Positions 1 through 64,000 of a stretch of DNA of 64,000 nucleotides are shown here, in pieces (the stretch's first letter is position 1; each line of letters opens with the position of its first letter). Source of the DNA: Candidatus Phaeomarinobacter ectocarpi (lineage in GTDB: Bacteria; Pseudomonadota; Alphaproteobacteria; CGMCC-115125); the NCBI RefSeq assembly GCF_000689395.1, contig NZ_HG966617.1, positions 1,892,677 through 1,956,676 of the forward strand, written 5' to 3'. A program made the translations under genes and the position numbers. The notes under the pieces were generated by a model. It did not search any database, had not been told where the DNA came from, and was given only the letters and a program-made list of their open reading frames with translations.

Positions 1-192
1 GAGAATGGCCATGTTGAAGTCATAGGAGACTTCACCGTCTTCATCATCGCGGAACAGCACACCGATGAACTCATCGCCGATATAGACCTCAACCGAGTCA
101 TCCTTGATGGGACGGTTACGGACTTCGATCGTATCCAGCCGGAATTTCTTCCGCAGATAAGATTCAAGCTGCTTGATTTCTGACTGATCCAC
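1..192 (-). CDS. DUF3126 family protein (3' part runs off the window)
   Basis: Partial gene; the first 64 codons are visible and the frame stays open to the window edge. The translation starts VDQSEIKQLESYLRKKF and contains the block VYIGDEFIGVLFRDDEDGE, which matches the short alphaproteobacterial family DUF3126 (about 70 residues), so only a few residues are missing. The start is GTG at 192, preceded by a GGAG on the minus strand. The function of the family is unknown. Confidence rests on the motif and size. Confidence 0.8.
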   Translation of the reverse strand, partial: MDQSEIKQLESYLRKKFRLDTIEVRNRPIKDDSVEVYIGDEFIGVLFRDDEDGEVSYDFNMAIL

Positions 193-304
193 GGGGCGTG
201 CTCCAGGCTGGCATTAGGGGACGTGATTTCGGGGGATGTGATTTGGGCGCAAAACCCGTGCGCCTCATGTAACGCCTGAGCGCCCAGACTGCAAACGGGC
301 AGCC

Positions 305-1129
305 TCAGCCCTTGGCAGCACGCGCCGCCATCATCTTCTCTATCATGCAGCCCACGTCATATTCATCGTCGCCCTCATAGCGCGGCGCGTAGGTTTCAAA
401 GGCCTTGCGCAGGGCTTCGTAGCGCTTGTTGATATGCACCATGTTGTAGGCGTGGGAGACCACGTACAGCTCACCCGCCTTGAGCTGTTTCAGTGTGAGG
501 GCGGTGAACTCGTCTGTGGGCATGCCACCGGGATTACCGGCGGTCATTTCAGACTGCACATAGCCGGGGCAGATGAGCGACACATCAATGAAGTCCGGCA
601 CTTCTTCCGCCAGCTGCTCGGTAATCGCCAGCACCGAGTGCTTGGACGAGATGTAGGCGGACGACCCTGGCACTGCGGGGAAGAAACTGTTTTCGGATCC
701 CACATTGTAGATGGCGGCGGGCGTCCCCTGCTCCACAAAGCGCGGCCCAAAGACCTGAATGCCATACAGAGTGCCGTACACATTGATGCCCAGCACCGTG
801 TCGAATTCTTCAAGGTCGAGCGACATAACCGGGCCACGCTTGCCCTGAGCAACGCCGGCATTGTTGAGCAGCACGTCGGCTTTGCCGAAGGTCGACCAGG
901 CGAAATCGGCCAACGCTTCAACATCAGCCCGCTTTGAGACATCGCCCGCCGTCCCTGCCGCCTCAAATCCCAGTTCCTTGAGGGCCGATACGGCCTCATC
1001 CACCCGGTCCTTGCGACGGCTGGCGATCACAAGCTTTGCGCCGTCGGCCCCAAACTGCTTGGCAAAGGAGAAGCCGATGCCGGTGGCTCCGCCCGTGATG
1101 ACGACAACCTTGTTCTTGAAATCCTGCAT
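305..1129 (-). CDS. Short-chain dehydrogenase/reductase (SDR)
   Basis: Classical SDR of 274 residues, an NAD(P)-dependent oxidoreductase of alcohols or ketones. Visible: the cofactor motif TGGATGIG at residues 12-19, NNAG at 89-92, and the catalytic YISSK at 159-163 with a serine near 145. The frame is open well upstream, but the ATG at 1129 is chosen because a GGGGGAAG ribosome site precedes it and the SDR fold begins right there. It is divergent from the GPH carrier at 1361. The substrate cannot be assigned; the basic run after beta-2 (ASRRKDR) hints at NADP preference. Confidence 0.88.
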   Translation of the reverse strand: MQDFKNKVVVITGGATGIGFSFAKQFGADGAKLVIASRRKDRVDEAVSALKELGFEAAGTAGDVSKRADVEALADFAWSTFGKADVLLNNAGVAQGKRGPVMSLDLEEFDTVLGINVYGTLYGIQVFGPRFVEQGTPAAIYNVGSENSFFPAVPGSSAYISSKHSVLAITEQLAEEVPDFIDVSLICPGYVQSEMTAGNPGGMPTDEFTALTLKQLKAGELYVVSHAYNMVHINKRYEALRKAFETYAPRYEGDDEYDVGCMIEKMMAARAAKG

Positions 1130-1360
1130 GGCGCTTCCCCCGGTTATGGCCCTTAATGACCCGCGTTCATTTTCATAACAAAGAGGTAGTCGTCCTCTCC
1201 CTGAGGCGCAATCAGATTTTTCAGTTTGCGAATGTTGCGCTTCATCCGCGTGCGGGGGTGACATTTTCGCAAATCCCCCCACATGATGAGGCGATATCTG
1301 AGAAAATCTGTATGACGGCCCAAACCTGCGCAAAAAGCGGGAGTGGCTGCGGAGGAAACT

Positions 1361-2773
1361 TTGGCTGACCCCGCTTCTACCGGCACCCCCGGTACCAGTG
1401 CACCTGCGGCTGTGCCCGCAGGCGAGCGTCTGAAGAACACCCCGTTGGCAGCCTATGCCGCCCTCACCTTCCCCATGGGAGGGCTCGGCCTTCCCATCAC
1501 CGTGTATCTGCCGCCGCTCTATGCCACCGAAGTGGGCCTTGGTCTGGCGCTCGTCGGCACGATCTTCATGATCACCCGGATATTCGATGTTGTGACGGAC
1601 CCCATCATGGGGGTGGTCATCGACCATTACCCCACACGCTGGGGACGGCGGCGTCACTGGATCGCCCTGTCGGTTCCCCTGCTGCTTGTGTCAGCTTTCT
1701 TTATCTACTTCCCGCCCATCGGCGCCGGGGCCTCCTACCTGCTGGTGTGGATGCTCGTTTTGTATGTCGGCTACACCATGCTGACCATTGCGCACCAAAG
1801 CTGGGGCGCGGAGCTCTCCAACGACTATGCCGAGCGCAACCGCATCTATGGCTGGCGCGAAGTGGCGATCATTCTGGGCATGGTGTCCGTGCTCGCCCTG
1901 CCCGCCATTCTGGAACAGACGGCGGACGTGGATGCCTTTGGCAAGGTCAGCGCCATGGGCTGGTTCCTGATCATCAGCCTGCCGCTCACAGCCCTTGCCG
2001 CCATCCTGCTGGTGCCGGATCGCTCCGCCCCTGTGCGCAAGGAACGCAAGGTCGAGTGGCGTGAAGCGCTGAAAGTTCTGCTCACCAACTGGAGCATGGC
2101 GCGCATCGTTGCCGCTGACATGATGACCAGCCTCGCCATTGGCATCATCGGGTCCAGCTATCTGTTCCTGGCCCGCTTCGTGTGGGAACTGCCGAACTAC
2201 TCCAGCCTCATGTTGCTGGGCTACTTCGTGCTGGGCTTTGCAGGCATGCCGTTCTGGATGTGGCTCGCCAAACGCATGTCCAAACATCGCGCCCTTTGCG
2301 TGGCGCTGATCTGGAGCATGGTTGCGCAGATCACCTACCTGTTTGTCGGCGCCGGTGATTTCTCTCTGGCGTTGTTTGCAACCTTCTTCCTGGGCTTTGC
2401 GTTCGGGGCCGGCCCGTTCCTGTTGCGCTCCATGATGGCGGATGTGTGCGACAAGGACCGCCTCGACACCGGTCACAACCGCACAGCCCTGCTCTATGCC
2501 CTGCTGACCACCACAGCCAAGGTCGGTGCCGCTGTGTCCGTCGGTGTGACCTATGCCCTGCTGGCTTGGGTAGGGTTTGATCCGGCGTCAGATGCCAACA
2601 CGCCGGAGGCGCTCAACGGGCTCAAACTCATTTACGCCCTGCTGCCCCTTGGCTTCCTCGCCGCTGCAATCGCTTTGATATGGAACTACCCGATTGACCA
2701 TGCGGCACAGGCAGAAATCCGCCGACGGCTGGCGGAACAGGAAGCGGTCGATGAAGCGCTGACGATGGACTAA
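1361..2773 (+). CDS. GPH-family MFS sugar/cation symporter-like transporter
   Basis: About 470 residues with roughly twelve hydrophobic segments. The N-terminal block GLPITVYLPPLYATEVGLG, the ITRIFDVVTDPIMG segment and the following TRWGRRRHW are hallmarks of the glycoside-pentoside-hexuronide:cation symporter family. Two further paralogues lie at 18367 and 19781. Two starts are possible: GTG at 1343, or TTG at 1361 with a perfect GGAGG five bases upstream; I prefer the TTG. In alphaproteobacteria such carriers often sit beside lipid or terpenoid catabolism genes, so the substrate need not be a sugar. Divergent from the SDR upstream. Confidence 0.85.
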   Translation: MADPASTGTPGTSAPAAVPAGERLKNTPLAAYAALTFPMGGLGLPITVYLPPLYATEVGLGLALVGTIFMITRIFDVVTDPIMGVVIDHYPTRWGRRRHWIALSVPLLLVSAFFIYFPPIGAGASYLLVWMLVLYVGYTMLTIAHQSWGAELSNDYAERNRIYGWREVAIILGMVSVLALPAILEQTADVDAFGKVSAMGWFLIISLPLTALAAILLVPDRSAPVRKERKVEWREALKVLLTNWSMARIVAADMMTSLAIGIIGSSYLFLARFVWELPNYSSLMLLGYFVLGFAGMPFWMWLAKRMSKHRALCVALIWSMVAQITYLFVGAGDFSLALFATFFLGFAFGAGPFLLRSMMADVCDKDRLDTGHNRTALLYALLTTTAKVGAAVSVGVTYALLAWVGFDPASDANTPEALNGLKLIYALLPLGFLAAAIALIWNYPIDHAAQAEIRRRLAEQEAVDEALTMD

Positions 2774-2881
2774 AGCGCCCTCCAAAGCGTCGAGTTCGCA
2801 CCGCCTGCGTCATTCCGCGCTTTTATCTGCCCCCACGTTCACGCTAAACCTGATGCACCAAATTGCATGAGGGACCACACC

Positions 2882-3394
2882 ATGATCCGCCGCATTCTGT
2901 TTGCCCTGACACTGTCGATGCCGCTCGCCATGGCTGCCTGCTCTGACGGCGGCCCCAGCGAGATCAGCGTGGAAGAGCCGTTTGCCCGTGAGACCATTGG
3001 TGCCGGCACAACCGGTGCGGCCTATCTGGTTATCCGCAATACGGGCGGCGCAGACCGGTTGATTGCCGCCTCAACCACCGCTGCAGCATCAACGGAACTG
3101 CATACCCACGAAAAAGACGGCGAGATCATGCGCATGCGCAAGGTCGATGCCATCGATGTGCCGGCTCTTGAGGTTGTGACCCTTCAGCCCGGCGGCAAAC
3201 ACATCATGATGTTTGACATCGCCGAGCCGTTGAAAGACGGCGGCAGCTTTCCGCTGACCCTGACATTTGAAGATGCCGGCGACGTGACGGTTGACGTGAC
3301 CGTTGTGGCGACAGGCGGCAACCCGGGCGGCATGAATCACAACATGGACCACGGGGCGATGGATCACAGCACGATGGATCAAAGCGGCCAGTAG
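2882..3394 (+). CDS. PCu(A)C-type periplasmic copper chaperone (probable lipoprotein)
   Basis: 170 residues. An N-terminal hydrophobic signal ends in a possible lipobox with Cys20. The copper-site pattern of the PCu(A)C family is present: H74 and H76, M83 and M85, then H107 with M109/M110. A Met/His-rich tail (MNHNMDHGAMDHSTMDQ) follows, as in several family members that pass Cu(I) to cytochrome oxidase. The ATG at 2882 is preferred over 2867 because GAGGG lies just upstream and the signal peptide begins there. It is first of a likely operon with the DUF2946-like gene and the outer-membrane transporter downstream. Confidence 0.88.
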   Translation: MIRRILFALTLSMPLAMAACSDGGPSEISVEEPFARETIGAGTTGAAYLVIRNTGGADRLIAASTTAAASTELHTHEKDGEIMRMRKVDAIDVPALEVVTLQPGGKHIMMFDIAEPLKDGGSFPLTLTFEDAGDVTVDVTVVATGGNPGGMNHNMDHGAMDHSTMDQSGQ

Positions 3395-3421
3395 GACGCA
3401 CGTTTTGAGGCGGGGGCCTTC

Positions 3422-3853
3422 ATGAGATCAGGCGACCAGATACAGCACCGCTTCAGGCGCAGGGGCACAGCCTTTGTTGGCCTGCTTGCGCTTGTTGTGC
3501 AGATGGCCGCCTTCTCCCTCGCCGCCGTCATGCCGGTCTCAACAGCCCTCGCCGCCGCTGAAGCAGAACCCTTCGAGATTGTCATCTGTACGGTCCATGG
3601 ACCGGTGGTGATGGATGCCCGTGACCTGGGCATCACCGTGTCAGGCGGTGAGACGCCGGATATTCCACGCAATGCCTGCGACCTTGCCATGCAGGCTACT
3701 GCTGCCTTTGCGCTGGACACGACCGCCAACGCCATTGTCTGGCCGGTCGCCTATGAAGACACCCACGTTGAGCGCGCAACCGGCAGCGCACCGGCCTATG
3801 CGGCACCGCTCATGCGGTCCGCGCCCGCCCGCGCCCCTCCCCACAGTTCCTGA
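3422..3853 (+). CDS. DUF2946-like small secreted or anchored protein
   Basis: 143 residues with one N-terminal hydrophobic segment (about 18-45). The pattern ICTVHG and then NACDLAMQA resembles DUF2946 proteins, which are commonly found beside copper genes, but the second cysteine pair is reduced to one Cys. It lies 27 bases after the copper chaperone and before the outer-membrane transporter, so a role in periplasmic copper handling is inferred from context. Family assignment is tentative. Confidence 0.6.
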   Translation: MRSGDQIQHRFRRRGTAFVGLLALVVQMAAFSLAAVMPVSTALAAAEAEPFEIVICTVHGPVVMDARDLGITVSGGETPDIPRNACDLAMQATAAFALDTTANAIVWPVAYEDTHVERATGSAPAYAAPLMRSAPARAPPHSS

Positions 3854-3950
3854 ATCCCTATTCCGGTAAGTGCTGACTGAACGTCTGCAGGTGGTTTCAC
3901 CTGCGCGTATGGCAGCACTTGGCATCCTCTATTTTTCAGGACCATTTCCA

Positions 3951-5072
3951 ATGACACTGCTTTTTTCCGCAGGCCGCAACGGCCTGCTTGCCGCAACATG
4001 CGTTGCCGCCCTCGCCTTCGCCGTCCCCGCTTCGGCCCCCGCCTTTGCCCATGACGGCATCGACCATTCAAAGCCCGCTGAAATCCGGGCCGACAGCCAC
4101 GCCCCAATCGGCGTGATGGGTGACCACATGCACAAGGAAGGAGAAATCATGTTCTCCTACCGCTACAAGCGCATGGATATGTCTGACGTGCGCGACGGCA
4201 CGGACGACCTCTCAAATGCTGAAGTGCTGGCAACGCCCAACCGCTTCTTCGGCAATCCCGGCCAGCCGCCACGCCTGCGCATCATCCCCACCGAAATGGT
4301 GATGGACATGCACATGCTCGGTGCCATGTACGCTCCCAACGACTACCTGACCCTGATGGTCATGGGCATGTACATGAAAAAGGAGATGGACCACATCACC
4401 TTCAACCCGGCAGGCACCACACAGATCGGTGGCTTCACCACGGTAACGGAAGGCTTTGGCGACACGCGGATTTCAGGCCTCGTGCGCATCCTTGATCAGA
4501 ACAACTCCAAGGTTCACCTGAACATCGGTGTCAGCCTGCCGACCGGCTCCATCAAGGAAGAAGATACGATCCTGACCCCGCTGGGCACGACCGCAAATGT
4601 GCGCCTGCCCTATCCGATGCAGCTTGGCTCGGGCACCGTGGATATCCTGCCCGGCGTCACCTACTCAGACCGCACCGGCGATATCTCCTGGGGTGCGCAG
4701 GCCATGGCCACCCTGCGCTCGGGCCGCAACAGCGAAGACTACAAGCTTGGCAACATAGCTGAAGCCACCACATGGGCGGCCTATCAGTTTGCACCGTGGA
4801 TCTCGACCTCTGTTCGCCTGAAGGCTGAGTCCATCGGCAAGGTGTCTGGTCAGGACGCCCGCATCATGGGTCCCGTCCAGACAGCAGACCCCAGCAATAT
4901 CGGTGGTCGTTTTCTTGAAGCAGGCCTCGGCGTCAACCTCGTTGGCCAGGACGGGTTCATCCGCGGACACCGTCTGGCCATCGAAGCGTCCATGCCCGTC
5001 GTGCAGGACCTGAACGGCCCGCAGATGAAGCGCGACTGGACGCTGACCGCCGGCTGGCAATACGCGTTCTAG
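3951..5072 (+). CDS. Outer-membrane transporter-like protein (Phenol_MetA_deg-type beta-barrel)
   Basis: 373 residues from the ATG at 3951 (AGGACC upstream), opening with a signal peptide ending PAFAHDG. The mature part begins with a His/Met-rich segment (GVMGDHMHKEGEIMFSYRY), alternating strands follow, and it ends with the aromatic WQYAF expected of an outer-membrane barrel. This family is annotated as transporter or meta-pathway phenol degradation-like and often accompanies PCu(A)C genes. The Met/His-rich N-terminus fits metal contact. It has a diverged paralogue immediately downstream. Confidence 0.75.
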   Translation: MTLLFSAGRNGLLAATCVAALAFAVPASAPAFAHDGIDHSKPAEIRADSHAPIGVMGDHMHKEGEIMFSYRYKRMDMSDVRDGTDDLSNAEVLATPNRFFGNPGQPPRLRIIPTEMVMDMHMLGAMYAPNDYLTLMVMGMYMKKEMDHITFNPAGTTQIGGFTTVTEGFGDTRISGLVRILDQNNSKVHLNIGVSLPTGSIKEEDTILTPLGTTANVRLPYPMQLGSGTVDILPGVTYSDRTGDISWGAQAMATLRSGRNSEDYKLGNIAEATTWAAYQFAPWISTSVRLKAESIGKVSGQDARIMGPVQTADPSNIGGRFLEAGLGVNLVGQDGFIRGHRLAIEASMPVVQDLNGPQMKRDWTLTAGWQYAF

Positions 5073-5086
5073 GACGCATCCGCACA

Positions 5087-5169
5087 TTCTTCGGAGCCGC
5101 TGCACCTCCCCCCGTTAGCGCTCCGAAGAACAAGGAAGGCGCAGGCACCCCAAAATGCTTGCGCCTTCC
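5087..5169. repeat. Two tandem perfect hairpins
   Basis: Inverted repeat TTCTTCGGAGC (5087-5097) / GCTCCGAAGAA (5120-5130), directly followed by GGAAGGCGCA (5134-5143) / TGCGCCTTCC (5160-5169), whose stem can extend inward by four more pairs. They stand just after the stop of the first barrel gene. No T-run follows either hairpin, so simple intrinsic termination is not shown; transcript-end protection or attenuation is possible. Confidence 0.7.
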
Positions 5170-5283
5170 GCTAGGGGGCAGTGCAATCGCCATGGGCGAA
5201 CAAAGTTGCACTTGTTCCGCACAACCCGCATATTCGCCAAAATTGTACTACACCGCGTATCCGGTCGGGGGGCCGTTGGGGAC

Positions 5284-6516
5284 ATGTCATTTCGCGAGAA
5301 ACTCTCGCGGCAATCTATTGCCGCAGCCGCTGCTGTTGCATTCCTTCTCACGACTTCAGCGAACGCTAAAAATATCAGCCAGACTACTGACCTGTCGCAT
5401 GGTGCACCAGCAGTCTCATCGACACTGTCAGTGGACCAAGACCGTCGGTTCCAGATCGAATACGGTTACACGAGGCAAAAAGAAGAAATACCCGGCGATG
5501 ACATCGGAAAACGGCAGCGACTTCTGCCTAGTATTCCTGGCGTCAGCACATTTGGAGATATTATCCCGCCCACAATCGTCGGTGTGGTGGCATTTCCCAT
5601 CCCGGTTATTACTCCTGGCGCACCTGTAATACCTGTCGTTCCTGCTCCAGCACCTTTTGTTCTTGTTGTCCCAACCGCTACGCCCCTACAGCAAATTTCA
5701 GAAACTCACGGTGTTGCCGCCAAAATCCATGTGGCACGGAACTTCGGCCTCTCGATTGAGGCTTCATACGTCCGAAAGCAAATGACGTCCGGGATATTCC
5801 TGAACGGTGCGAGAGTGACCACATACGAAGAAACTGCAACAGGATGGGGCGACACACAGCTCTCCGTCTTTTGGGAGCACCAGTTCGGAAGTTCTAAATC
5901 AGTGAAAGTTGAGACGGGTGTAAGTCTTCCAACTGGTCGAACCAACGTTCGCGCCAAGCTTAGAAACTCAATCTTTGCGCGAGACGGCATCAACTCCGTT
6001 CCAGGCATTCTCAACTTTGGCCCTTTTCCGTTCGACAATCGACCGCTACTACCCATAAGTATGCAGCTAGGATCCGGCACATATGACTTGGTGGCGGGAG
6101 CCGAGTTCGCAGCAGACTTCAACCGATTGTCTGCTGGCGTCGCCTTTGATGCAAGATTTCGAACTGGCGAAGCTCAGCAAGTCTACAAGCTTGGGGATAA
6201 CGCGTTCGGCAAGGGATGGGTGTCATACCAAATCCTACCTTGGCTTAATGCCACTGCTCACGCTTCGGGATATCGCGAAGACAGCATCAACCTTATCGAC
6301 CCAACACGCCATACAGTGGATCGACGCGAAGAAGCTCTCAACTCGGGACGGACAGTCGTTGAAGCTGGACTGGGTCTCGAAATCGTCAGCACAGAAGGGA
6401 TACTAAGCGGACACGGCCTTTCGGTAGAGTATTCACTTCCAGTTTATCAGCGCACTCAAGGCGTACAGATGGAACGCCAAAGCGATATCAGCCTTCGCTG
6501 GAGCTATTTCCGCTAG
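5284..6516 (+). CDS. Diverged outer-membrane paralogue with Pro/Val-rich insertion
   Basis: 410 residues from ATG 5284, signal peptide ending TTSANA. The C-terminal part aligns by eye with the preceding gene (VEAGLGLEIV versus LEAGLGVNLV; SVEYSLPVYQ versus AIEASMPVVQ), so it is a paralogue. Around residues 86-130 it carries an insertion very rich in proline and valine that the neighbour lacks. Base composition and codon use are visibly less GC-rich than the flanking genes, suggesting separate acquisition. The preceding gap contains the tandem hairpins, so it may have its own promoter. Confidence 0.7.
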   Translation: MSFREKLSRQSIAAAAAVAFLLTTSANAKNISQTTDLSHGAPAVSSTLSVDQDRRFQIEYGYTRQKEEIPGDDIGKRQRLLPSIPGVSTFGDIIPPTIVGVVAFPIPVITPGAPVIPVVPAPAPFVLVVPTATPLQQISETHGVAAKIHVARNFGLSIEASYVRKQMTSGIFLNGARVTTYEETATGWGDTQLSVFWEHQFGSSKSVKVETGVSLPTGRTNVRAKLRNSIFARDGINSVPGILNFGPFPFDNRPLLPISMQLGSGTYDLVAGAEFAADFNRLSAGVAFDARFRTGEAQQVYKLGDNAFGKGWVSYQILPWLNATAHASGYREDSINLIDPTRHTVDRREEALNSGRTVVEAGLGLEIVSTEGILSGHGLSVEYSLPVYQRTQGVQMERQSDISLRWSYFR

Positions 6517-6525
6517 GACGCAGCG

Positions 6526-7353
6526 CTACTGAATGGTGTAGCCGCCATCGACCACAAGCTCTGTGCCGGTGATGAAGCCGGAACGGCTGCTGGCGAGGAA
6601 GACGACCGCATCGCCGATGTCGCGCGGGTCACCCAGCTTGCCCAGCGGGTGTGCCATCACCAGCATGTCGATCATTTCATTTGAGCTCTGGAAGATGGCA
6701 TCAGGCCGCTTGGTGCCCTCTTCCACCGCATCGCGCACAAGCGCTGTGTCGATGAAACCGGGGTGGATGGAATTGACGCGGATGCCGTAGCCAAGCTCCG
6801 CGCACTCAAGGGCTGCCACCTTGGTCATGATCCGCACGCCACCCTTGGCCGCGTTGTAGTCCGCGTTGCGCGGAAAGCCGACAATGCCCATGACAGATGA
6901 AATGTTGATGATCGCGCCGTCTGCCGCTTCCTTGGCTGTATATTTCTTGATGGTGCGGATGCCGTGCTTGCAGCCGAGGAACACGCTGTCCATGTCAATT
7001 TCAGTGACGCGTTTGTAGTCCTCAAGCTTCAGGTCTTCGATGTACTCGCCTGCCGGGGCCACACCCGCATTGTTGACGAGAATATGCAGCGCTCCGAATT
7101 CTTCTTCGGCCTTGGCAACGGCTGCTTCCCACTGGTCTTCCTTGGTGACGTCATGGGCGATGAAAACAGCCTTGCCGCCTTCATTCAAAATGGCGTCCAC
7201 GACCACCTGACCTTCATCAGCGCGCAGATCAGACACAACAACGCTGGCGCCTTCACGCGCCAGGCCAAGGGCCGACGCCGCACCAAGTCCGCGTGCACCG
7301 CCGGTGACCAGCGCTACTTTTCCCGCCAGGGCGGGTTGATCCTGTTGAGCCAT
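6526..7353 (-). CDS. Short-chain dehydrogenase/reductase (SDR)
   Basis: 275 residues, classical SDR. TGGARGLG at 17-24, Asp42 after beta-2 (VVVSDLRAD, favouring NAD over NADP), NNAG at 94-97, serines at 152-153 and YNAAK at 166-170. The C-terminal GTELVVDGGYTIQ is the usual ending of the glucose-dehydrogenase / hydroxysteroid-dehydrogenase-like branch. It converges with the outer-membrane gene at 5284, with only ten bases between stops. Substrate unknown. Confidence 0.88.
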   Translation of the reverse strand: MAQQDQPALAGKVALVTGGARGLGAASALGLAREGASVVVSDLRADEGQVVVDAILNEGGKAVFIAHDVTKEDQWEAAVAKAEEEFGALHILVNNAGVAPAGEYIEDLKLEDYKRVTEIDMDSVFLGCKHGIRTIKKYTAKEAADGAIINISSVMGIVGFPRNADYNAAKGGVRIMTKVAALECAELGYGIRVNSIHPGFIDTALVRDAVEEGTKRPDAIFQSSNEMIDMLVMAHPLGKLGDPRDIGDAVVFLASSRSGFITGTELVVDGGYTIQ

Positions 7354-7460
7354 TTGGTCCCTGCTTTCAGTCTTGTTGTTGTTGCGTCAATATCGGTCTT
7401 GCGTATTGTGCCGCCAACAGCGCCAAGCGCAACCACCAATAGCCCCAACAGGAGCAATCC

Positions 7461-7772
7461 ATGTCCAGCGACACCGCTTTCGTCCACCTCATCACCTTCA
7501 CAGGGGCGACAGACACGGTAGCGTCCAATCTGCGCGGCTATCTCGAGCGCGAGCTGGCCCGCTCTGCACCCAAGGGGTTTTTGTCAGCCGTGGTGATTGA
7601 GGCAAAGGACGGCGAAAGCGCCGGGCTTCTGTCCTACTGGGAAAGCATGGAGGCCATCGACGACATCACCGATGCTGCTCCATGGGAAGCCGCCATGGAT
7701 CTGTGCGAAGCGGTGTGCGACGAGCGCAAGGAAATGTCCTACGCCATCAGCGGCGCGGCGGCGGCGGGATAG
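7461..7772 (+). CDS. Small ABM-like (dimeric alpha/beta barrel) protein
   Basis: 103 residues without signal or membrane segment. The layout (strand FVHLITF, helix, strand FLSAVVIEA, then LLSYWESMEAI and a helix) resembles antibiotic-biosynthesis-monooxygenase-like ferredoxin folds, but no diagnostic residue is visible. An AGGAG-like site precedes the ATG. Twelve bases separate it from the next gene, suggesting joint transcription. Fold assignment is tentative. Confidence 0.55.
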   Translation: MSSDTAFVHLITFTGATDTVASNLRGYLERELARSAPKGFLSAVVIEAKDGESAGLLSYWESMEAIDDITDAAPWEAAMDLCEAVCDERKEMSYAISGAAAAG

Positions 7773-7784
7773 TAAAGTTAGTCC

Positions 7785-8084
7785 ATGAGCATTGTTCCAG
7801 GAAACCGGTGGGAAAGCCTCCGAGAGATCGCCTGGTCGATCTGGGATCCAATTGGTTTGGCAAATCACCCTGATTGGAAACGGGATGCTCCGGACGAGTA
7901 CGACAATTACGTACAGCATGCCGCGACGCTTTTTGAAAACGGCGCATCGATTGTTGACGTCGCAACGTACCTTGCCCACATCGAAGCCGAATACATGAGT
8001 TTAGGCGTGAAAGGTACGACTGCCGATCGAGCGCGCCGCACAGCCACAGCTATCAAGCAATACTTGGAAACGGCAACAGACTAA
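7785..8084 (+). CDS. DUF1871-like small protein
   Basis: 99 residues. The block SIWDPIGL followed by APDEYDNYV and a helical segment with GASIVDVATYL resembles DUF1871, a small helical family whose members share WDPIG and DEY motifs; its function is unknown. Composition is less GC-rich than the neighbours. It converges with cysE: the stops overlap by four bases at 8081-8084. Confidence 0.6.
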   Translation: MSIVPGNRWESLREIAWSIWDPIGLANHPDWKRDAPDEYDNYVQHAATLFENGASIVDVATYLAHIEAEYMSLGVKGTTADRARRTATAIKQYLETATD

Positions 8085-8920
8085 ATAGAAGACCCGTCTT
8101 CTTCGCCGCAGCCGACCATCTGGTCCATGGAGCGGGCGGGTTCCGGGCAGCCTGATTCACCGATGACTTTGGCGGGGACGCCAGCAACCGTTGTGTTGTT
8201 CGGCACGTCCTTGGTGACCACCGAGCCCGCAGCAACGCGCGAGCAATCGCCCACATGGATATTGCCGAGCACTTTGGCACCCGCACCCAGCAGCACACCA
8301 CGACCGATCTTTGGATGGCGGTCGCCATCTTCCTTTCCGGTCCCGCCGAGCGTGACGGAGTGCAGCATGGAGACGTCGTCACCCACGACGGCCGTCTCAC
8401 CGATCACGATGGATGTGGCGTGATCCATCATCACGCCGCGGCCGATCTTGGCGTTGGGGTGAATGTCCACGCCATAGGCTTCCGAGATGCGGCTTTGCAG
8501 ATGATAGGCCATGGCCACACGCTCGTGCTGCCAGCACCAGTGCGCAACGCGATAGCACTGCAGCGCCTGGAATCCTTTGAAATAGAGCAATGGCTGAAGG
8601 AAGAAGTCGCAGGCCGGATCACGGTCAACCACAGCCATCAGGTCAGCACGCGCCATGTCCGCAATGTCGGGCGTGGCTTCATAGGCCTCGTCAAAGACCT
8701 GCTGCAACAGCATGGCACCGGCCTGCTTGTTGCCCAGCTCTTCCGCCAGATGATAGGCGAGCGAACTTTCAAAACTGCGATGGTTCAGGATGGCGGCATG
8801 CAGATAGCTTGCAAGGATCGGCTCAGCAGCGGCAGAGGCTTCCGCCTCCTGACGCAATCGCGCCCAGACCGGATCAACCTTGGAAAGATGGCTTGCGGAT
8901 GTGTCGACTGACTGGGACAT
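8081..8920 (-). CDS. cysE: Serine O-acetyltransferase
   Basis: 279 residues from ATG 8920, which has a GGGAGG site; an upstream in-frame ATG lacks one. The N-terminal helical domain is followed by a left-handed beta-helix of hexapeptide repeats (IHPNAKIGRGVMMDH, IVIGETAVVGDDV, VLLGAGAKVLGNIHVG). The motif MLHSVTLGGTGKEDGDRHPKI is specific to CysE; it acetylates serine with acetyl-CoA in the first committed step to cysteine. The C-terminal tail differs from enteric CysE, so feedback behaviour cannot be read. Divergent from the hydrolase at 9062. Confidence 0.93.
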   Translation of the reverse strand: MSQSVDTSASHLSKVDPVWARLRQEAEASAAAEPILASYLHAAILNHRSFESSLAYHLAEELGNKQAGAMLLQQVFDEAYEATPDIADMARADLMAVVDRDPACDFFLQPLLYFKGFQALQCYRVAHWCWQHERVAMAYHLQSRISEAYGVDIHPNAKIGRGVMMDHATSIVIGETAVVGDDVSMLHSVTLGGTGKEDGDRHPKIGRGVLLGAGAKVLGNIHVGDCSRVAAGSVVTKDVPNNTTVAGVPAKVIGESGCPEPARSMDQMVGCGEEDGSSI

Positions 8921-9061
8921 GCGCCCCTCCCAAACGTCAGGCCCGCCGGTACACGATTCCGGGTACATGGACACGGCCTGATTTACTAATACGCCAAATT
9001 ACCACATATGGTGCCTTCAGCGAATTACAATTACCCACACCGTTTACGGATATCAAATCTT

Positions 9062-9883
9062 ATGCCGATCACCCGCGCTGGCGACATTAACGTTTACTGG
9101 GAAGAACATGGGCCGGACGGTGCACCACCAGTGTTTTTCATCGGTGGCTCCGGTGGGGATCTGCGCAAGAAACCCAACATCATGGATGGACCGCTGGCCA
9201 AGTTGGCCCGCGTGCTTGCCTATGACCAGCGCGGCCTCGGCCAAACCGACAAGCCTGATGCCCCCTACTCCATGGAGCAGTATGCCGACGACGCAGCCGC
9301 ATTGATGGACGCACGCGGGTGGAGCAAGGCGCATGTCATCGGTGTCTCGTTCGGCGGCATGGTGGCGCAGCACTTTGCGCAGCGGCATCCTGAAAAAATC
9401 GACAGGCTGGTGATGTGCTGCACCTCGCCGGGCGGTGACGGCGGCAGCTCCTACCCCCTGCATACGGTGGCGGCCATGGGCGAAGAGGAACGCATTCGCT
9501 TCATGGCGCCTATTTCCGACACCCGCAGCGACGACGCGTGGCAAAAAGAAAACGCGGATCTGTTCGCCAGCCTGATCAAGATGCAGGTGGATGCAGAAGC
9601 ACCCTTCGTGGACGAACACCGACGCAGCGAAGGCGCACTGTGGCAACTCGAAGCCCGCAAGGATCATGATGCGTGGGACGGTCTTGCAACCCTGCCCCAC
9701 CCAACACTCATCTGTGGCGGCAAGTATGACGGCATCGCCACACCGGACACCCAGCAGCGCATGCTCGACCGCATTCCCAACGCGACGCTTAAAATGTATG
9801 AAGGCGGCCATCTGTTCCTGCTTCAGGACCGCGCGGCCTGGACGGACATCATGGCGTTTCTTGATCTGGATACTGACAAATGA
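9062..9883 (+). CDS. Alpha/beta hydrolase
   Basis: 273 residues. Nucleophile elbow GVSFGG with Ser96, the oxyanion region FIGGSGGD near 26-33, YDQRGLG at 54-60, a probable acid in the CGGKYDG segment and a late GGHLF histidine. The start at 9062 is preferred over 9008 because the fold begins there, though the ribosome site is weak. The gene overlaps the crotonase downstream by four bases (ATGA), implying translational coupling and a shared pathway such as hydrolysis of an ester or CoA-linked intermediate. Confidence 0.85.
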   Translation: MPITRAGDINVYWEEHGPDGAPPVFFIGGSGGDLRKKPNIMDGPLAKLARVLAYDQRGLGQTDKPDAPYSMEQYADDAAALMDARGWSKAHVIGVSFGGMVAQHFAQRHPEKIDRLVMCCTSPGGDGGSSYPLHTVAAMGEEERIRFMAPISDTRSDDAWQKENADLFASLIKMQVDAEAPFVDEHRRSEGALWQLEARKDHDAWDGLATLPHPTLICGGKYDGIATPDTQQRMLDRIPNATLKMYEGGHLFLLQDRAAWTDIMAFLDLDTDK

Positions 9884-10653
9884 GCATCCGCACTGAAACC
9901 GAAGAGACTGTCGGCTGGATCATCATTGACCGTCCCGAGCAGAAGAACGCCCTGACCACCGCCATGTGGGATGACATTCCCCGTGCCGTGGCAAAACTCG
10001 ATTCAGATGACAGCGTCCGCGCCATCATTCTGCGCGGCGCCGGCGACGACGCGTTTGCGGCCGGCGCAGACATTCGCGAACTGCACCAGATGGGCGATGA
10101 CCCAAAGGCGCTGGCGGACTTTGAAGAGAAGTTTGAAGCGGCACAGGCCAGCCTGGAAGAATGCAGCAAGCCGGTGATTGCAGCGATCCAGGGCCCGTGC
10201 ATGGGCGGCGGTCTGGCGCTGGCGCTCGCCTGCGACATGCGCATGGCAGCGGTCGAAGCAACCTTCGCCATTCCCGCTGCCCGGCTGGGTCTCGGCTATG
10301 CAGCCCCCGCCGTGGCGCGGCTGACCCGCGCCGTGGGACCAACACACGCGTTTGAAATTCTGGTCACCGCACGGCGCTATGATTCCCTGAGTGCCCACCG
10401 CCTCGGCCTGATCAATGACCGCCTGCCTGATTGGGACGTGTTTCGCCACGCCGAACAGGTGGCCACCCATATGGGCCGCAACGCCCCGCTCACCATGCAC
10501 GCTGCCAAGGCAACCATCACGGCCCTCAACCGCCAGGATGGATCATTGCAGGCCGCCGAAGACCTGATCATGCGATGCGGCAGCAGCGCGGACTTTGCGG
10601 AAGGCCGCAAGGCGTTTACCGAGCGCCGCGAGCCAAAGTTTCAGGGCCGGTAG
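9880..10653 (+). CDS. Enoyl-CoA hydratase/isomerase family protein (crotonase)
   Basis: 257 residues of the crotonase superfamily. The CoA oxyanion-hole segments are clear: FAAGADIREL near 58-67 and GPCMGGGLALALACD near 106-120. In the region where hydratases carry the catalytic glutamates (usually PE.KLG) this protein reads IPAARLGLGYAAP, so at least one canonical Glu is absent. It may therefore be an isomerase, hydrolase or other crotonase rather than a true hydratase. Translationally coupled to the upstream alpha/beta hydrolase. Confidence 0.85.
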   Translation: MSIRTETEETVGWIIIDRPEQKNALTTAMWDDIPRAVAKLDSDDSVRAIILRGAGDDAFAAGADIRELHQMGDDPKALADFEEKFEAAQASLEECSKPVIAAIQGPCMGGGLALALACDMRMAAVEATFAIPAARLGLGYAAPAVARLTRAVGPTHAFEILVTARRYDSLSAHRLGLINDRLPDWDVFRHAEQVATHMGRNAPLTMHAAKATITALNRQDGSLQAAEDLIMRCGSSADFAEGRKAFTERREPKFQGR

Positions 10654-10663
10654 CTCCACCACT

Positions 10664-10755
10664 CCCGTATCCCCGGACTTGATCCGGGGTCCACTCTCGG
10701 TCGCCATGCAGTTGATCGCTTGCGAGTAGGCCCCGGATCAAGTCCGGGGCTACGG
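10664..10755. repeat. Dispersed palindromic element, family 1, copy 1
   Basis: About 92 bp bounded by inverted 25-bp ends. Each end holds CCCCGGACTTGATCCGGGG, itself an imperfect palindrome; the right end is its reverse complement. The interior (ccactctcggtcgccatgca) recurs in copies at 42831 and 45938. It lies in the gap between two converging genes, typical of REP/BIME-like or MITE-like elements. Confidence 0.85.
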
Positions 10756-10765
10756 AGGTAGACAG

Positions 10766-11341
10766 TTACGGGAGCAACGGCTCGCCCGGCGTCACGGTCA
10801 GCGGCGTGTGCTTTTCACAGTCAAAAGTGTCCGCCGTCGTATCCGCAATCTGCTGCGCCACTGCATTGGCGTTCTCAACAGCTTTCGCATCCACATAGCC
10901 GATGTGACAGGAGCGCTCGCCGGGTGTTGCTGGCACCTTGGTGACAACCAGCACGTTGCCCTTGCCGCTCTCCTCACCCATGCCGCTATCGGTGAAGTAG
11001 CGCAGGATCATGGCGTAGGGTTCAAACGAGCCCGCAGCCACTTCGCCGCGCCATTCAGCCTTGGTGTGCACATTGTTGAAAGACGAAAGCGTCTGGAAAT
11101 GCATCTCGGTCTGCTCGCCTGCGCGGCGTGGCTCGACCCAGAACCGCAGGTCACCTTCCATCACTCGCAGCTCCCATCCATCCGGACCCGGACAAATGGC
11201 CTCATAGGCAGGCTCGTCGCCAAAGTCCTGACCTTGCGGGCAGGTCTCAAGGTCGATGTCGGAATACTTGCTGACCGGCTCTGCGGATGCTGTTGCCGCA
11301 AAGGCCGTGACGAACACGCCTGCGATGATGAGATGGCGCAT
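10766..11341 (-). CDS. Secreted protein of unknown function
   Basis: 191 residues from ATG 11341 (GGGGAG upstream). A clear signal peptide ends TASAEP. The mature part contains four cysteines (ETCPQG, AICPGP, ERSCHIG, FDCEKH), compatible with two disulfides in the periplasm. I recognise no family. It lies 41 bases after the DUF427 gene on the same strand and may be co-transcribed with it. Confidence 0.7.
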   Translation of the reverse strand: MRHLIIAGVFVTAFAATASAEPVSKYSDIDLETCPQGQDFGDEPAYEAICPGPDGWELRVMEGDLRFWVEPRRAGEQTEMHFQTLSSFNNVHTKAEWRGEVAAGSFEPYAMILRYFTDSGMGEESGKGNVLVVTKVPATPGERSCHIGYVDAKAVENANAVAQQIADTTADTFDCEKHTPLTVTPGEPLLP

Positions 11342-11382
11342 GATGTCTCCCCTGATTACTGCCCGCACTTGCCGGCGGGTTT

Positions 11383-11781
11383 TTAGTGTTCCTCGACCTT
11401 AATGCGATCGGTGTAGAAAGCCAGATGGTCCTTGATGTCTGCCCACTCGGCGAACGGGTCTTCATAGGTCCACACCGCGTTGACACCGGGCTCCCCGGCC
11501 GCAGTGACGGAGTAATAGGACGCCTGCCCCTTCAGGGGACAATACGTCCTGTGATCCGTCTTGGTCAGGCCGCTGAAATCAGCATCCACCGCCGGCACAT
11601 AGATCATCGGCGTGTAGTCGCCTTCGTGCAGCCGAATGGCATTGCGCGTGCGGGCGATCTGGATGTCGCCCATGGTCACCACCACTTCACCGGACACAGG
11701 TTCCAGCCGGATGCGGCCCGGCGCTTCCGCCAGCCGCGAGGGAAGCTCTGCGCCGGAAACCGTCTTTGATGTCGCTGTCAT
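11383..11781 (-). CDS. DUF427 domain protein
   Basis: 132 residues. The segment YTPMIYVPAVDADF followed by TYCPLKGQASYYS and VWTYEDPF is the standard DUF427 signature (PF04248). The family has a small beta fold and no established reaction. It is divergent from the SDR at 11880; the roughly 100-base gap between them presumably holds both promoters. Confidence 0.88.
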   Translation of the reverse strand: MTATSKTVSGAELPSRLAEAPGRIRLEPVSGEVVVTMGDIQIARTRNAIRLHEGDYTPMIYVPAVDADFSGLTKTDHRTYCPLKGQASYYSVTAAGEPGVNAVWTYEDPFAEWADIKDHLAFYTDRIKVEEH

Positions 11782-11879
11782 GTCGCGTTCCTTAATTTCG
11801 TCAGTCTGGGCTTGCAGTCATCGTCCAACCCCGCCTTATTGGCTGCAACAAGTTAAAGCACCAGCGAGGGAGAGCATTC

Positions 11880-12668
11880 ATGCGTATCGACGGACTGACC
11901 GCCATTGTCACAGGTTCCGCCACCGGCCTTGGCGCGGCCATTGCCATCAAGCTGGCAGAACGTGGCGCCAATGTGGTGATCAATTTTACGAAAAGTAAGA
12001 CCGAAGCCGAAGAGACCGCAAAAGCCTGCGAAGCCGCGGGCGGCAAGGCCGTTCTGGTGCAGGCGGATGTCTCCAAGGACGAAGACTGCCGCCGCATGGC
12101 ACAGGAAACGGTGGACGCCTTCGGGCGCATCGACATTCTGGTCAACAATGCCGGCGGCACCAAGTTTGCCGACCACAACAAGCTTGATGATCTGGATGCC
12201 GAAGACTTCCACTGGATCTACGGCCTCAACGTGGTTGGCCCCTACCAGATGATCCGCGCCTGCCTGCCGCACTTGAAAGAGCACGGCAAGGGCAAGGTCG
12301 TGAATGTGTCTTCCATTGCCGGTGTGGCGGGCATCGGCTCGTCGGTTGCCTATGCAGCCTCCAAGGGCGCGCTCAACACCATGACGCTGTCGCTTGCCCG
12401 GTCACTGGCACCGGAAGTCCGCGTCAATGCCATCTGCCCGGGCTTCATCGGCACACGCTGGTTCAAGGACAAGTTCGGCGACAACATGTTCCAGCAGATT
12501 GTGGCTGATCAGGAAGCCACCATGCCGCTGAAGCAGGCCGGTACCCCGGAACTGGTGGCAGATGCCGCGGTGTTCTTTGCCTGCGAAGGCGGCGAACACA
12601 TCACCGGCGAGACACTGATCACCGATGCCGGTATGCATATGGGATACGCGCCACAAGTCGCCCGCTAG
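11880..12668 (+). CDS. SDR, FabG-like 3-oxoacyl reductase family
   Basis: 262 residues. TGSATGLG at 11-18, NNAG at 90-93, VSS at 143-145 and YAASK at 158-162, ending GETLITDAGMHMG. It has the usual size and layout of FabG-like reductases, but with no acyl-carrier context here a catabolic role is equally likely. A GAGGGAG-like site precedes the ATG. The RidA gene follows after 40 bases and may be in the same operon. Confidence 0.87.
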   Translation: MRIDGLTAIVTGSATGLGAAIAIKLAERGANVVINFTKSKTEAEETAKACEAAGGKAVLVQADVSKDEDCRRMAQETVDAFGRIDILVNNAGGTKFADHNKLDDLDAEDFHWIYGLNVVGPYQMIRACLPHLKEHGKGKVVNVSSIAGVAGIGSSVAYAASKGALNTMTLSLARSLAPEVRVNAICPGFIGTRWFKDKFGDNMFQQIVADQEATMPLKQAGTPELVADAAVFFACEGGEHITGETLITDAGMHMGYAPQVAR

Positions 12669-12708
12669 GGCGCCGATAAGAAAAGTCGCGCGATCAAGGA
12701 GAAACAGA

Positions 12709-13104
12709 ATGACAATCACGAAACACAACCCCGACACGATGCCGGACGCCGGTGCCATGGGATACACACAGGTGACGACCACACCGCCGGGCGAGATGAT
12801 CTTCCTGTCCGGCCAGGTGGCGTGGAGCCGCAATGGCGACCCGATCCCTGAAGCCCTGGCCGATCAGTCCGCCATCGCCATTGGCAATGTGAAGAAAGGT
12901 CTCGAGGCGGTGGGCGCAAGCGCTGCCAACATCACCTCCATGCGGATCTATGTGGTGGGGCTCACCGACGACAATGCTGGCCAGGCCTATGCCCCATTGC
13001 CTGAGTTCTTTGGCGGACAGGCCCCCTGCGTCACCATGATTGGGGTGTCTTCGCTGGCATCGCCGGACCTGAAGATCGAGATCGAGGTTATGGCGGTCAA
13101 ATAA
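12709..13104 (+). CDS. RidA family protein
   Basis: 131 residues from ATG 12709 with an AAGGAG ribosome site. Visible RidA features are the strand MIFLSGQVAWS, the helix with VKKGLEAVGASAANITSMRIYV, and the C-terminal CVTMIGVSSLASPDLKIEIEVMAV. It lacks the conserved arginine of true RidA imine deaminases near the end (…SSLASPD… rather than …R…P), so its activity may differ. Followed by a strong terminator. Confidence 0.85.
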   Translation: MTITKHNPDTMPDAGAMGYTQVTTTPPGEMIFLSGQVAWSRNGDPIPEALADQSAIAIGNVKKGLEAVGASAANITSMRIYVVGLTDDNAGQAYAPLPEFFGGQAPCVTMIGVSSLASPDLKIEIEVMAVK

Positions 13105-13144
13105 CCCGCCCGACATATCGACTCACCAGCTCTGACGAGCACGA

Positions 13145-13172
13145 AAAACCGCCGCATTCGGCGGTTTTTTTG
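13145..13172 (+). terminator. Rho-independent terminator after the RidA gene
   Basis: Stem ACCGCCG / CGGCGGT with a short loop, followed by a run of seven T and preceded by a run of A. It may work in both directions. Confidence 0.88.
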
Positions 13173-13540
13173 TTATGTGACATTTTTATCGCCCAAAAAT
13201 GACGCAATGGTTGCGTTTTGGCGACGCGCTATATGCAGCGCAATAACTAGGCATTCGCACATGCAGCATAAAAACTGTGCACACGATTTGTGACGATGGC
13301 CATTACTTGGGCAAAACCCTTGTTAACTCAATACACTAGAGTCTTTGACGGAATGTCATAACGCTGGTAGCGAGGATTGAGGCCTAAAGCCACTCCTCCG
13401 GCGACAGGTCCTGAAACACGACTGGGGAATAGTAGTTTCCCGCCACGCAAAAACGGCTGTTTTGCGAACGCTACCGCTCACTCTGCTCCACAGCAAAGTG
13501 TAGCTGCATATCAAATGAGTAAAGAAGGGCTCTATATATC
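13173..13540 (+). promoter_or_regulatory. Long leader/regulatory region before the porin gene
   Basis: About 370 bases without a credible gene. It is AT-richer near 13180-13340 and then holds several short inverted segments. The clearest is CGCAAAA (13446-13452) / TTTTGCG (13460-13466), about 80 bases upstream of the ATG at 13541. A structured 5' leader or an operator array is plausible; I could not match it to a known riboswitch. No confident -35/-10 pair was found. Confidence 0.4.
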
Positions 13541-14317
13541 ATGAAGACTAGGGATAAGACTGGGACACTCTCAAAGCGCGGCGTTGCCACGGCAGCCTCT
13601 GCACTGATGCTCGCCTCTGCAGCAATGCTGGCGCAGCCGGCCATGGCTGAAGAAGCCGCTCCGGCCGTTGAAGAAGACACATCCATTTTCGGCGGTGAAC
13701 TGTCAGGCAATGTGGGCTTCTACACCGACTACATCTATCGCGGTGTGACACAGACAAACAACGAAGCGGCCATTCAGGGCGGCATCGACTGGGCACACAG
13801 CTCCGGCTTCTATGTCGGCGCCTGGGGCTCCAACGTTGACTTCGTGGACGGCGACCAGGCCTCCATCGAGGTGGACGGCTATATCGGCTTTGCCAATGCC
13901 ATCGACAGCATGCCCGAGCTCTCCTACGACGTGGGCGTGATCTACTACTGGTACCCGGGTGCAACCGAGAACCTGAACTACGACTTCGTCGAACTCTACG
14001 GCTCACTTGGCTATGACTTCGACTTTGCCGCTGCCAGCATCGGCCTTGCCTGGTCACCGGAATTCTTCGGCGACACTGGCGACGCGTTCTACTACCAGCT
14101 CGGCCTCGAAGTGCCGCTGCCTTACGACGTGAGCCTGGCAGGTGGATACAACTTCCAGGAGTTTGATGAAGGCGCACAGGACGATTACCAGGACTGGAAC
14201 ATCGGTCTTGGCTACACGCTCTACGGCGTCGACCTGAGCCTCGTCTACTCCGAGACGGTTGATCTGGGCACAAACGACAACGAAGCACTGACGTTCGGCG
14301 TCGGCTACGCGTTCTAG
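13541..14317 (+). CDS. TorF-type putative porin
   Basis: 258 residues. Signal peptide ending QPAMAEEA, then a beta-barrel-like sequence starting with GFYTDYIYRGVTQTNNEAAIQGG, the signature of the TIGR02001/TorF family of gammaproteobacterial and alphaproteobacterial porin-like proteins. It ends in an aromatic residue (GVGYAF), as expected for BAM recognition. It is very acidic and Tyr-rich. The family is often linked to nitrogen-source uptake, but nothing in the neighbourhood shows that here. It has its own long leader and a strong terminator. Confidence 0.85.
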   Translation: MKTRDKTGTLSKRGVATAASALMLASAAMLAQPAMAEEAAPAVEEDTSIFGGELSGNVGFYTDYIYRGVTQTNNEAAIQGGIDWAHSSGFYVGAWGSNVDFVDGDQASIEVDGYIGFANAIDSMPELSYDVGVIYYWYPGATENLNYDFVELYGSLGYDFDFAAASIGLAWSPEFFGDTGDAFYYQLGLEVPLPYDVSLAGGYNFQEFDEGAQDDYQDWNIGLGYTLYGVDLSLVYSETVDLGTNDNEALTFGVGYAF

Positions 14318-14359
14318 ACGCAAGGCTGACACCACACAAAGGAGCTCGTCCCTCCTTGC

Positions 14360-14402
14360 ACGGGCCGGATCACTTGGGGGAGTGATCCGGCCCGTTTTGT
14401 TT
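14360..14402. terminator. Bidirectional terminator between porin and hydrolase
   Basis: Fifteen-base perfect stem ACGGGCCGGATCACT / AGTGATCCGGCCCGT (14360-14374 / 14381-14395) with T-rich sequence (ttttgttttt) after it on the plus strand. Confidence 0.92.
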
Positions 14403-14403
14403 T

Positions 14404-15162
14404 TCAATCAGCGTCGGTGAGAAAGCGGATGACCTCGGCTTTGGTCACCTTGTCGCCCACCGCACGCATGTGATCGCGGCGCGGCACCACCACACACTCA
14501 GCACCGGGAATAAGGGCAGCCAGCGGCGCCGGATCACGGGCCACGTCGTCCGTCTCACCGGCGATGACCAGCGTTGGCGCTGAGATGGCACCAAGGTCAT
14601 TCGCCGTAAAGACCTTGCCGATGCCGCGAATGCAGGCCGCAAGGGCTTGTTTGTCCGCACCCGTCTGATCCGCAAACAGGCGGAAGCGGCGCGGCACTTC
14701 CTGGCTTTGCGTCGGCACGTCATCCTGCAGCAGGCCTTGCGCAATCTCTTCATTACGATGGCCCGTCTCGCGCAGCATGTTTTCACCGACGCCCGCCAGC
14801 ACCAGATGCGACACAAGCTCAGGGCGCTGTGCGGCAAGCACGGCAGAGGTGAATGCACCCATGGAGTAGCCCATGACGTCCACGGGGCCTGCATCCAGGC
14901 TCTCAATCACCGCAGCAACATCACCTGCCATCTCTTCAAGCGCATAGGCCGCCGAATCGTAAAATTTTGTGGTGCTGCCATGGCCGCGCAGGTCTGGCGC
15001 TACTGCGCGAAAGCCCGCCTGTGACAGAGGTTCAATCCACCCCGGCGCGACCCAGTTGGTGACGTGGTCTGATGCAAACCCATGAACCAGCATGATCGGA
15101 CGGTCGCCCGCCTCTGCTTCATACACATGAAGAACTGCGTCCCCGCGCGTTACCTGTTTCAT
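14404..15162 (-). CDS. Alpha/beta hydrolase
   Basis: 252 residues from ATG 15162. HGF oxyanion motif at 27-29, DLRGHG at 57-62, nucleophile elbow GYSMG with Ser100, late GETDD acid and a RRDHM histidine near the C-terminus. The catalytic triad is complete. Substrate unknown; sequence style is that of lactonase/esterase-like family members. It converges with the porin across a shared terminator. Confidence 0.85.
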   Translation of the reverse strand: MKQVTRGDAVLHVYEAEAGDRPIMLVHGFASDHVTNWVAPGWIEPLSQAGFRAVAPDLRGHGSTTKFYDSAAYALEEMAGDVAAVIESLDAGPVDVMGYSMGAFTSAVLAAQRPELVSHLVLAGVGENMLRETGHRNEEIAQGLLQDDVPTQSQEVPRRFRLFADQTGADKQALAACIRGIGKVFTANDLGAISAPTLVIAGETDDVARDPAPLAALIPGAECVVVPRRDHMRAVGDKVTKAEVIRFLTDAD

Positions 15163-15220
15163 CTTTTTCAGCCACCTTGAATGAGTGCGAGCTCCCCACC
15201 TAGCGGGTTTGGCGGCAACA

Positions 15221-15252
15221 AAAAAGGGGCGCGCCACATGGCACGCCCCTCC
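15221..15252 (-). terminator. Terminator of the lectin-like gene
   Basis: Read on the minus strand: stem AGGGGCGTGCC / GGCGCGCCCCT with one mismatch, followed by a T-run. It separates this gene from the hydrolase downstream on the same strand. Confidence 0.85.
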
Positions 15253-15273
15253 TGATTGCAGGCTGTGCCGGTT

Positions 15274-15810
15274 TTAGTTCCCGGCAGGAACGAACTTCCA
15301 GAGCTGACCGGACACGTTCTGGCAATTGTCCATGAAGGCTGCGCCACCAAGGGTCGACGCCGGATCAAACTTGTTGCCTTCAAGGCACTTGTTGTTGCCC
15401 TGAAACACGGTCTTCAGCTTGTACCAACCATTGCCAGCGGGCTCGAACTTCCAGAGCTGACCAGACACGTTCTGGCAATCATCCAGAAATGCCGCGCCGC
15501 CGAGAGCAGACGACCGGTCAAACTTGTTGCCTTCAAGGCACTTGCCTTCGGGCATCTGAAATGCGGTTGAAAGCCGGTAGCGGCCCTGCCCTGCTGGAAT
15601 GACGATCCACAGCTGGCCGGTCACGTTCTGACAGTCATCCATGCGTGCGGCGCCGCCCAAAGACAAAGACGGGTCAACGCGGCTGCCTTCAAAGCACTTG
15701 TTTTCAGGCGCCTGGAATTGTGTCTGCATGCGGTAGAATCCAGGAAAGTCCTTTGCCGCCAGAGGTGTCGTGATCATCGCCGCCAAAAGGCCGGCCAACA
15801 GGTATTTCAT
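15274..15810 (-). CDS. Secreted three-repeat QxW (ricin-type beta-trefoil-like) protein
   Basis: 178 residues with signal peptide ending PLAAKDF. The mature part is three near-identical repeats of about 51 residues. Each contains one Cys pair (39/60, 91/112, 142/163) and a QLW motif (66-68, 118-120, 169-171). A three-fold repeat with QxW at each strand pair is the hallmark of ricin B-type beta-trefoil lectins, so carbohydrate binding outside the cytoplasm is inferred. There is no attached catalytic domain. The repeats are unusually alike, suggesting recent internal duplication or selection for symmetry. Confidence 0.75.
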   Translation of the reverse strand: MKYLLAGLLAAMITTPLAAKDFPGFYRMQTQFQAPENKCFEGSRVDPSLSLGGAARMDDCQNVTGQLWIVIPAGQGRYRLSTAFQMPEGKCLEGNKFDRSSALGGAAFLDDCQNVSGQLWKFEPAGNGWYKLKTVFQGNNKCLEGNKFDPASTLGGAAFMDNCQNVSGQLWKFVPAGN

Positions 15811-15963
15811 ATTCGATGTCCAGTTCGCGTGTGTTTATCTGGGCGGAAGCAGCCCAATTATTATTGCCCCCGGCGCCACGTGACGCGCTTGGACCCTCTC
15901 TGTCAAACGCCGCATACGTCGTTTATGCTCAGGCCAGTCAAATAATGCATTGGAGCCCGAGCT

Positions 15964-17220
15964 GTGAGTGATCTGGACGCCCTCAAACGCGAAACCTGTG
16001 ACCGTATCGACGCCATGGCGCCGGAGCTGATCGACATCAGCCACCAGATTCACGCAAAACCCGAGCTGGCATTCCAGGAGCATTTTGCAGCAGGCCTGCT
16101 GGCGGACACGCTGGACAAACACAACCTGCCTGCCACCCGCAACGCCTTCGGCCTCGACACTGCCTATGCCGCGTCATTCGGGGACGGTGGTGCAGAAGTC
16201 GGCATCCTGTCGGAATACGATGCCCTGCCCGGTATCGGTCATGCCTGCGGCCACAACATCATCGCGACCACGGGTCTGGGCGCAGCACTTGGCCTGGCAG
16301 CCCTCAACGGCAAACTGCCCGGCCGCATTCGCTATCTCGGCACGCCGGCAGAAGAAATGGGCGGCGGCAAGGAGCTGATGGCCCAGGAAGGTGCCTTTGA
16401 CGGACTGGATGCCGCCATGATGGTCCATCCCGCAGGTATCGACCTTGAGACCATGCCGTGCATCTGCGTCAGCGAAGTGCGTGTGACCTATCACGGCAAA
16501 TCAGCCCACGCGTCCGCCATGCCCCATGCAGGCCTCAACGCGCTGGACGCGCTTGTCACCGCCTATCAGACACTTGCCCAGCTGCGGCAGCACATCCGTC
16601 CGACAGAACGCATCCACGGCATCTTCACCGAGACGGGACTTGCCCCCAACATCGTGCCGGACAAGGCCGCAGGACTGTTCTATGTGCGCGCCAAGAACGC
16701 GGGCGACCTAGCAGACCTCAAGGTGCGCGTTCAGGCGTGCTTTGACGCAGGCGCCTTGTCATCCGGCTGCCGAGCTGAAGTCGAATGGGCCAAGGCCGAC
16801 TATCTGGACATGAAGACAAGCTTTGCGATTTCCGAAGCCTACGTCAAAAACGCTGAGACGCTGGGACGCGACTTCGTTGACCTTGCAATGCTGCCCTCGA
16901 GCTCAGCGGGCTCAACCGACATGGGCAACGTTTCCCACCGGGTGCCGTCGATCCACCCGATGATCTCCTGCGCCCCCGCCAACGTGGTGATCCACAATCC
17001 CGAATTTGCAAAATGGGCCGGCTCTGACCTCGGCGACAAGGCCGTGGTCGATGGGGCCAAGTCCCTCGCCATGACGGCGCTGGATTTCCTGATGTCGCCG
17101 GACATGCAGCGACAGGCGAAAGCGGACTTTGAAGCCAGCGCTGACGTATCTCGCGATGCTGTATCCCGCGCCTACAACCCAGATGGCCTCGCCGACATTG
17201 GCGGGTGTGGCTGCTGCTAG
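15964..17220 (+). CDS. M20 family amidohydrolase (AbgB/aminobenzoyl-glutamate hydrolase-like)
   Basis: 418 residues starting at GTG. Metal-site motifs of M20 peptidases are present: HAKPELAFQE, YDALPGIGHACGHNI, GTPAEEMGGGK, and SAHASAMPHAG in the lid domain. The layout with a short dimerisation insert matches the AbgB subgroup that cleaves amide bonds of acyl-amino acids. The protein ends with an unusual Cys-rich tail, GGCGCC, not needed for the fold. It is probably transcribed together with the SDR at 17308. Confidence 0.87.
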   Translation: MSDLDALKRETCDRIDAMAPELIDISHQIHAKPELAFQEHFAAGLLADTLDKHNLPATRNAFGLDTAYAASFGDGGAEVGILSEYDALPGIGHACGHNIIATTGLGAALGLAALNGKLPGRIRYLGTPAEEMGGGKELMAQEGAFDGLDAAMMVHPAGIDLETMPCICVSEVRVTYHGKSAHASAMPHAGLNALDALVTAYQTLAQLRQHIRPTERIHGIFTETGLAPNIVPDKAAGLFYVRAKNAGDLADLKVRVQACFDAGALSSGCRAEVEWAKADYLDMKTSFAISEAYVKNAETLGRDFVDLAMLPSSSAGSTDMGNVSHRVPSIHPMISCAPANVVIHNPEFAKWAGSDLGDKAVVDGAKSLAMTALDFLMSPDMQRQAKADFEASADVSRDAVSRAYNPDGLADIGGCGCC

Positions 17221-17307
17221 CGGCGCCGACTTTCCCGCTTTGATGTTTCCCATCCCGCGACCAGCCAAGTAAGGTTGCCGCGAAAACAAAATGATGAGGA
17301 AACACCC

Positions 17308-18198
17308 ATGAAAGATTTCAGCGGAAAGATCGCTGTCGTCACCGGCGGCGGCTCAGGCATTGGCCGTGAACTGACGCGCCAGCTGGCAGAGGCCGGCTGC
17401 AGCATCGCCATTTGCGACGTCTCCGAAGAAGACATGGCGGAAACCGTCGAGATCGCCATGACGGGCGCACCGCAGGGTGTGAAGGTCACAGCCTTTAAGG
17501 CAGATGTCAGCAACGAAGATCAGGTCAACGCGTTCCGCGACCACGTGCGCGACGCCCATGACATTGATCACATCCACCTGCTTTTCAACAATGCGGGCAT
17601 TGGCGGCGGCAGCAGTTTTGTCACCACCCCCCGCGACAGCTGGGAGCGGACATTCAACGTCTGCTGGTTCGGCGTATACAACAACGCCCGCGCTTTCATG
17701 CCGCTGCTTATTGCGGCCGACGAAGGCCACATCGTCAATGTGAGTTCGGTCAACGGTTTTTGGGCAAGCCTTGGATCTGATACGGCGCACACGGCGTATT
17801 CCGCTGCCAAGTTTGCAGTGAAAGGCTTTACCGAAGCGCTGGTGAACGACCTGCGCCTCAATGCGCCGCACGTGAAGGCCAGCGTTGTCATGCCCGGCCA
17901 CATCGGCACCAACATTGCCCGCAGCACATTCCGCGAGTTCAGTGACGCAGAAGAAGCACTGAGCGAGGAAGAAGCCAAAGCGGTCAACGATCACTTCCGC
18001 ACCAGCGCGACCACGACGGCAGCACAGGCTGCAACAGTCATTCTGGATGGTGTGAAGGCAGAGACCTGGCGCATCCTCATCGGGCCCGACGCTGTGGCCC
18101 TCGACAAAGCCGTGCGCGCTACGCCGGAAGCCGCCTATGACGGCGATTTCGGTATGGAGATTTTCGCCAACCTTCGGTCCGCAACCGACAACGCCTGA
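17308..18198 (+). CDS. Short-chain dehydrogenase/reductase (SDR)
   Basis: 296 residues from ATG 17308 (TGAGGA upstream). TGGGSGIG at 12-19, Asp after beta-2 (ICDVSEED), NNAG near 95, and catalytic YSAAK near 160. It has a longer C-terminus than the minimal SDR. Eighty-seven bases follow the M20 gene, so a joint unit is possible. Substrate unknown. Confidence 0.86.
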   Translation: MKDFSGKIAVVTGGGSGIGRELTRQLAEAGCSIAICDVSEEDMAETVEIAMTGAPQGVKVTAFKADVSNEDQVNAFRDHVRDAHDIDHIHLLFNNAGIGGGSSFVTTPRDSWERTFNVCWFGVYNNARAFMPLLIAADEGHIVNVSSVNGFWASLGSDTAHTAYSAAKFAVKGFTEALVNDLRLNAPHVKASVVMPGHIGTNIARSTFREFSDAEEALSEEEAKAVNDHFRTSATTTAAQAATVILDGVKAETWRILIGPDAVALDKAVRATPEAAYDGDFGMEIFANLRSATDNA

Positions 18199-18207
18199 TC
18201 ACAAAAG

Positions 18208-18359
18208 TCCGGTGGATCCCCCGGTCAAGCCGGGGGATGGCGGGTTTTCTTGAGTCTCAAACAAACAAGCCTCGCCATTGTCCGGTTTAACTGGACAATC
18301 CATATGCTGCAGTTTGGAGCGTCTGCGAGTAGGCCCCGGATCAAGTCCGGGGCAACAGG
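18208..18359. repeat. Composite palindromic repeat cluster
   Basis: Three pieces of the dispersed repeat families: a CCCCCGGTCAAGCCGGGGG hairpin at about 18218-18236; ATTGTCCGGTT / AACTGGACAAT at 18277-18299 (family 2, one change); and the right half of a family 1 element with CCCCGGATCAAGTCCGGGG at 18334-18352. It lies between converging genes. Confidence 0.8.
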
Positions 18360-18366
18360 AGTTGCT

Positions 18367-19722
18367 CTACTCGAACGGCACGATGGGTGGTTCACGCTCG
18401 GTGCGTTCCATGATCCGACGGCGGTTTTCCTGCTGCTGGGCTTCATCCAGCGGGAAGGTCCACATGATGGCACCCACCGCGAAATACATGACAGTGGGCA
18501 ACCACACGAACGTAGCGCGCACACCGTCGAGCGCCGCCTGGGTGTTGTCGCCCCGCGGCACGAACCCCAGTGTGTCGATCAGGTAGTAGGTCAGACCAAC
18601 GGCCAGCGCCGCGCCGACCTTGCTGGTCATGGTCAGCAGCGAGAAGAAGAGGCCCGTGCGCTGATTGCCGGTTTCAACTTCGTCGTGATCCGCCACATCC
18701 GCCATCACGGACCGCAGCAGGAATGACCCAGCACCCAGATTGATGCCGAACAGTGCCGTAAAGAGAACCATCATCAGCACGTCACCGGGGCCAACGATGT
18801 AAATCAGCGGCAGCCCAAGCCCGTTGAGGATGGCTGAAGCCGCCAGCGTTTGATGTTTGCCGAAGACATATGAAAGCTTGATCATCAACGGCACAAAGAT
18901 GACGCCCGCGCCAAAGTATGCCAGCAGGATGGCGCTCGACCACGAGCCCATCTGCAGCACGTCAGCCGCAACAAAGATAAACAGCGCCGCCATGGTGCCC
19001 GAGCCGATGCCGTTGGCGAGATCAGCCGCAAGCAGCCGGCGCAGCGGGCTGTTGCGCAGGAGCACGCTCACCGCCTCGCGGAATGGCACATGCTTTGGTT
19101 CCGGCACGTCGCGTTCGCCCACAAGGGAGACGGCAGCCAGAACCGCGATGGGCAGCAGGATGATCACGAACCAGCCCATGGCCGCGACACGCGCGGTGCC
19201 AACGTCCTCAGGACCGATGTAGTCAATGACCGCAGGGGTGATCAGCACAAGGAGCATGCCGAGGATCAGCGACCCTTCCCGCCAGCCCTGCACAAGGGAG
19301 CGCTCATTGTAGTCTGGTGTCAGTTCCGCCCCCCACGACATGTGCGACAGGGTGAGCAGCGTCCAGCCGATATAGAGGATCACCATCCACATCAGCAGAT
19401 AGGTGGCGGAGACAGGCGCTGTGGGAATGAACAGCATGTAGGTGGCAACAAGCATCACCGGCAATGACGCCACGATCCAGTGCCGCCGCCTGCCCCACCG
19501 GGTGCGGTATTTGTCAGACAGCACCCCAAGCACCGGGTCTGTGAACACGTCCCAGAAGCGCGCGATCATGAAGACCCAGCCGACGGTTGCCAGGCCGAGG
19601 CCCATTTCCGTTGCATAGAACGGCGGCAGATAGACCGCGATGGGAAGCCCCATGGCGGCGATAGGCGCTGCCGGAGAGGCAAACGCCAGCAGGCGAAGTG
19701 GTGTCAGTTTCAGGCTGGCCAT
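18367..19722 (-). CDS. GPH-family MFS transporter
   Basis: 451 residues, about twelve membrane segments, GPH signature AMGLPIAVYLPPFYATEMGLG and RFWDVFTDPVLG, then TRWGRRRHW. It is closely related to the next upstream gene on the same strand (19781-21193); the two share SWGAELTPDYNERS and other blocks, so they arose by tandem duplication. A more distant copy is at 1361. Cation-coupled uptake is expected for the family; the substrate is unknown. Confidence 0.87.
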   Translation of the reverse strand: MASLKLTPLRLLAFASPAAPIAAMGLPIAVYLPPFYATEMGLGLATVGWVFMIARFWDVFTDPVLGVLSDKYRTRWGRRRHWIVASLPVMLVATYMLFIPTAPVSATYLLMWMVILYIGWTLLTLSHMSWGAELTPDYNERSLVQGWREGSLILGMLLVLITPAVIDYIGPEDVGTARVAAMGWFVIILLPIAVLAAVSLVGERDVPEPKHVPFREAVSVLLRNSPLRRLLAADLANGIGSGTMAALFIFVAADVLQMGSWSSAILLAYFGAGVIFVPLMIKLSYVFGKHQTLAASAILNGLGLPLIYIVGPGDVLMMVLFTALFGINLGAGSFLLRSVMADVADHDEVETGNQRTGLFFSLLTMTSKVGAALAVGLTYYLIDTLGFVPRGDNTQAALDGVRATFVWLPTVMYFAVGAIMWTFPLDEAQQQENRRRIMERTEREPPIVPFE

Positions 19723-19780
19723 CAGAAATTACGCTCTAACCGGGGATACCAAGCATCAACACGATATGGGCACGGGGGTG

Positions 19781-21193
19781 CTAGTTTGCACCCCCGATGG
19801 GCGCAACAGAGGCGCCGGCATTGCCACCGGCTCCTTCAGCCATGGACTGACGCTTCTGCAGAATACGCCGGTTCTCCGACTGCTGGTCTTCGTCGATGGG
19901 AAAATTCCACATCACCCACGCCACCAGGAACCCGATTATCGCCGGCGGCAGCACATAGACCAGCTTGAGCCCCAGTTCAGCCGAGGCCGTGTTTTCAATG
20001 CCGGGCACAAAGCCGATGAGTTCAAGGGCTGGATAAGTGAACCCAATCGCCAGCGCCGCGCCAATCTTGTTGGTCATGGTCAGCAGTGAATAGAAAAGCC
20101 CGGTGCGCTGGTTGCCGCCTTCCACGTGATCGTGGTCCGCCACATCCGCCATGATGGAGCGGAACAGGAAAGGGCCCGCGCCCATGTTCACGCCAAGGCA
20201 GATCCACACCGCAACGGCAAACCACAGATCGCCCGGCTCAATCAGGAAGATGAGCGGCACGGTGACAGCCGAGAACAAAGAGGAATATGCCAGCGTGCGG
20301 TGCTTGCCCCACATATGCGACAGGCGAACCATGATCGGCACAAACACGCACCCGGCAGTCAGATAAACAAGAATAAGAAGGCTGGCGAATTGCAGCTTGA
20401 GGACGTCCGCGGCCAGGAACAGGAACAGGGCCGTCACGATGCCGCCGGATATGCCACCCAGCAGGTCGGCAATCAGCAGACGCAGCAAAGGCCGGTTCTT
20501 GATCAGAATGCTGACCGCTTCGCGCCACGGCACATGGGTCGGATCCGGCACCTTGCGTTCGGGCACGGCCCATACGGCGATCAAGACCGTGATGGGTAGC
20601 AGGATCAACACATACCAGCCCATGGAAGCAACGCGCGCTGCCGCGACATTTTCCGGCTGCATGGCTTCGATGAAGACAGGAACCAGCAGCACAAAGATCA
20701 TGCCGGCGATGAGGGCTACTTCACGGAAGCCCTGAATGGTCGAGCGCTCATTGTAGTCAGGTGTCAGTTCGGCGCCCCACGACATGTGCGAGATCGTGAG
20801 CAGCGTCCAGCCGATATAGGCAATGACCATCCACCACAGGAGATAGCTGCCGGAGACCGGTGCGGTGGGCATGAACAGCATATAGACCGAGACCAGCATG
20901 ATCGGCACGGAAATGACGATCCAGTGCCGCCGACGGCCCCAACGGGTTTTGACCCGGTCAGACATGACGCCCAGCACGGGGTCAGTGAACACATCCCAGA
21001 AGCGGGTGATCATGAAGATCGCGCCAACGAGGGCAAGACCGAGGCCCATCTCCCCAGCGTAGAACGGTGGCAGGTACACAACGATGGGAAGCCCCATCGC
21101 GGCAATCGGGGCGGCAGGAAGCGCAAAGGCACCAATGCGCCAGCGGCTAAGTCCCGACGCCGGACCGTTTGCGGGAATCTCTGTTTGGCTCAT
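19781..21193 (-). CDS. GPH-family MFS transporter, tandem paralogue
   Basis: 470 residues with the same signatures as its downstream neighbour (AMGLPIVVYLPPFYAGEMGLG, RFWDVFTDPVLG, SWGAELTPDYNERS). It ends in a short polar tail. Fifty-eight bases separate the pair, so a joint transcript is likely. Two kept copies suggest different substrates or dosage. Confidence 0.87.
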   Translation of the reverse strand: MSQTEIPANGPASGLSRWRIGAFALPAAPIAAMGLPIVVYLPPFYAGEMGLGLALVGAIFMITRFWDVFTDPVLGVMSDRVKTRWGRRRHWIVISVPIMLVSVYMLFMPTAPVSGSYLLWWMVIAYIGWTLLTISHMSWGAELTPDYNERSTIQGFREVALIAGMIFVLLVPVFIEAMQPENVAAARVASMGWYVLILLPITVLIAVWAVPERKVPDPTHVPWREAVSILIKNRPLLRLLIADLLGGISGGIVTALFLFLAADVLKLQFASLLILVYLTAGCVFVPIMVRLSHMWGKHRTLAYSSLFSAVTVPLIFLIEPGDLWFAVAVWICLGVNMGAGPFLFRSIMADVADHDHVEGGNQRTGLFYSLLTMTNKIGAALAIGFTYPALELIGFVPGIENTASAELGLKLVYVLPPAIIGFLVAWVMWNFPIDEDQQSENRRILQKRQSMAEGAGGNAGASVAPIGGAN

Positions 21194-21515
21194 ACGTTAC
21201 TCTTCGGACCCCTGGCACCCATCCACATGAATGTGTGCAAGCGGGCCCGCGTCCTCCTTGGGTCACCTGCCTGATGTTGCTGCTGACATAAGCCCTAGCG
21301 CAACGTGATTGTGGTGGCTGATTTTTTATCACTTCATGGGATGAAGTGGTCGCACTCACATTGTTGTTGGGGTCATGATACGCACAAAATTGTAAGTCGA
21401 GAAGCCACGATCCCTGACAAACTGGTGACTTTTACAACCAACCCGCGGTCATATTCCCAAACCGCCCGCGTGGCGGTATGCAAAGATGGCTGCACCACGC
21501 TGTTTACAGGACCAG
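21194..21515. other. Gene-free divergent region
   Basis: About 320 bases between the GPH pair and the NYN-like gene. AT-richer than the surroundings around 21300-21440. Contains CACTTCAT (21330-21337) / ATGAAGTG (21341-21348), a perfect 8-base inverted repeat with a 3-base centre, probably a regulator site or small stem. No credible gene seen. Confidence 0.45.
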
Positions 21516-22382
21516 ATGACCGCAAACGCACCAGATGACGATGCCCAGGCCGGAGATACCCCTCCTCCCAGTGTGGTTGTGCTCTGCAATGCAGCGCCGT
21601 TTCGCGAGGGTCTGGCCCACGCCTTTGGCCAAGCGAGCGCGGACACTGACCCCGCCGCCCTGGCCGATCGTCTGGCAGCGGAACGCGGATGGGCAATCTC
21701 CAGAACAAACATCTACCACTCCAGTGATGCGCGTCTGGATGAGGATCACCGCAAGTGGGTTGAGAGGCTCAAGGACACGCAATCCACTCTGGTGACCCAG
21801 CCCGGCGACATTCGCGTGCGCATGGCGCTGGACGGGATGCGCGCACTGCGCGAGCGGCAGGCGGACATTCTGCTGGTCATGGGCGGTGACACATCCTTCA
21901 TGGCGCTGGCCCAGGACACACGCACAGCGGCCCGCGAGCAGAAGAGAACCATCAAATTCGCCAGCGCTTTTGCGCCCTCATCGCATCCATTGGGACAAAC
22001 CATTCCGTCTGCTGATCATTCCATCACCATCGACCGCGACATGGCTGATAAGTGTCTCATGCCGGCATCTGCCACAGCACCGTCGCGCCGGATCTATGCC
22101 GGGCGATCAATTGATACGACATCACCCGCCGCCGCCACACCTCAGGCCCCGGCCCCCCGGCGCGCGAGACCACGGTTGATGCCGGCGATTTACGGCACCG
22201 GCCTGATCGCCAGCATGATGGCGCTGATGTGGGAGGATGTGGTGGCATCGGGCGGGGCTGACGCGCTGGACTGGTCTGCGGAGCGCTGGAGCGTGTCCAC
22301 ACTGCTGGCCCTTGGCAAATCAGTGGTTTGGCCGCTCTACTGGCTGGCCCGTGCCTTTGGCATCGACGCGGGCGGCGCATAA
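21516..22382 (+). CDS. NYN/LabA-like PIN domain protein with C-terminal membrane segments
   Basis: 288 residues from ATG 21516 (AGGA four bases upstream; a second ATG at 21486 is possible). Residues 18-180 look like a NYN domain of the PIN nuclease fold: opening strand VVVLCNAAPF, Asp106 in VRMALDGMRAL, and LVMGGDTSF with Asp125 where the family has a GDSDF-like turn, then ADHSI. The first acidic residue (usually D in the opening strand) reads LCN, so catalysis may be altered. A Pro/Ala/Arg linker (about 200-220) leads to two hydrophobic segments near 223-243 and 260-282. A membrane-tethered RNA-processing or RNA-binding role is inferred. Confidence 0.6.
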   Translation: MTANAPDDDAQAGDTPPPSVVVLCNAAPFREGLAHAFGQASADTDPAALADRLAAERGWAISRTNIYHSSDARLDEDHRKWVERLKDTQSTLVTQPGDIRVRMALDGMRALRERQADILLVMGGDTSFMALAQDTRTAAREQKRTIKFASAFAPSSHPLGQTIPSADHSITIDRDMADKCLMPASATAPSRRIYAGRSIDTTSPAAATPQAPAPRRARPRLMPAIYGTGLIASMMALMWEDVVASGGADALDWSAERWSVSTLLALGKSVVWPLYWLARAFGIDAGGA

Positions 22383-22411
22383 GCCCTCGATATTCAAGCG
22401 GAGACGACACA

Positions 22412-23362
22412 ATGAACTGGATCGTGCTGATCATCGCCGTCGTGCTGACCGCCGGCTACATCACCTATATCGCGCTCGACATGGGCCTGCGCCCGCTCAC
22501 CGAGGCGGAACAGGAAAAGGCGCCCGGTGATTTCATCACGGTGACTGGCGGTAGGCTGCACTATCGCTGGGATGGTCCAGCAACCGGACCGGTCGTGGTC
22601 ATGGTGCACGGCTTCTCCACGCCGCACTTCATCTTTGAGCAGAATGTGTCGGCCCTCACCTCTCAGGGCTATCGCGTCCTGCGCTATGACCATTTCGGCC
22701 GTGGTTGGTCTGACCGTCCGCGCACCGCCTATACGGTGGACTTCTATGACACCACCTTGATGGAACTGCTGGACGGGCTGAACATCACCGAGCCTGTGGG
22801 TCTGGTCGGCCTCTCCATGGGGGGACCGATTGTGGCTGAATTTGCCGGACGTCATCCCGACCGGGTGAATGCGGTGTTCCTGTTCGTGCCTGCGGGCCTG
22901 GACGTTGCAGGCGGGGATGACCTTGCCGCAAAGATTGTCCGACTGCCCGGCATCGGCGACCTGATGTGGCGCATTGTCGGCCGCGGCATGCTGCTTGGTG
23001 ATCCACAATATGACGAGACGGGCCTCGCTGAAGAAAACCGGCTGGTCGGTGATATCCGCATACAGATGGACTATCGCGGTTATCTGGACTCGCTACTGTC
23101 CACATTGCGCAACACGCCGATGACCTCACGCACCGAGACCTACCGGCAGCTGGCCGCGACCGGCATGCCTGTCGCTGCAGTGTTCGGGGCTGATGATCCA
23201 ACGGTCCTGCCCTCAAGTGCTGACAAGCTCCGCGACCTTGTGCCCGAGGCTGCCATCCACATGCTGGATGACGCGGACCATGGCCTCAACTACAAGCGTC
23301 AGGATGCCTCAAACCCGCTTCTGGCAGACTTCTTCAGGCCCAAAAACGAGCCTGCCAGCTAG
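22412..23362 (+). CDS. Membrane-anchored alpha/beta hydrolase
   Basis: 316 residues from ATG 22412. An N-terminal hydrophobic segment (2-22) serves as anchor or signal. HGF at 66-68, YDHFGRGWS at 92-100, nucleophile GLSMGG with Ser135, late DDPT acid and ADHG histidine. Family includes esterases and epoxide-hydrolase-like enzymes. It follows the NYN-like gene by 29 bases. Confidence 0.85.
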   Translation: MNWIVLIIAVVLTAGYITYIALDMGLRPLTEAEQEKAPGDFITVTGGRLHYRWDGPATGPVVVMVHGFSTPHFIFEQNVSALTSQGYRVLRYDHFGRGWSDRPRTAYTVDFYDTTLMELLDGLNITEPVGLVGLSMGGPIVAEFAGRHPDRVNAVFLFVPAGLDVAGGDDLAAKIVRLPGIGDLMWRIVGRGMLLGDPQYDETGLAEENRLVGDIRIQMDYRGYLDSLLSTLRNTPMTSRTETYRQLAATGMPVAAVFGADDPTVLPSSADKLRDLVPEAAIHMLDDADHGLNYKRQDASNPLLADFFRPKNEPAS

Positions 23363-23448
23363 CGCTTGCAGCCTACCCGCTGGCAGCGGTAGAAGATGGC
23401 ACCAGCAGTTACTCAGACCCAGCATTTACTTAGACAGGGAATCTCAAG

Positions 23449-23709
23449 ATGGCCGGAGCTGTCGTACCCAAGTTCAAGAACGACGAAGCCGTCGCGATCA
23501 TTGAAGTCGGGGTGAAGGAATTTCACTGCACCGGCGCAAGTGCTCCCCACGATCACCCGCATGTCTATCTCGACATGGGGTCGGACGATGAAATCATCTG
23601 CCCGTACTGCTCCACGCTCTATCGGCTGAACACATCCCTGGAACCGACGCAAAGCATTCCGCCCAGCGCCATCCTGATCCCGGAACTGACGGGCGCAGAT
23701 CGCCGTTAG
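23449..23709 (+). CDS. zf-CHCC (NDUFS6-like) zinc-finger protein
   Basis: 86 residues. Pattern FHCTG, HDHPHVYLDMG, and CPYCSTLY is that of the zf-CHCC family, which includes the complex I accessory subunit NDUFS6 in mitochondria. In alphaproteobacteria it is a standard small protein. One zinc bound by C-H-C-C is expected. Its stop overlaps the stop of the converging amidohydrolase by four bases. Confidence 0.88.
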   Translation: MAGAVVPKFKNDEAVAIIEVGVKEFHCTGASAPHDHPHVYLDMGSDDEIICPYCSTLYRLNTSLEPTQSIPPSAILIPELTGADRR

Positions 23710-24896
23710 GCCGCCACCAGATGGGCGGGACGGCGCAGATCTTCCGCCAGCCCTTCGCCCATCAGGTCAATGAAGTTCTCAGCATAAAAACCGTCAATCG
23801 CTGTTTGCGGCATGCCCTCAAGGCTCGCGTCAAACCGCTTGAGCGGATTTCGGCCGCCTTCCACATGCGGGAAGTCGGTGGAGAACAGGCATGTCTCCTC
23901 GCCTGAATTGGAAATGATCCAGCCCGCATCTTCATGTGGATACGGCGAGACACGAAGCTGACGCCGGACAATCTCCGACGGTTTGTCTGACAGGTTCTGC
24001 AGCCGCTCTTCATTGCGCATGAAAGCGTGGGCAGCCGAATCCATGGACCGCATCCAGCCTGGCAGCCACGCGGCGCCCAGTTCGATGGCACCCCATTTCA
24101 GATTGGGGAAGTGGTCAAACACGCCATCAAAAATCAGCGTCGCCAGCGTCTGCATCGCTGACTGGGGAATGGGCATGTAGCTCACGGACGTGAAATTGTC
24201 GTCACCCCCATGAAAGTCCGGCACCGGCGGCAGACCATTCTCCTTGTAGGTGGCGTTGAGTTTGTCCTCCCCGCCCACATGCATGAGAATGGGAATGCCC
24301 GCCTCCTGCGCCATCGCCCAGACCGGGAACAGGCCCGTATGGCTGGGGCTGTGCCGTTGCGGGCACCACGAGGGAATGAGCAACGCTTTGGCCCCCAGCG
24401 CGATGGCATCTTTTGCAATCGCTTCTGCGCGGGCGAAATCCTCCAGCGGTACATAGGCTGTGGCCAGCAGGCGGCGGTCCACCTTGCAGAAGTCGGTCAT
24501 CATGCGGTTATGGGCATGCGCGACGGCGTAACACAGCTCCATGTCGTTGCCCTGGTCGAGATCAAAATTGCCAAGACAGAACGTCGTGAACACAAGCTGG
24601 CTTGCGACGCCAAGCAGATCGACAGCACGCGGACGGTCATCTGCAATGAACGACCCCATGCCCTCATAGTTCTTGCGCGCCATGATATTGGCGTCTGCCT
24701 CGGCACGAAAGGCCGTGTCCGCCTGGGTCGCCCGCGCCGTATCGGCCCACGCATTGTTGCCGACCTTTGTGCGGTAGATATCCAGCGCGTGATAGCGGTC
24801 CAGCAGACGTTTCTCGAGATAGGGGTCGAGACAGTCCCCCAGTTCCATCAGGTGACTGTCCGCGTCATGTACGAGACGTCCGTCGATATAGGCCAT
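23706..24896 (-). CDS. Amidohydrolase_2 (TIM-barrel) family protein
   Basis: 396 residues from ATG 24896, with GGGGAGGA upstream. The start DADSHLMELGDCLDPYL has the D-x-H metal motif of PF04909, and conserved blocks ILMHVGGEDK, WGAIELGAAWLPGWM and FSTDFPHVEGGRNPL follow. Members are metal-dependent hydrolases or decarboxylases of aromatic and related compounds. The exact reaction cannot be read. Confidence 0.84.
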   Translation of the reverse strand: MAYIDGRLVHDADSHLMELGDCLDPYLEKRLLDRYHALDIYRTKVGNNAWADTARATQADTAFRAEADANIMARKNYEGMGSFIADDRPRAVDLLGVASQLVFTTFCLGNFDLDQGNDMELCYAVAHAHNRMMTDFCKVDRRLLATAYVPLEDFARAEAIAKDAIALGAKALLIPSWCPQRHSPSHTGLFPVWAMAQEAGIPILMHVGGEDKLNATYKENGLPPVPDFHGGDDNFTSVSYMPIPQSAMQTLATLIFDGVFDHFPNLKWGAIELGAAWLPGWMRSMDSAAHAFMRNEERLQNLSDKPSEIVRRQLRVSPYPHEDAGWIISNSGEETCLFSTDFPHVEGGRNPLKRFDASLEGMPQTAIDGFYAENFIDLMGEGLAEDLRRPAHLVAA

Positions 24897-25103
24897 GCTG
24901 TCCTCCCCTCGGCGCGCGCAGCTTTGATGCTGCTTGTGGTGCCGGTCTTCTTGATCCAGCAAGAGTGACCCTACAAAACGAAGCTGTCCAGCATCGAGCG
25001 CTGCCCCCTGCCTACGTGCCAGGTAATTGGTCCACCGACCTACCGCGCCCATTTTGAGCCCACACACAGCAGCCCGACCTGATCGGAAAGGGGAGACATT
25101 TCA

Positions 25104-25418
25104 ATGTCACGCAAACACCTGTATCTCGCGCTTACGGTCATCGGCATCATCATGCCGTATTCCTATTTCGTGCCGTGGTTTCTGGGAAATGCTGGCGATC
25201 TGGCCGGTTTCTTTGCCCTCGCCACCGCCAACCCCATTGCCACCATGTTGACCTGGGACATTGGCATCTCGGCACTGGTGCTGGTGGTTTTTGCCCTCGC
25301 CCACCTCACGCAGCTTGGCGTCGGCAAGATCGTCGCCGTGATTGCTGGCACGTTCCTCATCGGCGTATCCTGCGGCCTTCCCCTGTTGCTCTATTTCCGT
25401 GAAAGCGATGCCGCATGA
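25104..25418 (+). CDS. DUF2834 membrane protein
   Basis: 104 residues, three hydrophobic segments. The start YLALTVIGIIMPYSYFVPW and the WDIGISALVLVVF block are typical of DUF2834 (function unknown). GGGGAG precedes the ATG. It overlaps the next gene by four bases. Confidence 0.82.
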   Translation: MSRKHLYLALTVIGIIMPYSYFVPWFLGNAGDLAGFFALATANPIATMLTWDIGISALVLVVFALAHLTQLGVGKIVAVIAGTFLIGVSCGLPLLLYFRESDAA

Positions 25419-25894
25419 CAGCCCGGTCCGTCCTTGGTTTCTTCTCAATCGCCTTTGGCGTGATGGGTCTGGTCTTTGTCCTCTCCCCCAGCCTGACCCT
25501 GAGTTTCTTCGACTGGATGGTGTATGGCGGCTATGAGGCAAGCCCGGTGCAGGCGGACCTGATGGACGGGGAAACCCGCCGCTATGCCGGGTTCATCTAT
25601 CAGGTGCTCGGCGCTGTTCTGTTCGGCTGGGCCGTTCTGCTGACGCTGGTGATACGCGGTCCACAACTCGACACCGGCGATACGGGCAACACGGGCGATA
25701 CCAAGAAAGCGTCACACCTGATGGATGCCTGGACCTGGCGCGTTTTCGCTGCCTCCTTTGCGGCATGGTTCGTGGTCGACACCACCATGTCCCTGGCAAC
25801 GGGCTTCTGGCAGAACGCCGTCTTCAACACCCTGTTCGGCATTGCCGTTGCCGTTCCGCTTGTCCTGGGGTGGCGCACAGCAACGCACAGATAG
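25415..25894 (+). CDS. Small integral membrane protein, function unknown
   Basis: 159 residues with about four hydrophobic segments. Between segments 2 and 3 sits a short threonine/glycine-rich loop with imperfect TGDTGNTGD repeats. Overlap ATGA with the DUF2834 gene implies coupled translation and possibly a joint membrane complex. No family recognised. Confidence 0.7.
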   Translation: MTARSVLGFFSIAFGVMGLVFVLSPSLTLSFFDWMVYGGYEASPVQADLMDGETRRYAGFIYQVLGAVLFGWAVLLTLVIRGPQLDTGDTGNTGDTKKASHLMDAWTWRVFAASFAAWFVVDTTMSLATGFWQNAVFNTLFGIAVAVPLVLGWRTATHR

Positions 25895-25959
25895 GTCTGG
25901 TGACCCCCAGGCCGCGCCGCTAGGCTGCCCCCCAACAATAAACCGGGGGGATAAAGCAG

Positions 25960-26646
25960 ATGGAAAACGTCAAACGGCACTGGCTTCAGTGTGTGGTTAC
26001 AGGTCTGGCGGTGCTGCTGATCTCGCTGTACCTGATGCCGAAATTCCCGACGGACAGCGCCGGCATCGAGCCGGGCTATGGCTCGCCGGTCATCGCCTTT
26101 GAAATGGCGCGCTCCGTCGCGGACCTGCACGCCGTGTTTGGCACGCCGGATGATCCCGAGCGCGACCGTCGCATCGCCATGATGGACGACGGCAACATCT
26201 GGGACTTCCCCTTCATGATCGCCTATGGCCTGTTCATCGCGCTGTTCCTGCGTGCAGCCGGCACGGCCAGCGGCAACTCGATCTGGTACTTACTTGCGAT
26301 GCTCGGCATCATCGCCGGTGCCGCTGACGCCATTGAGAACAACATCCTGCTGGGCCTGACCGCAGACATTGAAGGCGCGCCGGACATCGGACTGCTGGCC
26401 TATCCGGTCTGGACAAAGTTCCTGAGCATCATGATCACGGGCGTGGCCGCAGGTGTCGTCATCGCAACGCAGGGCCGCCACTTCTGGCGCATCCTGGGTG
26501 TAGTGGCCGCGGCCAGCGCATTGCTGACACTGCCCGCTTTCTACGACCCTTCCACATACGGCGCACTGCTGACGCTGGGCGTCACCATCTGCTGGGTCAT
26601 CATGCTGATCTTCGCCATCACACGATGGCGGCAGGCATCGGCCTGA
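25960..26646 (+). CDS. Integral membrane protein, function unknown
   Basis: 228 residues with about six hydrophobic segments, the first at 12-28. The first loop (about 30-80) is acidic and contains DDPERDRRIAMMDDGNIWDFPF. A GGGGGGAT ribosome site precedes the ATG. No family recognised. Likely follows the two upstream membrane-protein genes in one unit. Confidence 0.7.
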   Translation: MENVKRHWLQCVVTGLAVLLISLYLMPKFPTDSAGIEPGYGSPVIAFEMARSVADLHAVFGTPDDPERDRRIAMMDDGNIWDFPFMIAYGLFIALFLRAAGTASGNSIWYLLAMLGIIAGAADAIENNILLGLTADIEGAPDIGLLAYPVWTKFLSIMITGVAAGVVIATQGRHFWRILGVVAAASALLTLPAFYDPSTYGALLTLGVTICWVIMLIFAITRWRQASA

Positions 26647-26825
26647 ACCCAACCGCGTGCGCCCACAAAATCGCTTTTTCGCAGACGCGAAATCCGCAGC
26701 GTTGGCCAACAAAAATCGTCGGGTACCAGGGCCCGCCTTGTCACGCCCCGTTCCCGACCTTGATCCGCGCGCTGAACTCGTTACCCTTATGACAGTTTGT
26801 CAATCGACAGGGCGGGAAAAAGACG

Positions 26826-28568
26826 ATGCATGATCTGGTAATTCGCGGCGGCACGGTTGTTGATGGAACGGGCAATGCGCCCTTTACTGCAGATGTTGCC
26901 ATTGATGGCGACCGCGTCACCCTTGTGGGAGACGTCAAGGCACAGGGGCGCGAAGAGATTGACGCGACCGGCAAGATCGTCACCCCCGGCTTTGTTGATG
27001 TGCACACCCACTATGATGGCCAAGCCACGTGGGACGACGAAATGGCACCCTCCAGCTGGCACGGCATCACCACGGTGGTGATGGGCAATTGCGGCGTTGG
27101 GTTTGCCCCTGCCCGGCCTGATCGCCATGACTGGCTGATTGGTTTGATGGAAGGCGTGGAAGACATTCCCGGCACTGCACTGGCCGAAGGCATGAGCTGG
27201 AACTGGGAAACGTTCCCCGAATATCTTGATGAACTGGAAAAACTTCCACGCACCGTCGATGTGGCAACTCATGTTCCGCACGGTGCGGTGCGCGCCTATG
27301 TGCTGGGCGACAAGGAAAAGCCCGGCGCCGTCCCCACGGAAGATGAAATCCAGCAGATGTCGGAGATCGTTGAAGACGGTTTGAAAGCCGGCGCGCTTGG
27401 TTTCTCGACGTCGCGGACGATCCTGCACCGGTCGATTGATGGCGAACTGGTCCCCGGCACAACGGCGACCAAAGAAGAGCTTATTGGCATTGGCCGCGCG
27501 ATGGGTCGGGTCGGCTATGGCGTGTTTGAAATGGCCAGCGATCTCAACAAGGAATGGAAAGAGTTCGAGTGGATGGGCGATCTCAGTCGCGAAACCGGCA
27601 TGCCGGTAACGTTCGCGGCTCTCCAGTCGATTGCCAAAGACCAGTCCCTGGATGAACAGATTTCCAATATGCGTGCCGAGAATGACAACGGCGCCAACAT
27701 TGTGGCGCAGATTGCGTTGCGCGGTAATGGCATTGTGATGGCGTGGCAGGGGACGGTTCACCCCTTCGTTCGCCATCCAAGCTGGGTCGCGATGGACAAT
27801 CTGAGCTGGGACGAAAAATACGCCAAGCTCAAGGATCCGGCGTTCAAGGCTCAGTTGCTGAGCGAAGCCAGTGAAATGCCTGAAGAAGTTGATCTGGTAC
27901 CGGTGTTCATGGTGGTGACCCAGGGCTGGGCGATGCAGTTCGAAATGGACGAAGACTTCAACTATGAGCCCCAGGCCGATGAAAGCATTGCCAGCCGCGC
28001 CGAAGCCGCCGGCAAGTCGGGCGCCGAATATGCCTATGATCTGATGATGGGAGACGACGGCAAGGGCTTCATCTACCTGCCGCTGCTCAACTACATGGAC
28101 GGCAATCTCGACTTTCTCGAAGCCTTGCAGCAGGCCGACGATACGGTGAACAGCCTGTCCGATGGGGGCGCCCATTGCGGCACCATTTGTGACGCCGCCA
28201 GCCCGACCTTCATGCTCGAACACTGGGTCAAGAACCGCTCCCGTGGCACGCTCAGCATCGAGCACGCCATCAAGCGGCAGTGTCTGGATACCGCGCGTCT
28301 TTACGGCCTCAATGATCGCGGCGTGCTGAAGCCCGGGTACCTGGCTGATGTCAACGTCATCGATATGGACCAGATCAAACTCGGCAAGCCATGGCTGGCC
28401 TTTGATCTGCCCGCCGGCGGCAAACGCCTGCTCCAGAAGGCGGATGGCTATGACTACACCATCAAGTCGGGCCAGGTGACCTTCAAGGGTGGTGTCGTGA
28501 CAGACAAGCGTCCCGGCGGTCTGGTCCGCGGCCCCCAGACTGTGGAACAGCTCCAGGCGGCGGAATAA
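26826..28568 (+). CDS. N-acyl-D-amino-acid deacylase family amidohydrolase
   Basis: 580 residues. The start [14 protein letters not shown] is the typical beta-sandwich of amidohydrolases, followed by the metal motif [12 protein letters not shown] near 60, GNCGVGFAP near 95, and late SDGGAHCGT. The C-terminal [17 protein letters not shown]-like block closes the sandwich. This is the D-aminoacylase / dihydroorotase-like family PF07969, acting on N-acyl-D-amino acids or related amides. Codon use on the opposite strand gives long false frames. Followed by a strong inverted repeat. Confidence 0.87.
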
Positions 28569-28603
28569 AGAGCTGGCTCACACCAGGTTCATCCGCAAAC
28601 TGA

Positions 28604-28660
28604 CTATGACCGTCCGTTACCCAAAAAGCGGACGGTCATAGCCGTTTGCCGAAAAACGGC
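28604..28660. repeat. Two adjacent inverted repeats after the deacylase gene
   Basis: CTATGACCGTCCG (28604-28616) / CGGACGGTCATAG (28629-28641), a perfect 13-base stem, then GCCGTTT (28641-28647) / AAACGGC (28654-28660). No T-run follows. They end directly at the start of the tRNA-derived repeat at 28661, which makes an element boundary possible as well as a transcript end. Confidence 0.7.
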
Positions 28661-28707
28661 TGCGGTCTGCCGGACTTGAACCGGCATGGACGTTACCGTC
28701 CAAGGGA
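28661..28707 (-). repeat. tRNA-Leu 3'-end fragment, outer direct repeat (copy A)
   Basis: A 47-base segment matching 29269-29315 with two mismatches. Read on the minus strand it covers the variable arm (GGACGGTAACGTCC), T arm (GCCGGTTCAAGTCCGGC) and the start of the acceptor. It lacks the CCA-proximal end and the anticodon arm. The stop codon of the P-loop gene lies inside it. Confidence 0.85.
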
Positions 28708-29244
28708 CCTCTTGGCTGCTTCTTTCAAAATCTCGTCGACCACGGCCTCGAGCGGCGCAGTGGCATCAATCACGATTGCATTGTTGGGCATGTCTTCTTC
28801 TGTCCGGTGTAACCGCGCAACCAGTTCTTTTTCTTCTGGTCGTCCCCCGAAATCAGTTGGGTCTATTGCCACGCGCTCATCAAGTCGTCGATGTATCGTT
28901 TCGATGTCATCGACTTTGAGAACAAACACCCCGTCGAGCAGATCAATAAAGTGATCGGAGTTTCTGCAGCCGCCACAAAAGAAAGAAACCGGGAAACTGT
29001 GATCAGCGATCACGGACCGAACCTTGTCCGCATCCCACACTAGATGCGTGTGCTGCCAGCTCACTTTGTCTTTGGCACTCGCGTGAGCAGGTTCTTCCAA
29101 CGGCTCGCCGGTCTTGGGGTCACCGCGGTATTTCAACTCCCGGTCACCGTGCAGAACGTGATACCCGCGCCTCTGCAACTCTTCAGCTACGGTCGTCTTG
29201 CCGGTCCCCGACACCCCTTCGATCAAAAAGTTTCTAAGACCCAT
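28693..29244 (-). CDS. P-loop nucleotide kinase-like protein between tRNA-derived repeats
   Basis: 183 residues from ATG 29244. Walker A GVSGTGKTT at 10-18, then a small alpha/beta kinase layout with DGVFVLKVDDIETIHRRLDER in the lid/R-rich region and FGGRPEEKE. It resembles small AAA/adenylate-kinase-like or shikimate-kinase-like NTPases; substrate unknown. Its last four codons (S-L-G-R) and stop fall inside the tRNA-Leu fragment at 28661, and its start lies 22 bases after the second fragment, so the gene exactly fills a 608-bp unit bounded by direct repeats. Base composition is lower in GC than the chromosome. Confidence 0.75.
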   Translation of the reverse strand: MGLRNFLIEGVSGTGKTTVAEELQRRGYHVLHGDRELKYRGDPKTGEPLEEPAHASAKDKVSWQHTHLVWDADKVRSVIADHSFPVSFFCGGCRNSDHFIDLLDGVFVLKVDDIETIHRRLDERVAIDPTDFGGRPEEKELVARLHRTEEDMPNNAIVIDATAPLEAVVDEILKEAAKRSLGR

Positions 29245-29265
29245 TTCGACACCGCTGGAAGGTAT

Positions 29266-29328
29266 TGGTGCGGGCTGCCGGACTTGAACCGGCATGGACG
29301 TTACCGTCCGAGGGATTTTAAGTCCCTT
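29266..29328 (-). pseudogene. 3' part of split tRNA-Leu(UAA), with attachment core
   Basis: Read on the minus strand: anticodon arm AAGGGACTTAAAATCCC, variable arm, T arm GCCGGTTCAAGTCCGGC, acceptor AGCCCGC, discriminator A and CCA. The D arm and 5' acceptor are absent; upstream of the core the sequence is unrelated to tRNA. Its acceptor AGCCCGC pairs perfectly with GCGGGCT of the 5' part at 30421-30463. Confidence 0.88.
29312..29328 (-). other. Attachment-site core, left copy
   Basis: Seventeen bases AAGGGACTTAAAATCCC (minus strand), identical to 30421-30437. It is the anticodon stem-loop of tRNA-Leu(UAA), a common crossover site of tyrosine integrases. An imperfect third copy (GGGATTTTGATCCCC) is at 29417-29431. 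Confidence 0.75.
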
Positions 29329-29465
29329 CTCGCCCAATAAAATCAACGACTTACACGGAAACATGCCACCCAAATTGCATCTTCCAGCAACAAGCGCCGC
29401 AACATATCCTACACGAGGGATTTTGATCCCCGAAGATCACCACACTCGCCAAATCAAGCAGCAAC

Positions 29466-30047
29466 TCAGCCGTCGGACAGAAGGATCCTCTCCAAGATAG
29501 CTAGAAGTCGCTGACCGATCTCCGCTATCTCCAAGTAACTTTCTTCAGTGATGCTGGAAACACCCCCATTTGGGTCCGAGTTGTTCGGGTCCACGTATAG
29601 GGCTTGGAGTTTCAGTTCGGTGAATTTCCCACTACTTAGATAGTGAGAGATTTCGACACCCGTCTGAAAAACATCAGTTTCCGCGACAGCGGCTACCATT
29701 CTGGAACCTGCTTCTTCAGTCCACTGAGGATTTTCCTCCAGCCACTTCAGTAGCGATGCCGGAATTTCATCCACGGGTTTTACTGTCAAACCGATTTCAC
29801 CGGAGATTGACTCCAGTCCCTGGACAAAGCCATCAGCCCAAATAACGCTAGCCGCAGTCCGGTGCTTCTCGTGGTGACTAAAGACGCCCTTCGTCTCATT
29901 CCAACGAAACATCAATGCCTTTGCAGCTTCTTCGACGGCGATCACCGCAAGCGCACTAGCAGAGCCATAGCTTCCCACATCACCAAGCATTTTGGCGTCA
30001 TTGAGAAGCTTTTCACTGTTGGTTTTTGCCGCCAAGACGTTGGGCAT
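29466..30047 (-). CDS. AbiV-like abortive-infection family protein
   Basis: 193 residues. The N-terminal part has NSEKLLNDAKML, then YGSASALAVIAVEEAAKALMF and SHHEKHRTA, which is the AbiV/HEPN-like helical pattern (A-x-EE-x-x-KA, then a His/Lys pair). AbiV of Lactococcus blocks phage translation by binding a phage protein; a defence role here is inferred from the family. The ATG lies only 13 bases after the CCA end of the intact tRNA-Leu, with no good ribosome site, so the mRNA may be released by tRNA 3' processing. Lower GC than the neighbours, inside the split-tRNA insert. Confidence 0.68.
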   Translation of the reverse strand: MPNVLAAKTNSEKLLNDAKMLGDVGSYGSASALAVIAVEEAAKALMFRWNETKGVFSHHEKHRTAASVIWADGFVQGLESISGEIGLTVKPVDEIPASLLKWLEENPQWTEEAGSRMVAAVAETDVFQTGVEISHYLSSGKFTELKLQALYVDPNNSDPNGGVSSITEESYLEIAEIGQRLLAILERILLSDG

Positions 30048-30060
30048 CTAGTACTTCATA

Positions 30061-30146
30061 TGGTGCGGGCGGCGGGACTTGAACCCGCACGTCCATAGGA
30101 CCGGAGATTTTAAGTCTCGTGCGTATACCAATTTCGCCACGCCCGC
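30061..30146 (-). tRNA. tRNA-Leu(UAA), intact copy inside the insert
   Basis: 86 bases with encoded CCA. Acceptor GCGGGCG / CGCCCGC, D arm AAATTGGTATA, anticodon loop CTTAAAA (anticodon UAA), variable arm with GTCC/GGAC stem, T arm GCGGGTTCAAGTCCCGC. The 27:43 pair of the anticodon stem appears to be C-C, a weakness. Its sequence differs at many positions from the split native tRNA-Leu beside it, so it is not a local duplicate. Confidence 0.93.
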
Positions 30147-30420
30147 ACTGAGGCACTTATAGCCACTTCGACTAACAAGGCCACGATTCGGCAACACTTG
30201 CCGCAACAATCTCCGAAAACGGCGCTCTATCTACCCGCCGGTGAATAGATTTCCGAAAGACTTTGTTGCTGCCGCAACAATTTTTGGCTCTATGCCAGCA
30301 ACATCATCCTCACGAGCGGGTATATTTACCCACGATTTCAATGGCTTGCATTTTTCAGCACATTCTAACCAGCGCTGTAAGTTGCTGATTTTCAGTGCCG
30401 GGGACACAGGGGATTTTGCG
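30147..30420. other. Gene-free interior of the insert
   Basis: About 270 AT-richer bases. The motif GCCGCAACA occurs twice here (near 30199 and 30272) and again at 29388-29396 as CGCCGCAACA, on both sides of the AbiV unit. Two direct copies of GGGGATTTT stand at 30409-30417 and 30420-30428, and GACACAGGGG (30403-30412) is inverted against CCCTTGTGTC (30434-30443). These may be arm- and core-type recombinase sites. No integrase gene is present. Confidence 0.5.
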
Positions 30421-30463
30421 GGGATTTTAAGTCCCTTGTGTCTACCAATTCCACCAAGCCCGC
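30421..30463 (-). pseudogene. 5' part of split tRNA-Leu(UAA), with attachment core
   Basis: Read on the minus strand from 30463: acceptor GCGGGCT, D arm AATTGGTAGA, then the anticodon arm ending in the core AAGGGACTTAAAATCCC. After the core the tRNA sequence stops (GCAAAATCCCC follows). Joined at the core with 29311-29266 it gives a complete, fully paired tRNA-Leu(UAA) of 89 bases with CCA. Confidence 0.88.
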
Positions 30464-30542
30464 AGCATCAGGGAATCAATCGTTAGGCGACCATAGTGAT
30501 GGATTGCGCCAAGACAACAAGAACGCGCATGACCGGCGCTCC

Positions 30543-31751
30543 CTAGTCCCTGTGCTGACGGATATGCTCGGCAACCGCGCGCGCGGCCACGTCATGGCCA
30601 TGGGCATTCCAGTGATTGTCCACGTCGTGCTCGAAACGCTGCTGGTTGGCGTCCCAGTCCGCTGAGAACACCGGCTGCAGATCCAAAAAAGCAATGCCGA
30701 GCTTGTCGGCTTCGCGGGCGGCCATCTCGTTCAGCACCAGCGCCGGGCCATTCTTGTTGCCCTCCCGCAGACTGCGCCGGTCGCCGTCCATCACCAGCAG
30801 CAGATTGGCGCCCATACCCGTTGCGGCCCGCTGCAGCTGCTCAAAGCCATAGCTGGTGGCAGCTTCCACATCGCTGCGCACAGTGAGCAGGTCCGTCAGA
30901 TTGACGTTGGCTGCAAATTTCGGCGCTGCCGTTGGTTCTACAGGCGGCGCGTCCGCCTGCACGTCTGTCGGCACGTCTGCCGGTTCGGGGGCCGCGGCAG
31001 GGTCCGTCTGCGGTTCGGCAGGCGATGAGGCAAACAGATTGGACAGGATGACGTCCGGCCGGACCTGCCAGCGATAGACCATAAAGCGCAAAGTCGCGAA
31101 ATTGCGAAACCAGCCAAAGGACGACGGCTGCAACGGCTGCGGCGGTGTTTCACCCACCACCTGCCCGTTTTCCACATCAAACTTCAAAAAGCTGCTGGCA
31201 TAGCGCCCGGCTTGAAAGCGGAATGACTCGTCAAAGTCGTTGTGGATGAGCAGCACCACCAGCCAGTCGGGGCGGTAGTCAGCCACCTCGTGCCGCGCCA
31301 TATGCACATACTGGCTCAGCGGCGCGCCGGACATGCCAAAGCGATAGACCTCGCCCGGCATGTCTGCCGAGACATACAGGGTGTCAGAAAGGCGCTCTGC
31401 CATACTGGCATCGGGCGGCACCTGAAGCGCCTCCACGTAGCTGTCCCCCACAACGGCAATGCGCGGCACCCCGGGGGTACGGGCCTCAGGGTAGGCCTCA
31501 AGGCCGGAATTCCATCCCTGCGCATTGATGGCATAGGGCGCTGCAATCTCGTTGCGCACCCGCCAGGTGCCTGTCTGGCCGGGCTCATACCGCACCACGT
31601 CATCTATATACGCATTGTCCGGCGTGGACCCGGCCGGCAGGATGACCCGAAACACCAGCAACTCGCAGATGAGCAAAAAGACAAACACACTCACGGCAGA
31701 AACCGCGAGGTTTGTCAGCAGATCACGAAGGCGGGGCGAGAGGCGGTCCAT
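30543..31751 (-). CDS. SGNH/GDSL-like hydrolase with N-terminal membrane anchor
   Basis: 402 residues if the ATG at 31751 is used; 31802 is also in frame and neither has a strong ribosome site. Hydrophobic segment near 17-40, then VVGDSYVEALQ (GDSx nucleophile block), LLIHNDFDES and the C-terminal DNHWNAHGH with the D-x-x-H of SGNH esterases. A Pro/Ala/Glu-rich insert lies near residues 240-275. Such membrane-anchored forms often modify polysaccharides (AlgX/DHHW-like), but the substrate is unknown here. Confidence 0.75.
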   Translation of the reverse strand: MDRLSPRLRDLLTNLAVSAVSVFVFLLICELLVFRVILPAGSTPDNAYIDDVVRYEPGQTGTWRVRNEIAAPYAINAQGWNSGLEAYPEARTPGVPRIAVVGDSYVEALQVPPDASMAERLSDTLYVSADMPGEVYRFGMSGAPLSQYVHMARHEVADYRPDWLVVLLIHNDFDESFRFQAGRYASSFLKFDVENGQVVGETPPQPLQPSSFGWFRNFATLRFMVYRWQVRPDVILSNLFASSPAEPQTDPAAAPEPADVPTDVQADAPPVEPTAAPKFAANVNLTDLLTVRSDVEAATSYGFEQLQRAATGMGANLLLVMDGDRRSLREGNKNGPALVLNEMAAREADKLGIAFLDLQPVFSADWDANQQRFEHDVDNHWNAHGHDVAARAVAEHIRQHRD

Positions 31752-31966
31752 GGGCGGATGCGATAAGGCCTGTGCAATGAAACCTGAGCAGGGAAGTGTC
31801 ACCCCGGTTTAGGCGACACCTCCCCTGCTTACAAGCAACTCGCAAAGATTTGGTAAGAGCCTTGGTCCGCCTACCTTCCCACAGCGATTCAGAGCTTTGT
31901 GGATAACGATTCAAGCAGCTGAAAAGACTCATACAAATGAATCGATCCCCGTGATTGCGGGGACAC

Positions 31967-32368
31967 TCAAAGGATCATTTGTGTCTGACTGGTAAGTGCC
32001 ACGAGCTTGCCGTCTGCGCGCTCGATGCGGGTCTGCCACATCTGTGTGCGCCGACCGCGATGCACCGGCGTGGACGTTGCTTTGACGGTCTGGCCGGCGG
32101 GGCATGCCGCCAGGAAGTTGGTCTTGCTCTCAACGGTCGTGGTGCCGCCGGCCCCGTCCGGCAGGTTCAGGAAGGTGGCCACCGCCCCCACTGTGTCCGC
32201 CAGCGCCATAGCGGTGCCGCCATGCATGATGTTGCCGGACGTGCACAGCTCTTCAGTAATCTCAAGTTCCGCCACCACTGCGTCAGGCTCGGCGGAGACA
32301 AACCGGATGCCCAGATGCTTGGCAAGCGGCAGAGGGTTGGCGTTGAGCCGGTCTGCTGTGTTGGTCAT
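31967..32368 (-). CDS. PaaI-type hotdog-fold thioesterase
   Basis: 133 residues from ATG 32368 with AAGGAG upstream. The hotdog core is clear: GNIMHGGTAMALADTVGAVAT (helix with the HGG turn), TVESKTNFLAACPAG and the final strand. Family members hydrolyse aryl- or acyl-CoA thioesters in the cytoplasm. No co-transcribed partner is obvious. Confidence 0.85.
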   Translation of the reverse strand: MTNTADRLNANPLPLAKHLGIRFVSAEPDAVVAELEITEELCTSGNIMHGGTAMALADTVGAVATFLNLPDGAGGTTTVESKTNFLAACPAGQTVKATSTPVHRGRRTQMWQTRIERADGKLVALTSQTQMIL

Positions 32369-32491
32369 GGGACTTGCTCCTTCAGGTGTGTGTTTTGCTG
32401 AAGGATAGGTAGGCGGCACTGCCCCGACAGGGCCATTACGCGCGAGGTAAGGAGCACCAAAGGGCAGCATCCTCTGTCTGATCTCCACACC

Positions 32492-32592
32492 ATTGTCCGG
32501 TTTAACCGGACAATCCACGCAGCCACCGCAGCATGGATCCCACCCCTCCGGTCAAGCCGGAGGGCTAAAGGGTCACCAAGCCGGAGGATGGC
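32492..32592. repeat. Dispersed composite repeat, copy 1
   Basis: About 101 bases nearly identical to 43902-44002. It starts with ATTGTCCGGTT / AACCGGACAAT (family 2) and continues with the hairpin CCCTCCGGTCAAGCCGGAGGG and a trailing AAGCCGGAGGATGGC-like block. Located between converging or tandem genes. Confidence 0.85.
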
Positions 32593-32634
32593 AATGGCTG
32601 GGAAATGTTGGCCGGTGCAGAAACCCCGGACGCA

Positions 32635-32670
32635 AAAGCGGCGCCCTTCGTTTCCGAAGACCGCCGCTTT
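32635..32670 (-). terminator. Probable terminator of the small secreted protein gene
   Basis: Stem AAAGCGGCG (32635-32643) / CGCCGCTTT (32662-32670). On the minus strand it is followed by only a short T stretch, so efficiency is uncertain. Confidence 0.5.
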
Positions 32671-32710
32671 GCCACTCGGTTAAGAGTGTGGATACGCGTG
32701 TGAGCCGTCT

Positions 32711-32962
32711 TTAGTTGACGAGGCCCTGCCAAACTGGCTTGCAAGTTCCGCCTACGGAACCCTGCACAGATGCCATGGCTTCTTCCATGTTGGCACCATC
32801 AGCAGTTGTTTCGCTGTCAGCAGCACCAGTGCACCATACGTAGAACTGGTGCGTGCCAGCCTTGCTCTGTGCTTCGTAGCTGGAGTCCAGCGCGAAAGCT
32901 GAGCCGGTCATGATGAGCGCGGCAGCGGCAACACCGAATGCGCCTGCGAGAATCTTTTTCAT
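32711..32962 (-). CDS. Small secreted protein, function unknown
   Basis: 83 residues from ATG 32962 (GGGAG upstream). Signal peptide MKKILAGAFGVAAAALIMTG..AFA, then a mature part of about 60 residues with two cysteines (VWCTG and GTCKP), probably one disulfide in the periplasm. No family recognised. It has a long upstream gap of its own. Confidence 0.72.
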   Translation of the reverse strand: MKKILAGAFGVAAAALIMTGSAFALDSSYEAQSKAGTHQFYVWCTGAADSETTADGANMEEAMASVQGSVGGTCKPVWQGLVN

Positions 32963-33322
32963 ACTTAGTCTCCCTCGAGAGGTTTCCCCGCCCCCGTTTA
33001 AATCGGAGGTGATGTCCCTGAATGACAGTTCCGGTTTCTGCGTAATGCAGATCCGTCCTGCCGGTCGCTTATTTGGACGGCAGATGCTCCGTTCCGGTGA
33101 AAACGAAACGATCTCCTGAAAGATCGTCGATCCCCTCACCGGGCCGATGCGCATCGCGCCGCCCTTGTTTCCGGGCAGAACGATAACCGCTCCTGAGACT
33201 CATACTAATGGATTCCGCGTGGAATGACCTGAAATCTTCGTAATGTTGAAGGGGGTGTTGCCAAACTGTCACGAAATCGCGGTTAACGCAGCGATTTCAG
33301 ACGGTTGAGACCTTGCCAGGCC
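32963..33322 (-). promoter_or_regulatory. Upstream region of the small secreted protein gene
   Basis: About 360 bases with no credible gene. Contains GAAATCGC (33273-33280) / GCGATTTC (33291-33298), just after the CinA-like stop, and an AT-rich region at 33200-33250. It presumably holds the promoter of the minus-strand gene at 32962; no clear -35/-10 pair was identified. Confidence 0.4.
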
Positions 33323-34090
33323 TCAGGTGCCGTCCCCGACAACCGGCTCGACACCAAGCGCGCGGACCATCTCGATGGCCTCATTCTGCACCTTGGCCAG
33401 CAGGTCTGCATCGGTTGTGCGGAACACCAGATTCGCTCCGAAAGTGCCGTCCTTGTAATAGGGATAGCTGCCCATGGAGACCTGCGGATACTTGTCCTGC
33501 AGCACGCCCAGCGGCTCCGCAATCACGCCTTCGGCAATCTGCCCGGCGACCGAACACGCCAGCATCCTGGCACCGCCCGTCAGACGGTCCTCGATGCCGG
33601 TGATCATCGCCTGCATCACCGAGGGGATGCCCGCCATCACAAACACATTGCCGATCTGAAAGCCCGGCGCTTTGGAGACCGGGTTGTCGATCAGGGTCGC
33701 GGTGTCGGGAATGCGCGCCATGCGCTTGCGCGCATCGTTGAACTCGATGTCCGACGCATCGTAATGCGCCTGCAGCCGCGCCATGGCCTCAGGGTGGTGA
33801 CCAATGGGCACGCCGAACGCTGCAGCAATCGAGTCAGCCGTGATGTCGTCATGGGTCGGGCCGATGCCACCGGACGTGAAGACATAGTCAAACTTCGCCC
33901 GCAGCGTGTTCACTGCGTCCACGATCTCGTCTTCGATGTCCGGCACAACGCGGGCTTCCATCACCCGGATGCCCCGCTCCCCCAGCCAGGTGGCAATGAA
34001 CCCCAGATTCTTGTCCTGGGTGCGCCCGGAGAGAATTTCATCACCGATCATGATGACGGCGGCAGTTACTTTTTTATCTGACGTACTCAT
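33323..34090 (-). CDS. CinA-like molybdopterin-binding domain protein
   Basis: 255 residues. Blocks AAVIMIGDEILSGRTQD, FTSGGIGPTHDDIT and KAPGFQIGNVFVMAGIPSVM are those of the N-terminal (MoCF/MPT-binding) domain of CinA. The C-terminal nicotinamide-nucleotide amidase domain is missing, as is normal for this alphaproteobacterial short form. Its role is probably pyridine nucleotide repair or cofactor binding; not proven. Confidence 0.86.
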   Translation of the reverse strand: MSTSDKKVTAAVIMIGDEILSGRTQDKNLGFIATWLGERGIRVMEARVVPDIEDEIVDAVNTLRAKFDYVFTSGGIGPTHDDITADSIAAAFGVPIGHHPEAMARLQAHYDASDIEFNDARKRMARIPDTATLIDNPVSKAPGFQIGNVFVMAGIPSVMQAMITGIEDRLTGGARMLACSVAGQIAEGVIAEPLGVLQDKYPQVSMGSYPYYKDGTFGANLVFRTTDADLLAKVQNEAIEMVRALGVEPVVGDGT

Positions 34091-34120
34091 GGCAACGACT
34101 CGACCCTTAATCCCAAAATC

Positions 34121-34477
34121 TTAGTTTCGCGTCCGGCGCCAATACTCATCAGCCCAGTAGTAAAGCGATCTCTCCCCTTCCGGGTACGACACACCGTAGT
34201 CGTTTCCGGAAACAGGTCTTTCAATATCATCTAATTCCAAATCTATGAGCCGCCACCCGACTTCCCGTCTAACGTCCAGCGCACGCGCCTTGTTGGAAAC
34301 GTCCAACCCGTCCATCTGGCTTTGGGCATCAAGCAAAGACAACTTGTTTGCGCCACCTGCCAATTCCGGAAACCGCAATTGTGAGATATCATCTTCCCAG
34401 CCACAGATCGGGCAGATGTTGTGCGAGCCCGGAGGTTCGTCATTCACCAGATAGCCGCAACAGACACACGGAAACAC
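34121..34477 (-). CDS. CPCC-type cysteine-rich protein (immunity-like)
   Basis: 118 residues. FPCVCCGYLV, then ICPICGWEDD and Q, the pattern of the CPCC family (PF14206), two zinc-binding CxxC pairs. These small proteins are frequently found near polymorphic toxin and immunity loci, so an orphan immunity or stress role is inferred. Clearly lower GC than the flanking genes, and no toxin gene nearby. Confidence 0.72.
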   Translation of the reverse strand: MFPCVCCGYLVNDEPPGSHNICPICGWEDDISQLRFPELAGGANKLSLLDAQSQMDGLDVSNKARALDVRREVGWRLIDLELDDIERPVSGNDYGVSYPEGERSLYYWADEYWRRTRN

Positions 34478-34626
34478 GGGACATCTACTCCGAACTCAAA
34501 AGGCGCACGACTTAGCCATACCAAATCACAGAAAGTGGGGTTCCTGCTGTTAAAGGCTTATCCGCAGGTCTCGACTTATGCGCTACCCTGATTGTCGAAA
34601 TGCATAGAAGTAGTATGAGGTGTGTG

Positions 34627-34947
34627 TTGGAACAAAAAATAGTATTAGTAACTCATCAGCGGACTGAGATAGAAAAATTTGCCTCCTTTTTCCATCAGGA
34701 CTGGAGGTACATTTATGATAGTGCGGACAAAGCTAGGGCTGACTATCTGAAACAGGTTGGTGAGCGGCAAAGACAGATCCTAGAGCGCGAGATAAGGGCT
34801 TTTTTATTGGCGCAGTCTGGCAACGGCTCACAAGCAGTCTTGAAAGCATGGTGCAAGCTGGGGGTTAATAACTGGGACCCTAAAGTTCAGGTCAAGCCAT
34901 GGCTCAATGGCGCGTTGGAGGTCATTGATTTGCTTGCACAGGATTAA
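34627..34947 (+). CDS. CdiI-like contact-dependent inhibition immunity protein
   Basis: About 106 residues if TTG at 34627 is used (GAGG six bases upstream); ATGs at 34600 and 34615 are alternatives. The block FASFFHQDWRYIYDS with the following helical ADYLKQVGERQRQIL resembles CdiI-family immunity proteins, which neutralise CDI toxins. It is an orphan: no CdiA or CdiB is in the window. Strongly AT-rich, like its divergent CPCC neighbour, suggesting joint acquisition. Confidence 0.58.
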   Translation: MEQKIVLVTHQRTEIEKFASFFHQDWRYIYDSADKARADYLKQVGERQRQILEREIRAFLLAQSGNGSQAVLKAWCKLGVNNWDPKVQVKPWLNGALEVIDLLAQD

Positions 34948-34994
34948 CACCATTCAGATTGACCTAGAATTGTTGGGCAAGCATACCGGCACCC

Positions 34995-35693
34995 ATGAAA
35001 CTCCCCGCTCTCGTCTCCGGCACACTCATCAAGCGCTACAAGCGGTTCCTCGCGGATGTTGAACTCGACACCGGCGAAACCATCACCGCCCATTGCGCCA
35101 ATCCCGGCGCCATGATGGGGCTGAATGATCCCGGCAACCGGGTGTGGCTCTCCAAGTCGGACAATCCCAAGCGCAAGCTCGCCTATTCCTGGGAACTGGT
35201 GGAGGTGGACGGCACGCTCATCGGCATCAATACGTCCATGCCCAACAAGCTGGCAGAGGAAGCCATTGCAGCCGACCGGATCAAGGAGCTGACGGGCTAT
35301 GCCAACATGCGCCGAGAGGTGAAATATGGGCAGAACAGCCGCATCGACATCCTGCTGGAAGATGACAAAAAACCGCTTACCTATGTGGAAGTGAAAAACG
35401 TCCACCTGATGCGAGAGCCGGGACTGGCGGAGTTTCCCGACAGCGTGACGGCACGCGGCGCCAAACACCTGGTGGAGCTGGGCGATATGGCCGAACAGGG
35501 CCACCGCGCGGTGATGCTGTATCTGGTGCAATATCCCGGCACACAGCGCTTCAAGCTGGCGGACGACATCGACACGAAATACGCCGCTGCGCTGGAAATC
35601 GCCCGGGGTCGCGGTGTGGAAACACTATGTTATGGTTGTGACATCACAACGGATGCCATTGAGCTGACCTATCAGCTTGATATCGAGATTTAA
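34995..35693 (+). CDS. sfsA: Sugar fermentation stimulation protein homologue
   Basis: 232 residues. Characteristic blocks are KRYKRFLADVEL, HCANPGAMMGL, SRIDILLE and YVEVKNVHLMREPGLAEFPDSVTARGAKHL. SfsA is a DNA-binding/nuclease-like fold protein of unclear role. It is followed by map and radC, a conserved alphaproteobacterial order, with short gaps. Confidence 0.92.
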   Translation: MKLPALVSGTLIKRYKRFLADVELDTGETITAHCANPGAMMGLNDPGNRVWLSKSDNPKRKLAYSWELVEVDGTLIGINTSMPNKLAEEAIAADRIKELTGYANMRREVKYGQNSRIDILLEDDKKPLTYVEVKNVHLMREPGLAEFPDSVTARGAKHLVELGDMAEQGHRAVMLYLVQYPGTQRFKLADDIDTKYAAALEIARGRGVETLCYGCDITTDAIELTYQLDIEI

Positions 35694-35708
35694 GAAAGCC
35701 GAACGCCG

Positions 35709-36530
35709 ATGAATTACGTGGATGCCTTCGACGCGCCGCTCGTCAACACCGGAGCCATCAAGCTGCATGGTTCGGCTGACTTTGAAGGCATGCGCAAGGC
35801 CGGACAGATGTCCGCTGCCGCCCTCGACATGCTGGTGCCCCACGTCGTGCCCGGCGTCACCACCGGCGAACTCGATCAGCGCGTTCTGGAATTTGCGCTG
35901 GACCATGGCGTGGTGCCCGCAACCTATGGCTATCGCGGCTACCGGCATTCCTCCTGCACCTCCATCAATCACGTGGTGTGTCACGGCATCCCCGGCGACA
36001 AGGCGCTGAAGAACGGCGACATCGTCAACATTGACGTGACCCTGCTGGTCGACGGCTGGCACGGCGACACCAGCCGCATGTATGCGGTGGGTGATATCAA
36101 CCGCAAGGCAGAGCGTCTCATCGACGTGACCTATCAGGGCATGATGCGCGGCATTGAGGTCGTAAAACCCGGCGCAACGCTCGGTGACATCGGCGCGGCC
36201 ATCCAGACATACGCGGAAGCAGAACGCTGCGGCGTCGTGCGGGACTTCTGCGGTCACGGTCTGGGCAAGGTGTTTCACGACGCGCCCAACATCCTGCATT
36301 ACGGCAAGGCAGGCGAAGGCCAGGAACTCAAACCCGGCATGTTCTTCACCATCGAGCCGATGATCAATCTGGGTCGGCCCCATGTGAAGCTGCTGTCTGA
36401 TGGCTGGACGGCGGTGACCCGCGACCGGTCCCTCTCCGCCCAGTTCGAGCACTCCATCGGCGTGACCGATGACGGCTACGAGATTTTCACGACCTCACCG
36501 GCCGGGCTCCACTGCCCGCCTTACGCTTAA
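35709..36530 (+). CDS. map: Methionine aminopeptidase, type I
   Basis: 273 residues. All metal ligands of the M24 fold are present: [15 protein letters not shown] with both Asp, [13 protein letters not shown] with His, FFTIEPM with Glu and QFEHSIGV with Glu. Removes the initiator methionine in the cytoplasm. Fifteen bases after sfsA. Confidence 0.95.
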
Positions 36531-36543
36531 AGGCATCTCGGGA

Positions 36544-37362
36544 ATGTCGGGCTTCGAGGACACAGGCGGAAAGCCACTCCCCAAGCTACAACCTGAAACG
36601 CGCAATGGTGAGTCCGCAAAGGCCAAGGCCGAAACTGCGCCGAACCCATCGTCGGCAAAGCCTGCGCCCGGGAACAGTCCAAAGAAGGATCCTCCCTCCC
36701 ACACCGGCCACCGCCAGCGTCTGCGCGAGCGGTTCATTCAGGGCGGTGCCGATGCCCTGCCCGACTACGAGCTGCTGGAGATGATCCTGTTCCGCGCCAT
36801 CCCCCGGCGCGATACCAAGCCGCTGGCAAAAGACCTTCTCAAGCGCTTTGGCGGCTTCAACGAAGTTATCACCGCGCCGATGGCGCGCCTGATTGAAGTG
36901 CCCGGCGTGTCGGAAGGTGTGGCCACCGAACTCAAGCTCGTGCAGGCAGCGTCCCTGAGGCTGGCAAAGTCAAAAGTCATGGGCCGCCCGGCAATTTCCA
37001 GCTGGTCGTCCCTCGTGGACTACTGCACCGCTGCCATGGCCTATGAAACAACCGAGCAGTTCCGCATTCTGTTTCTCGATCGCAAGAACATTCTGATTGC
37101 GGACGAAGTTCAAAGCCGCGGCACCATCGACCACACCCCGGTCTATACCCGCGAAGTCGTGAAGCGCGCTCTTGATCTGGGCGCCAGCGCCATCATCCTC
37201 GTCCACAACCACCCGTCCGGCGACCCCACGCCAAGCCGCGCCGACGTGGACATGACCAAGAAGATCGAAGACGCCGCCAAGCCAGTTGGCGTTGCCCTGC
37301 ATGACCACCTGATCATCGGCAAAGGCAACCACACGAGCCTGCGGCAGCTGGGGCTGCTCTAG
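36544..37362 (+). CDS. radC: DNA repair protein RadC (JAB domain)
   Basis: 272 residues from ATG 36544. After a polar, low-complexity N-terminal stretch of about 60 residues comes the helix-hairpin-helix ([18 protein letters not shown]) and the JAMM motif [17 protein letters not shown]. The family's exact repair role is disputed. It overlaps the small converging gene at 37359 by four bases. Confidence 0.92.
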
Positions 37363-37643
37363 CGGATGAGCGAGATAAAGATCAGACTCGGAATCGAGAC
37401 CAACGACAAAACGTCCAAGCGCCGCTGCCAAGGCGTAACCCTGTCGTGGAATTCCTTACCACGCTCTGTCAACGCACCTCTAACTTGGTCGCGATCATTC
37501 TTCATCAATGAGCTGAATCCACGACTATTGGCAGGGTCCATATAAAACAGCCTGCAAACTACTTGTTCCGCCAGTGTGAGCACCAACTTCAGTGTCAAAC
37601 CAGTCGCTGCGGCTACAAACAGTATGGCGCCAAGTGTGTTCAT
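37359..37643 (-). CDS. Small two-segment membrane protein, weakly supported
   Basis: 94 residues from ATG 37643; no good ribosome site. Hydrophobic segments near 1-30 and 75-94 flank a charged loop ([20 protein letters not shown]). Lower GC than neighbours. Its reading frame is open for its full length and it ends at a CTAG shared with radC, but no family is recognised; it may be spurious. Confidence 0.45.
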
Positions 37644-37775
37644 CAATCTTGTGGAACCAAGTTTTGTCGTGTCTTACACGTATGTTCTCCAACGGCACAT
37701 ACAACACCAAAAATGGCAAAAATCGAGGGGACTCTGTCCTTCCGGAAACAGTTCTTATGGTGTCATGTCACACCC

Positions 37776-38195
37776 ATGACACGCCTCTATGACAAGCCCC
37801 TGTTGCGCTGGTATCTGCTGTTCATCGCAGCCTTCTATGCCTATGGCGCTGCGGTACATGTGGCCAATATGGCGAGCCTGACCGGCTTCGACTGGCTGGC
37901 CGCCCCGCGCCTCTGGCAGGCTTTGGATGTTGTGTATCTGGTACTGGACGTTGCCGTTGTTGTCGGGCTTTTGCTCCGGCACGCCTCTGGGCTGTATGCG
38001 TTCATTGTCGCGGCAACAAGTCAGATCATTCTCTACACGGTCTTTCGCGACGACGTAGCTATGCTGGGCACATCGCATGCGCTGGAGCCCGAGCAGATGG
38101 CGTATCTGTCCACGCTGGTGATGTTCCACATCGTCACGCTGGTGGCACTCGCGCTGCTGGCAGTCTTTGCCCCAGCAAGACAGCTGGACGCGTGA
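37776..38195 (+). CDS. Small four-segment membrane protein
   Basis: 139 residues from ATG 37776. Four hydrophobic segments (about 9-27, 46-64, 70-88, 108-128), DoxX-like in layout but without its signature. An upstream in-frame extension is unlikely because it reads through a region of different composition. Function unknown. Confidence 0.65.
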   Translation: MTRLYDKPLLRWYLLFIAAFYAYGAAVHVANMASLTGFDWLAAPRLWQALDVVYLVLDVAVVVGLLLRHASGLYAFIVAATSQIILYTVFRDDVAMLGTSHALEPEQMAYLSTLVMFHIVTLVALALLAVFAPARQLDA

Positions 38196-38245
38196 ATATA
38201 CCTCGTGGCGGCAGCGCTCGATCTGACGTCTCCCCCCCTCCGCAT

Positions 38246-38373
38246 CCCTCCGGCTTGACCGGAGGGTCTACTTGCGTCCGCTGTTGAGCAGAGGTCGTAG
38301 GGCGATTCCTGAGTTGGCACTCGGACAGCAACAAGCAGCACTGAGAGTGGGCCCTCCGGTCAAGCCGGAGGGA
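38246..38373. repeat. Inverted pair of CCCTCCGG hairpins
   Basis: CCCTCCGGCTTGACCGGAGGG at about 38246-38266 and CCCTCCGGTCAAGCCGGAGGG at 38353-38373, one being the reverse complement of the other. Same palindrome as in the composite repeats at 32492 and 43902. Lies between converging genes. Confidence 0.8.
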
Positions 38374-38385
38374 CACGGGAACCTG

Positions 38386-39306
38386 TTAGCGTTCCTCAAA
38401 CGCATCCCATGACGGCACGGGGCCAAAGCGCTCCACCAGCAAATCGATCAGCAGACGGACCTTTGCAGACAGCACCTTGCCCGGCGGATAGACCGCATAC
38501 ATGGCGATGGTCGAGGCGCACCAGTCCGGCAGGACGCGTTCGAGCGCGCCTGATTTCAGATCATCGCCGATGATGAAGGTTGGCAGGCTGGCAATGCCGC
38601 CGCCCGCCAGCATGGCTTCGCGGATCATGTCGCCATTGTTGACGCGCAGGGGGCCGGTCGACCGTATCTGGGCGGCCACTTCACCCGGCGTGTCTTCACG
38701 TTCCAGGTCCAGCGCGTCCCCGCCGATGGAATATCGAAGACACCAGTCTCCATCCACGTCGTCCGGCGTCTGGGGACGCCCCACGCGGTCGAGGAAAGCC
38801 GGTGACGCCGCGAGCACCCGGCGGACCGGGGCAATGCGCCGGGCCTTGAGGCTTGAATCCGCCAGCGTGCCGATGCGAATGGCCACGTCGAACCCCTCAT
38901 CCACAATGTCCACGAAACGGTCATTCAGCACGAGATCAACTTCAAGCCTGGGGTGCGCCGCCATGAACTCCGACAGCACCGGCGACAGATGCCGCAGGCT
39001 GAAGGAAAACGGCACGGATAGCTTGAGCAGGCCGCGGGCCTCGTCATGCAGACTGGCCGCAGCCGCATCCGCCTCTTCCAGATCAGCCAGCACCGCCCGC
39101 GCCCGCTCCCAATAGGCCTGCCCCACATCGGTGAGGCTCACCCGCCGAGTCGTGCGGTTGAGCAGCCGGGCGCCCAGCCGATCCTCAAGGGCAGCCACCT
39201 GTTTGGAGACCGCCGAATTCGATAAGCCCAAATCCTCCGCCGCCTTGGAAAAACTGCCCCGCTCCGCCACCGCCACGAAGACTTCCAGGGTCGATAACCG
39301 GTCCAT
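38386..39306 (-). CDS. LysR-family transcriptional regulator
   Basis: 306 residues. N-terminal winged helix-turn-helix (LEVFVAVAERGSFSKAAEDLGLSNSAVSKQVAALED) followed by the two-lobed effector domain with FDVAIRIGTL. Typical LTTR size. Divergent from the DoxX gene with 122 bases between, the classic LysR/target layout. Confidence 0.92.
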   Translation of the reverse strand: MDRLSTLEVFVAVAERGSFSKAAEDLGLSNSAVSKQVAALEDRLGARLLNRTTRRVSLTDVGQAYWERARAVLADLEEADAAAASLHDEARGLLKLSVPFSFSLRHLSPVLSEFMAAHPRLEVDLVLNDRFVDIVDEGFDVAIRIGTLADSSLKARRIAPVRRVLAASPAFLDRVGRPQTPDDVDGDWCLRYSIGGDALDLEREDTPGEVAAQIRSTGPLRVNNGDMIREAMLAGGGIASLPTFIIGDDLKSGALERVLPDWCASTIAMYAVYPPGKVLSAKVRLLIDLLVERFGPVPSWDAFEER

Positions 39307-39326
39307 CTGATTTATCCTATTCAGGA

Positions 39327-39338
39327 AACAATATTGTT
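39327..39338. promoter_or_regulatory. Candidate LysR-site palindrome
   Basis: Perfect 12-base palindrome AACAATATTGTT in the gap between lysR and doxX genes. Also nearby are CTTATC repeats at 39339 and 39358. LysR sites normally carry T-N11-A, so the exact operator is inferred. Confidence 0.5.
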
Positions 39339-39428
39339 CTTATCTACCCGATTATCCTTATCAGAGGAACACCTACCTTCATCTCCATCGAGACACACAG
39401 ACCACAAACACCCTTCTGGAGATGACCC

Positions 39429-39869
39429 ATGTTCAAGACACTTCTCGCTCAAAACGAGCTGCACGCCTCAACCGCTCCCCTCGCCGCCACGCTGCTGCGC
39501 GTCACGTTGGGAGTAGCCTTCCTCGCCCATGGCCTACTGAAAGTGCTGGTTTTTACACCCGCCGGCACAGTGGCCTTCTTTGAAAGCCAGGGTTTTCCCG
39601 GTGTCACGGCCTACGCTGTGATCTTCGCAGAGGTCGCCGGCGGGCTGGCCTTGATCCTCGGCCTGCACACCCGCGCCGTTGCGCTGGCCCTGGTACCGGT
39701 TTTGATCGGCGCAGCGCTGGTCCACCTGCCCAATGGCTGGGTGTTCTCCAACCCCGGCGGCGGCTGGGAATTCCCGGTGATCTGGATTTTCGCAAATCTG
39801 GTGCAGGCCCTTCTGGGCGATGGCGCCTTCGCCCTGCGCTCCCCCCTTGCGTCAGGTGAGGCCCGCTAG
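39429..39869 (+). CDS. DoxX family membrane protein
   Basis: 146 residues, four hydrophobic segments. LLRVTLGVAFLAHGLLKV and FPGVTAYAVIFAEVAGGLALILGL are DoxX signatures. GGAGAT precedes the ATG. Members take part in redox or sulfur-related membrane processes; under LysR control here by layout. Confidence 0.87.
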   Translation: MFKTLLAQNELHASTAPLAATLLRVTLGVAFLAHGLLKVLVFTPAGTVAFFESQGFPGVTAYAVIFAEVAGGLALILGLHTRAVALALVPVLIGAALVHLPNGWVFSNPGGGWEFPVIWIFANLVQALLGDGAFALRSPLASGEAR

Positions 39870-40018
39870 GGTCGTCTCCATTCCCACCGGCGGAGCACCC
39901 GCCTCGACGCTGCCAGCCCCGCATGCCTCCTTCGCGTTAATCGTGGTGGAAGTGTGCGGGGCCTTGGCGTATCAACACCCGCACCACATAAGACTCACGC
40001 AGGTTTTGGAGCCGCCAC

Positions 40019-41314
40019 ATGATCCCCCGTTACAGCCGCCCGGAAATGGCCGACATCTGGTCGCCCGAAACCAAGTTCCGCATCTGGTTCGAGATCGAGG
40101 CCCATGCCTGCACCGCGCTCGCCAAACTGGGTGTCATTCCCGAAGAAGCCGCCAAAAACATCTGGGACAAGGGCTCCAAGGCCAAGTTTGACGTGGCACG
40201 CATCGACGAGATCGAGCGCGAAGTGAAGCACGACGTCATCGCCTTCCTGACCCACCTGGCCGAGTTCATCGGCGAAGACAGCCGCTTCGTCCACCAGGGC
40301 ATGACCTCGTCCGACGTGCTGGACACCTGCCTCTCCGTCCAGCTCACCCGCGCCGCCGACCTGCTGCTGGCGGACATGGACGCGTTGCTTGCGGCCCTCA
40401 AGAAGCGCGCGATCGAGCACAAGGACACGGTCACCATTGGCCGCTCCCACGGCATCCACGCGGAACCCACGACCTTCGGCCTCAAGCTGGCGCAGGCCTA
40501 TGCGGAATTTGAGCGCGGCCGCATGCGCCTTGAACAGGCCCGCGCCGACATCGCCACCTGCGCCATCTCCGGCGCCGTCGGCACGTTTGCCAATATTGAC
40601 CCAAGCGTCGAAGAGCACGTGGCCATGGAAATGGGCCTCGTGCCAGAGCCCGTCTCGACGCAGGTCATCCCCCGCGACCGCCACGCCCAGTTCTTTGCAA
40701 CGCTCGGCGTCATCGCCTCATCGGTTGAGCGGCTGGCAACGGAAGTACGCCATCTTCAGCGTACGGAAGTTCTCGAAGTTGAAGAGTTCTTCTCCGAAGG
40801 CCAGAAGGGCTCGTCGGCCATGCCGCACAAGCGCAACCCGATCCTGACCGAGAACCTCACCGGCCTCGCCCGCCTCGTGCGCGGCATGGCCCTGCCGGCC
40901 ATGGAAAACGTCGCCCTGTGGCACGAGCGCGATATCTCGCATTCAAGCGTCGAACGGATGATCGGCCCGGACGCCACCGTCACCCTCGACTTCGCCCTCG
41001 TGCGCCTCACCGGCGTCATGGACAAGCTGCTGGTCTATCCGGAAAACATGCAGGCCAACATGGACAAGCTCGGCGGCCTCATGCACTCCCAGCGCGTGCT
41101 CCTCGCCCTGACGCAAAAAGGCGTCAGCCGCGAAGACAGCTACCGTCTGGTCCAGCGCAACGCCATGCCAGTGTGGCGCGGCGAAGGCGTGTTCCTCGAC
41201 CTGCTGAAAGCCGACGAAGACGTGGTCCTGTCAGACGCCGAACTCGAAGACCTGTTTGACCTCGGCTACCACACCAAACACGTCGACACGATCTTCAAGC
41301 GGGTGTTTGGGTAA
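40019..41314 (+). CDS. purB: Adenylosuccinate lyase
   Basis: 431 residues. The opening PRYSRPEMADIWSPETKF and the fumarase-superfamily signature SSAMPHKRNPI are diagnostic. It cleaves SAICAR and adenylosuccinate in purine synthesis. GGAG precedes the ATG. The GNAT gene follows eight bases downstream. Confidence 0.96.
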   Translation: MIPRYSRPEMADIWSPETKFRIWFEIEAHACTALAKLGVIPEEAAKNIWDKGSKAKFDVARIDEIEREVKHDVIAFLTHLAEFIGEDSRFVHQGMTSSDVLDTCLSVQLTRAADLLLADMDALLAALKKRAIEHKDTVTIGRSHGIHAEPTTFGLKLAQAYAEFERGRMRLEQARADIATCAISGAVGTFANIDPSVEEHVAMEMGLVPEPVSTQVIPRDRHAQFFATLGVIASSVERLATEVRHLQRTEVLEVEEFFSEGQKGSSAMPHKRNPILTENLTGLARLVRGMALPAMENVALWHERDISHSSVERMIGPDATVTLDFALVRLTGVMDKLLVYPENMQANMDKLGGLMHSQRVLLALTQKGVSREDSYRLVQRNAMPVWRGEGVFLDLLKADEDVVLSDAELEDLFDLGYHTKHVDTIFKRVFG

Positions 41315-41321
41315 TCCCATT

Positions 41322-41774
41322 ATGGCAGTGCAGATTGAATTGGTTCATGACGCACTGCCCGATGGCATCGACGCGCTTGTGACAGCCAGCAAAGCCGAGG
41401 GGATACGCAATATCTCCATGCTGGTGGACCAGTGGCACACCGGCGAGCAGCGCTTCAATCAGCACAACGCCGCGCTGTTCGCAGCCTTTCAGCATGGCCA
41501 GCTTGCCGGCATCGGTGGAATCACCCGCGAAGACGGTCTGGATGAGCCCGCCATGCGCGTGCGGCGGTTTTACGTGCTGCCACCGTATCGCCGGTCCGGC
41601 ATTGCCACTGCGCTGGCCAGGGCTTGCATGACGCACGGTCTCCGCATCTGCCCCACCCTCACCTGCAATGCACAGGCAAGCGATGCGGCAGGTGTGTTCT
41701 GGCAGGCCATGGGCTTTGACGCGGTTCAGATGCCGACCATCACGCATGTTTTCCAGACTGCAAAAAGTCGGTAG
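41322..41774 (+). CDS. GNAT family N-acetyltransferase
   Basis: 150 residues from ATG 41322. The acetyl-CoA loop is visible as VLPPYRRSGIATALARA, following the strand RVRRFYV, and the late FWQAMGFDAV is a typical GNAT end. Substrate unknown. Tightly after purB. Confidence 0.85.
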   Translation: MAVQIELVHDALPDGIDALVTASKAEGIRNISMLVDQWHTGEQRFNQHNAALFAAFQHGQLAGIGGITREDGLDEPAMRVRRFYVLPPYRRSGIATALARACMTHGLRICPTLTCNAQASDAAGVFWQAMGFDAVQMPTITHVFQTAKSR

Positions 41775-41783
41775 GCAATTCAG

Positions 41784-42317
41784 CTACTGCAGCCGTCCAA
41801 GCCAGTCGCCGCCTGTGAGGTCCGGCTGAGCATTTAGATATTCGCGCGGAGCATTGTTGCTCCAGGGAAATATCGTTTTCTGCGTCGGCCAAACAAGCTG
41901 GACACACTCGAAATCATCGCCGAGGTAGAACCACCGCGTCCAACCAAGGTCTTCATAGAATTTCTTGTCGACAGGCAGAAAAACAACGTCATTCACAAGT
42001 ACGTTCTGCACGGGCACCCCGAGTTGAAATCGCACGCCATCTTCGAGTTGGTCCTTTACGCCACCCAGAATCAATTGGGCCGTTTCAAACTCCATGGAAA
42101 AGACAACAATTTCTGGAAATCCATATCGAAGCCAGAAGCCACTAGTGAATGAGAACTTGGGCCAATCCTCACTTTCAAATATGTGATGGCCATACCAACC
42201 GTACTTTTTGATGTCGGCAATGAAACGGCGTTCGTGCTCATCGAACTCTTTATTTTCGAGGTCGAGTTGGGTTTTCAAAATTGCTGCTCCAGTGATGCGA
42301 GAAGTGGATGTTAGCAA
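41784..42317 (-). CDS. DUF4262-like protein (immunity-type)
   Basis: 177 residues at most; the true start is uncertain as the AT-rich upstream has no clear ribosome site. Blocks YGWYGHHIFES, FSFTSGFWLRYGFPEIVVFSM and VQNVLVNDVVFLPV fit DUF4262, which shares the F-x-YT-x-G pattern. Some members occur beside polymorphic toxins. Lower GC than neighbours. It converges with the GNAT gene nine bases away. Confidence 0.65.
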   Translation of the reverse strand: MLTSTSRITGAAILKTQLDLENKEFDEHERRFIADIKKYGWYGHHIFESEDWPKFSFTSGFWLRYGFPEIVVFSMEFETAQLILGGVKDQLEDGVRFQLGVPVQNVLVNDVVFLPVDKKFYEDLGWTRWFYLGDDFECVQLVWPTQKTIFPWSNNAPREYLNAQPDLTGGDWLGRLQ

Positions 42318-42830
42318 AAAATTTCAAAAACTTATCCCCGGTCTCTCAGGGTCACCGATAATGGTCGTATCTCCTGCCACAAGGGCATCCGGGCCGTCCG
42401 GACTTGGGTGGGAGATGCGAATGCCTGGAAGGCAATGCGAGTGGCAGGTCCTTGGGAACGTGGACCGTGCGCGCAGGGCCGAAGCACGCAAGTGACGGGT
42501 GCGTGCTGCAAGGGCAGCGATGGGTCGGGCCTGGTCACGCCGTGGAAAAGCTGGCCCCGTATCCAACCGTGCCGTTCCAAAGTGCGGGATGCGGACGCAA
42601 GGCTCGCGGTGATCAAGGTTGGGGTAATGCCCAATCGGTCACCGTCCCAGTTCATCGCTGAAGACATTTGCGTGTGGAGCGCTCAAGGACCGCTCTCTTG
42701 TGACACGATATCGCCACGAGACCTGCGCATGAGCAGGCCTTGGGTGCTCCCGCTCCCTTAAGGGGGCAAGACGAAATGGATGATCGCAGCGAGGTTTCGC
42801 GTGCGGAGGTTTGCGGCTGTCTTGCACTTG
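42318..42830. other. Unexplained stretch of about 510 bases
   Basis: Composition is near the chromosome average. Open frames exist on both strands (for example 42408-42761 plus and 42332-42667 minus) but none has a good start site, a recognisable domain or convincing codon bias. Two stem candidates are CCTGC..GCAGG near 42722-42738 and GCTCCC/GGGGGC around 42752-42767. A structured RNA or a decayed gene are both open; I could not match RNase P, tmRNA or SRP RNA. Confidence 0.35.
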
Positions 42831-42921
42831 CCGTATCCCCGGGCTCGACCCGGGGTCCACTCTCATTTGCTGTGCGGTTGATCATTTGCGAGTAGGCCCC
42901 GGATCAAGTCCGGGGACACGG
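42831..42921. repeat. Dispersed palindromic element, family 1, copy 2
   Basis: Ends CCGTATCCCCGGGCTCGAC and CCCCGGATCAAGTCCGGGG with the interior TCCACTCTC…GCGAGTAGG shared with copies at 10664 and 45938. Confidence 0.85.
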
Positions 42922-43006
42922 AACATGGATCATCCGCCACACAAATGTTGTCGAAGGCCTATACTGATTGGCGAAACATAAATCCCCTGTCCCGGAGTTC
43001 CCCCAA

Positions 43007-43771
43007 ATGACACCCGAACCACGCATTGCCTTTGATGGTGCCCTGCGCCGCCGCGTCTATCTGTTTCGCCATGGCGACGTGGCCTATGTCACCAAGGATG
43101 GCTCCATCGTGGCAGACCCCCGTGCCGTGCATCTAACGCCACAGGGACAAGCCGAAGCGGACGCCATGGGCGGCATGATGGCCGACGTGCCTTTGGACAA
43201 GGCCGTCAACACGGGCTTGCCGCGCACCAGGCAGACCCTGGCCCGCATTCTCGGCGACCGCGACGTACCGACGGAAGAAGTGCCGGACCTCGAAGAGCTG
43301 CGCTCGGACCGTGCACAGGCAGCCTATGAACAGGGCGGCGCGCCGGACCCGGTGCCCCTGCCCGATGATCTGGACGAAGTGGCCTATGCCTTTTTGAACG
43401 CCCACGAGCCCGGCATGCGCTATCGCAATGGCGAGGCCTTTGAAGATTTTCAGGCCCGCGTGGTGCCCGCCTTTGAAGGTCTGCTGAAAAAGCCGGACTG
43501 GCACCACATGGCGCTGGTGGCCCATGGCGGCGTCAACCGCATCATCCTGGGTTGGGCGCTGGGCACCGGCCTCAAGACGTTCGGCCAGTTCGAGCAGGAC
43601 ACCTGCTGCCTCAACGTGCTGGACGTGGACCAGGACCCCGACGACTTGTCGATCCGCCGGGTGCTTGTGCGCGCCGTCAACGCCACAACCTACGATCCCC
43701 CCAAGAAGGACCGTCACCTGACAACACTTGAGGGATTGGCACACAGGCTGAAGGAAGCGCGGGGCAGCTAA
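43007..43771 (+). CDS. Histidine phosphatase family protein
   Basis: 254 residues from ATG 43007; a TTG at 42968 is also in frame. Catalytic RHG in VYLFRHGDV near residue 20, ARTRQT-like GLPRTRQTL, and a late HGG in VAHGGVNRIILG. The complete phosphoglycerate-mutase-like active site is present. Substrate unknown. Confidence 0.85.
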   Translation: MTPEPRIAFDGALRRRVYLFRHGDVAYVTKDGSIVADPRAVHLTPQGQAEADAMGGMMADVPLDKAVNTGLPRTRQTLARILGDRDVPTEEVPDLEELRSDRAQAAYEQGGAPDPVPLPDDLDEVAYAFLNAHEPGMRYRNGEAFEDFQARVVPAFEGLLKKPDWHHMALVAHGGVNRIILGWALGTGLKTFGQFEQDTCCLNVLDVDQDPDDLSIRRVLVRAVNATTYDPPKKDRHLTTLEGLAHRLKEARGS

Positions 43772-43778
43772 AACAACC

Positions 43779-43869
43779 CCGTATCCCCGGACTTGATCCG
43801 GAGCCTAATCGCCGACGCTCCATGCTGCAGCAGATGAGAGTGGACCCCGGATCAAGTCCGGGGATACGG
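43779..43869. repeat. Dispersed palindromic element, family 1, copy 3 (interior inverted)
   Basis: Same ends (CCCCGGACTTGATCCGG and CCCCGGATCAAGTCCGGGG), but the interior GAGAGTGGACC reads on the opposite strand compared with the other copies. Confidence 0.85.
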
Positions 43870-43901
43870 CAGGAAAGTGGGTAATGTCATCCCACAACGC
43901 C

Positions 43902-44002
43902 ATTGTCCGGTTTAACCGGACAATCCAAGCTGCGAACGCTGCATGGATCCCACCCCTCCGGTCAAGCCGGAGGGCTAAAGGGTCACCAAGCCGGAGGATG
44001 GC
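43902..44002. repeat. Dispersed composite repeat, copy 2
   Basis: Nearly identical over about 101 bases to 32492-32592: ATTGTCCGGTT / AACCGGACAAT, then the CCCTCCGGTCAAGCCGGAGGG hairpin block. It directly follows family 1 copy 3. Confidence 0.88.
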
Positions 44003-44054
44003 GAACAGTTTTCAATCGGCCAATGGCGCGATTAACAACACCGATTTCGCCTCC

Positions 44055-44083
44055 TTGATTGTTAACTCAGTAAACAATATACT
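44055..44083 (+). promoter_or_regulatory. Sigma70-like promoter of the P450 operon with embedded operator
   Basis: TTGATT (44055-44060), 17 bases, TATACT (44078-44083). Inside it the inverted repeat ATTGTT (44058-44063) / AACAAT (44073-44078) overlaps both elements, so a bound repressor would block polymerase. The MarR-type regulator at 46104 is the nearest candidate. Confidence 0.7.
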
Positions 44084-44150
44084 GCGTCAATAATAAGGGA
44101 GGCGGCGCGTCCTCCTCCCACCCATCAGGCGTTTCCTGGGGAGGAAATCT

Positions 44151-45407
44151 ATGGCTGACGACATTGCTGCACTTGTCGCAGACTTGCCCAGCGGCGACAC
44201 AATCGCCAATCCCTATCCACTCTATACAAGACTGAGACCGCACGCACCGGTGCAGGGCTATCGCGACTATCCACCCGGCACCGTGCCCGGTGAAGATGAA
44301 CCGGTGAATGCCTGGGTGCTGCTGGACTATGACCAGGTGTCCAAGGCCGCCCGCGACCACCGCACATTCTCGTCCCGTGACCCGCTGCAGGAAGGCTCAT
44401 CCGCCCCGACCCTGATGCTGGTGAACCATGACAACCCGGAACACGACCGCCTGCGCAACATCGTCAACCTTGCCTTCTCCCGCAAACGCATCGAAGAGCT
44501 ATCGCCTTATGTGAGCAAGATGGTGCATACGCTGCTGGACGAAGTAGAGAGCGCCAGCGGCGGCAAGGTTGAAGCCATGAGTGACATCTGCGCTGCCCTG
44601 CCCGCCCGCGTGATGGTGCATCTGCTGGGGCTGCCCAACGAGATCGCCGCCAAGTTCCGCCACTGGGGCACAGCCTTCATGCTGTCCGCAGACCTGACGC
44701 CTGAAGAACGCCAGACCTCCAACGTGGAGCTCTACACCTACTTTGTGGAGCAGGTGACGGCGATGGACGAAGCACTGGCGGCCGGCAAGGACGTGCCCGA
44801 CAGCCTGATGCGGGCGTTGCTGACCGCCGAAGCCGACGGCGAAAAACTCACCCGCGATGAGGTCATCCGCTTCTGCCTGACGCTTGTGGTGGCAGGTGCC
44901 GAGACGACGACGTTCCTGCTGGGCAATCTGCTGCATCACCTCGCCACCATGCCGGAGATGACCGAGCGCCTGCGCGCCAACCGGGACGACATCGAAGGCT
45001 TCATGAATGAAAGCCTGCGTCACTCCGGCCCGCCGCAACGCCTGTTCCGCATCGCCGAAGCAGACGTTGAAGTGGGCGGACAGCAGATCAGGAAGGGTGA
45101 CTGGGTGGCGCTGTTCTTTGCAGCAGCCAACCACGACCCGGCCATGTTCCCCGACCCGGAAAAATTCGATATCGACCGCACGAACCTCAACAAACAACTG
45201 ACCTTCGGCGTCGGTGTGCATCACTGCTTGGGCTCAGCGCTTGCCAAAGCCGAAGCACGCGAACTGATGAATGCGCTTCTGGATCGCTACGGCGCCATCA
45301 CCGAAACCGGCAGCGGGTCTGAGCCACAGCGTGCCAGCCTTCTCAACCACGGGCTCGCCACGCTCAACCTTCACCTGACACCAAAAATAAAGGACGCCGC
45401 ACAATGA
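44151..45407 (+). CDS. Cytochrome P450
   Basis: 418 residues, soluble bacterial class. I-helix [10 protein letters not shown] with the acid-alcohol type pair, E-x-x-R in NESLRHSG…R, and the haem loop [10 protein letters not shown] with Cys359. GGGGAGGA precedes the ATG. It hydroxylates an unknown substrate and needs ferredoxin or a reductase encoded elsewhere. Coupled by a four-base overlap to the SnoaL-like gene. Confidence 0.93.
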
Positions 45408-45808
45408 GCCTTCAGGAAGACAACATCGCCGCCACCCAACAGCTGTTTGCCGCCTTCGGCGCCGGCGACATTCCCGCCATCCTGTCTCACTGCAATGATG
45501 ACATTCGCATCGAGTTTTACGGCCCCGACGACATCATCCCCTATGCGGGCATGTATGACGGCATGGAGGGTGCACGGACGTTTTTTGAAACCGTTCTGTC
45601 ATCGGTGGATATTCACGTCTTTGATCCGCTGGAGTTTCTGTCTGACAAGGACAAGGTGATTGTGACCGGTGTGCTGCACCTCACCGCCAAGTCGACGGGC
45701 CGGGACATCAAGTCCGACTTCGTGCATGTGATCACCATGCGCGATGGCAAGTGGCTCAAGTTCCGCGATTTCATGGACACCAATCAGGCTGTGAAGGCGT
45801 TCTCCTAG
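45404..45808 (+). CDS. SnoaL-like (NTF2-fold) protein
   Basis: 134 residues. [35 protein letters not shown] is the helix-strand opening of NTF2-like/SnoaL proteins, followed by the strands FDPLEFLSD and [15 protein letters not shown]. Overlaps the P450 gene (ATGA), so it likely acts on the P450 product, for example as an isomerase, cyclase or carrier; inferred. Confidence 0.82.
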
Positions 45809-45821
45809 ATCCCCACACGAC

Positions 45822-45916
45822 ATGTCATTCCGCGCCCTTATCGCGGAATCCAGCAAAGGCAGGTGGAGGGGCTCCGCCTGCGCCCTGGGCCCCGCGACAG
45901 TGTCGCGGGGTGACGT
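45822..45916. repeat. Dispersed repeat, family 3 (ATTCCGCG-type)
   Basis: ATTCCGCG / CGCGGAAT stem at about 45831-45849 and the CCCCGCGACAGTGTCGCGGGG stem near 45891-45910. Another intergenic palindromic family between converging units. Confidence 0.65.
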
Positions 45917-45937
45917 GTTTGTGGTGCGTTGAAGAAC

Positions 45938-46028
45938 CCGCACCCCCGGACGTGATCCGGTATCCACTCTCGATTGCCATGCAGTTGATCGTTTGCGAGT
46001 AGGCTCCGGATCAAGTCCGGAGATACGG
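45938..46028. repeat. Dispersed palindromic element, family 1, copy 4
   Basis: Same interior as copy 1 (ccactctcgattgccatgca…tgcgagtagg) with slightly changed ends (CCCCGGACGTGATCCGG; CTCCGGATCAAGTCCGGAG). Confidence 0.82.
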
Positions 46029-46055
46029 GTCGTGGGTGCCAATCAACAGCGCCCC

Positions 46056-46078
46056 ATTGTCCGGTTTAACCGGACAAT
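46056..46078. repeat. Family 2 palindrome
   Basis: ATTGTCCGGTT / AACCGGACAAT with one central base, as at 32492, 43902 and, with one change, 18277. Confidence 0.85.
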
Positions 46079-46103
46079 CCATCGGGCGGAGGCCGCATGG
46101 GTC

Positions 46104-46661
46104 TTAAGACTTATCCCCGCTCTCCATCATCACGATAGAATTCGTGATGGCCTGGAAAAACTTGATGCCTTCGCGGATGGTCGCTTCGTCCATCGGCTCC
46201 ATCATCTCTTTGATAACCTCGACGCCTCGATCCATCATGGCGGCAATGTGCTTGGCACCCTTGGGTGTCAGCCGCACGATTTTTTCGCGTGCCGAATTGG
46301 GGTCTTCTTCCTGCACCACAAGTGACAGGGGCGGCGACGCCATGGCCCGAATGGCCTTGGTGATAGCCGCACTGGAAATATCGAACCACGAGCGCAAAGA
46401 CTGCTCGATGTCCTTGCGGCGCATCATGGTGCCATTCTCGCCGGCCGAGTGGATGTGCCAGAGGACCGCCACCTGATGGCGGCCAAGCTCGCCCATCACA
46501 CCCTTGTCGCGCAGGGCGTCTTCCACCTTGATGCCGGCCTTGTAGTGGATGGGATAAAAGAAGCCGAGCAGCGCCAGCGCGGCTGCAGGCCGGTCAAAGC
46601 CCTTGCCGTCTTTGAGGCTGGGCCCCGATCTGGGCACGGACTTGGATTTTGCAGGCGACAT
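46104..46661 (-). CDS. MarR-type transcriptional regulator
   Basis: 185 residues from ATG 46661 (GGAG upstream). The winged-helix core shows VAVLWHIHSAG, a recognition-helix segment AAITKAIRAMA and the wing EDPNSAREKIVRLTPKGAKH. This order fits MarR-type regulators, although the N-terminal arm is longer than usual. It lies between the P450 operon and the PQQ gene and could control either. Confidence 0.78.
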   Translation of the reverse strand: MSPAKSKSVPRSGPSLKDGKGFDRPAAALALLGFFYPIHYKAGIKVEDALRDKGVMGELGRHQVAVLWHIHSAGENGTMMRRKDIEQSLRSWFDISSAAITKAIRAMASPPLSLVVQEEDPNSAREKIVRLTPKGAKHIAAMMDRGVEVIKEMMEPMDEATIREGIKFFQAITNSIVMMESGDKS

Positions 46662-46733
46662 GGGCGGCACTCCGATTCTTCCGGTGCGCCATCCTACCGC
46701 GAGTTTTGCCACGCCACCTATGGCGACAATCGC

Positions 46734-48689
46734 CTATGGCAGCGCGAAAGCAACAACCCGGTCATTCAACGTCGTCGTCGAGCGCGAATGCCCACCAGCA
46801 GAAATCACCACATACTGCCTGCCCTGCCACTCATAGGTCATGGGCGTGGCCTGCCCGCCACCGGGCAACCGGCCTTTCCACAGTTCTTCGCCGGTCTTGG
46901 CATCAAATGCGCGCAGATAATCATCCATGGCCGCACCAATGAAAACGAGGCCACCGGCTGTCACCAGCGGACCCCCGAAATTGGGCGTACCCAGCTCCCA
47001 GGGAATGGGAACCGGCGCCATGTCGCGCACCGTACCCAACGTAGATTCCCACGCGATCTCGCCCGTCGACAGATCAATGGCGTGCAGCACGCCGAACGGA
47101 GGCTTGTTGCACGGCAAACTGATCGGCGACAGCACCAGGTCGCGCTTCATGCCGTAGCGGGTGCCCACCTGGGCGCTGATTTCCTTGTTGGGTTCTGCTT
47201 CCTTGGCGGCAGCAAAGTCATCACGCGGAATGAGCTTCACCACGTGCAGCGCGCGCGAGGTGTTGACGTACATCAGCTGGGTCTGCGGGTTGAACGCCAT
47301 GCCACCCCAGTTGGCACCACCGCCGGAGAACGGGAACATCAGCGTCCCCTGTTCGCTGGGCGGCGTGAAGAGGCCATCGTTCCTGTACTGGGCAATCATG
47401 TCGCGGCAGGCCCCGCGGTCCCAAAAGGTGAGCCCCCATGCATCGTCCGGGCTGATGCTGTGGGGCACCAGCGCCGGTGGCTTTTGCGGCATGGGTTGGG
47501 TCGGCGACAGAACTTCCCCCGGCGCGCCGTCCTGCGGCACGGGCACTTCATCCACCGGGAACACCGGCTCGCCCGTGTCGCGGTCCAGCACGAACACGAA
47601 CCCGGTCTTGGCGACCTGCACCACAACGTCACGCGGGCCGTCGCCCTTGTTGATGGTCACAAGGCTCGGCTGTGCAGGCAGGTCATAGTCCCACACATCG
47701 TGATGCACCGTCTGGAAGTGCCAGCGCACGTCACCGGTAGCTCCGTCGAGAGCCACAACAGAATTGGCGTAGCGATTGTCGCCAGGACGCGCGCCGCCAT
47801 AAAAATCTGGCGAGGGAGACGACGTCGGCAGAATGACCAGGCCCCGCTCGTGATCAACAGACATCGGCGCCCACACATTGGCGTGGCCGGTCCGCGCGGC
47901 ATCCTCCGCCCGCCAGTTGCCCGGTTGCTCCGCAGCACCGCGCACCACCGCGTCAAACTCCCAGCGCGGCTCGCCGGTGCGGATGTCGAATGCACGCACC
48001 GCACCTTTGGGCGCATCCGCGCGGGCGTTGTCGCCAATGGCAGAGCCGACGACAACAACGTCACCCACTGTCACCGGCGGCGACGTAATCTGAAATTCGC
48101 CCGGCCACCACAGATCCATGCCGGGATTGATCTTCACCTGCCCTGTCTCACCGAACTGAGCGCACGGGTCGCCAGTGGCTGCATCAACAGCGATCACCCG
48201 GCTGTCCGCTGTCCCCATGAAGATGCGCGCAGCGCACGCAGCGCCCGGCTCGGCCTGTGTGTCTTCCCAATGGACAACACCGCGACAGACATACTGGTTG
48301 GCAGGCTCATAGTCCGTGGCGATACCCGGGTCATACCGCCAGAGCTCCTCACCCGTGCCCGGGTCCAGCGCGATGATTTCGTTGAACGGCGTGCAGTAGG
48401 TCAGGCGGCCATTGACCAGAATGGGCGTGCCTTCGGACGCGCTCTTTGCCACCGCCTCAGGACGCGTATCCATATCGCCGGTCGAATATTCCCACGCCAT
48501 CTCCAGGTCACCGACCGTGTCCGCCGTTATGTCCTGCGCTGGGCTGTATCGGCTGCCACCGGCATCACCCCCGTAATGCGACCAGCCCGGCGTCTGGGGT
48601 CGGGGATCCTGCGCCTGCACGCTGGTGACGGCAAGCAGAAGACCAGTGCTGGCAAACGCGACGTGGCGGATAAGCTGGGAGAAGGGCAT
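46734..48689 (-). CDS. PQQ-dependent dehydrogenase (glucose/quinate-type catalytic domain)
   Basis: About 651 residues; ATG 48689 is preferred because 48716 would run into the shared operator. Signal peptide ending SVQAQDP, then an eight-bladed propeller with repeated tryptophan-docking blocks (ALDPGTGEELW, AVDAATGDP, AFDIRTGEPRW). HHDVWDYDLPAQPSL is typical of the membrane glucose/quinate branch, but the N-terminal membrane anchor of those enzymes is absent. It therefore acts as a free periplasmic oxidase of alcohols or sugars and passes electrons to quinone or cytochrome; substrate unknown. Confidence 0.88.
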   Translation of the reverse strand: MPFSQLIRHVAFASTGLLLAVTSVQAQDPRPQTPGWSHYGGDAGGSRYSPAQDITADTVGDLEMAWEYSTGDMDTRPEAVAKSASEGTPILVNGRLTYCTPFNEIIALDPGTGEELWRYDPGIATDYEPANQYVCRGVVHWEDTQAEPGAACAARIFMGTADSRVIAVDAATGDPCAQFGETGQVKINPGMDLWWPGEFQITSPPVTVGDVVVVGSAIGDNARADAPKGAVRAFDIRTGEPRWEFDAVVRGAAEQPGNWRAEDAARTGHANVWAPMSVDHERGLVILPTSSPSPDFYGGARPGDNRYANSVVALDGATGDVRWHFQTVHHDVWDYDLPAQPSLVTINKGDGPRDVVVQVAKTGFVFVLDRDTGEPVFPVDEVPVPQDGAPGEVLSPTQPMPQKPPALVPHSISPDDAWGLTFWDRGACRDMIAQYRNDGLFTPPSEQGTLMFPFSGGGANWGGMAFNPQTQLMYVNTSRALHVVKLIPRDDFAAAKEAEPNKEISAQVGTRYGMKRDLVLSPISLPCNKPPFGVLHAIDLSTGEIAWESTLGTVRDMAPVPIPWELGTPNFGGPLVTAGGLVFIGAAMDDYLRAFDAKTGEELWKGRLPGGGQATPMTYEWQGRQYVVISAGGHSRSTTTLNDRVVAFALP

Positions 48690-48716
48690 GGCGTGATATC
48701 CCGAATGGTTGCTCAC

Positions 48717-48743
48717 TAATTGAATGAATGATTTATTTAATTA
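48717..48743. promoter_or_regulatory. AT-rich inverted repeat between PQQ and TetR genes
   Basis: TAATTGAAT (48717-48725) / ATTTAATTA (48735-48743), nine-base arms with one mismatch and a nine-base centre. The size fits a TetR-type operator controlling both genes. Confidence 0.6.
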
Positions 48744-48795
48744 ATGCGCGCCGTCAAGGGGTAAGATGCCTACGAAGCGAAATCAGTGAGTCGAC

Positions 48796-49515
48796 ATGCC
48801 AGCCAACAGACCGCCCTCCCGCCGCTCAAAAAGAGGCGAAACCCCGCAGGAACGCTTGGAAGTTGTGGCCCGGGCCGCTTTTGAGTGCATCAGCCGCACA
48901 GGCTATCTGCGCACCCAGATGGCAGACGTGGCAAAAGCCGCCGATCTCTCGCCGGCAGCCCTCTACAGCTACGCCAAGGGCAAGGAGGGACTGCTCACCC
49001 TTGCGGTTCTTCATGCCCTGGGAGATGGCCTGCCGGACGGACCGCTGCCCATCACACCAATGACACCTGACGAGATTGTTGATCTGAGTGAGAGGCGGAT
49101 TGCGCAGCTCGCCCACTGGGACACACTGACCGCAGCCTTGAAGGCAAAGACACCGCCGACCCTTGCGACGCTCAAGCAAATAGGTGCGGAGGCGTATGAC
49201 CTGCAATCCGCCAACCGCAAGGGCATCTGGCTGATCGACCGGCTGTCGCTGGAGCTGCCTGAAATTGAAAAGATGCAGGCTACCCGCATGCACGGAGCCT
49301 TGATGGGCGACCTGACACACCTGATCGCCAAATGGGCCGAACCGGGAATCGTGCCCGATGTCGCAGCCCGCAACGCCGTTGAAATGCTGGCCTGGCCGTC
49401 CATGCACCGGCATCGCGATGCCTGGCTCAAGCCGACAGCAGACGAAGCCCAGATACGCGAAACAGCGCTGCGTCAGTACGCGGCGCTGCTTGCTTCAACA
49501 ATTCGGAAAAAATAG
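48796..49515 (+). CDS. TetR-family transcriptional regulator
   Basis: 239 residues. N-terminal HTH: FECISRTGYLRTQMADVAKAADLSPAALYSYAKGKEGLL is the TetR pattern. A larger, variable C-terminal ligand domain follows. Divergent from the PQQ dehydrogenase across an AT-rich palindrome, so it probably represses that gene and itself. Confidence 0.9.
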   Translation: MPANRPPSRRSKRGETPQERLEVVARAAFECISRTGYLRTQMADVAKAADLSPAALYSYAKGKEGLLTLAVLHALGDGLPDGPLPITPMTPDEIVDLSERRIAQLAHWDTLTAALKAKTPPTLATLKQIGAEAYDLQSANRKGIWLIDRLSLELPEIEKMQATRMHGALMGDLTHLIAKWAEPGIVPDVAARNAVEMLAWPSMHRHRDAWLKPTADEAQIRETALRQYAALLASTIRKK

Positions 49516-49567
49516 AAGCAGCGCCGGGCAGGACGCCGTGCGGAGCGCCGGGCATGCAACTTTGGCC

Positions 49568-49891
49568 TTAGCCTTCGTTGGCGACCTGCTCGCGGGCCTT
49601 GACCATGAGTTCCTGCATGGTGCGGCGGATCTGGTGCTCTGACTTGTCGACGCTGCGGGCTTCAAGATCGCCGGCCACCTTGCGGTACACGTCCTCTTCG
49701 CCAGCTTCTTCGAAGTCCGCTTTGACCACTTCCTTGGCATAGGCATCCGCATCGTTACCGGTCAGGCCCATGGCCTCTGCGGCCCATAGCCCCAGCAGCT
49801 TGTTGCGGCGGGCAACAGCCTTGAATTCGAGTTCCTGATCGTGGGCGAACTTGTTCTCAAAGTCCTTGCCGCGCTTGTCTAGTGAACTCAT
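49568..49891 (-). CDS. DUF1476 protein, F1-ATPase zeta-subunit inhibitor
   Basis: 107 residues. RGKDFENKFAHDQELEFKAVARRNKLLGLWAAE is the conserved N-terminus of the alphaproteobacterial zeta subunit (DUF1476, PF07345), which inhibits F1-ATPase rotation in Paracoccus. It is an indicator of alphaproteobacterial origin. Divergent from purC. Confidence 0.93.
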   Translation of the reverse strand: MSSLDKRGKDFENKFAHDQELEFKAVARRNKLLGLWAAEAMGLTGNDADAYAKEVVKADFEEAGEEDVYRKVAGDLEARSVDKSEHQIRRTMQELMVKAREQVANEG

Positions 49892-50123
49892 CTCGAAACG
49901 CCTCTTGCCAAATGGGTGCCATGCTGTGGGGCATTGCCCCCACGAACAGACAGAAAACTGCCAAATTTCAGGGATTTTGACCATATGCCAGCCCTGAACT
50001 TCGGCTAGGCATAGCCCCCAATTTCCGCTAAAGCAACACGTGTGCACGGGCGCGCTTGAGGTCAAGTGGTCGCACCGCACAATCCGCCAGTTTTGGCGCC
50101 AATCCAAGATGGATTCCCAATTG

Positions 50124-50891
50124 ATGACTCGCCGCAGAAAAATCTATGAAGGCAAGGCCAAGATCCTCTATGAGGGTCCCGAGCCAGGCACGCTTGTTCA
50201 GCATTTCAAGGACGACGCGACCGCCTTCAACAACAAGAAACACGATCTGATCGAAGGCAAGGGCGTCCTCAACAACCGTATTTCCGAATACGTGTTTACG
50301 CGTCTGGGCGAGATCGGCATTCCCACCCACTTCCTCAAACGCGTCAACATGCGTGAGCAGCTGGTGAAGGAAGTCGAGATCATCCCCATCGAAGTGATGA
50401 TCCGCAATGTCGCCGCCGGTTCCCTGGCCAAGCGCCTTGGCATTGAGGAAGGCACGCCCCTTCCCCGCTCGATCATCGAATTTGCCTACAAGTCCGACGA
50501 ACTGGACGATCCGCTGGTCACCGAAGAGCACATCACGGCTTTCGCCTGGGCAACGCCCCAGGAAATCGACGACATGATGGCCATGAGCCTGCGCATCAAT
50601 GACTTCCTGTCCGGCCTGTTTCTGGGGATCGGCATCAAGCTCATCGACTTCAAGATCGAGTTTGGCCGCCACTTCGAAGGCGAGATGATGCGGGTCATTC
50701 TGGCTGATGAAATCAGCCCGGACTCCTGCCGCCTGTGGGATACCGCCACAAACGAAAAGCTCGACAAGGACCGGTTCCGCCGTGACCTGGGCGGGCTGAT
50801 GGATGCCTATCAGGAGGTGGCCCGCCGCCTCGGCATCCTGATGGAAAACGAAGACCAGACACCCCGCACGGGCCCCGTGCTTGTGAAGTAA
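50124..50891 (+). CDS. purC: Phosphoribosylaminoimidazole-succinocarboxamide synthase (SAICAR synthetase)
   Basis: 255 residues. [16 protein letters not shown] opening, [12 protein letters not shown]-like block, [13 protein letters not shown] and [12 protein letters not shown] are SAICAR synthetase signatures. An in-frame ATG at 50109 is also possible; the usual family N-terminus favours 50124. First gene of the purCSQL group. Confidence 0.96.
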
Positions 50892-51045
50892 GTCTGGTCA
50901 GGTAGCTGCCATGCGCCCACCAGTGGGCACGCCGGTGCACCCGCTGATATTTTCAGCATACGCACCAACCTGATTCGAACCCTCGCCTGCATGTATCTGA
51001 CATGCGGCGAGCATCAAGGAGCTCCGCCAGAACCGGCTGGAGAAC

Positions 51046-51297
51046 ATGTCCATGAAGGCACGCGTTCACGTCACGCTTAAGAACGGCGTTCTCGACCCCC
51101 AGGGCAAAGCCATCGAAAAGACGCTCGGCAATCTGGGCTTCTCCGGCGTCGGCGATGTCCGTCAGGGCAAGGTCATTGAACTGGACCTCGAAGAAACCGA
51201 TGCCGCCAAGGCAGAAGCCGCCGTCAAGGACATGTGCGAACAGCTCCTCGCCAACACGGTGATCGAAAACTACACGATCGAACTGGACGCCGCATAA
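51046..51297 (+). CDS. purS: FGAM synthetase small subunit
   Basis: 83 residues. ARVHVTLKNGVLDPQGKAIEKTLGNLGF is the PurS signature. Forms a complex with PurQ and PurL. GGAGA five bases upstream. Its stop overlaps the next start (TAATG), coupling it to the inserted gene. Confidence 0.95.
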   Translation: MSMKARVHVTLKNGVLDPQGKAIEKTLGNLGFSGVGDVRQGKVIELDLEETDAAKAEAAVKDMCEQLLANTVIENYTIELDAA

Positions 51298-51746
51298 TGA
51301 GACTTAAGGCGCGATCAATCTGTTTCGTGCTGGGAGTTTGGATCAGTGTATCGACGGCGACAGCAACGTCTGCATCCGCCAAAAGTCCCTACCCTGATGA
51401 GACCCCAATCGTCGTATTGGACTGCACGCTCGGGTTCGATGCATTGGTCAAGATGATTGAGCAACTGCCGCAGTTTCTGAATGAAAATGGCATCCGGACT
51501 TACTCAGTAGAAGACCCCGAGAGACACTTCTTAATTGTGTCGGACGATCACCCTGCTGCACCGATGATACTGTTGTCGGTTTTCGTTACGATTGACGACG
51601 TCACCTACATGCAGCAGAGCCATTGTAGCTTTGGCGACCAGCAGGCAACCGATATCGTCATGAGCTGGACTAACGGCACGCAATTGACGGGCGGACAGGG
51701 CTTCACAATCTATCCCCCGATGGGCAAGGACTTCCAAGCTAGATGA
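51297..51746 (+). CDS. Secreted protein gene inserted between purS and purQ
   Basis: 149 residues. Hydrophobic signal ending ATSASAKSP, then a mature part of about 120 residues with two cysteines (VLDCTLGF and SHCSFGD). No family recognised; no link to purine chemistry visible. It overlaps purS by one base (TAATG) and purQ by four bases (ATGA), so it is translated as part of the operon. It is clearly lower in GC than purS and purQ, which suggests late insertion into the purS-purQ gap. Confidence 0.75.
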
Positions 51747-52435
51747 AAAGCGCAGTCATTATCTTCCCCGGTTCCAATTGTGACCGGGATACGCTGGTGG
51801 CGCTGGAGCGCATCACCGGACGCAAGCCGACACAGGTCTGGCACACGGAAACAGACCTTCCCGAGTGCGACCTTGTGGTCCTGCCCGGCGGCTTCACCTA
51901 TGGCGACTATCTGCGTGCCGGTGCCATGGCCGCCCGCTCGCCGGTAATGGCTGCCGTCAAGAAGCGCGCGGAAGATGGCGCCCATGTGCTGGGCATCTGC
52001 AACGGTTTCCAGATGCTGACTGAAACGGGCCTTTTGCCCGGCGCCCTGATGCGCAATGCGGACCTCAAGTTCCTGTGCAAGGACGTGCATCTGAGCGTTG
52101 AGCGCAACGACACAGCCTTCACCCGCAAATACGCGACCAGCAAACCGATCCGCATTCCCATCGCGCATCATGATGGCAACTATTTTGCGGATGACGAAAC
52201 CCTGGCCCGTCTTGAAGGCGAAGGCCGCGTGGCGTTCCGCTATGTCACCAAGGAGGGCGCGCCGAACGAGGACGCCAACCCCAATGGCTCGCGCGGCAAT
52301 ATTGCCGGCATCTATTCGGATGATCTGCGGGTGCTCGGCATGATGCCCCACCCGGAGCGGTTGATTGAGCCTGCCCTAGGCGGCAGCGATGGCCGCCCAA
52401 TGTTTGAAGGTCTTCTGGAGGCCCTTTCCTCATGA
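51743..52435 (+). CDS. purQ: FGAM synthetase glutaminase subunit
   Basis: 230 residues. [14 protein letters not shown] opening, triad nucleophile in [11 protein letters not shown] and the late HPER. Generates ammonia from glutamine for PurL. Overlaps purL by four bases (ATGA at 52432). Confidence 0.96.
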
Positions 52436-54696
52436 GTGAAGCTGTTTCAAACGAGCAGGAACTCCCCCAGGCTGACCCCGGCGTCCACGAGCCTGAGATC
52501 ACACCTCAGATCGTCAAGGAACATGGCTTCTCCGAAGAAGAATACGCCCGTGTGCTGCGTGCCCTGAACCGCACCCCAACCATGACCGAGCTTGGCGTTT
52601 ACTCCGTCATGTGGTCCGAGCACTGCTCCTACAAGTCATCCCGCGTGTGGTTGAAGCAGCTTCCGACCACCGGCGAGCAGGTGATCTGTGGTCCCGGCGA
52701 GAATGCAGGCATTGTGGATATCGGCAATGGCCTGGCCGCCGTCTTCAAGATGGAAAGCCACAACCACCCGTCTTTCATCGAGCCCTATCAGGGCGCAGCC
52801 ACCGGCGTCGGCGGCATCATGCGCGATGTCTTCACCATGGGTGCGCGCCCGGTTGCCAATCTCAATGCGCTTCGCTTTGGCGCGCCGGAACATGAAAAGA
52901 CCCGCCACCTTGTGGAAGGCGTGGTCTCTGGCATCGGCGGCTACGGCAACTGCTTTGGCGTGCCCACCGTTGGCGGCGAGGTTGAGTTTGACCCAGCCTA
53001 TAACGGCAACATTCTGGTCAACGCCATGTGCGTCGGCCTCGCGCCGGCGGACAACATCTTCTATGCGGCGGCGTCCGGCATCGGAAACCCGGTCGTCTAT
53101 GTGGGCTCCAAGACCGGCCGTGACGGCATTCACGGTGCCACCATGGCGTCTGCCGAGTTCGACGATGACAGCCAGGAAAAACGCCCGACCGTGCAGGTGG
53201 GTGATCCGTTCACGGAAAAACTTTTGCTGGAAGCCTGCCTTGAGCTGATGGCGGAAGACGCCATCGTCGCCATTCAGGACATGGGCGCTGCCGGTCTCAC
53301 ATCCTCATCTGTTGAGATGGCGGGCAAAGGCAATGTCGGCATTGAGCTGAGCCTTGATGACGTGCCCTGCCGCGAAGACGCCATGACAGCTTACGAAATG
53401 CTGCTGTCTGAAAGCCAGGAGCGCATGCTCATGGTGCTGAAGCCGGGCCGCGAAGACAAAGCCCGCGCGATCTTTGAAAAGTGGCAGCTCGACTTCGCCG
53501 TCATCGGCACCATCACCGACACGGGCCGCATGGTCGTGCGCCACAAGGGCGTGATGGTGGCAGACCTGCCGCTGGACAGCCTCAACGACGACGCGCCGAT
53601 GTATGAGCGTCCTTACGAGTTCACCAAGGCACCAAAACCGTTTGAGACGGCCAAGGCTGCAGCACCCGACAATGCAGCCCAGACACTGGTGAAGATGGTG
53701 GGCTCGCCCGCCCTCTCCTCGCGTCGCTGGATCTACGAACAGTATGATCACACCATTATGGGCGACACCATTCAGCGCCCCGGCGGCGACGCCGGTGTAG
53801 TGCGTGTACATGGCACCAACACAGCACTCGCGACCACCGTTGATGTGACCCCGCGCTATTGCAAAGCCGACCCCAAGGAAGGCGGCAAGCAGGCGGTTGT
53901 AGAAACCTGGCGAAACCTTGTCGCGACCGGTGCCAAGCCGCTGGCGATCACCGATTGCATGAATTTCGGCAACCCGGAACGCCCTGAAATCATGGGACAG
54001 TTTGCGGGCTGCATCCTCGGCATGAAGGAAGCCTGCGAGGCGCTGGACTATCCGGTCGTCTCCGGCAACGTGTCGCTCTACAACGAAACCAACGGCACCG
54101 GCATTCTGCCGACGCCTGCCATTGGCGGCATTGGCCTCATTGAAGACGCCCGCATCTATGCCCGCACCGACGGCATGAAGGATGGCGACGAGCTGATCCT
54201 GATTGGTGAAGAAAAGGGCTATCTGGGTCAATCGCTCTATATCCGCGACATCCTCGGTATGGACCTCGACAAGGAGGGTGGCGCCCCGCCGCCCATCAAT
54301 CTTGAGATCGAACGCCGCAACGGTGACTTCGTGCGCGGGCTCATTGGCACCGGACGTTTGTCCGCCGTGCATGATCTGTCCGACGGCGGCCTCTACGTCG
54401 CCCTGGCTGAACTCTGCGTCTCCAGCAATGTGGGTGCGGAAGTTACGCTTCCCGACGGTATTGAAGCCCACGCAGCGCTGTTTGGCGAAGATCAGTCCCG
54501 CTATGTCATCGCCCTGCCCGCGAACCTGGTTCAGCAAGCCCTGAAGGCGGCTGGCAAGGCTGGTGTGACAGCCCGCCATCTGGGCAAGGCTGGTGGCACG
54601 CAATTGACGGCGCAGGGGTGTGACCCCATATCTGTTGAGACATTACGCGAGGCCCACGAGGGCTGGTTCCCGGCTTACATGGATGCTACCCATTAG
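52432..54696 (+). CDS. purL: FGAM synthetase large subunit
   Basis: 754 residues, the small PurL type that works with PurQ and Pur[34 protein letters not shown] and the two ATP-grasp-like halves are visible (second [18 protein letters not shown]-like VHDLSDGGL). Catalyses ATP-dependent conversion of FGAR to FGAM. Confidence 0.97.
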
Positions 54697-54749
54697 CCTC
54701 CCGACAACGGGAAAACCGCAAAGAAACTAAGAGTTTAGGAGCGTAACCC

Positions 54750-54983
54750 ATGGCCATGGCCGCAGCAGAGATCGAAAAATTGATCCGCGAGGCATTGCCT
54801 GATGCTGAAGTCGTGATCGAGGATCTGGCGGGCGACGGAGATCACTATTCCGCCGTCGTCAAAACACCGGCCTTCGCCGGCCTCACCCGCGTCCAGCAGC
54901 ACAAGATGGTTTACGACGCGCTGCAGGGCCGCATGGGTGGCGAACTGCATGCCCTGGCACTGCAAACATCTGCGCCAAAATAG
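54750..54983 (+). CDS. BolA family protein
   Basis: 77 residues. [32 protein letters not shown] and the [12 protein letters not shown] motif with the conserved histidine are BolA features. TAGGAG precedes the ATG. It pairs with the monothiol glutaredoxin just downstream; BolA-Grx4 complexes carry Fe-S clusters. Confidence 0.93.
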
Positions 54984-55008
54984 GCTTAGAAACCTGAAGG
55001 ACACCGCT

Positions 55009-55356
55009 ATGAGTGATACTCCCGCATTCGACAAAATCGACGCCGCCATCAAGTCAGATGATGTGATGCTGTTCATGAAGGGCACGCCCGTGTTCCCTCA
55101 GTGCGGCTTTTCTTCAACTGTCGTGCAGATCCTCAGCTATCTCGGCGTGAAATTCTCGTCGATGAATGTGCTGGAAGATGACGATGTGCGCGAAGGCATC
55201 AAGCAGTTCTCAAACTGGCCGACCATTCCCCAGCTCTACGTGAAGGGTGAGTTCGTCGGCGGCTGCGACATCCTCCGCGAAATGTTTGAAGAAGGCGAGC
55301 TGCGCGACTACTTCGCCGGTAAAGGCATTGCCATGGAAGAACAGGCAGAGGCCTAG
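55009..55356 (+). CDS. grxD: Monothiol glutaredoxin (Grx4 type)
   Basis: 115 residues. CGFS active site with Cys32 (FPQCGFSS), then the TVP-like [19 protein letters not shown]. Single-cysteine type used in Fe-S cluster transfer, not disulfide reduction. Immediately after the BolA gene, the usual pairing. Confidence 0.95.
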
Positions 55357-55371
55357 GCCCGGCAAGCTTGA

Positions 55372-55875
55372 CTAGCGGAAGACTCCTGCGCCGGCCTTGT
55401 TGCCATCAGCAAGAGCGCGCTGCTTGAATTCATCCATTGTACTCTGACAGAATCCCATGTCGCGATCTAGAAGACCACCACCACCAAATATGGTCTGCTG
55501 ATCGTCCAACCGCTTATTCATCAGCTCAAGATAGTGCAGATGATCCGGCACCAGACGTTTTAGCTGTTGAGCTGTTACCTCTTCAGGATCCACGTGTGGT
55601 AGAGCCTTCTGCCCATTGATCGTTGCTATTCGCAGAAACGCTTTGCCATTCCAAGAATAGTCTTCCGCCGCTTGCTCCATCCCTGCTCTTGCGGCGGTTT
55701 TGCCCAATGCAGAGAGAAGCGCCGAACATCGCAAGGTCACGGAAACCAGATAATCTGAGGCTTCCACATTTGCTTCAAGGTTCTCTAGCGGAACCAGCGC
55801 GGAATCCGTTGCGGACGCGGGATTGATAGCGCCGACCACCAAGCCCAAAACCAGAAGTAGCTGCACGTAGTTCAT
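55372..55875 (-). CDS. Secreted protein of unknown function
   Basis: 167 residues. Signal peptide ending NPASATDSA, a mature part with two cysteines (TLRCSAL, FCQST), rich in helices. It converges with grxD. No family recognised; visibly lower GC than the neighbours. Confidence 0.68.
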   Translation of the reverse strand: MNYVQLLLVLGLVVGAINPASATDSALVPLENLEANVEASDYLVSVTLRCSALLSALGKTAARAGMEQAAEDYSWNGKAFLRIATINGQKALPHVDPEEVTAQQLKRLVPDHLHYLELMNKRLDDQQTIFGGGGLLDRDMGFCQSTMDEFKQRALADGNKAGAGVFR

Positions 55876-55917
55876 CGAAGAACGATGACATGGATGAGTG
55901 GCGCAGACAACAAAGGC

Positions 55918-56499
55918 CTAAGCCGCTTTCATCGCCTTTACCTGAGCAGACAACAAGGATGCCGCGGTCTTGATCGCGGCATCCTTTTTTTCGACCCGTG
56001 CAATCATCAGGGCCCCTTCAAAGGCAGCCAGCGTGTGGGTTGCAAGCGCTGTTGCATCCCTGCGCGACAAGCCATCCGCCACAAACTTATCCCCGGTCAC
56101 CTGGCGCCATCTATCATAGGCCGCATGACCCTGCTCCCGGATCCTGTCGCTCTCCCCTGCCATCTCCAGCAACACCGTGGAGATCGGGCAGCCTTCTTCG
56201 TAGTTGGACTCGTCGAGCCAGCCGATCAGCAATTTTGCAAAGCCGCGCAGATAGGCCGGGCCGTCCTTGGTCGACGCCGCAAGACCCTCCAGCGTCTGCC
56301 CTACCAGAATGCCCCCGGCTTTCACCGTGGTTTCCGCCAGCTGCTCCTTGCCTTCCGGAAAATAGTGATAGAGCGACCCCTTGGGCGCACCGGAGGCCGT
56401 GAGAATGTCATTGAGACCGCTGGCGCCATAGCCCCGCCGCCGGAACAGGCCCACGGCTGCATGGATCAACGCCTGCTTGTGTTTTGCTGCCCGGGGCAT
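55918..56499 (-). CDS. TetR-family regulator (LmrA/YxaF-like)
   Basis: 193 residues from ATG 56499 with GAGG upstream. HTH AAVGLFRRRGYGASGLNDILTASGAPKGSLYHYFPEGKEQL is the TetR pattern with the SLYHYFP helix end. The ligand domain has GCPISTVLLEMA, typical of the LmrA/YxaF subgroup. Divergent from the alcohol dehydrogenase across a matching palindrome, so it represses that gene. Confidence 0.9.
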   Translation of the reverse strand: MPRAAKHKQALIHAAVGLFRRRGYGASGLNDILTASGAPKGSLYHYFPEGKEQLAETTVKAGGILVGQTLEGLAASTKDGPAYLRGFAKLLIGWLDESNYEEGCPISTVLLEMAGESDRIREQGHAAYDRWRQVTGDKFVADGLSRRDATALATHTLAAFEGALMIARVEKKDAAIKTAASLLSAQVKAMKAA

Positions 56500-56570
56500 G
56501 TCGCTGGCCTCTTTTTTGGTTCCGCAAACTACCTTGCACGAAATCCACATAGCACAGGATCAAAATTATA

Positions 56571-56582
56571 TAGACTGGTCTA
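56571..56582. promoter_or_regulatory. Candidate TetR operator
   Basis: TAGACTGGTCTA: arms TAGAC / GTCTA with a two-base centre, midway between the TetR and dehydrogenase starts. LmrA/YxaF regulators of Bacillus use a TAGACCAGTC-type site, which this resembles. Confidence 0.75.
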
Positions 56583-56605
56583 AATCAATTTGAGAAAGAG
56601 ACCAG

Positions 56606-57646
56606 ATGCAGCAGCTCAACTACATAGGCACCCGCGACGTCCAATGGCGCGATGTGCCCACCCCCGTACTGCCCGGCAGTGACGGCGCCCTTGTCAAACC
56701 AATGGTCGTGTCCACCTGCGACATGGACGGTGCAGTCATTCAGGGTGCTGTTCCCCTCAAGGGCCCCGTGCCTCTGGGGCATGAGGGCGTCGGCGAAGTG
56801 CTGGAGGTTGGGCCTGACGTAAAGGGCCTTAAACCCGGCGACCGGGTCATCATGCCGTGGAAGATTGCCTGCGGGCATTGCACCCATTGCGGCCGTGGCC
56901 ATACCGCCCAGTGCATCTCTGTGCCGCGCGAAGCCGCCTATGGCTGGGCGCCAACTGCCCCTGAATGGGGTGGCTTCTTGCAGGACGTGGTGCCGGTGCC
57001 CTGGGCCGACACCATGCTGACCGCCCTGCCCGCGGGCATGGACCCGCTCAAAGCCTCGGGCCTTGGCGACAACATCCCCGACGGCTACCGCGCCATTGCC
57101 CCCCACATCATCGAGCGTCGCGGTGCCGACGTGCTGGTCTGCGGCGGAACGGCGCCAGGATCCATCGGTCTCTTTGCCGTGGGGTTCGCAAAGGCGCTGG
57201 GCGCTGGCCGCGTGGTCTATGCGGACCACGATACGACACGGCTGGCCATTGCCGAATCCTATGGAGCTGAAACCTGGGAACTCTCGAAAAGCTGGCTCCA
57301 CGGCATTCGCGAGCGGTTCGATATCACTGTCGATGCCAGCGGCCGGCCCGAAACCGTCGCTGAACTCCTGCGCATGACCGGACGCGCCGGCGTCTGCACA
57401 TCCACAACCGCCGCAATCTATATCGGCGGCGACGTGCCGGTGCCGATGTTCCACATGTACCGCAACTCGATCTCGCTCCACACCGGCTGGGTTCATACCC
57501 ATTCGGTGTTGCCTGAACCCCTGGCCCTCATTCAGTCCGGGGCCTTTGACCCAACCCCCGTCACGTCGCGGGTTGTTTCATGGGAAGATGCTGCAGACGC
57601 ATTGATCGAGCCCTTCACCAAGCTGATTGTGTCGCGGGCCGACTAG
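56606..57646 (+). CDS. Zinc-containing alcohol dehydrogenase (MDR)
   Basis: 346 residues. Catalytic zinc set: C39 in STCDMDG, GHEG at 59-62 and a later Asp/Glu; structural zinc CGHCTHCGRGHTAQC. Nucleotide fold with GGTAPGSIGLFAVGFAKALGA. Oxidises alcohols with NAD(P). Controlled by the divergent TetR gene by layout. Confidence 0.9.
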   Translation: MQQLNYIGTRDVQWRDVPTPVLPGSDGALVKPMVVSTCDMDGAVIQGAVPLKGPVPLGHEGVGEVLEVGPDVKGLKPGDRVIMPWKIACGHCTHCGRGHTAQCISVPREAAYGWAPTAPEWGGFLQDVVPVPWADTMLTALPAGMDPLKASGLGDNIPDGYRAIAPHIIERRGADVLVCGGTAPGSIGLFAVGFAKALGAGRVVYADHDTTRLAIAESYGAETWELSKSWLHGIRERFDITVDASGRPETVAELLRMTGRAGVCTSTTAAIYIGGDVPVPMFHMYRNSISLHTGWVHTHSVLPEPLALIQSGAFDPTPVTSRVVSWEDAADALIEPFTKLIVSRAD

Positions 57647-57655
57647 CTGAAACGA

Positions 57656-57685
57656 AAAAGGGCCGCTCTTTCGAGCGGCCCTTTT
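57656..57685. terminator. Bidirectional terminator between dehydrogenase and rpsD
   Basis: GGGCCGCTC / GAGCGGCCC stem with a TTTC loop, flanked by A-run and T-run, so it serves both converging genes. Confidence 0.9.
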
Positions 57686-57706
57686 GATCGTTGGAATGAG
57701 AACCAA

Positions 57707-58324
57707 TTAGCGGGAATAGAATTCCACCACCAGGTTGGGTTCCATCGTGACCGGGTAAGGCACATCCATCAGCTGAGGGATACGCACATAGGTTGCGGTC
57801 ATCTTGTTGTGGTCAACGTCCAGATAGTCCGGCAGGTCACGCTCGGGCGAGCCAATGGCTTCAAGCACCAGCGGAAGCTGCTTTGACTTTTCACGGACTT
57901 CAATCACATCGCCTTCCTTGACGCGGTAGCTGGGGATGTTCACCCGCTTGCCGTTGACCTTGATGTGGCCGTGATTGACGAACTGACGTGCTGCAAAAAC
58001 AGTCGGCACGAACTTGGAGCGATACACAACCGCATCCAGACGGCGCTCGAGCAGGCCGATCATGTTTTCGCTGGTGTCACCACGCAGACGCACAGCTTCT
58101 TCGTACGTCGCACGGAACTGCTTTTCGGTGACGTCGCCGTAGTAGCCCTTGAGCTTCTGCTTGGCGCGCAGCTGGATACCAAAGTCAGAAACCTTGGATT
58201 TGCGGCGCTGGCCATGTTCGCCCGGACCATAGGAACGGGTGTTGAACGGGCTCTTGGCACGACCCCAGATGTTTTCACCCATCCGGCGGTCGATCTTGTA
58301 TTTGGCGCTTGTGCGCTTGGTCAT
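57707..58324 (-). CDS. rpsD: 30S ribosomal protein S4
   Basis: 205 residues. [26 protein letters not shown] and [23 protein letters not shown] (S4 RNA-binding domain) are diagnostic. It stands alone, not in the alpha operon, as in many alphaproteobacteria. A strong promoter is at 58459-58486. Confidence 0.97.
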
Positions 58325-58458
58325 GTGCAGCCTCTAGGTTGCTAGGTGTTGCCGGTTGCCCGTCGCAGCCCCGAAATATGAGGGAAAAAGCGCCGAAAAC
58401 TGCCGGAAATTAAAGGCGGGCCCGACCGATTCCGGTTGAGCCCGCTTGATGGCGCCGG

Positions 58459-58486
58459 AGTATAGCCACGCGCCCCTTTGTGTCAA
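58459..58486 (-). promoter_or_regulatory. Sigma70-like promoter of rpsD
   Basis: On the minus strand: TTGACA (58486-58481), 16 bases, TATACT (58464-58459). The spacing and both hexamers are near consensus. The leader to the ATG is about 130 bases. Confidence 0.85.
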
Positions 58487-58536
58487 ACGCTTAAAACACC
58501 CCGCAAGTGCCCGGCCACGCTGGGATTTTTGGCCCG

Positions 58537-59835
58537 TCAAGCCGGCGTGTCAGACGGATCAATCGGCGGCATCTTGTTCGGGTTGGGAAAGCGCACAAAA
58601 AGCGCCCCGGCAAGGATGATGGTGAGGGCCACAAGACCAAAATAATGCGGCAGGTCCGGCGACAGCGTGTAGCCGCCCGGGCCGACGAGACTGCCGATCA
58701 TGAAGCCGGTGGCGCTCATGGAGGCGTTCAGGCCGGCCGCACTGCCCTGCTCGTTCGGGGTCACGGACAGGGAGATGGCAGCCGAGATGCCCGGGTTGGC
58801 CATACCAAAGGCGATGCCAACCATGACAAGGCCTGTGGTGAGCATCCAGAACGACGCAGCCATGGTGAGGACCGTGTAGGCGGCAACCGCCAGCACAAGC
58901 CCTCCATAGATAAGTATGGGTGGTGCAAGCCTGAGGCGCTGGACGATGGCGGTCTGCACAAACAGTGTCGCGCCGGCCATCATCATCAAGGCCGCCCCGG
59001 TGGCCCGTGCCGTGCCCGCAGCGTCGAGCCCCAGAATGTCCTGAAAGTAAAAAGCGGATGTCTGCTGGGTCACAGCGACCATCATCGAGATCGCCATGGA
59101 GATGGGCATCATGGCGATGATGCGCCTGTCACGGATTTTGAGCTTTGGGCGTGGTTCGTCCTTTTGCGCCTGTGTGCGCGGCGGCTCGGGCAGCAGGCGC
59201 CACGCCATGAGGCCCCCAATGATGCCGAGTGCGGCAGCAAGATACATGGGCGCCAGCAACTCGTAGGCAGACATGAGCCCCGCAATGCCCGGCCCGGAGA
59301 TGAGACCAAACCCCATGGCGGCTGCCACCATGGACGTGCCCGATGTGCGGTCCCGCGCGGACGTGGTGTCCGCCACATAAGCCTGTGCTGCCGGGAACAC
59401 GCCCGCAGACGCTGCCGCAGAGGCCACACGCGGCACGAACATCAACAGGAAGATCGCCCACAGCGGCAGCGCAACCGCAAGGCCCGTCGCGACGGCGAGC
59501 GTGAACAGCATCATGAAGACGCCAAAGCCCGACAGACCGATGGCAATGACGCGCACCCGCCCTACCCTGTCCGACAGGCGACCCCATAGGGGCGAGGTAA
59601 TGGCAAACATGCCAGCAGCTGCTGCAAACATCAGCCCGACGAGAACCTCTGTGAAGCCAAGCTCGCGTGCGATGGGCGGCAGCACCGCAAACAGCATCGA
59701 CCGGGAGATGCCGACGGTGACCAGCGCCAGAAACAGGATCGCCAGCGGACTGCGCCAGAAGGCAGCACTCAGGATCTGAGGGGCTTGGGTACTTTTGGAA
59801 CTGTCATTCTGGTTGTTGGGGTGCGGATCACTCAA
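58537..59835 (-). CDS. MFS drug/metabolite efflux transporter (DHA1-like)
   Basis: 432 residues, about twelve membrane segments. Motif A as GRLSDRVGRVRV after segment 2 and motif C-like GPGIAGLM point to the drug:H+ antiporter branch (TetA-like). The start is TTG at 59835 and overlaps the stop of the RNA methyltransferase gene (TTGA), implying translational coupling. Substrate unknown. Confidence 0.85.
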   Translation of the reverse strand: MSDPHPNNQNDSSKSTQAPQILSAAFWRSPLAILFLALVTVGISRSMLFAVLPPIARELGFTEVLVGLMFAAAAGMFAITSPLWGRLSDRVGRVRVIAIGLSGFGVFMMLFTLAVATGLAVALPLWAIFLLMFVPRVASAAASAGVFPAAQAYVADTTSARDRTSGTSMVAAAMGFGLISGPGIAGLMSAYELLAPMYLAAALGIIGGLMAWRLLPEPPRTQAQKDEPRPKLKIRDRRIIAMMPISMAISMMVAVTQQTSAFYFQDILGLDAAGTARATGAALMMMAGATLFVQTAIVQRLRLAPPILIYGGLVLAVAAYTVLTMAASFWMLTTGLVMVGIAFGMANPGISAAISLSVTPNEQGSAAGLNASMSATGFMIGSLVGPGGYTLSPDLPHYFGLVALTIILAGALFVRFPNPNKMPPIDPSDTPA

Positions 59836-60683
59836 GAGGCGTCATCGCTTTTCGTCCGTTGACCTTTGCCCGCTTGCTCGCCTTTTCCGGGTCGTTCCTT
59901 GTACGGCACCCGTTCGCGTGGCGGCCGCACCAAGGCGGTGACGATGCCGCGCAGGGTGCGCACTTCCTGAAGGGTCAGATCGGCCCGCTGAAACAGGTTA
60001 CGAATATTGCGCACCATGGCCGGGCGCTTTTCCGGCGGATACAGGAAGTTGTGGGTATCGAGTTCGCGCTCCAGCTGTTCGAAGAACCCGACGATCTCTC
60101 CTGTGGATGCCATCTCCTGATCCTGCGTCGCGTCGATGCGTGGTTCTGCTTCCTGTGTTTGCCGAAAATACTCATAGCCGAGCAGAAGAACTGCCTGCGC
60201 CAGGTTGATAGAGGCAAAGGATGGATTGACCGGCACCGTCAAAATCGAATGCGCCAGCGTCACGTCATCATTGTTGAGGCCCGAGCGCTCGCCCCCGAAC
60301 AACACGCCGACCCGCGCGCCGCTCGCTTCAATGCCGCGCGCTTCCGCCATCGCAGTTTGAGGCGTCACAGTCGGCTTGATGAGGTCACGGCGACGCGCCG
60401 TTGTGGCATAGACGCGATCAAGGTCAGCAATGGCTTCCTCGGTCCGGTCAAACAGCCGGACGGTCTTGATCTGATCGAACGCCCCTGATGATGCCTTGAC
60501 CGCATAGGCATTGGGCCAGCCATCGCGCGGCCGCACGAGGCGCAAATCAGTCAGGCCGAAATTCAGCATGGCCCGGGCAGCCGTGCCGACATTCTCGCCT
60601 AGTTGCGGTGCAACAAGAATCACAGCCGGGCCCGAATGTGCTTCCACGACAGTTTGTTGCTTCGTCCGGTCCGTTCCAGCCAT
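59832..60683 (-). CDS. TrmJ-like RNA 2'-O-methyltransferase (SPOUT)
   Basis: 283 residues. PQLGENVGTAARAMLNFGL opening, then FGGERSGLNNDDV and the SAM knot VPVNPSFASINLAQAVLLLGYE, diagnostic for the TrmH/TrmJ group. Methylates tRNA, probably position 32. An extra basic C-terminal tail is present. Overlaps the downstream transporter by four bases. Confidence 0.9.
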   Translation of the reverse strand: MAGTDRTKQQTVVEAHSGPAVILVAPQLGENVGTAARAMLNFGLTDLRLVRPRDGWPNAYAVKASSGAFDQIKTVRLFDRTEEAIADLDRVYATTARRRDLIKPTVTPQTAMAEARGIEASGARVGVLFGGERSGLNNDDVTLAHSILTVPVNPSFASINLAQAVLLLGYEYFRQTQEAEPRIDATQDQEMASTGEIVGFFEQLERELDTHNFLYPPEKRPAMVRNIRNLFQRADLTLQEVRTLRGIVTALVRPPRERVPYKERPGKGEQAGKGQRTKSDDAS

Positions 60684-60925
60684 GAAATACTGCTATTTCC
60701 CTCAACCACGCAGCCGCCGCTGCTTTAATCGTTAACGATGGGGTGCTATACGAAAACACCAGCCGACGCCAACTTTGCGCCGTCGGCACCCCACATATGG
60801 CGCGGCCTCGCTTTGGCCTCGCGCCTCCCACTTTCAGCGCAGCGTCATATATGCGCGATGTCCTTGTGGTTCCATTCTCCCGGAATCACTAAAGGCAACA
60901 CATACAGACCGGGTCAGAGGATTAC

Positions 60926-62149
60926 ATGTCGAAAATCAAGGTGGATAACCCCGTTGTAGAACTTGATGGGGACGAGATGACCCGGATCATCTGGCAACTC
61001 ATCAAGGACAAGCTGGTCCACCCCTATCTCGACCTCGACCTTGAATATTACGACCTGGGCATGGAGTACCGCGACAAGACAGACGACCAGGTCACGATCG
61101 ACGCAGCGGAAGCCATCAAGAAGCACGGCGTCGGCGTCAAATGCGCCACCATCACCCCGGACGAAGCTCGTGTTGAGGAGTTCGGCCTCAAGAAGATGTG
61201 GCGCTCGCCCAACGGCACCATCCGAAACATCCTCGGCGGCACAGTGTTCCGTGAACCAATCATCTGCAAGAACGTCCCCCGCCTCGTGCCGGGCTGGACA
61301 GACCCCATCGTCATCGGCCGTCACGCTTTTGGTGACCAGTACCGCGCAACGGACTTTCTGGTGCCCGGTGCCGGCAAGCTGACCATGAAGTGGGAAGCAG
61401 AAGACGGCTCAGATTCCAAGGAATTTGAAATCTTCAATTTCGAGGGCCCAGGCATCGCCATGGGCATGTACAACCTCGACGCATCCATCATCGATTTTGC
61501 CCGCGCCTGCCTGAATTATGGCGTGCAGCGCAAATGGCCGGTGTACCTTTCCACCAAGAACACCATCATGAAGGCCTATGACGGGCGCTTCAAAGATCTG
61601 TTCCAGAAGGTCTATGAGGAAGAGTTCAAGGCTGAATACGACAAGCTCGGCATCACCTATGAGCACCGCCTGATTGACGATATGGTGGCGTCATCCATGA
61701 AGTGGTCCGGCAAGTTTATCTGGGCCTGCAAGAACTACGATGGCGACGTGCAATCTGACTCCGTGGCCCAGGGCTTCGGCTCTCTCGGCCTGATGACATC
61801 CGTGCTGCTGACGCCGGATGGAAAGATCTGTGAGTCAGAAGCCGCCCACGGCACCGTCACCCGCCACTACCGCCTGTGGCAGGACGGCAAGGAAACCTCC
61901 ACCAATTCCATCGCATCCATTTTTGCGTGGACCCGTGGCCTCTCCTTCCGCGCCGAACTGGACAAGAACGACGCACTGGCCACATTTGCCAAGACTCTTG
62001 AAAAGACATGTGTGTCCACCGTTGAAGGCGGCTCTATGACCAAGGACCTGGCATTGCTGGTGGGTGCGGAGCAGAAATGGCTCTCGACCGAAGCCTTCCT
62101 CGACAAGGTCTCTGACAACCTCGAAAAGGCGATGTCGAAGGCCTCCTAG
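60926..62149 (+). CDS. icd: NADP-dependent isocitrate dehydrogenase
   Basis: 407 residues, dimeric eukaryote-like type usual in alphaproteobacteria. [11 protein letters not shown] opening, [25 protein letters not shown] and [14 protein letters not shown] are diagnostic. Converts isocitrate to 2-oxoglutarate in the TCA cycle. AGAGGA precedes the ATG. Confidence 0.97.
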
Positions 62150-62183
62150 GAGGCGCTTCGGCGACTGTCGCCCGACAGGCCGC

Positions 62184-63419
62184 TCACTCGTGCCTCAGGG
62201 CTTCTTCGATTTCTTCGTCTTCCGTAAAGGCAGTGGCATCCCCTGCGCGTTCGCGCGCGACCTTTACAACAGCTTCGCGTATCTCCGGATGACGGCGCGC
62301 AAGCATCGTAAAATCATCGGACGCCAGCTTCAGTAGATCGCAATCGGCAGACACGGTCAGTTCATGCTGCCGGGTCGCTTTGCGCAATAACGCCATCTCA
62401 CCGAAGAAGTCCCCTTCCCGAAGGTAGATCGGCTCCTCGGGGTCACGTTCCACCATCACCTCGCCGCTGATGATGAAATACATCGCGTCCGCCGGGTCAC
62501 CTGCGTGGGCAATGTGAGACCCACGCGGCAGCGTCACCGCCTCAAGCCGCCCCATGATGGCAAATATCTGCTCAGCCTCGAGCGCTGAAAACAACGGGAC
62601 CCGAGCAACCATGCCCCAGGTAATGGCAAATTCGCGGCGGTGAATTTCCTGTGAGAAGCCGGTGGCGATGATGCCGATGGGCAAGGCAAACATGCCAAGG
62701 CCGAACAGCATGACCAGCGCACCAACAAGGCGACCGCCCGCTGTGACCGGCACCACGTCGCCATAGCCAACCGTTGTCAGCGTGGCCATGGACCACCACA
62801 TGGCGGCAGGGACACTGCCGAAGGCCTCCGGCTGCTCATGACGTTCAATGAAGTAAAGCAACGTTGAAGAGACAAGCAGCGCACCGCTCATCACGATCAT
62901 GGCGGCACCCAGCGCCCGGCGCTCCTGCCACAGCACGCGGCTGAGCGAGGACAGGGCCGGCGAATAGCGTGCCAGCTTGAAAAAGCGCAGCAGACGGAAG
63001 ACCCGCAGAACCCGCAGATCAATCGCCAGAAAGAACGCCAGGTAAAATGGCGCAATGGCGAGCAGATCCACGATCATCATCGGCGTACGGACAAAGCGCG
63101 CCCGCGCCGTGAAACCATTCAGTCGGCGGTAGGGACCGTGCTCCGTGCAGACCCAGATGCGCGCCAGATATTCGACGGTGAACACAGCCACGGAAGCAAT
63201 GTTGAAGGCCTCGAGCAGACCACCATATTGCGCTGCGATGTCAGGGACGGTCTCGAGCGAGAAGGCAACCACATTGGCGATGATCAGGATGGTCATCGAC
63301 ACATCAAAGATCAGGCTGGCCCGGTCGCTGGTCTTGCCGGCTTCAAGGATGTGGTAGAGGCGTGCCTTCAGGCCCTTACGGGCAGGACGCGGATCAGGAA
63401 CGGTTCCAGCCTGCGGCAC
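62184..63419 (-). CDS. Six-segment voltage-type potassium channel with cyclic-nucleotide-like domain
   Basis: 411 residues. Six hydrophobic segments; S4 at about 135-152 has Arg/Lys at every third position (LRVLRVFRLLRFFKLARY); pore filter TVGYGD at 216-221. C-terminal beta-roll at about 280-395 with FGEMALL. The ligand-binding core reads RKATRQHELTV where cyclic nucleotide binders have R-x-A-[ST]-V, so ligand binding may be lost or changed. MlotiK1-like in layout. It starts eight bases after alaS ends, so it is in the same operon. Confidence 0.88.
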   Translation of the reverse strand: MPQAGTVPDPRPARKGLKARLYHILEAGKTSDRASLIFDVSMTILIIANVVAFSLETVPDIAAQYGGLLEAFNIASVAVFTVEYLARIWVCTEHGPYRRLNGFTARARFVRTPMMIVDLLAIAPFYLAFFLAIDLRVLRVFRLLRFFKLARYSPALSSLSRVLWQERRALGAAMIVMSGALLVSSTLLYFIERHEQPEAFGSVPAAMWWSMATLTTVGYGDVVPVTAGGRLVGALVMLFGLGMFALPIGIIATGFSQEIHRREFAITWGMVARVPLFSALEAEQIFAIMGRLEAVTLPRGSHIAHAGDPADAMYFIISGEVMVERDPEEPIYLREGDFFGEMALLRKATRQHELTVSADCDLLKLASDDFTMLARRHPEIREAVVKVARERAGDATAFTEDEEIEEALRHE

Positions 63420-63427
63420 GCATCACC

Positions 63428-64000
63428 TCACGCAGCGCTTGCAGGTTCAGCCACCTGCGACGTGATGGCGGCCAGCGCTTCGTCTGCCTTGTCCACGTCG
63501 GGGCCACCGGCCTGCGCCATGTCAGGACGTCCACCGCCGCCCTTGCCCCCAAGGGCGGCCGACCCGGCACGCACCAGATCCACCGCACTGAGCTTGCTGG
63601 TGAGATCATCCGTCACGCCAACAGCAACAGCTGCCTTGCCATCCGCAATCGCCACCACAGCAACGACACCGGAGCCAATCTCTTTCTTGCCGTCATCAAC
63701 AAGGCCGCGCAATTCCTTGGCTGGAACGCCATCCAGACGGCGCGCCATGACCTTGATGCCAGCTATTTCCTGAACGGCAGGAGCCGCAGCGCCGCCTCCG
63801 CCGCCAGCACTGGCAAGGGCTGCCTGCTTGCGGGCTTCAGAAAGCTCACGCTCCAGCTTCTTGCGCTCTTCCACCAGCTGCGCCACGCGGCCAGGCAAGT
63901 CATCGATGCTGGTCTTGAGGGCATCCGCCGCAGCCTTCGCCTTGGCTTCCTGAGATGCCATGTACTGGCGCGCTGTTTCGCCGGTGAGCGCTTCAATGCG
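63428..64000 (-). CDS. alaS: Alanyl-tRNA synthetase, C-terminal part (gene runs off the window)
   Basis: Only the last 190 residues are visible. RIEALTGETARQY, the coiled coil of RVAQLVEERKKLERELSEARKQ, and the DHHA1-like GGGGRPDMAQAGGPD with the final helix are those of AlaRS C-termini. The frame is open to the end of the window. Followed by the channel gene. Confidence 0.95.
   Translation of the reverse strand, partial: RIEALTGETARQYMASQEAKAKAAADALKTSIDDLPGRVAQLVEERKKLERELSEARKQAALASAGGGGGAAAPAVQEIAGIKVMARRLDGVPAKELRGLVDDGKKEIGSGVVAVVAIADGKAAVAVGVTDDLTSKLSAVDLVRAGSAALGGKGGGGRPDMAQAGGPDVDKADEALAAITSQVAEPASAA

What the first reader, a model, noticed from the sequence alone, without database searches (positions are those of the whole stretch)
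29266..30463. Native tRNA-Leu(UAA) split into two halves around a 1.1-kb insert that carries its own tRNA-Leu(UAA)
The 5' part (30421-30463) and 3' part (29266-29328) share a 17-base core, AAGGGACTTAAAATCCC, the anticodon arm. Joined at the core they rebuild a complete tRNA whose acceptor GCGGGCT pairs exactly with AGCCCGC. Between them lies a complete, clearly different tRNA-Leu(UAA) at 30061-30146. Integrases normally keep the target tRNA whole; here it is broken and a foreign tRNA with the same anticodon stands in. If it is the cell's only UAA leucine tRNA, the insert has become essential (a hostage arrangement).
Basis: partly seen in the sequence, partly recalled or inferred. Interest (0 to 1): 0.78.

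Follow-up and report, generated by a model that had tools for sequence, protein, structure and literature searches.

The report
Tiny defence cassette holding tRNA hostage
A 1.1-kb piece of foreign DNA with one predicted antiviral gene and no integrase has cut the bacterium's only gene for an essential leucine tRNA in two and supplies its own copy, so it probably cannot be lost; sister species carry other inserts in the same gene that use the same trick.

Summary
The native tRNA-Leu(UAA) gene is split at its anticodon loop by a 1.1-kb insert flanked by a 17-bp core. The insert carries a different, complete tRNA-Leu(UAA), which is the only intact one found in this single-contig, 100%-complete genome. 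Joining the flanks gives 89/89 identity to the intact gene at the same place in a sister species. The insert has one other gene, an AbiV-family (HEPN) defence protein, and no integrase. Two further species of the genus are split at the same site by different inserts. One is a close structural relative (1.2 kb, similar ends and tRNA, no integrase) with an unrelated cargo, a DUF4145/PD-T7-4-like HEPN protein. The other carries an integrase and a replacement tRNA-Leu(UAA) interrupted by a group I intron. That integrase plus intron-tRNA module recurs in four other families of the class. The principle (break a tRNA, bring a substitute) is published as tRNA-dependent lysogeny. What looks new is a minimal, integrase-less form with a swappable single-gene HEPN cargo. 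I read it as a non-autonomous cassette, mobilised in trans and kept because its tRNA is indispensable. Expression, mobility and lethality on loss are untested.

The parts
30421..30463 (-). 5' half of the native tRNA-Leu(UAA), ending in core copy 30421-30437
   Evidence: 43/43 identical to the intact gene of G002
29266..29328 (-). 3' half of the native tRNA-Leu(UAA) (copy A), beginning with core copy 29312-29328; encodes CCA
   Evidence: 63/63 identical to the intact gene of G002
29329..30420 (-). the insert between the two core copies (1092 bp; 1109 bp with one core copy); no integrase gene or detectable remnant
30061..30146 (-). replacement tRNA-Leu(UAA), same orientation as the native gene; anticodon stem GAGA/TCTC instead of GGGA/TCCC
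29466..30047 (-). cargo gene: AbiV-family HEPN protein, 193 aa; its start codon lies about 13 nt after the CCA of the replacement tRNA
   Evidence: Pfam PF18728 E=2.6e-13; PADLOC AbiV E=9e-9; no relative in 384 other genomes of the class
30191..30209 (-). putative arm-type site, TTGTTGCGGCAAGTGTTGC, 5' side of the insert
   Evidence: counterpart in the G001 insert
30263..30280 (.). palindrome TTGTTGCTGCCGCAACAA, same motif in both orientations
   Evidence: (D12)
29387..29404 (-). putative arm-type site, TGTTGCGGCGCTTGTTGC, at nearly the same distance from the core as in the G001 insert
28693..29244 (-). AAA-type kinase gene, cargo of an older neighbouring insertion (element 1), shared with G002
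   Evidence: Pfam AAA_18 E=2.2e-7; 88% identical in G002
28661..28707 (-). decayed second copy of the native 3' half (copy B), displaced by element 1
   Evidence: also present, further decayed, in G002

Best explanation
The insert is a minimal, non-autonomous mobile cassette. Site-specific recombination at the anticodon-loop core of the chromosomal tRNA-Leu(UAA) gene, by a tyrosine integrase acting in trans, placed it there and cut the gene in two. Unlike most tRNA-targeting islands it does not rebuild the target. It brings its own tRNA-Leu(UAA) in the same orientation, downstream of whatever promoter serves the native gene, followed closely by one HEPN-superfamily defence gene. Because that tRNA is the only decoder of UUA codons, cells that lose the insert by anything but exact excision should die, which stabilises the cargo without a toxin-antitoxin pair. 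Shown: the split, the empty site, sole intact UAA tRNA, absence of an integrase, conserved ends with different cargo in G001, and repeated insertion at the same locus. Inferred: the trans-acting integrase, the arm-site role of the repeats, expression and essentiality of the insert tRNA, and the defence function.
For: Empty site in G002 identical over the tRNA and colinear around it. The same locus in all four genomes, downstream of the same thioesterase gene. Independent splits in G001 and G003, each with its own replacement tRNA-Leu(UAA). The G000 and G001 inserts share layout, 90% identical tRNAs and both non-coding ends (3' 90 nt: alignment score 65 against 20.6 +/- 7.0 for shuffles, maximum 47; 5' part: 132 against 58.9 +/- 10.1, maximum 102), with repeats at matching distance from the core, while their proteins are unrelated by BLAST. 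No integrase trace in either insert. No other contiguous tRNA-Leu(UAA) found in the genome. Only one terminator-like site on the transcribed strand, downstream of the whole array. Integrase-bearing relatives with the same split-and-replace layout: G003, G103, G384.
Against: Only two integrase-less inserts of this type are known, both in one genus; a search of about 85,000 genomes and of IMG/VR for the arm-plus-core pattern gave only chance hits. No integrase with matching arm sites was identified, so trans-mobilisation is not demonstrated. The split halves are undecayed, which fits recent insertion or ongoing excision but does not tell them apart. No consensus promoter was found for the insert tRNA. 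UUA is rare (about 3 in 3,000 codons of sampled window genes), so the fitness cost of losing this tRNA is inferred rather than measured.
Confidence: 0.68

Rival explanations
1. The insert is the dead remnant of a larger integrase-bearing element that used tRNA-dependent integration; internal deletion removed the integrase and left the tRNA, which selection retains, plus one passenger gene.
For: Integrase-bearing elements with replacement tRNA-Leu(UAA) exist at the same locus in G003 and elsewhere. Non-autonomous elements generally arise by deletion (PMC11389934). Only two minimal examples are known.
Against: Both ends and the layout are conserved between G000 and G001 with unrelated cargo, no integrase traces remain, and the repeat motif differs from the TTACACA repeats of the G003-type elements.
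Confidence: 0.24
2. An ordinary tRNA-targeted island whose attP once rebuilt the tRNA, with the rebuilt copy later lost; the insert tRNA is incidental.
For: Element 1 next door did rebuild the tRNA in this conventional way. Phages and islands often carry tRNAs.
Against: The 5' half runs straight from an intact core into insert sequence with no trace of a 3' half, while the 3' half lies intact and undecayed beyond the insert. Three independent inserts at the locus all carry the same isoacceptor.
Confidence: 0.05
3. The two halves are still expressed and joined as RNA (a split tRNA, or an intron-like insert), so the native tRNA still functions.
For: Both halves are perfectly conserved, and group I introns do occur in tRNA-Leu(UAA) in this class.
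Against: No group I intron was detected in the insert. The flanks carry a 17-base direct repeat, one copy of which splicing would have to remove. The insert encodes its own tRNA and a protein.
Confidence: 0.03

Closest known systems
tRNA-dependent lysogeny of actinobacteriophages (Guerrero-Bustamante and Hatfull 2024, PMC10865867)
   Same: A short common core (8-17 bp) in a host tRNA gene, the host tRNA not rebuilt, and an element-borne tRNA of the same isotype that replaces it.
   Different: Those are whole temperate phages with their own integrase; here a 1.1-kb insert without integrase or phage genes, in Alphaproteobacteria, with one HEPN defence gene next to the tRNA.
Sinorhizobium meliloti prophages resembling phage Lo5R7ANS at tRNA-Leu(UAG) (PMC11476347)
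   Same: Disruption of the central part of a tRNA-Leu gene in an alphaproteobacterium, with a dissimilar same-anticodon tRNA supplied by the prophage.
   Different: Different tRNA, whole prophage, no minimal cassette described.
Non-autonomous elements moved in trans: MITEs, CALIN cassette arrays, minimal phage satellites (reviewed in PMC11389934)
   Same: Small, dependent on a helper, with conserved ends or interchangeable cargo.
   Different: In the passages read, none is described as resting on replacement of an essential host tRNA.
Integrase plus intron-bearing tRNA-Leu(UAA) modules in G003, G103, G384, G012 and G118 (this work)
   Same: Same anticodon-loop target in G003, G103 and G384, and a replacement tRNA-Leu(UAA) in the same orientation.
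   Different: Carry an integrase, a group I intron in the replacement tRNA, and (where read) TTACACA-type repeats; larger.

Membership tests
tRNA-dependent integration/lysogeny | Short att core inside a host tRNA gene and no functional tRNA rebuilt at either junction | tested here: met
   17-bp core at both ends; ARAGORN finds no tRNA at either junction of the window
[quoted passage not shown]
   tRNA-Leu(UAA) at 30061-30146
tRNA-dependent integration/lysogeny | Host has no redundant copy of the tRNA | tested here: met
   No other contiguous tRNA-Leu(UAA) found in the genome; pattern-based, so an aberrant gene could be missed
tRNA-dependent integration/lysogeny | Element encodes its own tyrosine integrase | tested here: not met
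   No integrase ORF or remnant in the insert; the 3 integrase-family genes found in the genome lie elsewhere
tRNA-dependent integration/lysogeny | Element tRNA is required for survival after integration | not testable with these tools
   Needs a knockout
Temperate phage or phage satellite | Phage structural, packaging or regulatory genes | tested here: not met
   The only ORF of note is AbiV
AbiV abortive-infection protein (HEPN superfamily) | Match to the AbiV HEPN profile | tested here: met
   PF18728 50.8 bits against a 27.1 cut-off; fold prediction too poor to add support
AbiV abortive-infection protein (HEPN superfamily) | Blocks phage growth | not testable with these tools
   Needs a plaque assay
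Group I intron in tRNA-Leu(UAA) | Group I intron structure between the two tRNA halves | tested here: not met
   No RF00028 match in the region or genome G000; present instead in the replacement tRNA of G003

The most novel reading that the evidence does not exclude
The HEPN cargo and the replacement tRNA form a functional pair: the HEPN protein acts on the native-type tRNA-Leu(UAA) anticodon arm during phage infection, and the replacement tRNA, whose anticodon stem differs from the native one in both inserts, is the resistant or regulating partner. The cassette would then be a tRNA-anchored defence unit that both removes the sensitive tRNA and supplies the immune one.
Probability: 0.08. Interest if true: 0.88.

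Novelty: new variant of a known kind. Interest (0 to 1): 0.62.

Why it matters
It suggests a very small form of a selfish stabilisation strategy: one essential tRNA plus one defence gene, moved by someone else's integrase. If right, single defence genes can spread and become fixed by taking a host tRNA hostage, with no toxin-antitoxin pair or conjugation machinery. It also widens tRNA-dependent integration from phages to a non-phage element and to several alphaproteobacterial families, and offers a testable explanation for group I introns in tRNA-Leu(UAA) genes next to integrases: they hide the replacement tRNA from the integrase that cuts at the anticodon loop.

Tried and rejected
A first pattern for upstream arms plus tRNA in 385 genomes used too narrow a gap (it misses G000 itself) and recovered only G001 plus hits not followed up. 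Arm-plus-core pattern in GTDB genomes and IMG/VR: 18 and 4 hits, none next to a tRNA 3' half, treated as chance. The G003 integrase had no match among phage records; AbiV had no plasmid or viral-contig relatives. Single-sequence AlphaFold of AbiV was too poor (mean pLDDT 47) for a fold search. Intron or trans-splicing was rejected for the window insert. The plain dead-tRNA-fragment reading was rejected because both halves are perfectly conserved and the empty site exists. The codon count for p23706 was out of frame and was discarded.

Full report
What is there. On the minus strand the order is: 5' half of the native tRNA-Leu(UAA) (30463-30421), insert (30420-29329), 3' half of the same tRNA (29328-29266), a kinase gene (29244-28693), and a decayed second copy of the 3' half (28707-28661). 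The two intact halves share a 17-base core, AAGGGACTTAAAATCCC, the anticodon arm. Joined at the core they fold as tRNA-Leu(taa). The joined sequence is 89/89 identical to the intact gene of sister genome G002, and the joined flanks align colinearly with G002 (365 of 408 aligned bases). G002 is therefore the empty site.

The stand-in tRNA. The insert carries a complete tRNA-Leu(UAA) at 30146-30061, 79% identical to the native one and 90% identical to that of the G001 insert. A pattern for any canonical Leu-UAA tRNA found only the split 3' half and this gene as plausible tRNAs in the 3,415,905-base single-contig genome. A DNA search agrees, and no group I intron was found in the genome, which argues against a hidden intron-split copy. 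UUA codons need this tRNA (established decoding rules); in sampled window genes they are rare, about 3 in 3,000 codons (leaving out one gene counted out of frame).

Cargo. The only other gene of the insert is a 193-aa AbiV-family protein (PF18728, E=2.6e-13; PADLOC AbiV). It starts about 13 nt after the CCA of the replacement tRNA, so one transcript for both is plausible. No relative was found in 384 other genomes of the class. No integrase ORF or remnant is present. The three integrase-family genes found in the genome lie far away. The class is Alphaproteobacteria, judged from the best relatives of the window's RadC; the species was not identified.

Sister genomes. In all four genomes of the genus the locus follows the same thioesterase gene. 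G002 is intact. G001 is split by a 1.2-kb insert with its own tRNA-Leu(UAA) and a DUF4145/PD-T7-4-like protein. G003 is split by an element with a 393-aa tyrosine integrase and a replacement tRNA-Leu(UAA) interrupted by a group I intron (RF00028, E=5e-9, below the curated cut-off); its 3' half lies on another contig. AbiV and DUF4145 are unrelated by BLAST, but both belong to the HEPN superfamily of mostly RNase toxins (PMC3710099).

Why a cassette rather than wreckage. The G000 and G001 inserts share both non-coding ends (3' 90 nt: score 65 against 20.6 +/- 7.0 in shuffles; 5' part: 132 against 58.9 +/- 10.1). They carry paired TGTTGCNGC...TGTTGC repeats at nearly the same distance from the core (within one base by my count on the sequences), the same gene order, and different cargo. 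The repeats resemble arm-type integrase sites; this is by resemblance only. The sequence common to the junctions I could read centres on the anticodon loop CTTAAAA, consistent with tyrosine-integrase crossover there. The mobilising integrase is not identified.

How common. The G003-type integrase with an adjacent intron-bearing tRNA-Leu(UAA) was found in G012, G103, G118 and G384, from four other families. A host 5' half precedes the integrase in G103 and G384. G142 has a 15.2-kb island between the two halves of its tRNA-Leu(UAA), with an intron-interrupted tRNA copy just inside. The integrase-less form was found only in G000 and G001, so its range outside the genus is unknown.

Mechanism. The replacement tRNA has the native orientation in the cases read, and the only terminator-like site on the transcribed strand of the window array is beyond its far end. 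The native promoter could therefore drive the replacement tRNA and the cargo; no consensus promoter was detected, so this is inference. In the integrase-less inserts the replacement differs from the native gene in the anticodon stem; in the integrase-bearing ones an intron interrupts the anticodon loop. Either could prevent the integrase from attacking the replacement; this too is inference.

Known or new. Breaking a tRNA gene and supplying a substitute is tRNA-dependent lysogeny (PMC10865867), with a prophage example at tRNA-Leu(UAG) in Sinorhizobium (PMC11476347). Literature searches found no integrase-less single-gene version (open-access papers only). I file it as a new variant of a known kind.

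Noticed in passing
window 28661-29328: Older insertion of a single AAA-type kinase gene at the same tRNA, which rebuilt the 3' half (copy A) and displaced the original, now decayed (copy B). Shared with G002 (protein 88% identical), absent next to the tRNA in G001 and G003. Also without an integrase.
   Followed up: partly
L074 460-788; L162 1418-1733; L164 1399-1766; L172 1476-1795; L178 1476-1789: Replacement tRNA-Leu(UAA) genes next to integrases carry a group I intron after the first anticodon base; this may shield them from the anticodon-loop-cutting integrase.
   Followed up: partly
L185 3563-18803: 15.2-kb island between the two halves of a tRNA-Leu(UAA) in G142, with an intron-interrupted tRNA-Leu copy near its start.
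   Followed up: partly
L087, L089-L092, L095: Relatives of the G003 integrase lie beside tRNA-Met(CAT) genes, in L095 on both sides of the integrase; possibly the same strategy on another tRNA.
   Followed up: no
window 29414-29431: Degenerate copy of the core (CGAGGGATTTTGATCCCC on the plus strand) inside the insert, perhaps a decayed attachment site.
   Followed up: no
L076 3250-4200: G010 has two tandem tRNA-Leu(UAA) 3' halves about 0.9 kb apart, one preceded by TTACACA-type repeats: another stacked insertion site.
   Followed up: no
L084 2800-2875 (minus strand): tRNA-like sequence upstream of the integrase with a Leu(UAA)-like 5' part but no long variable arm; looks chimeric.
   Followed up: no
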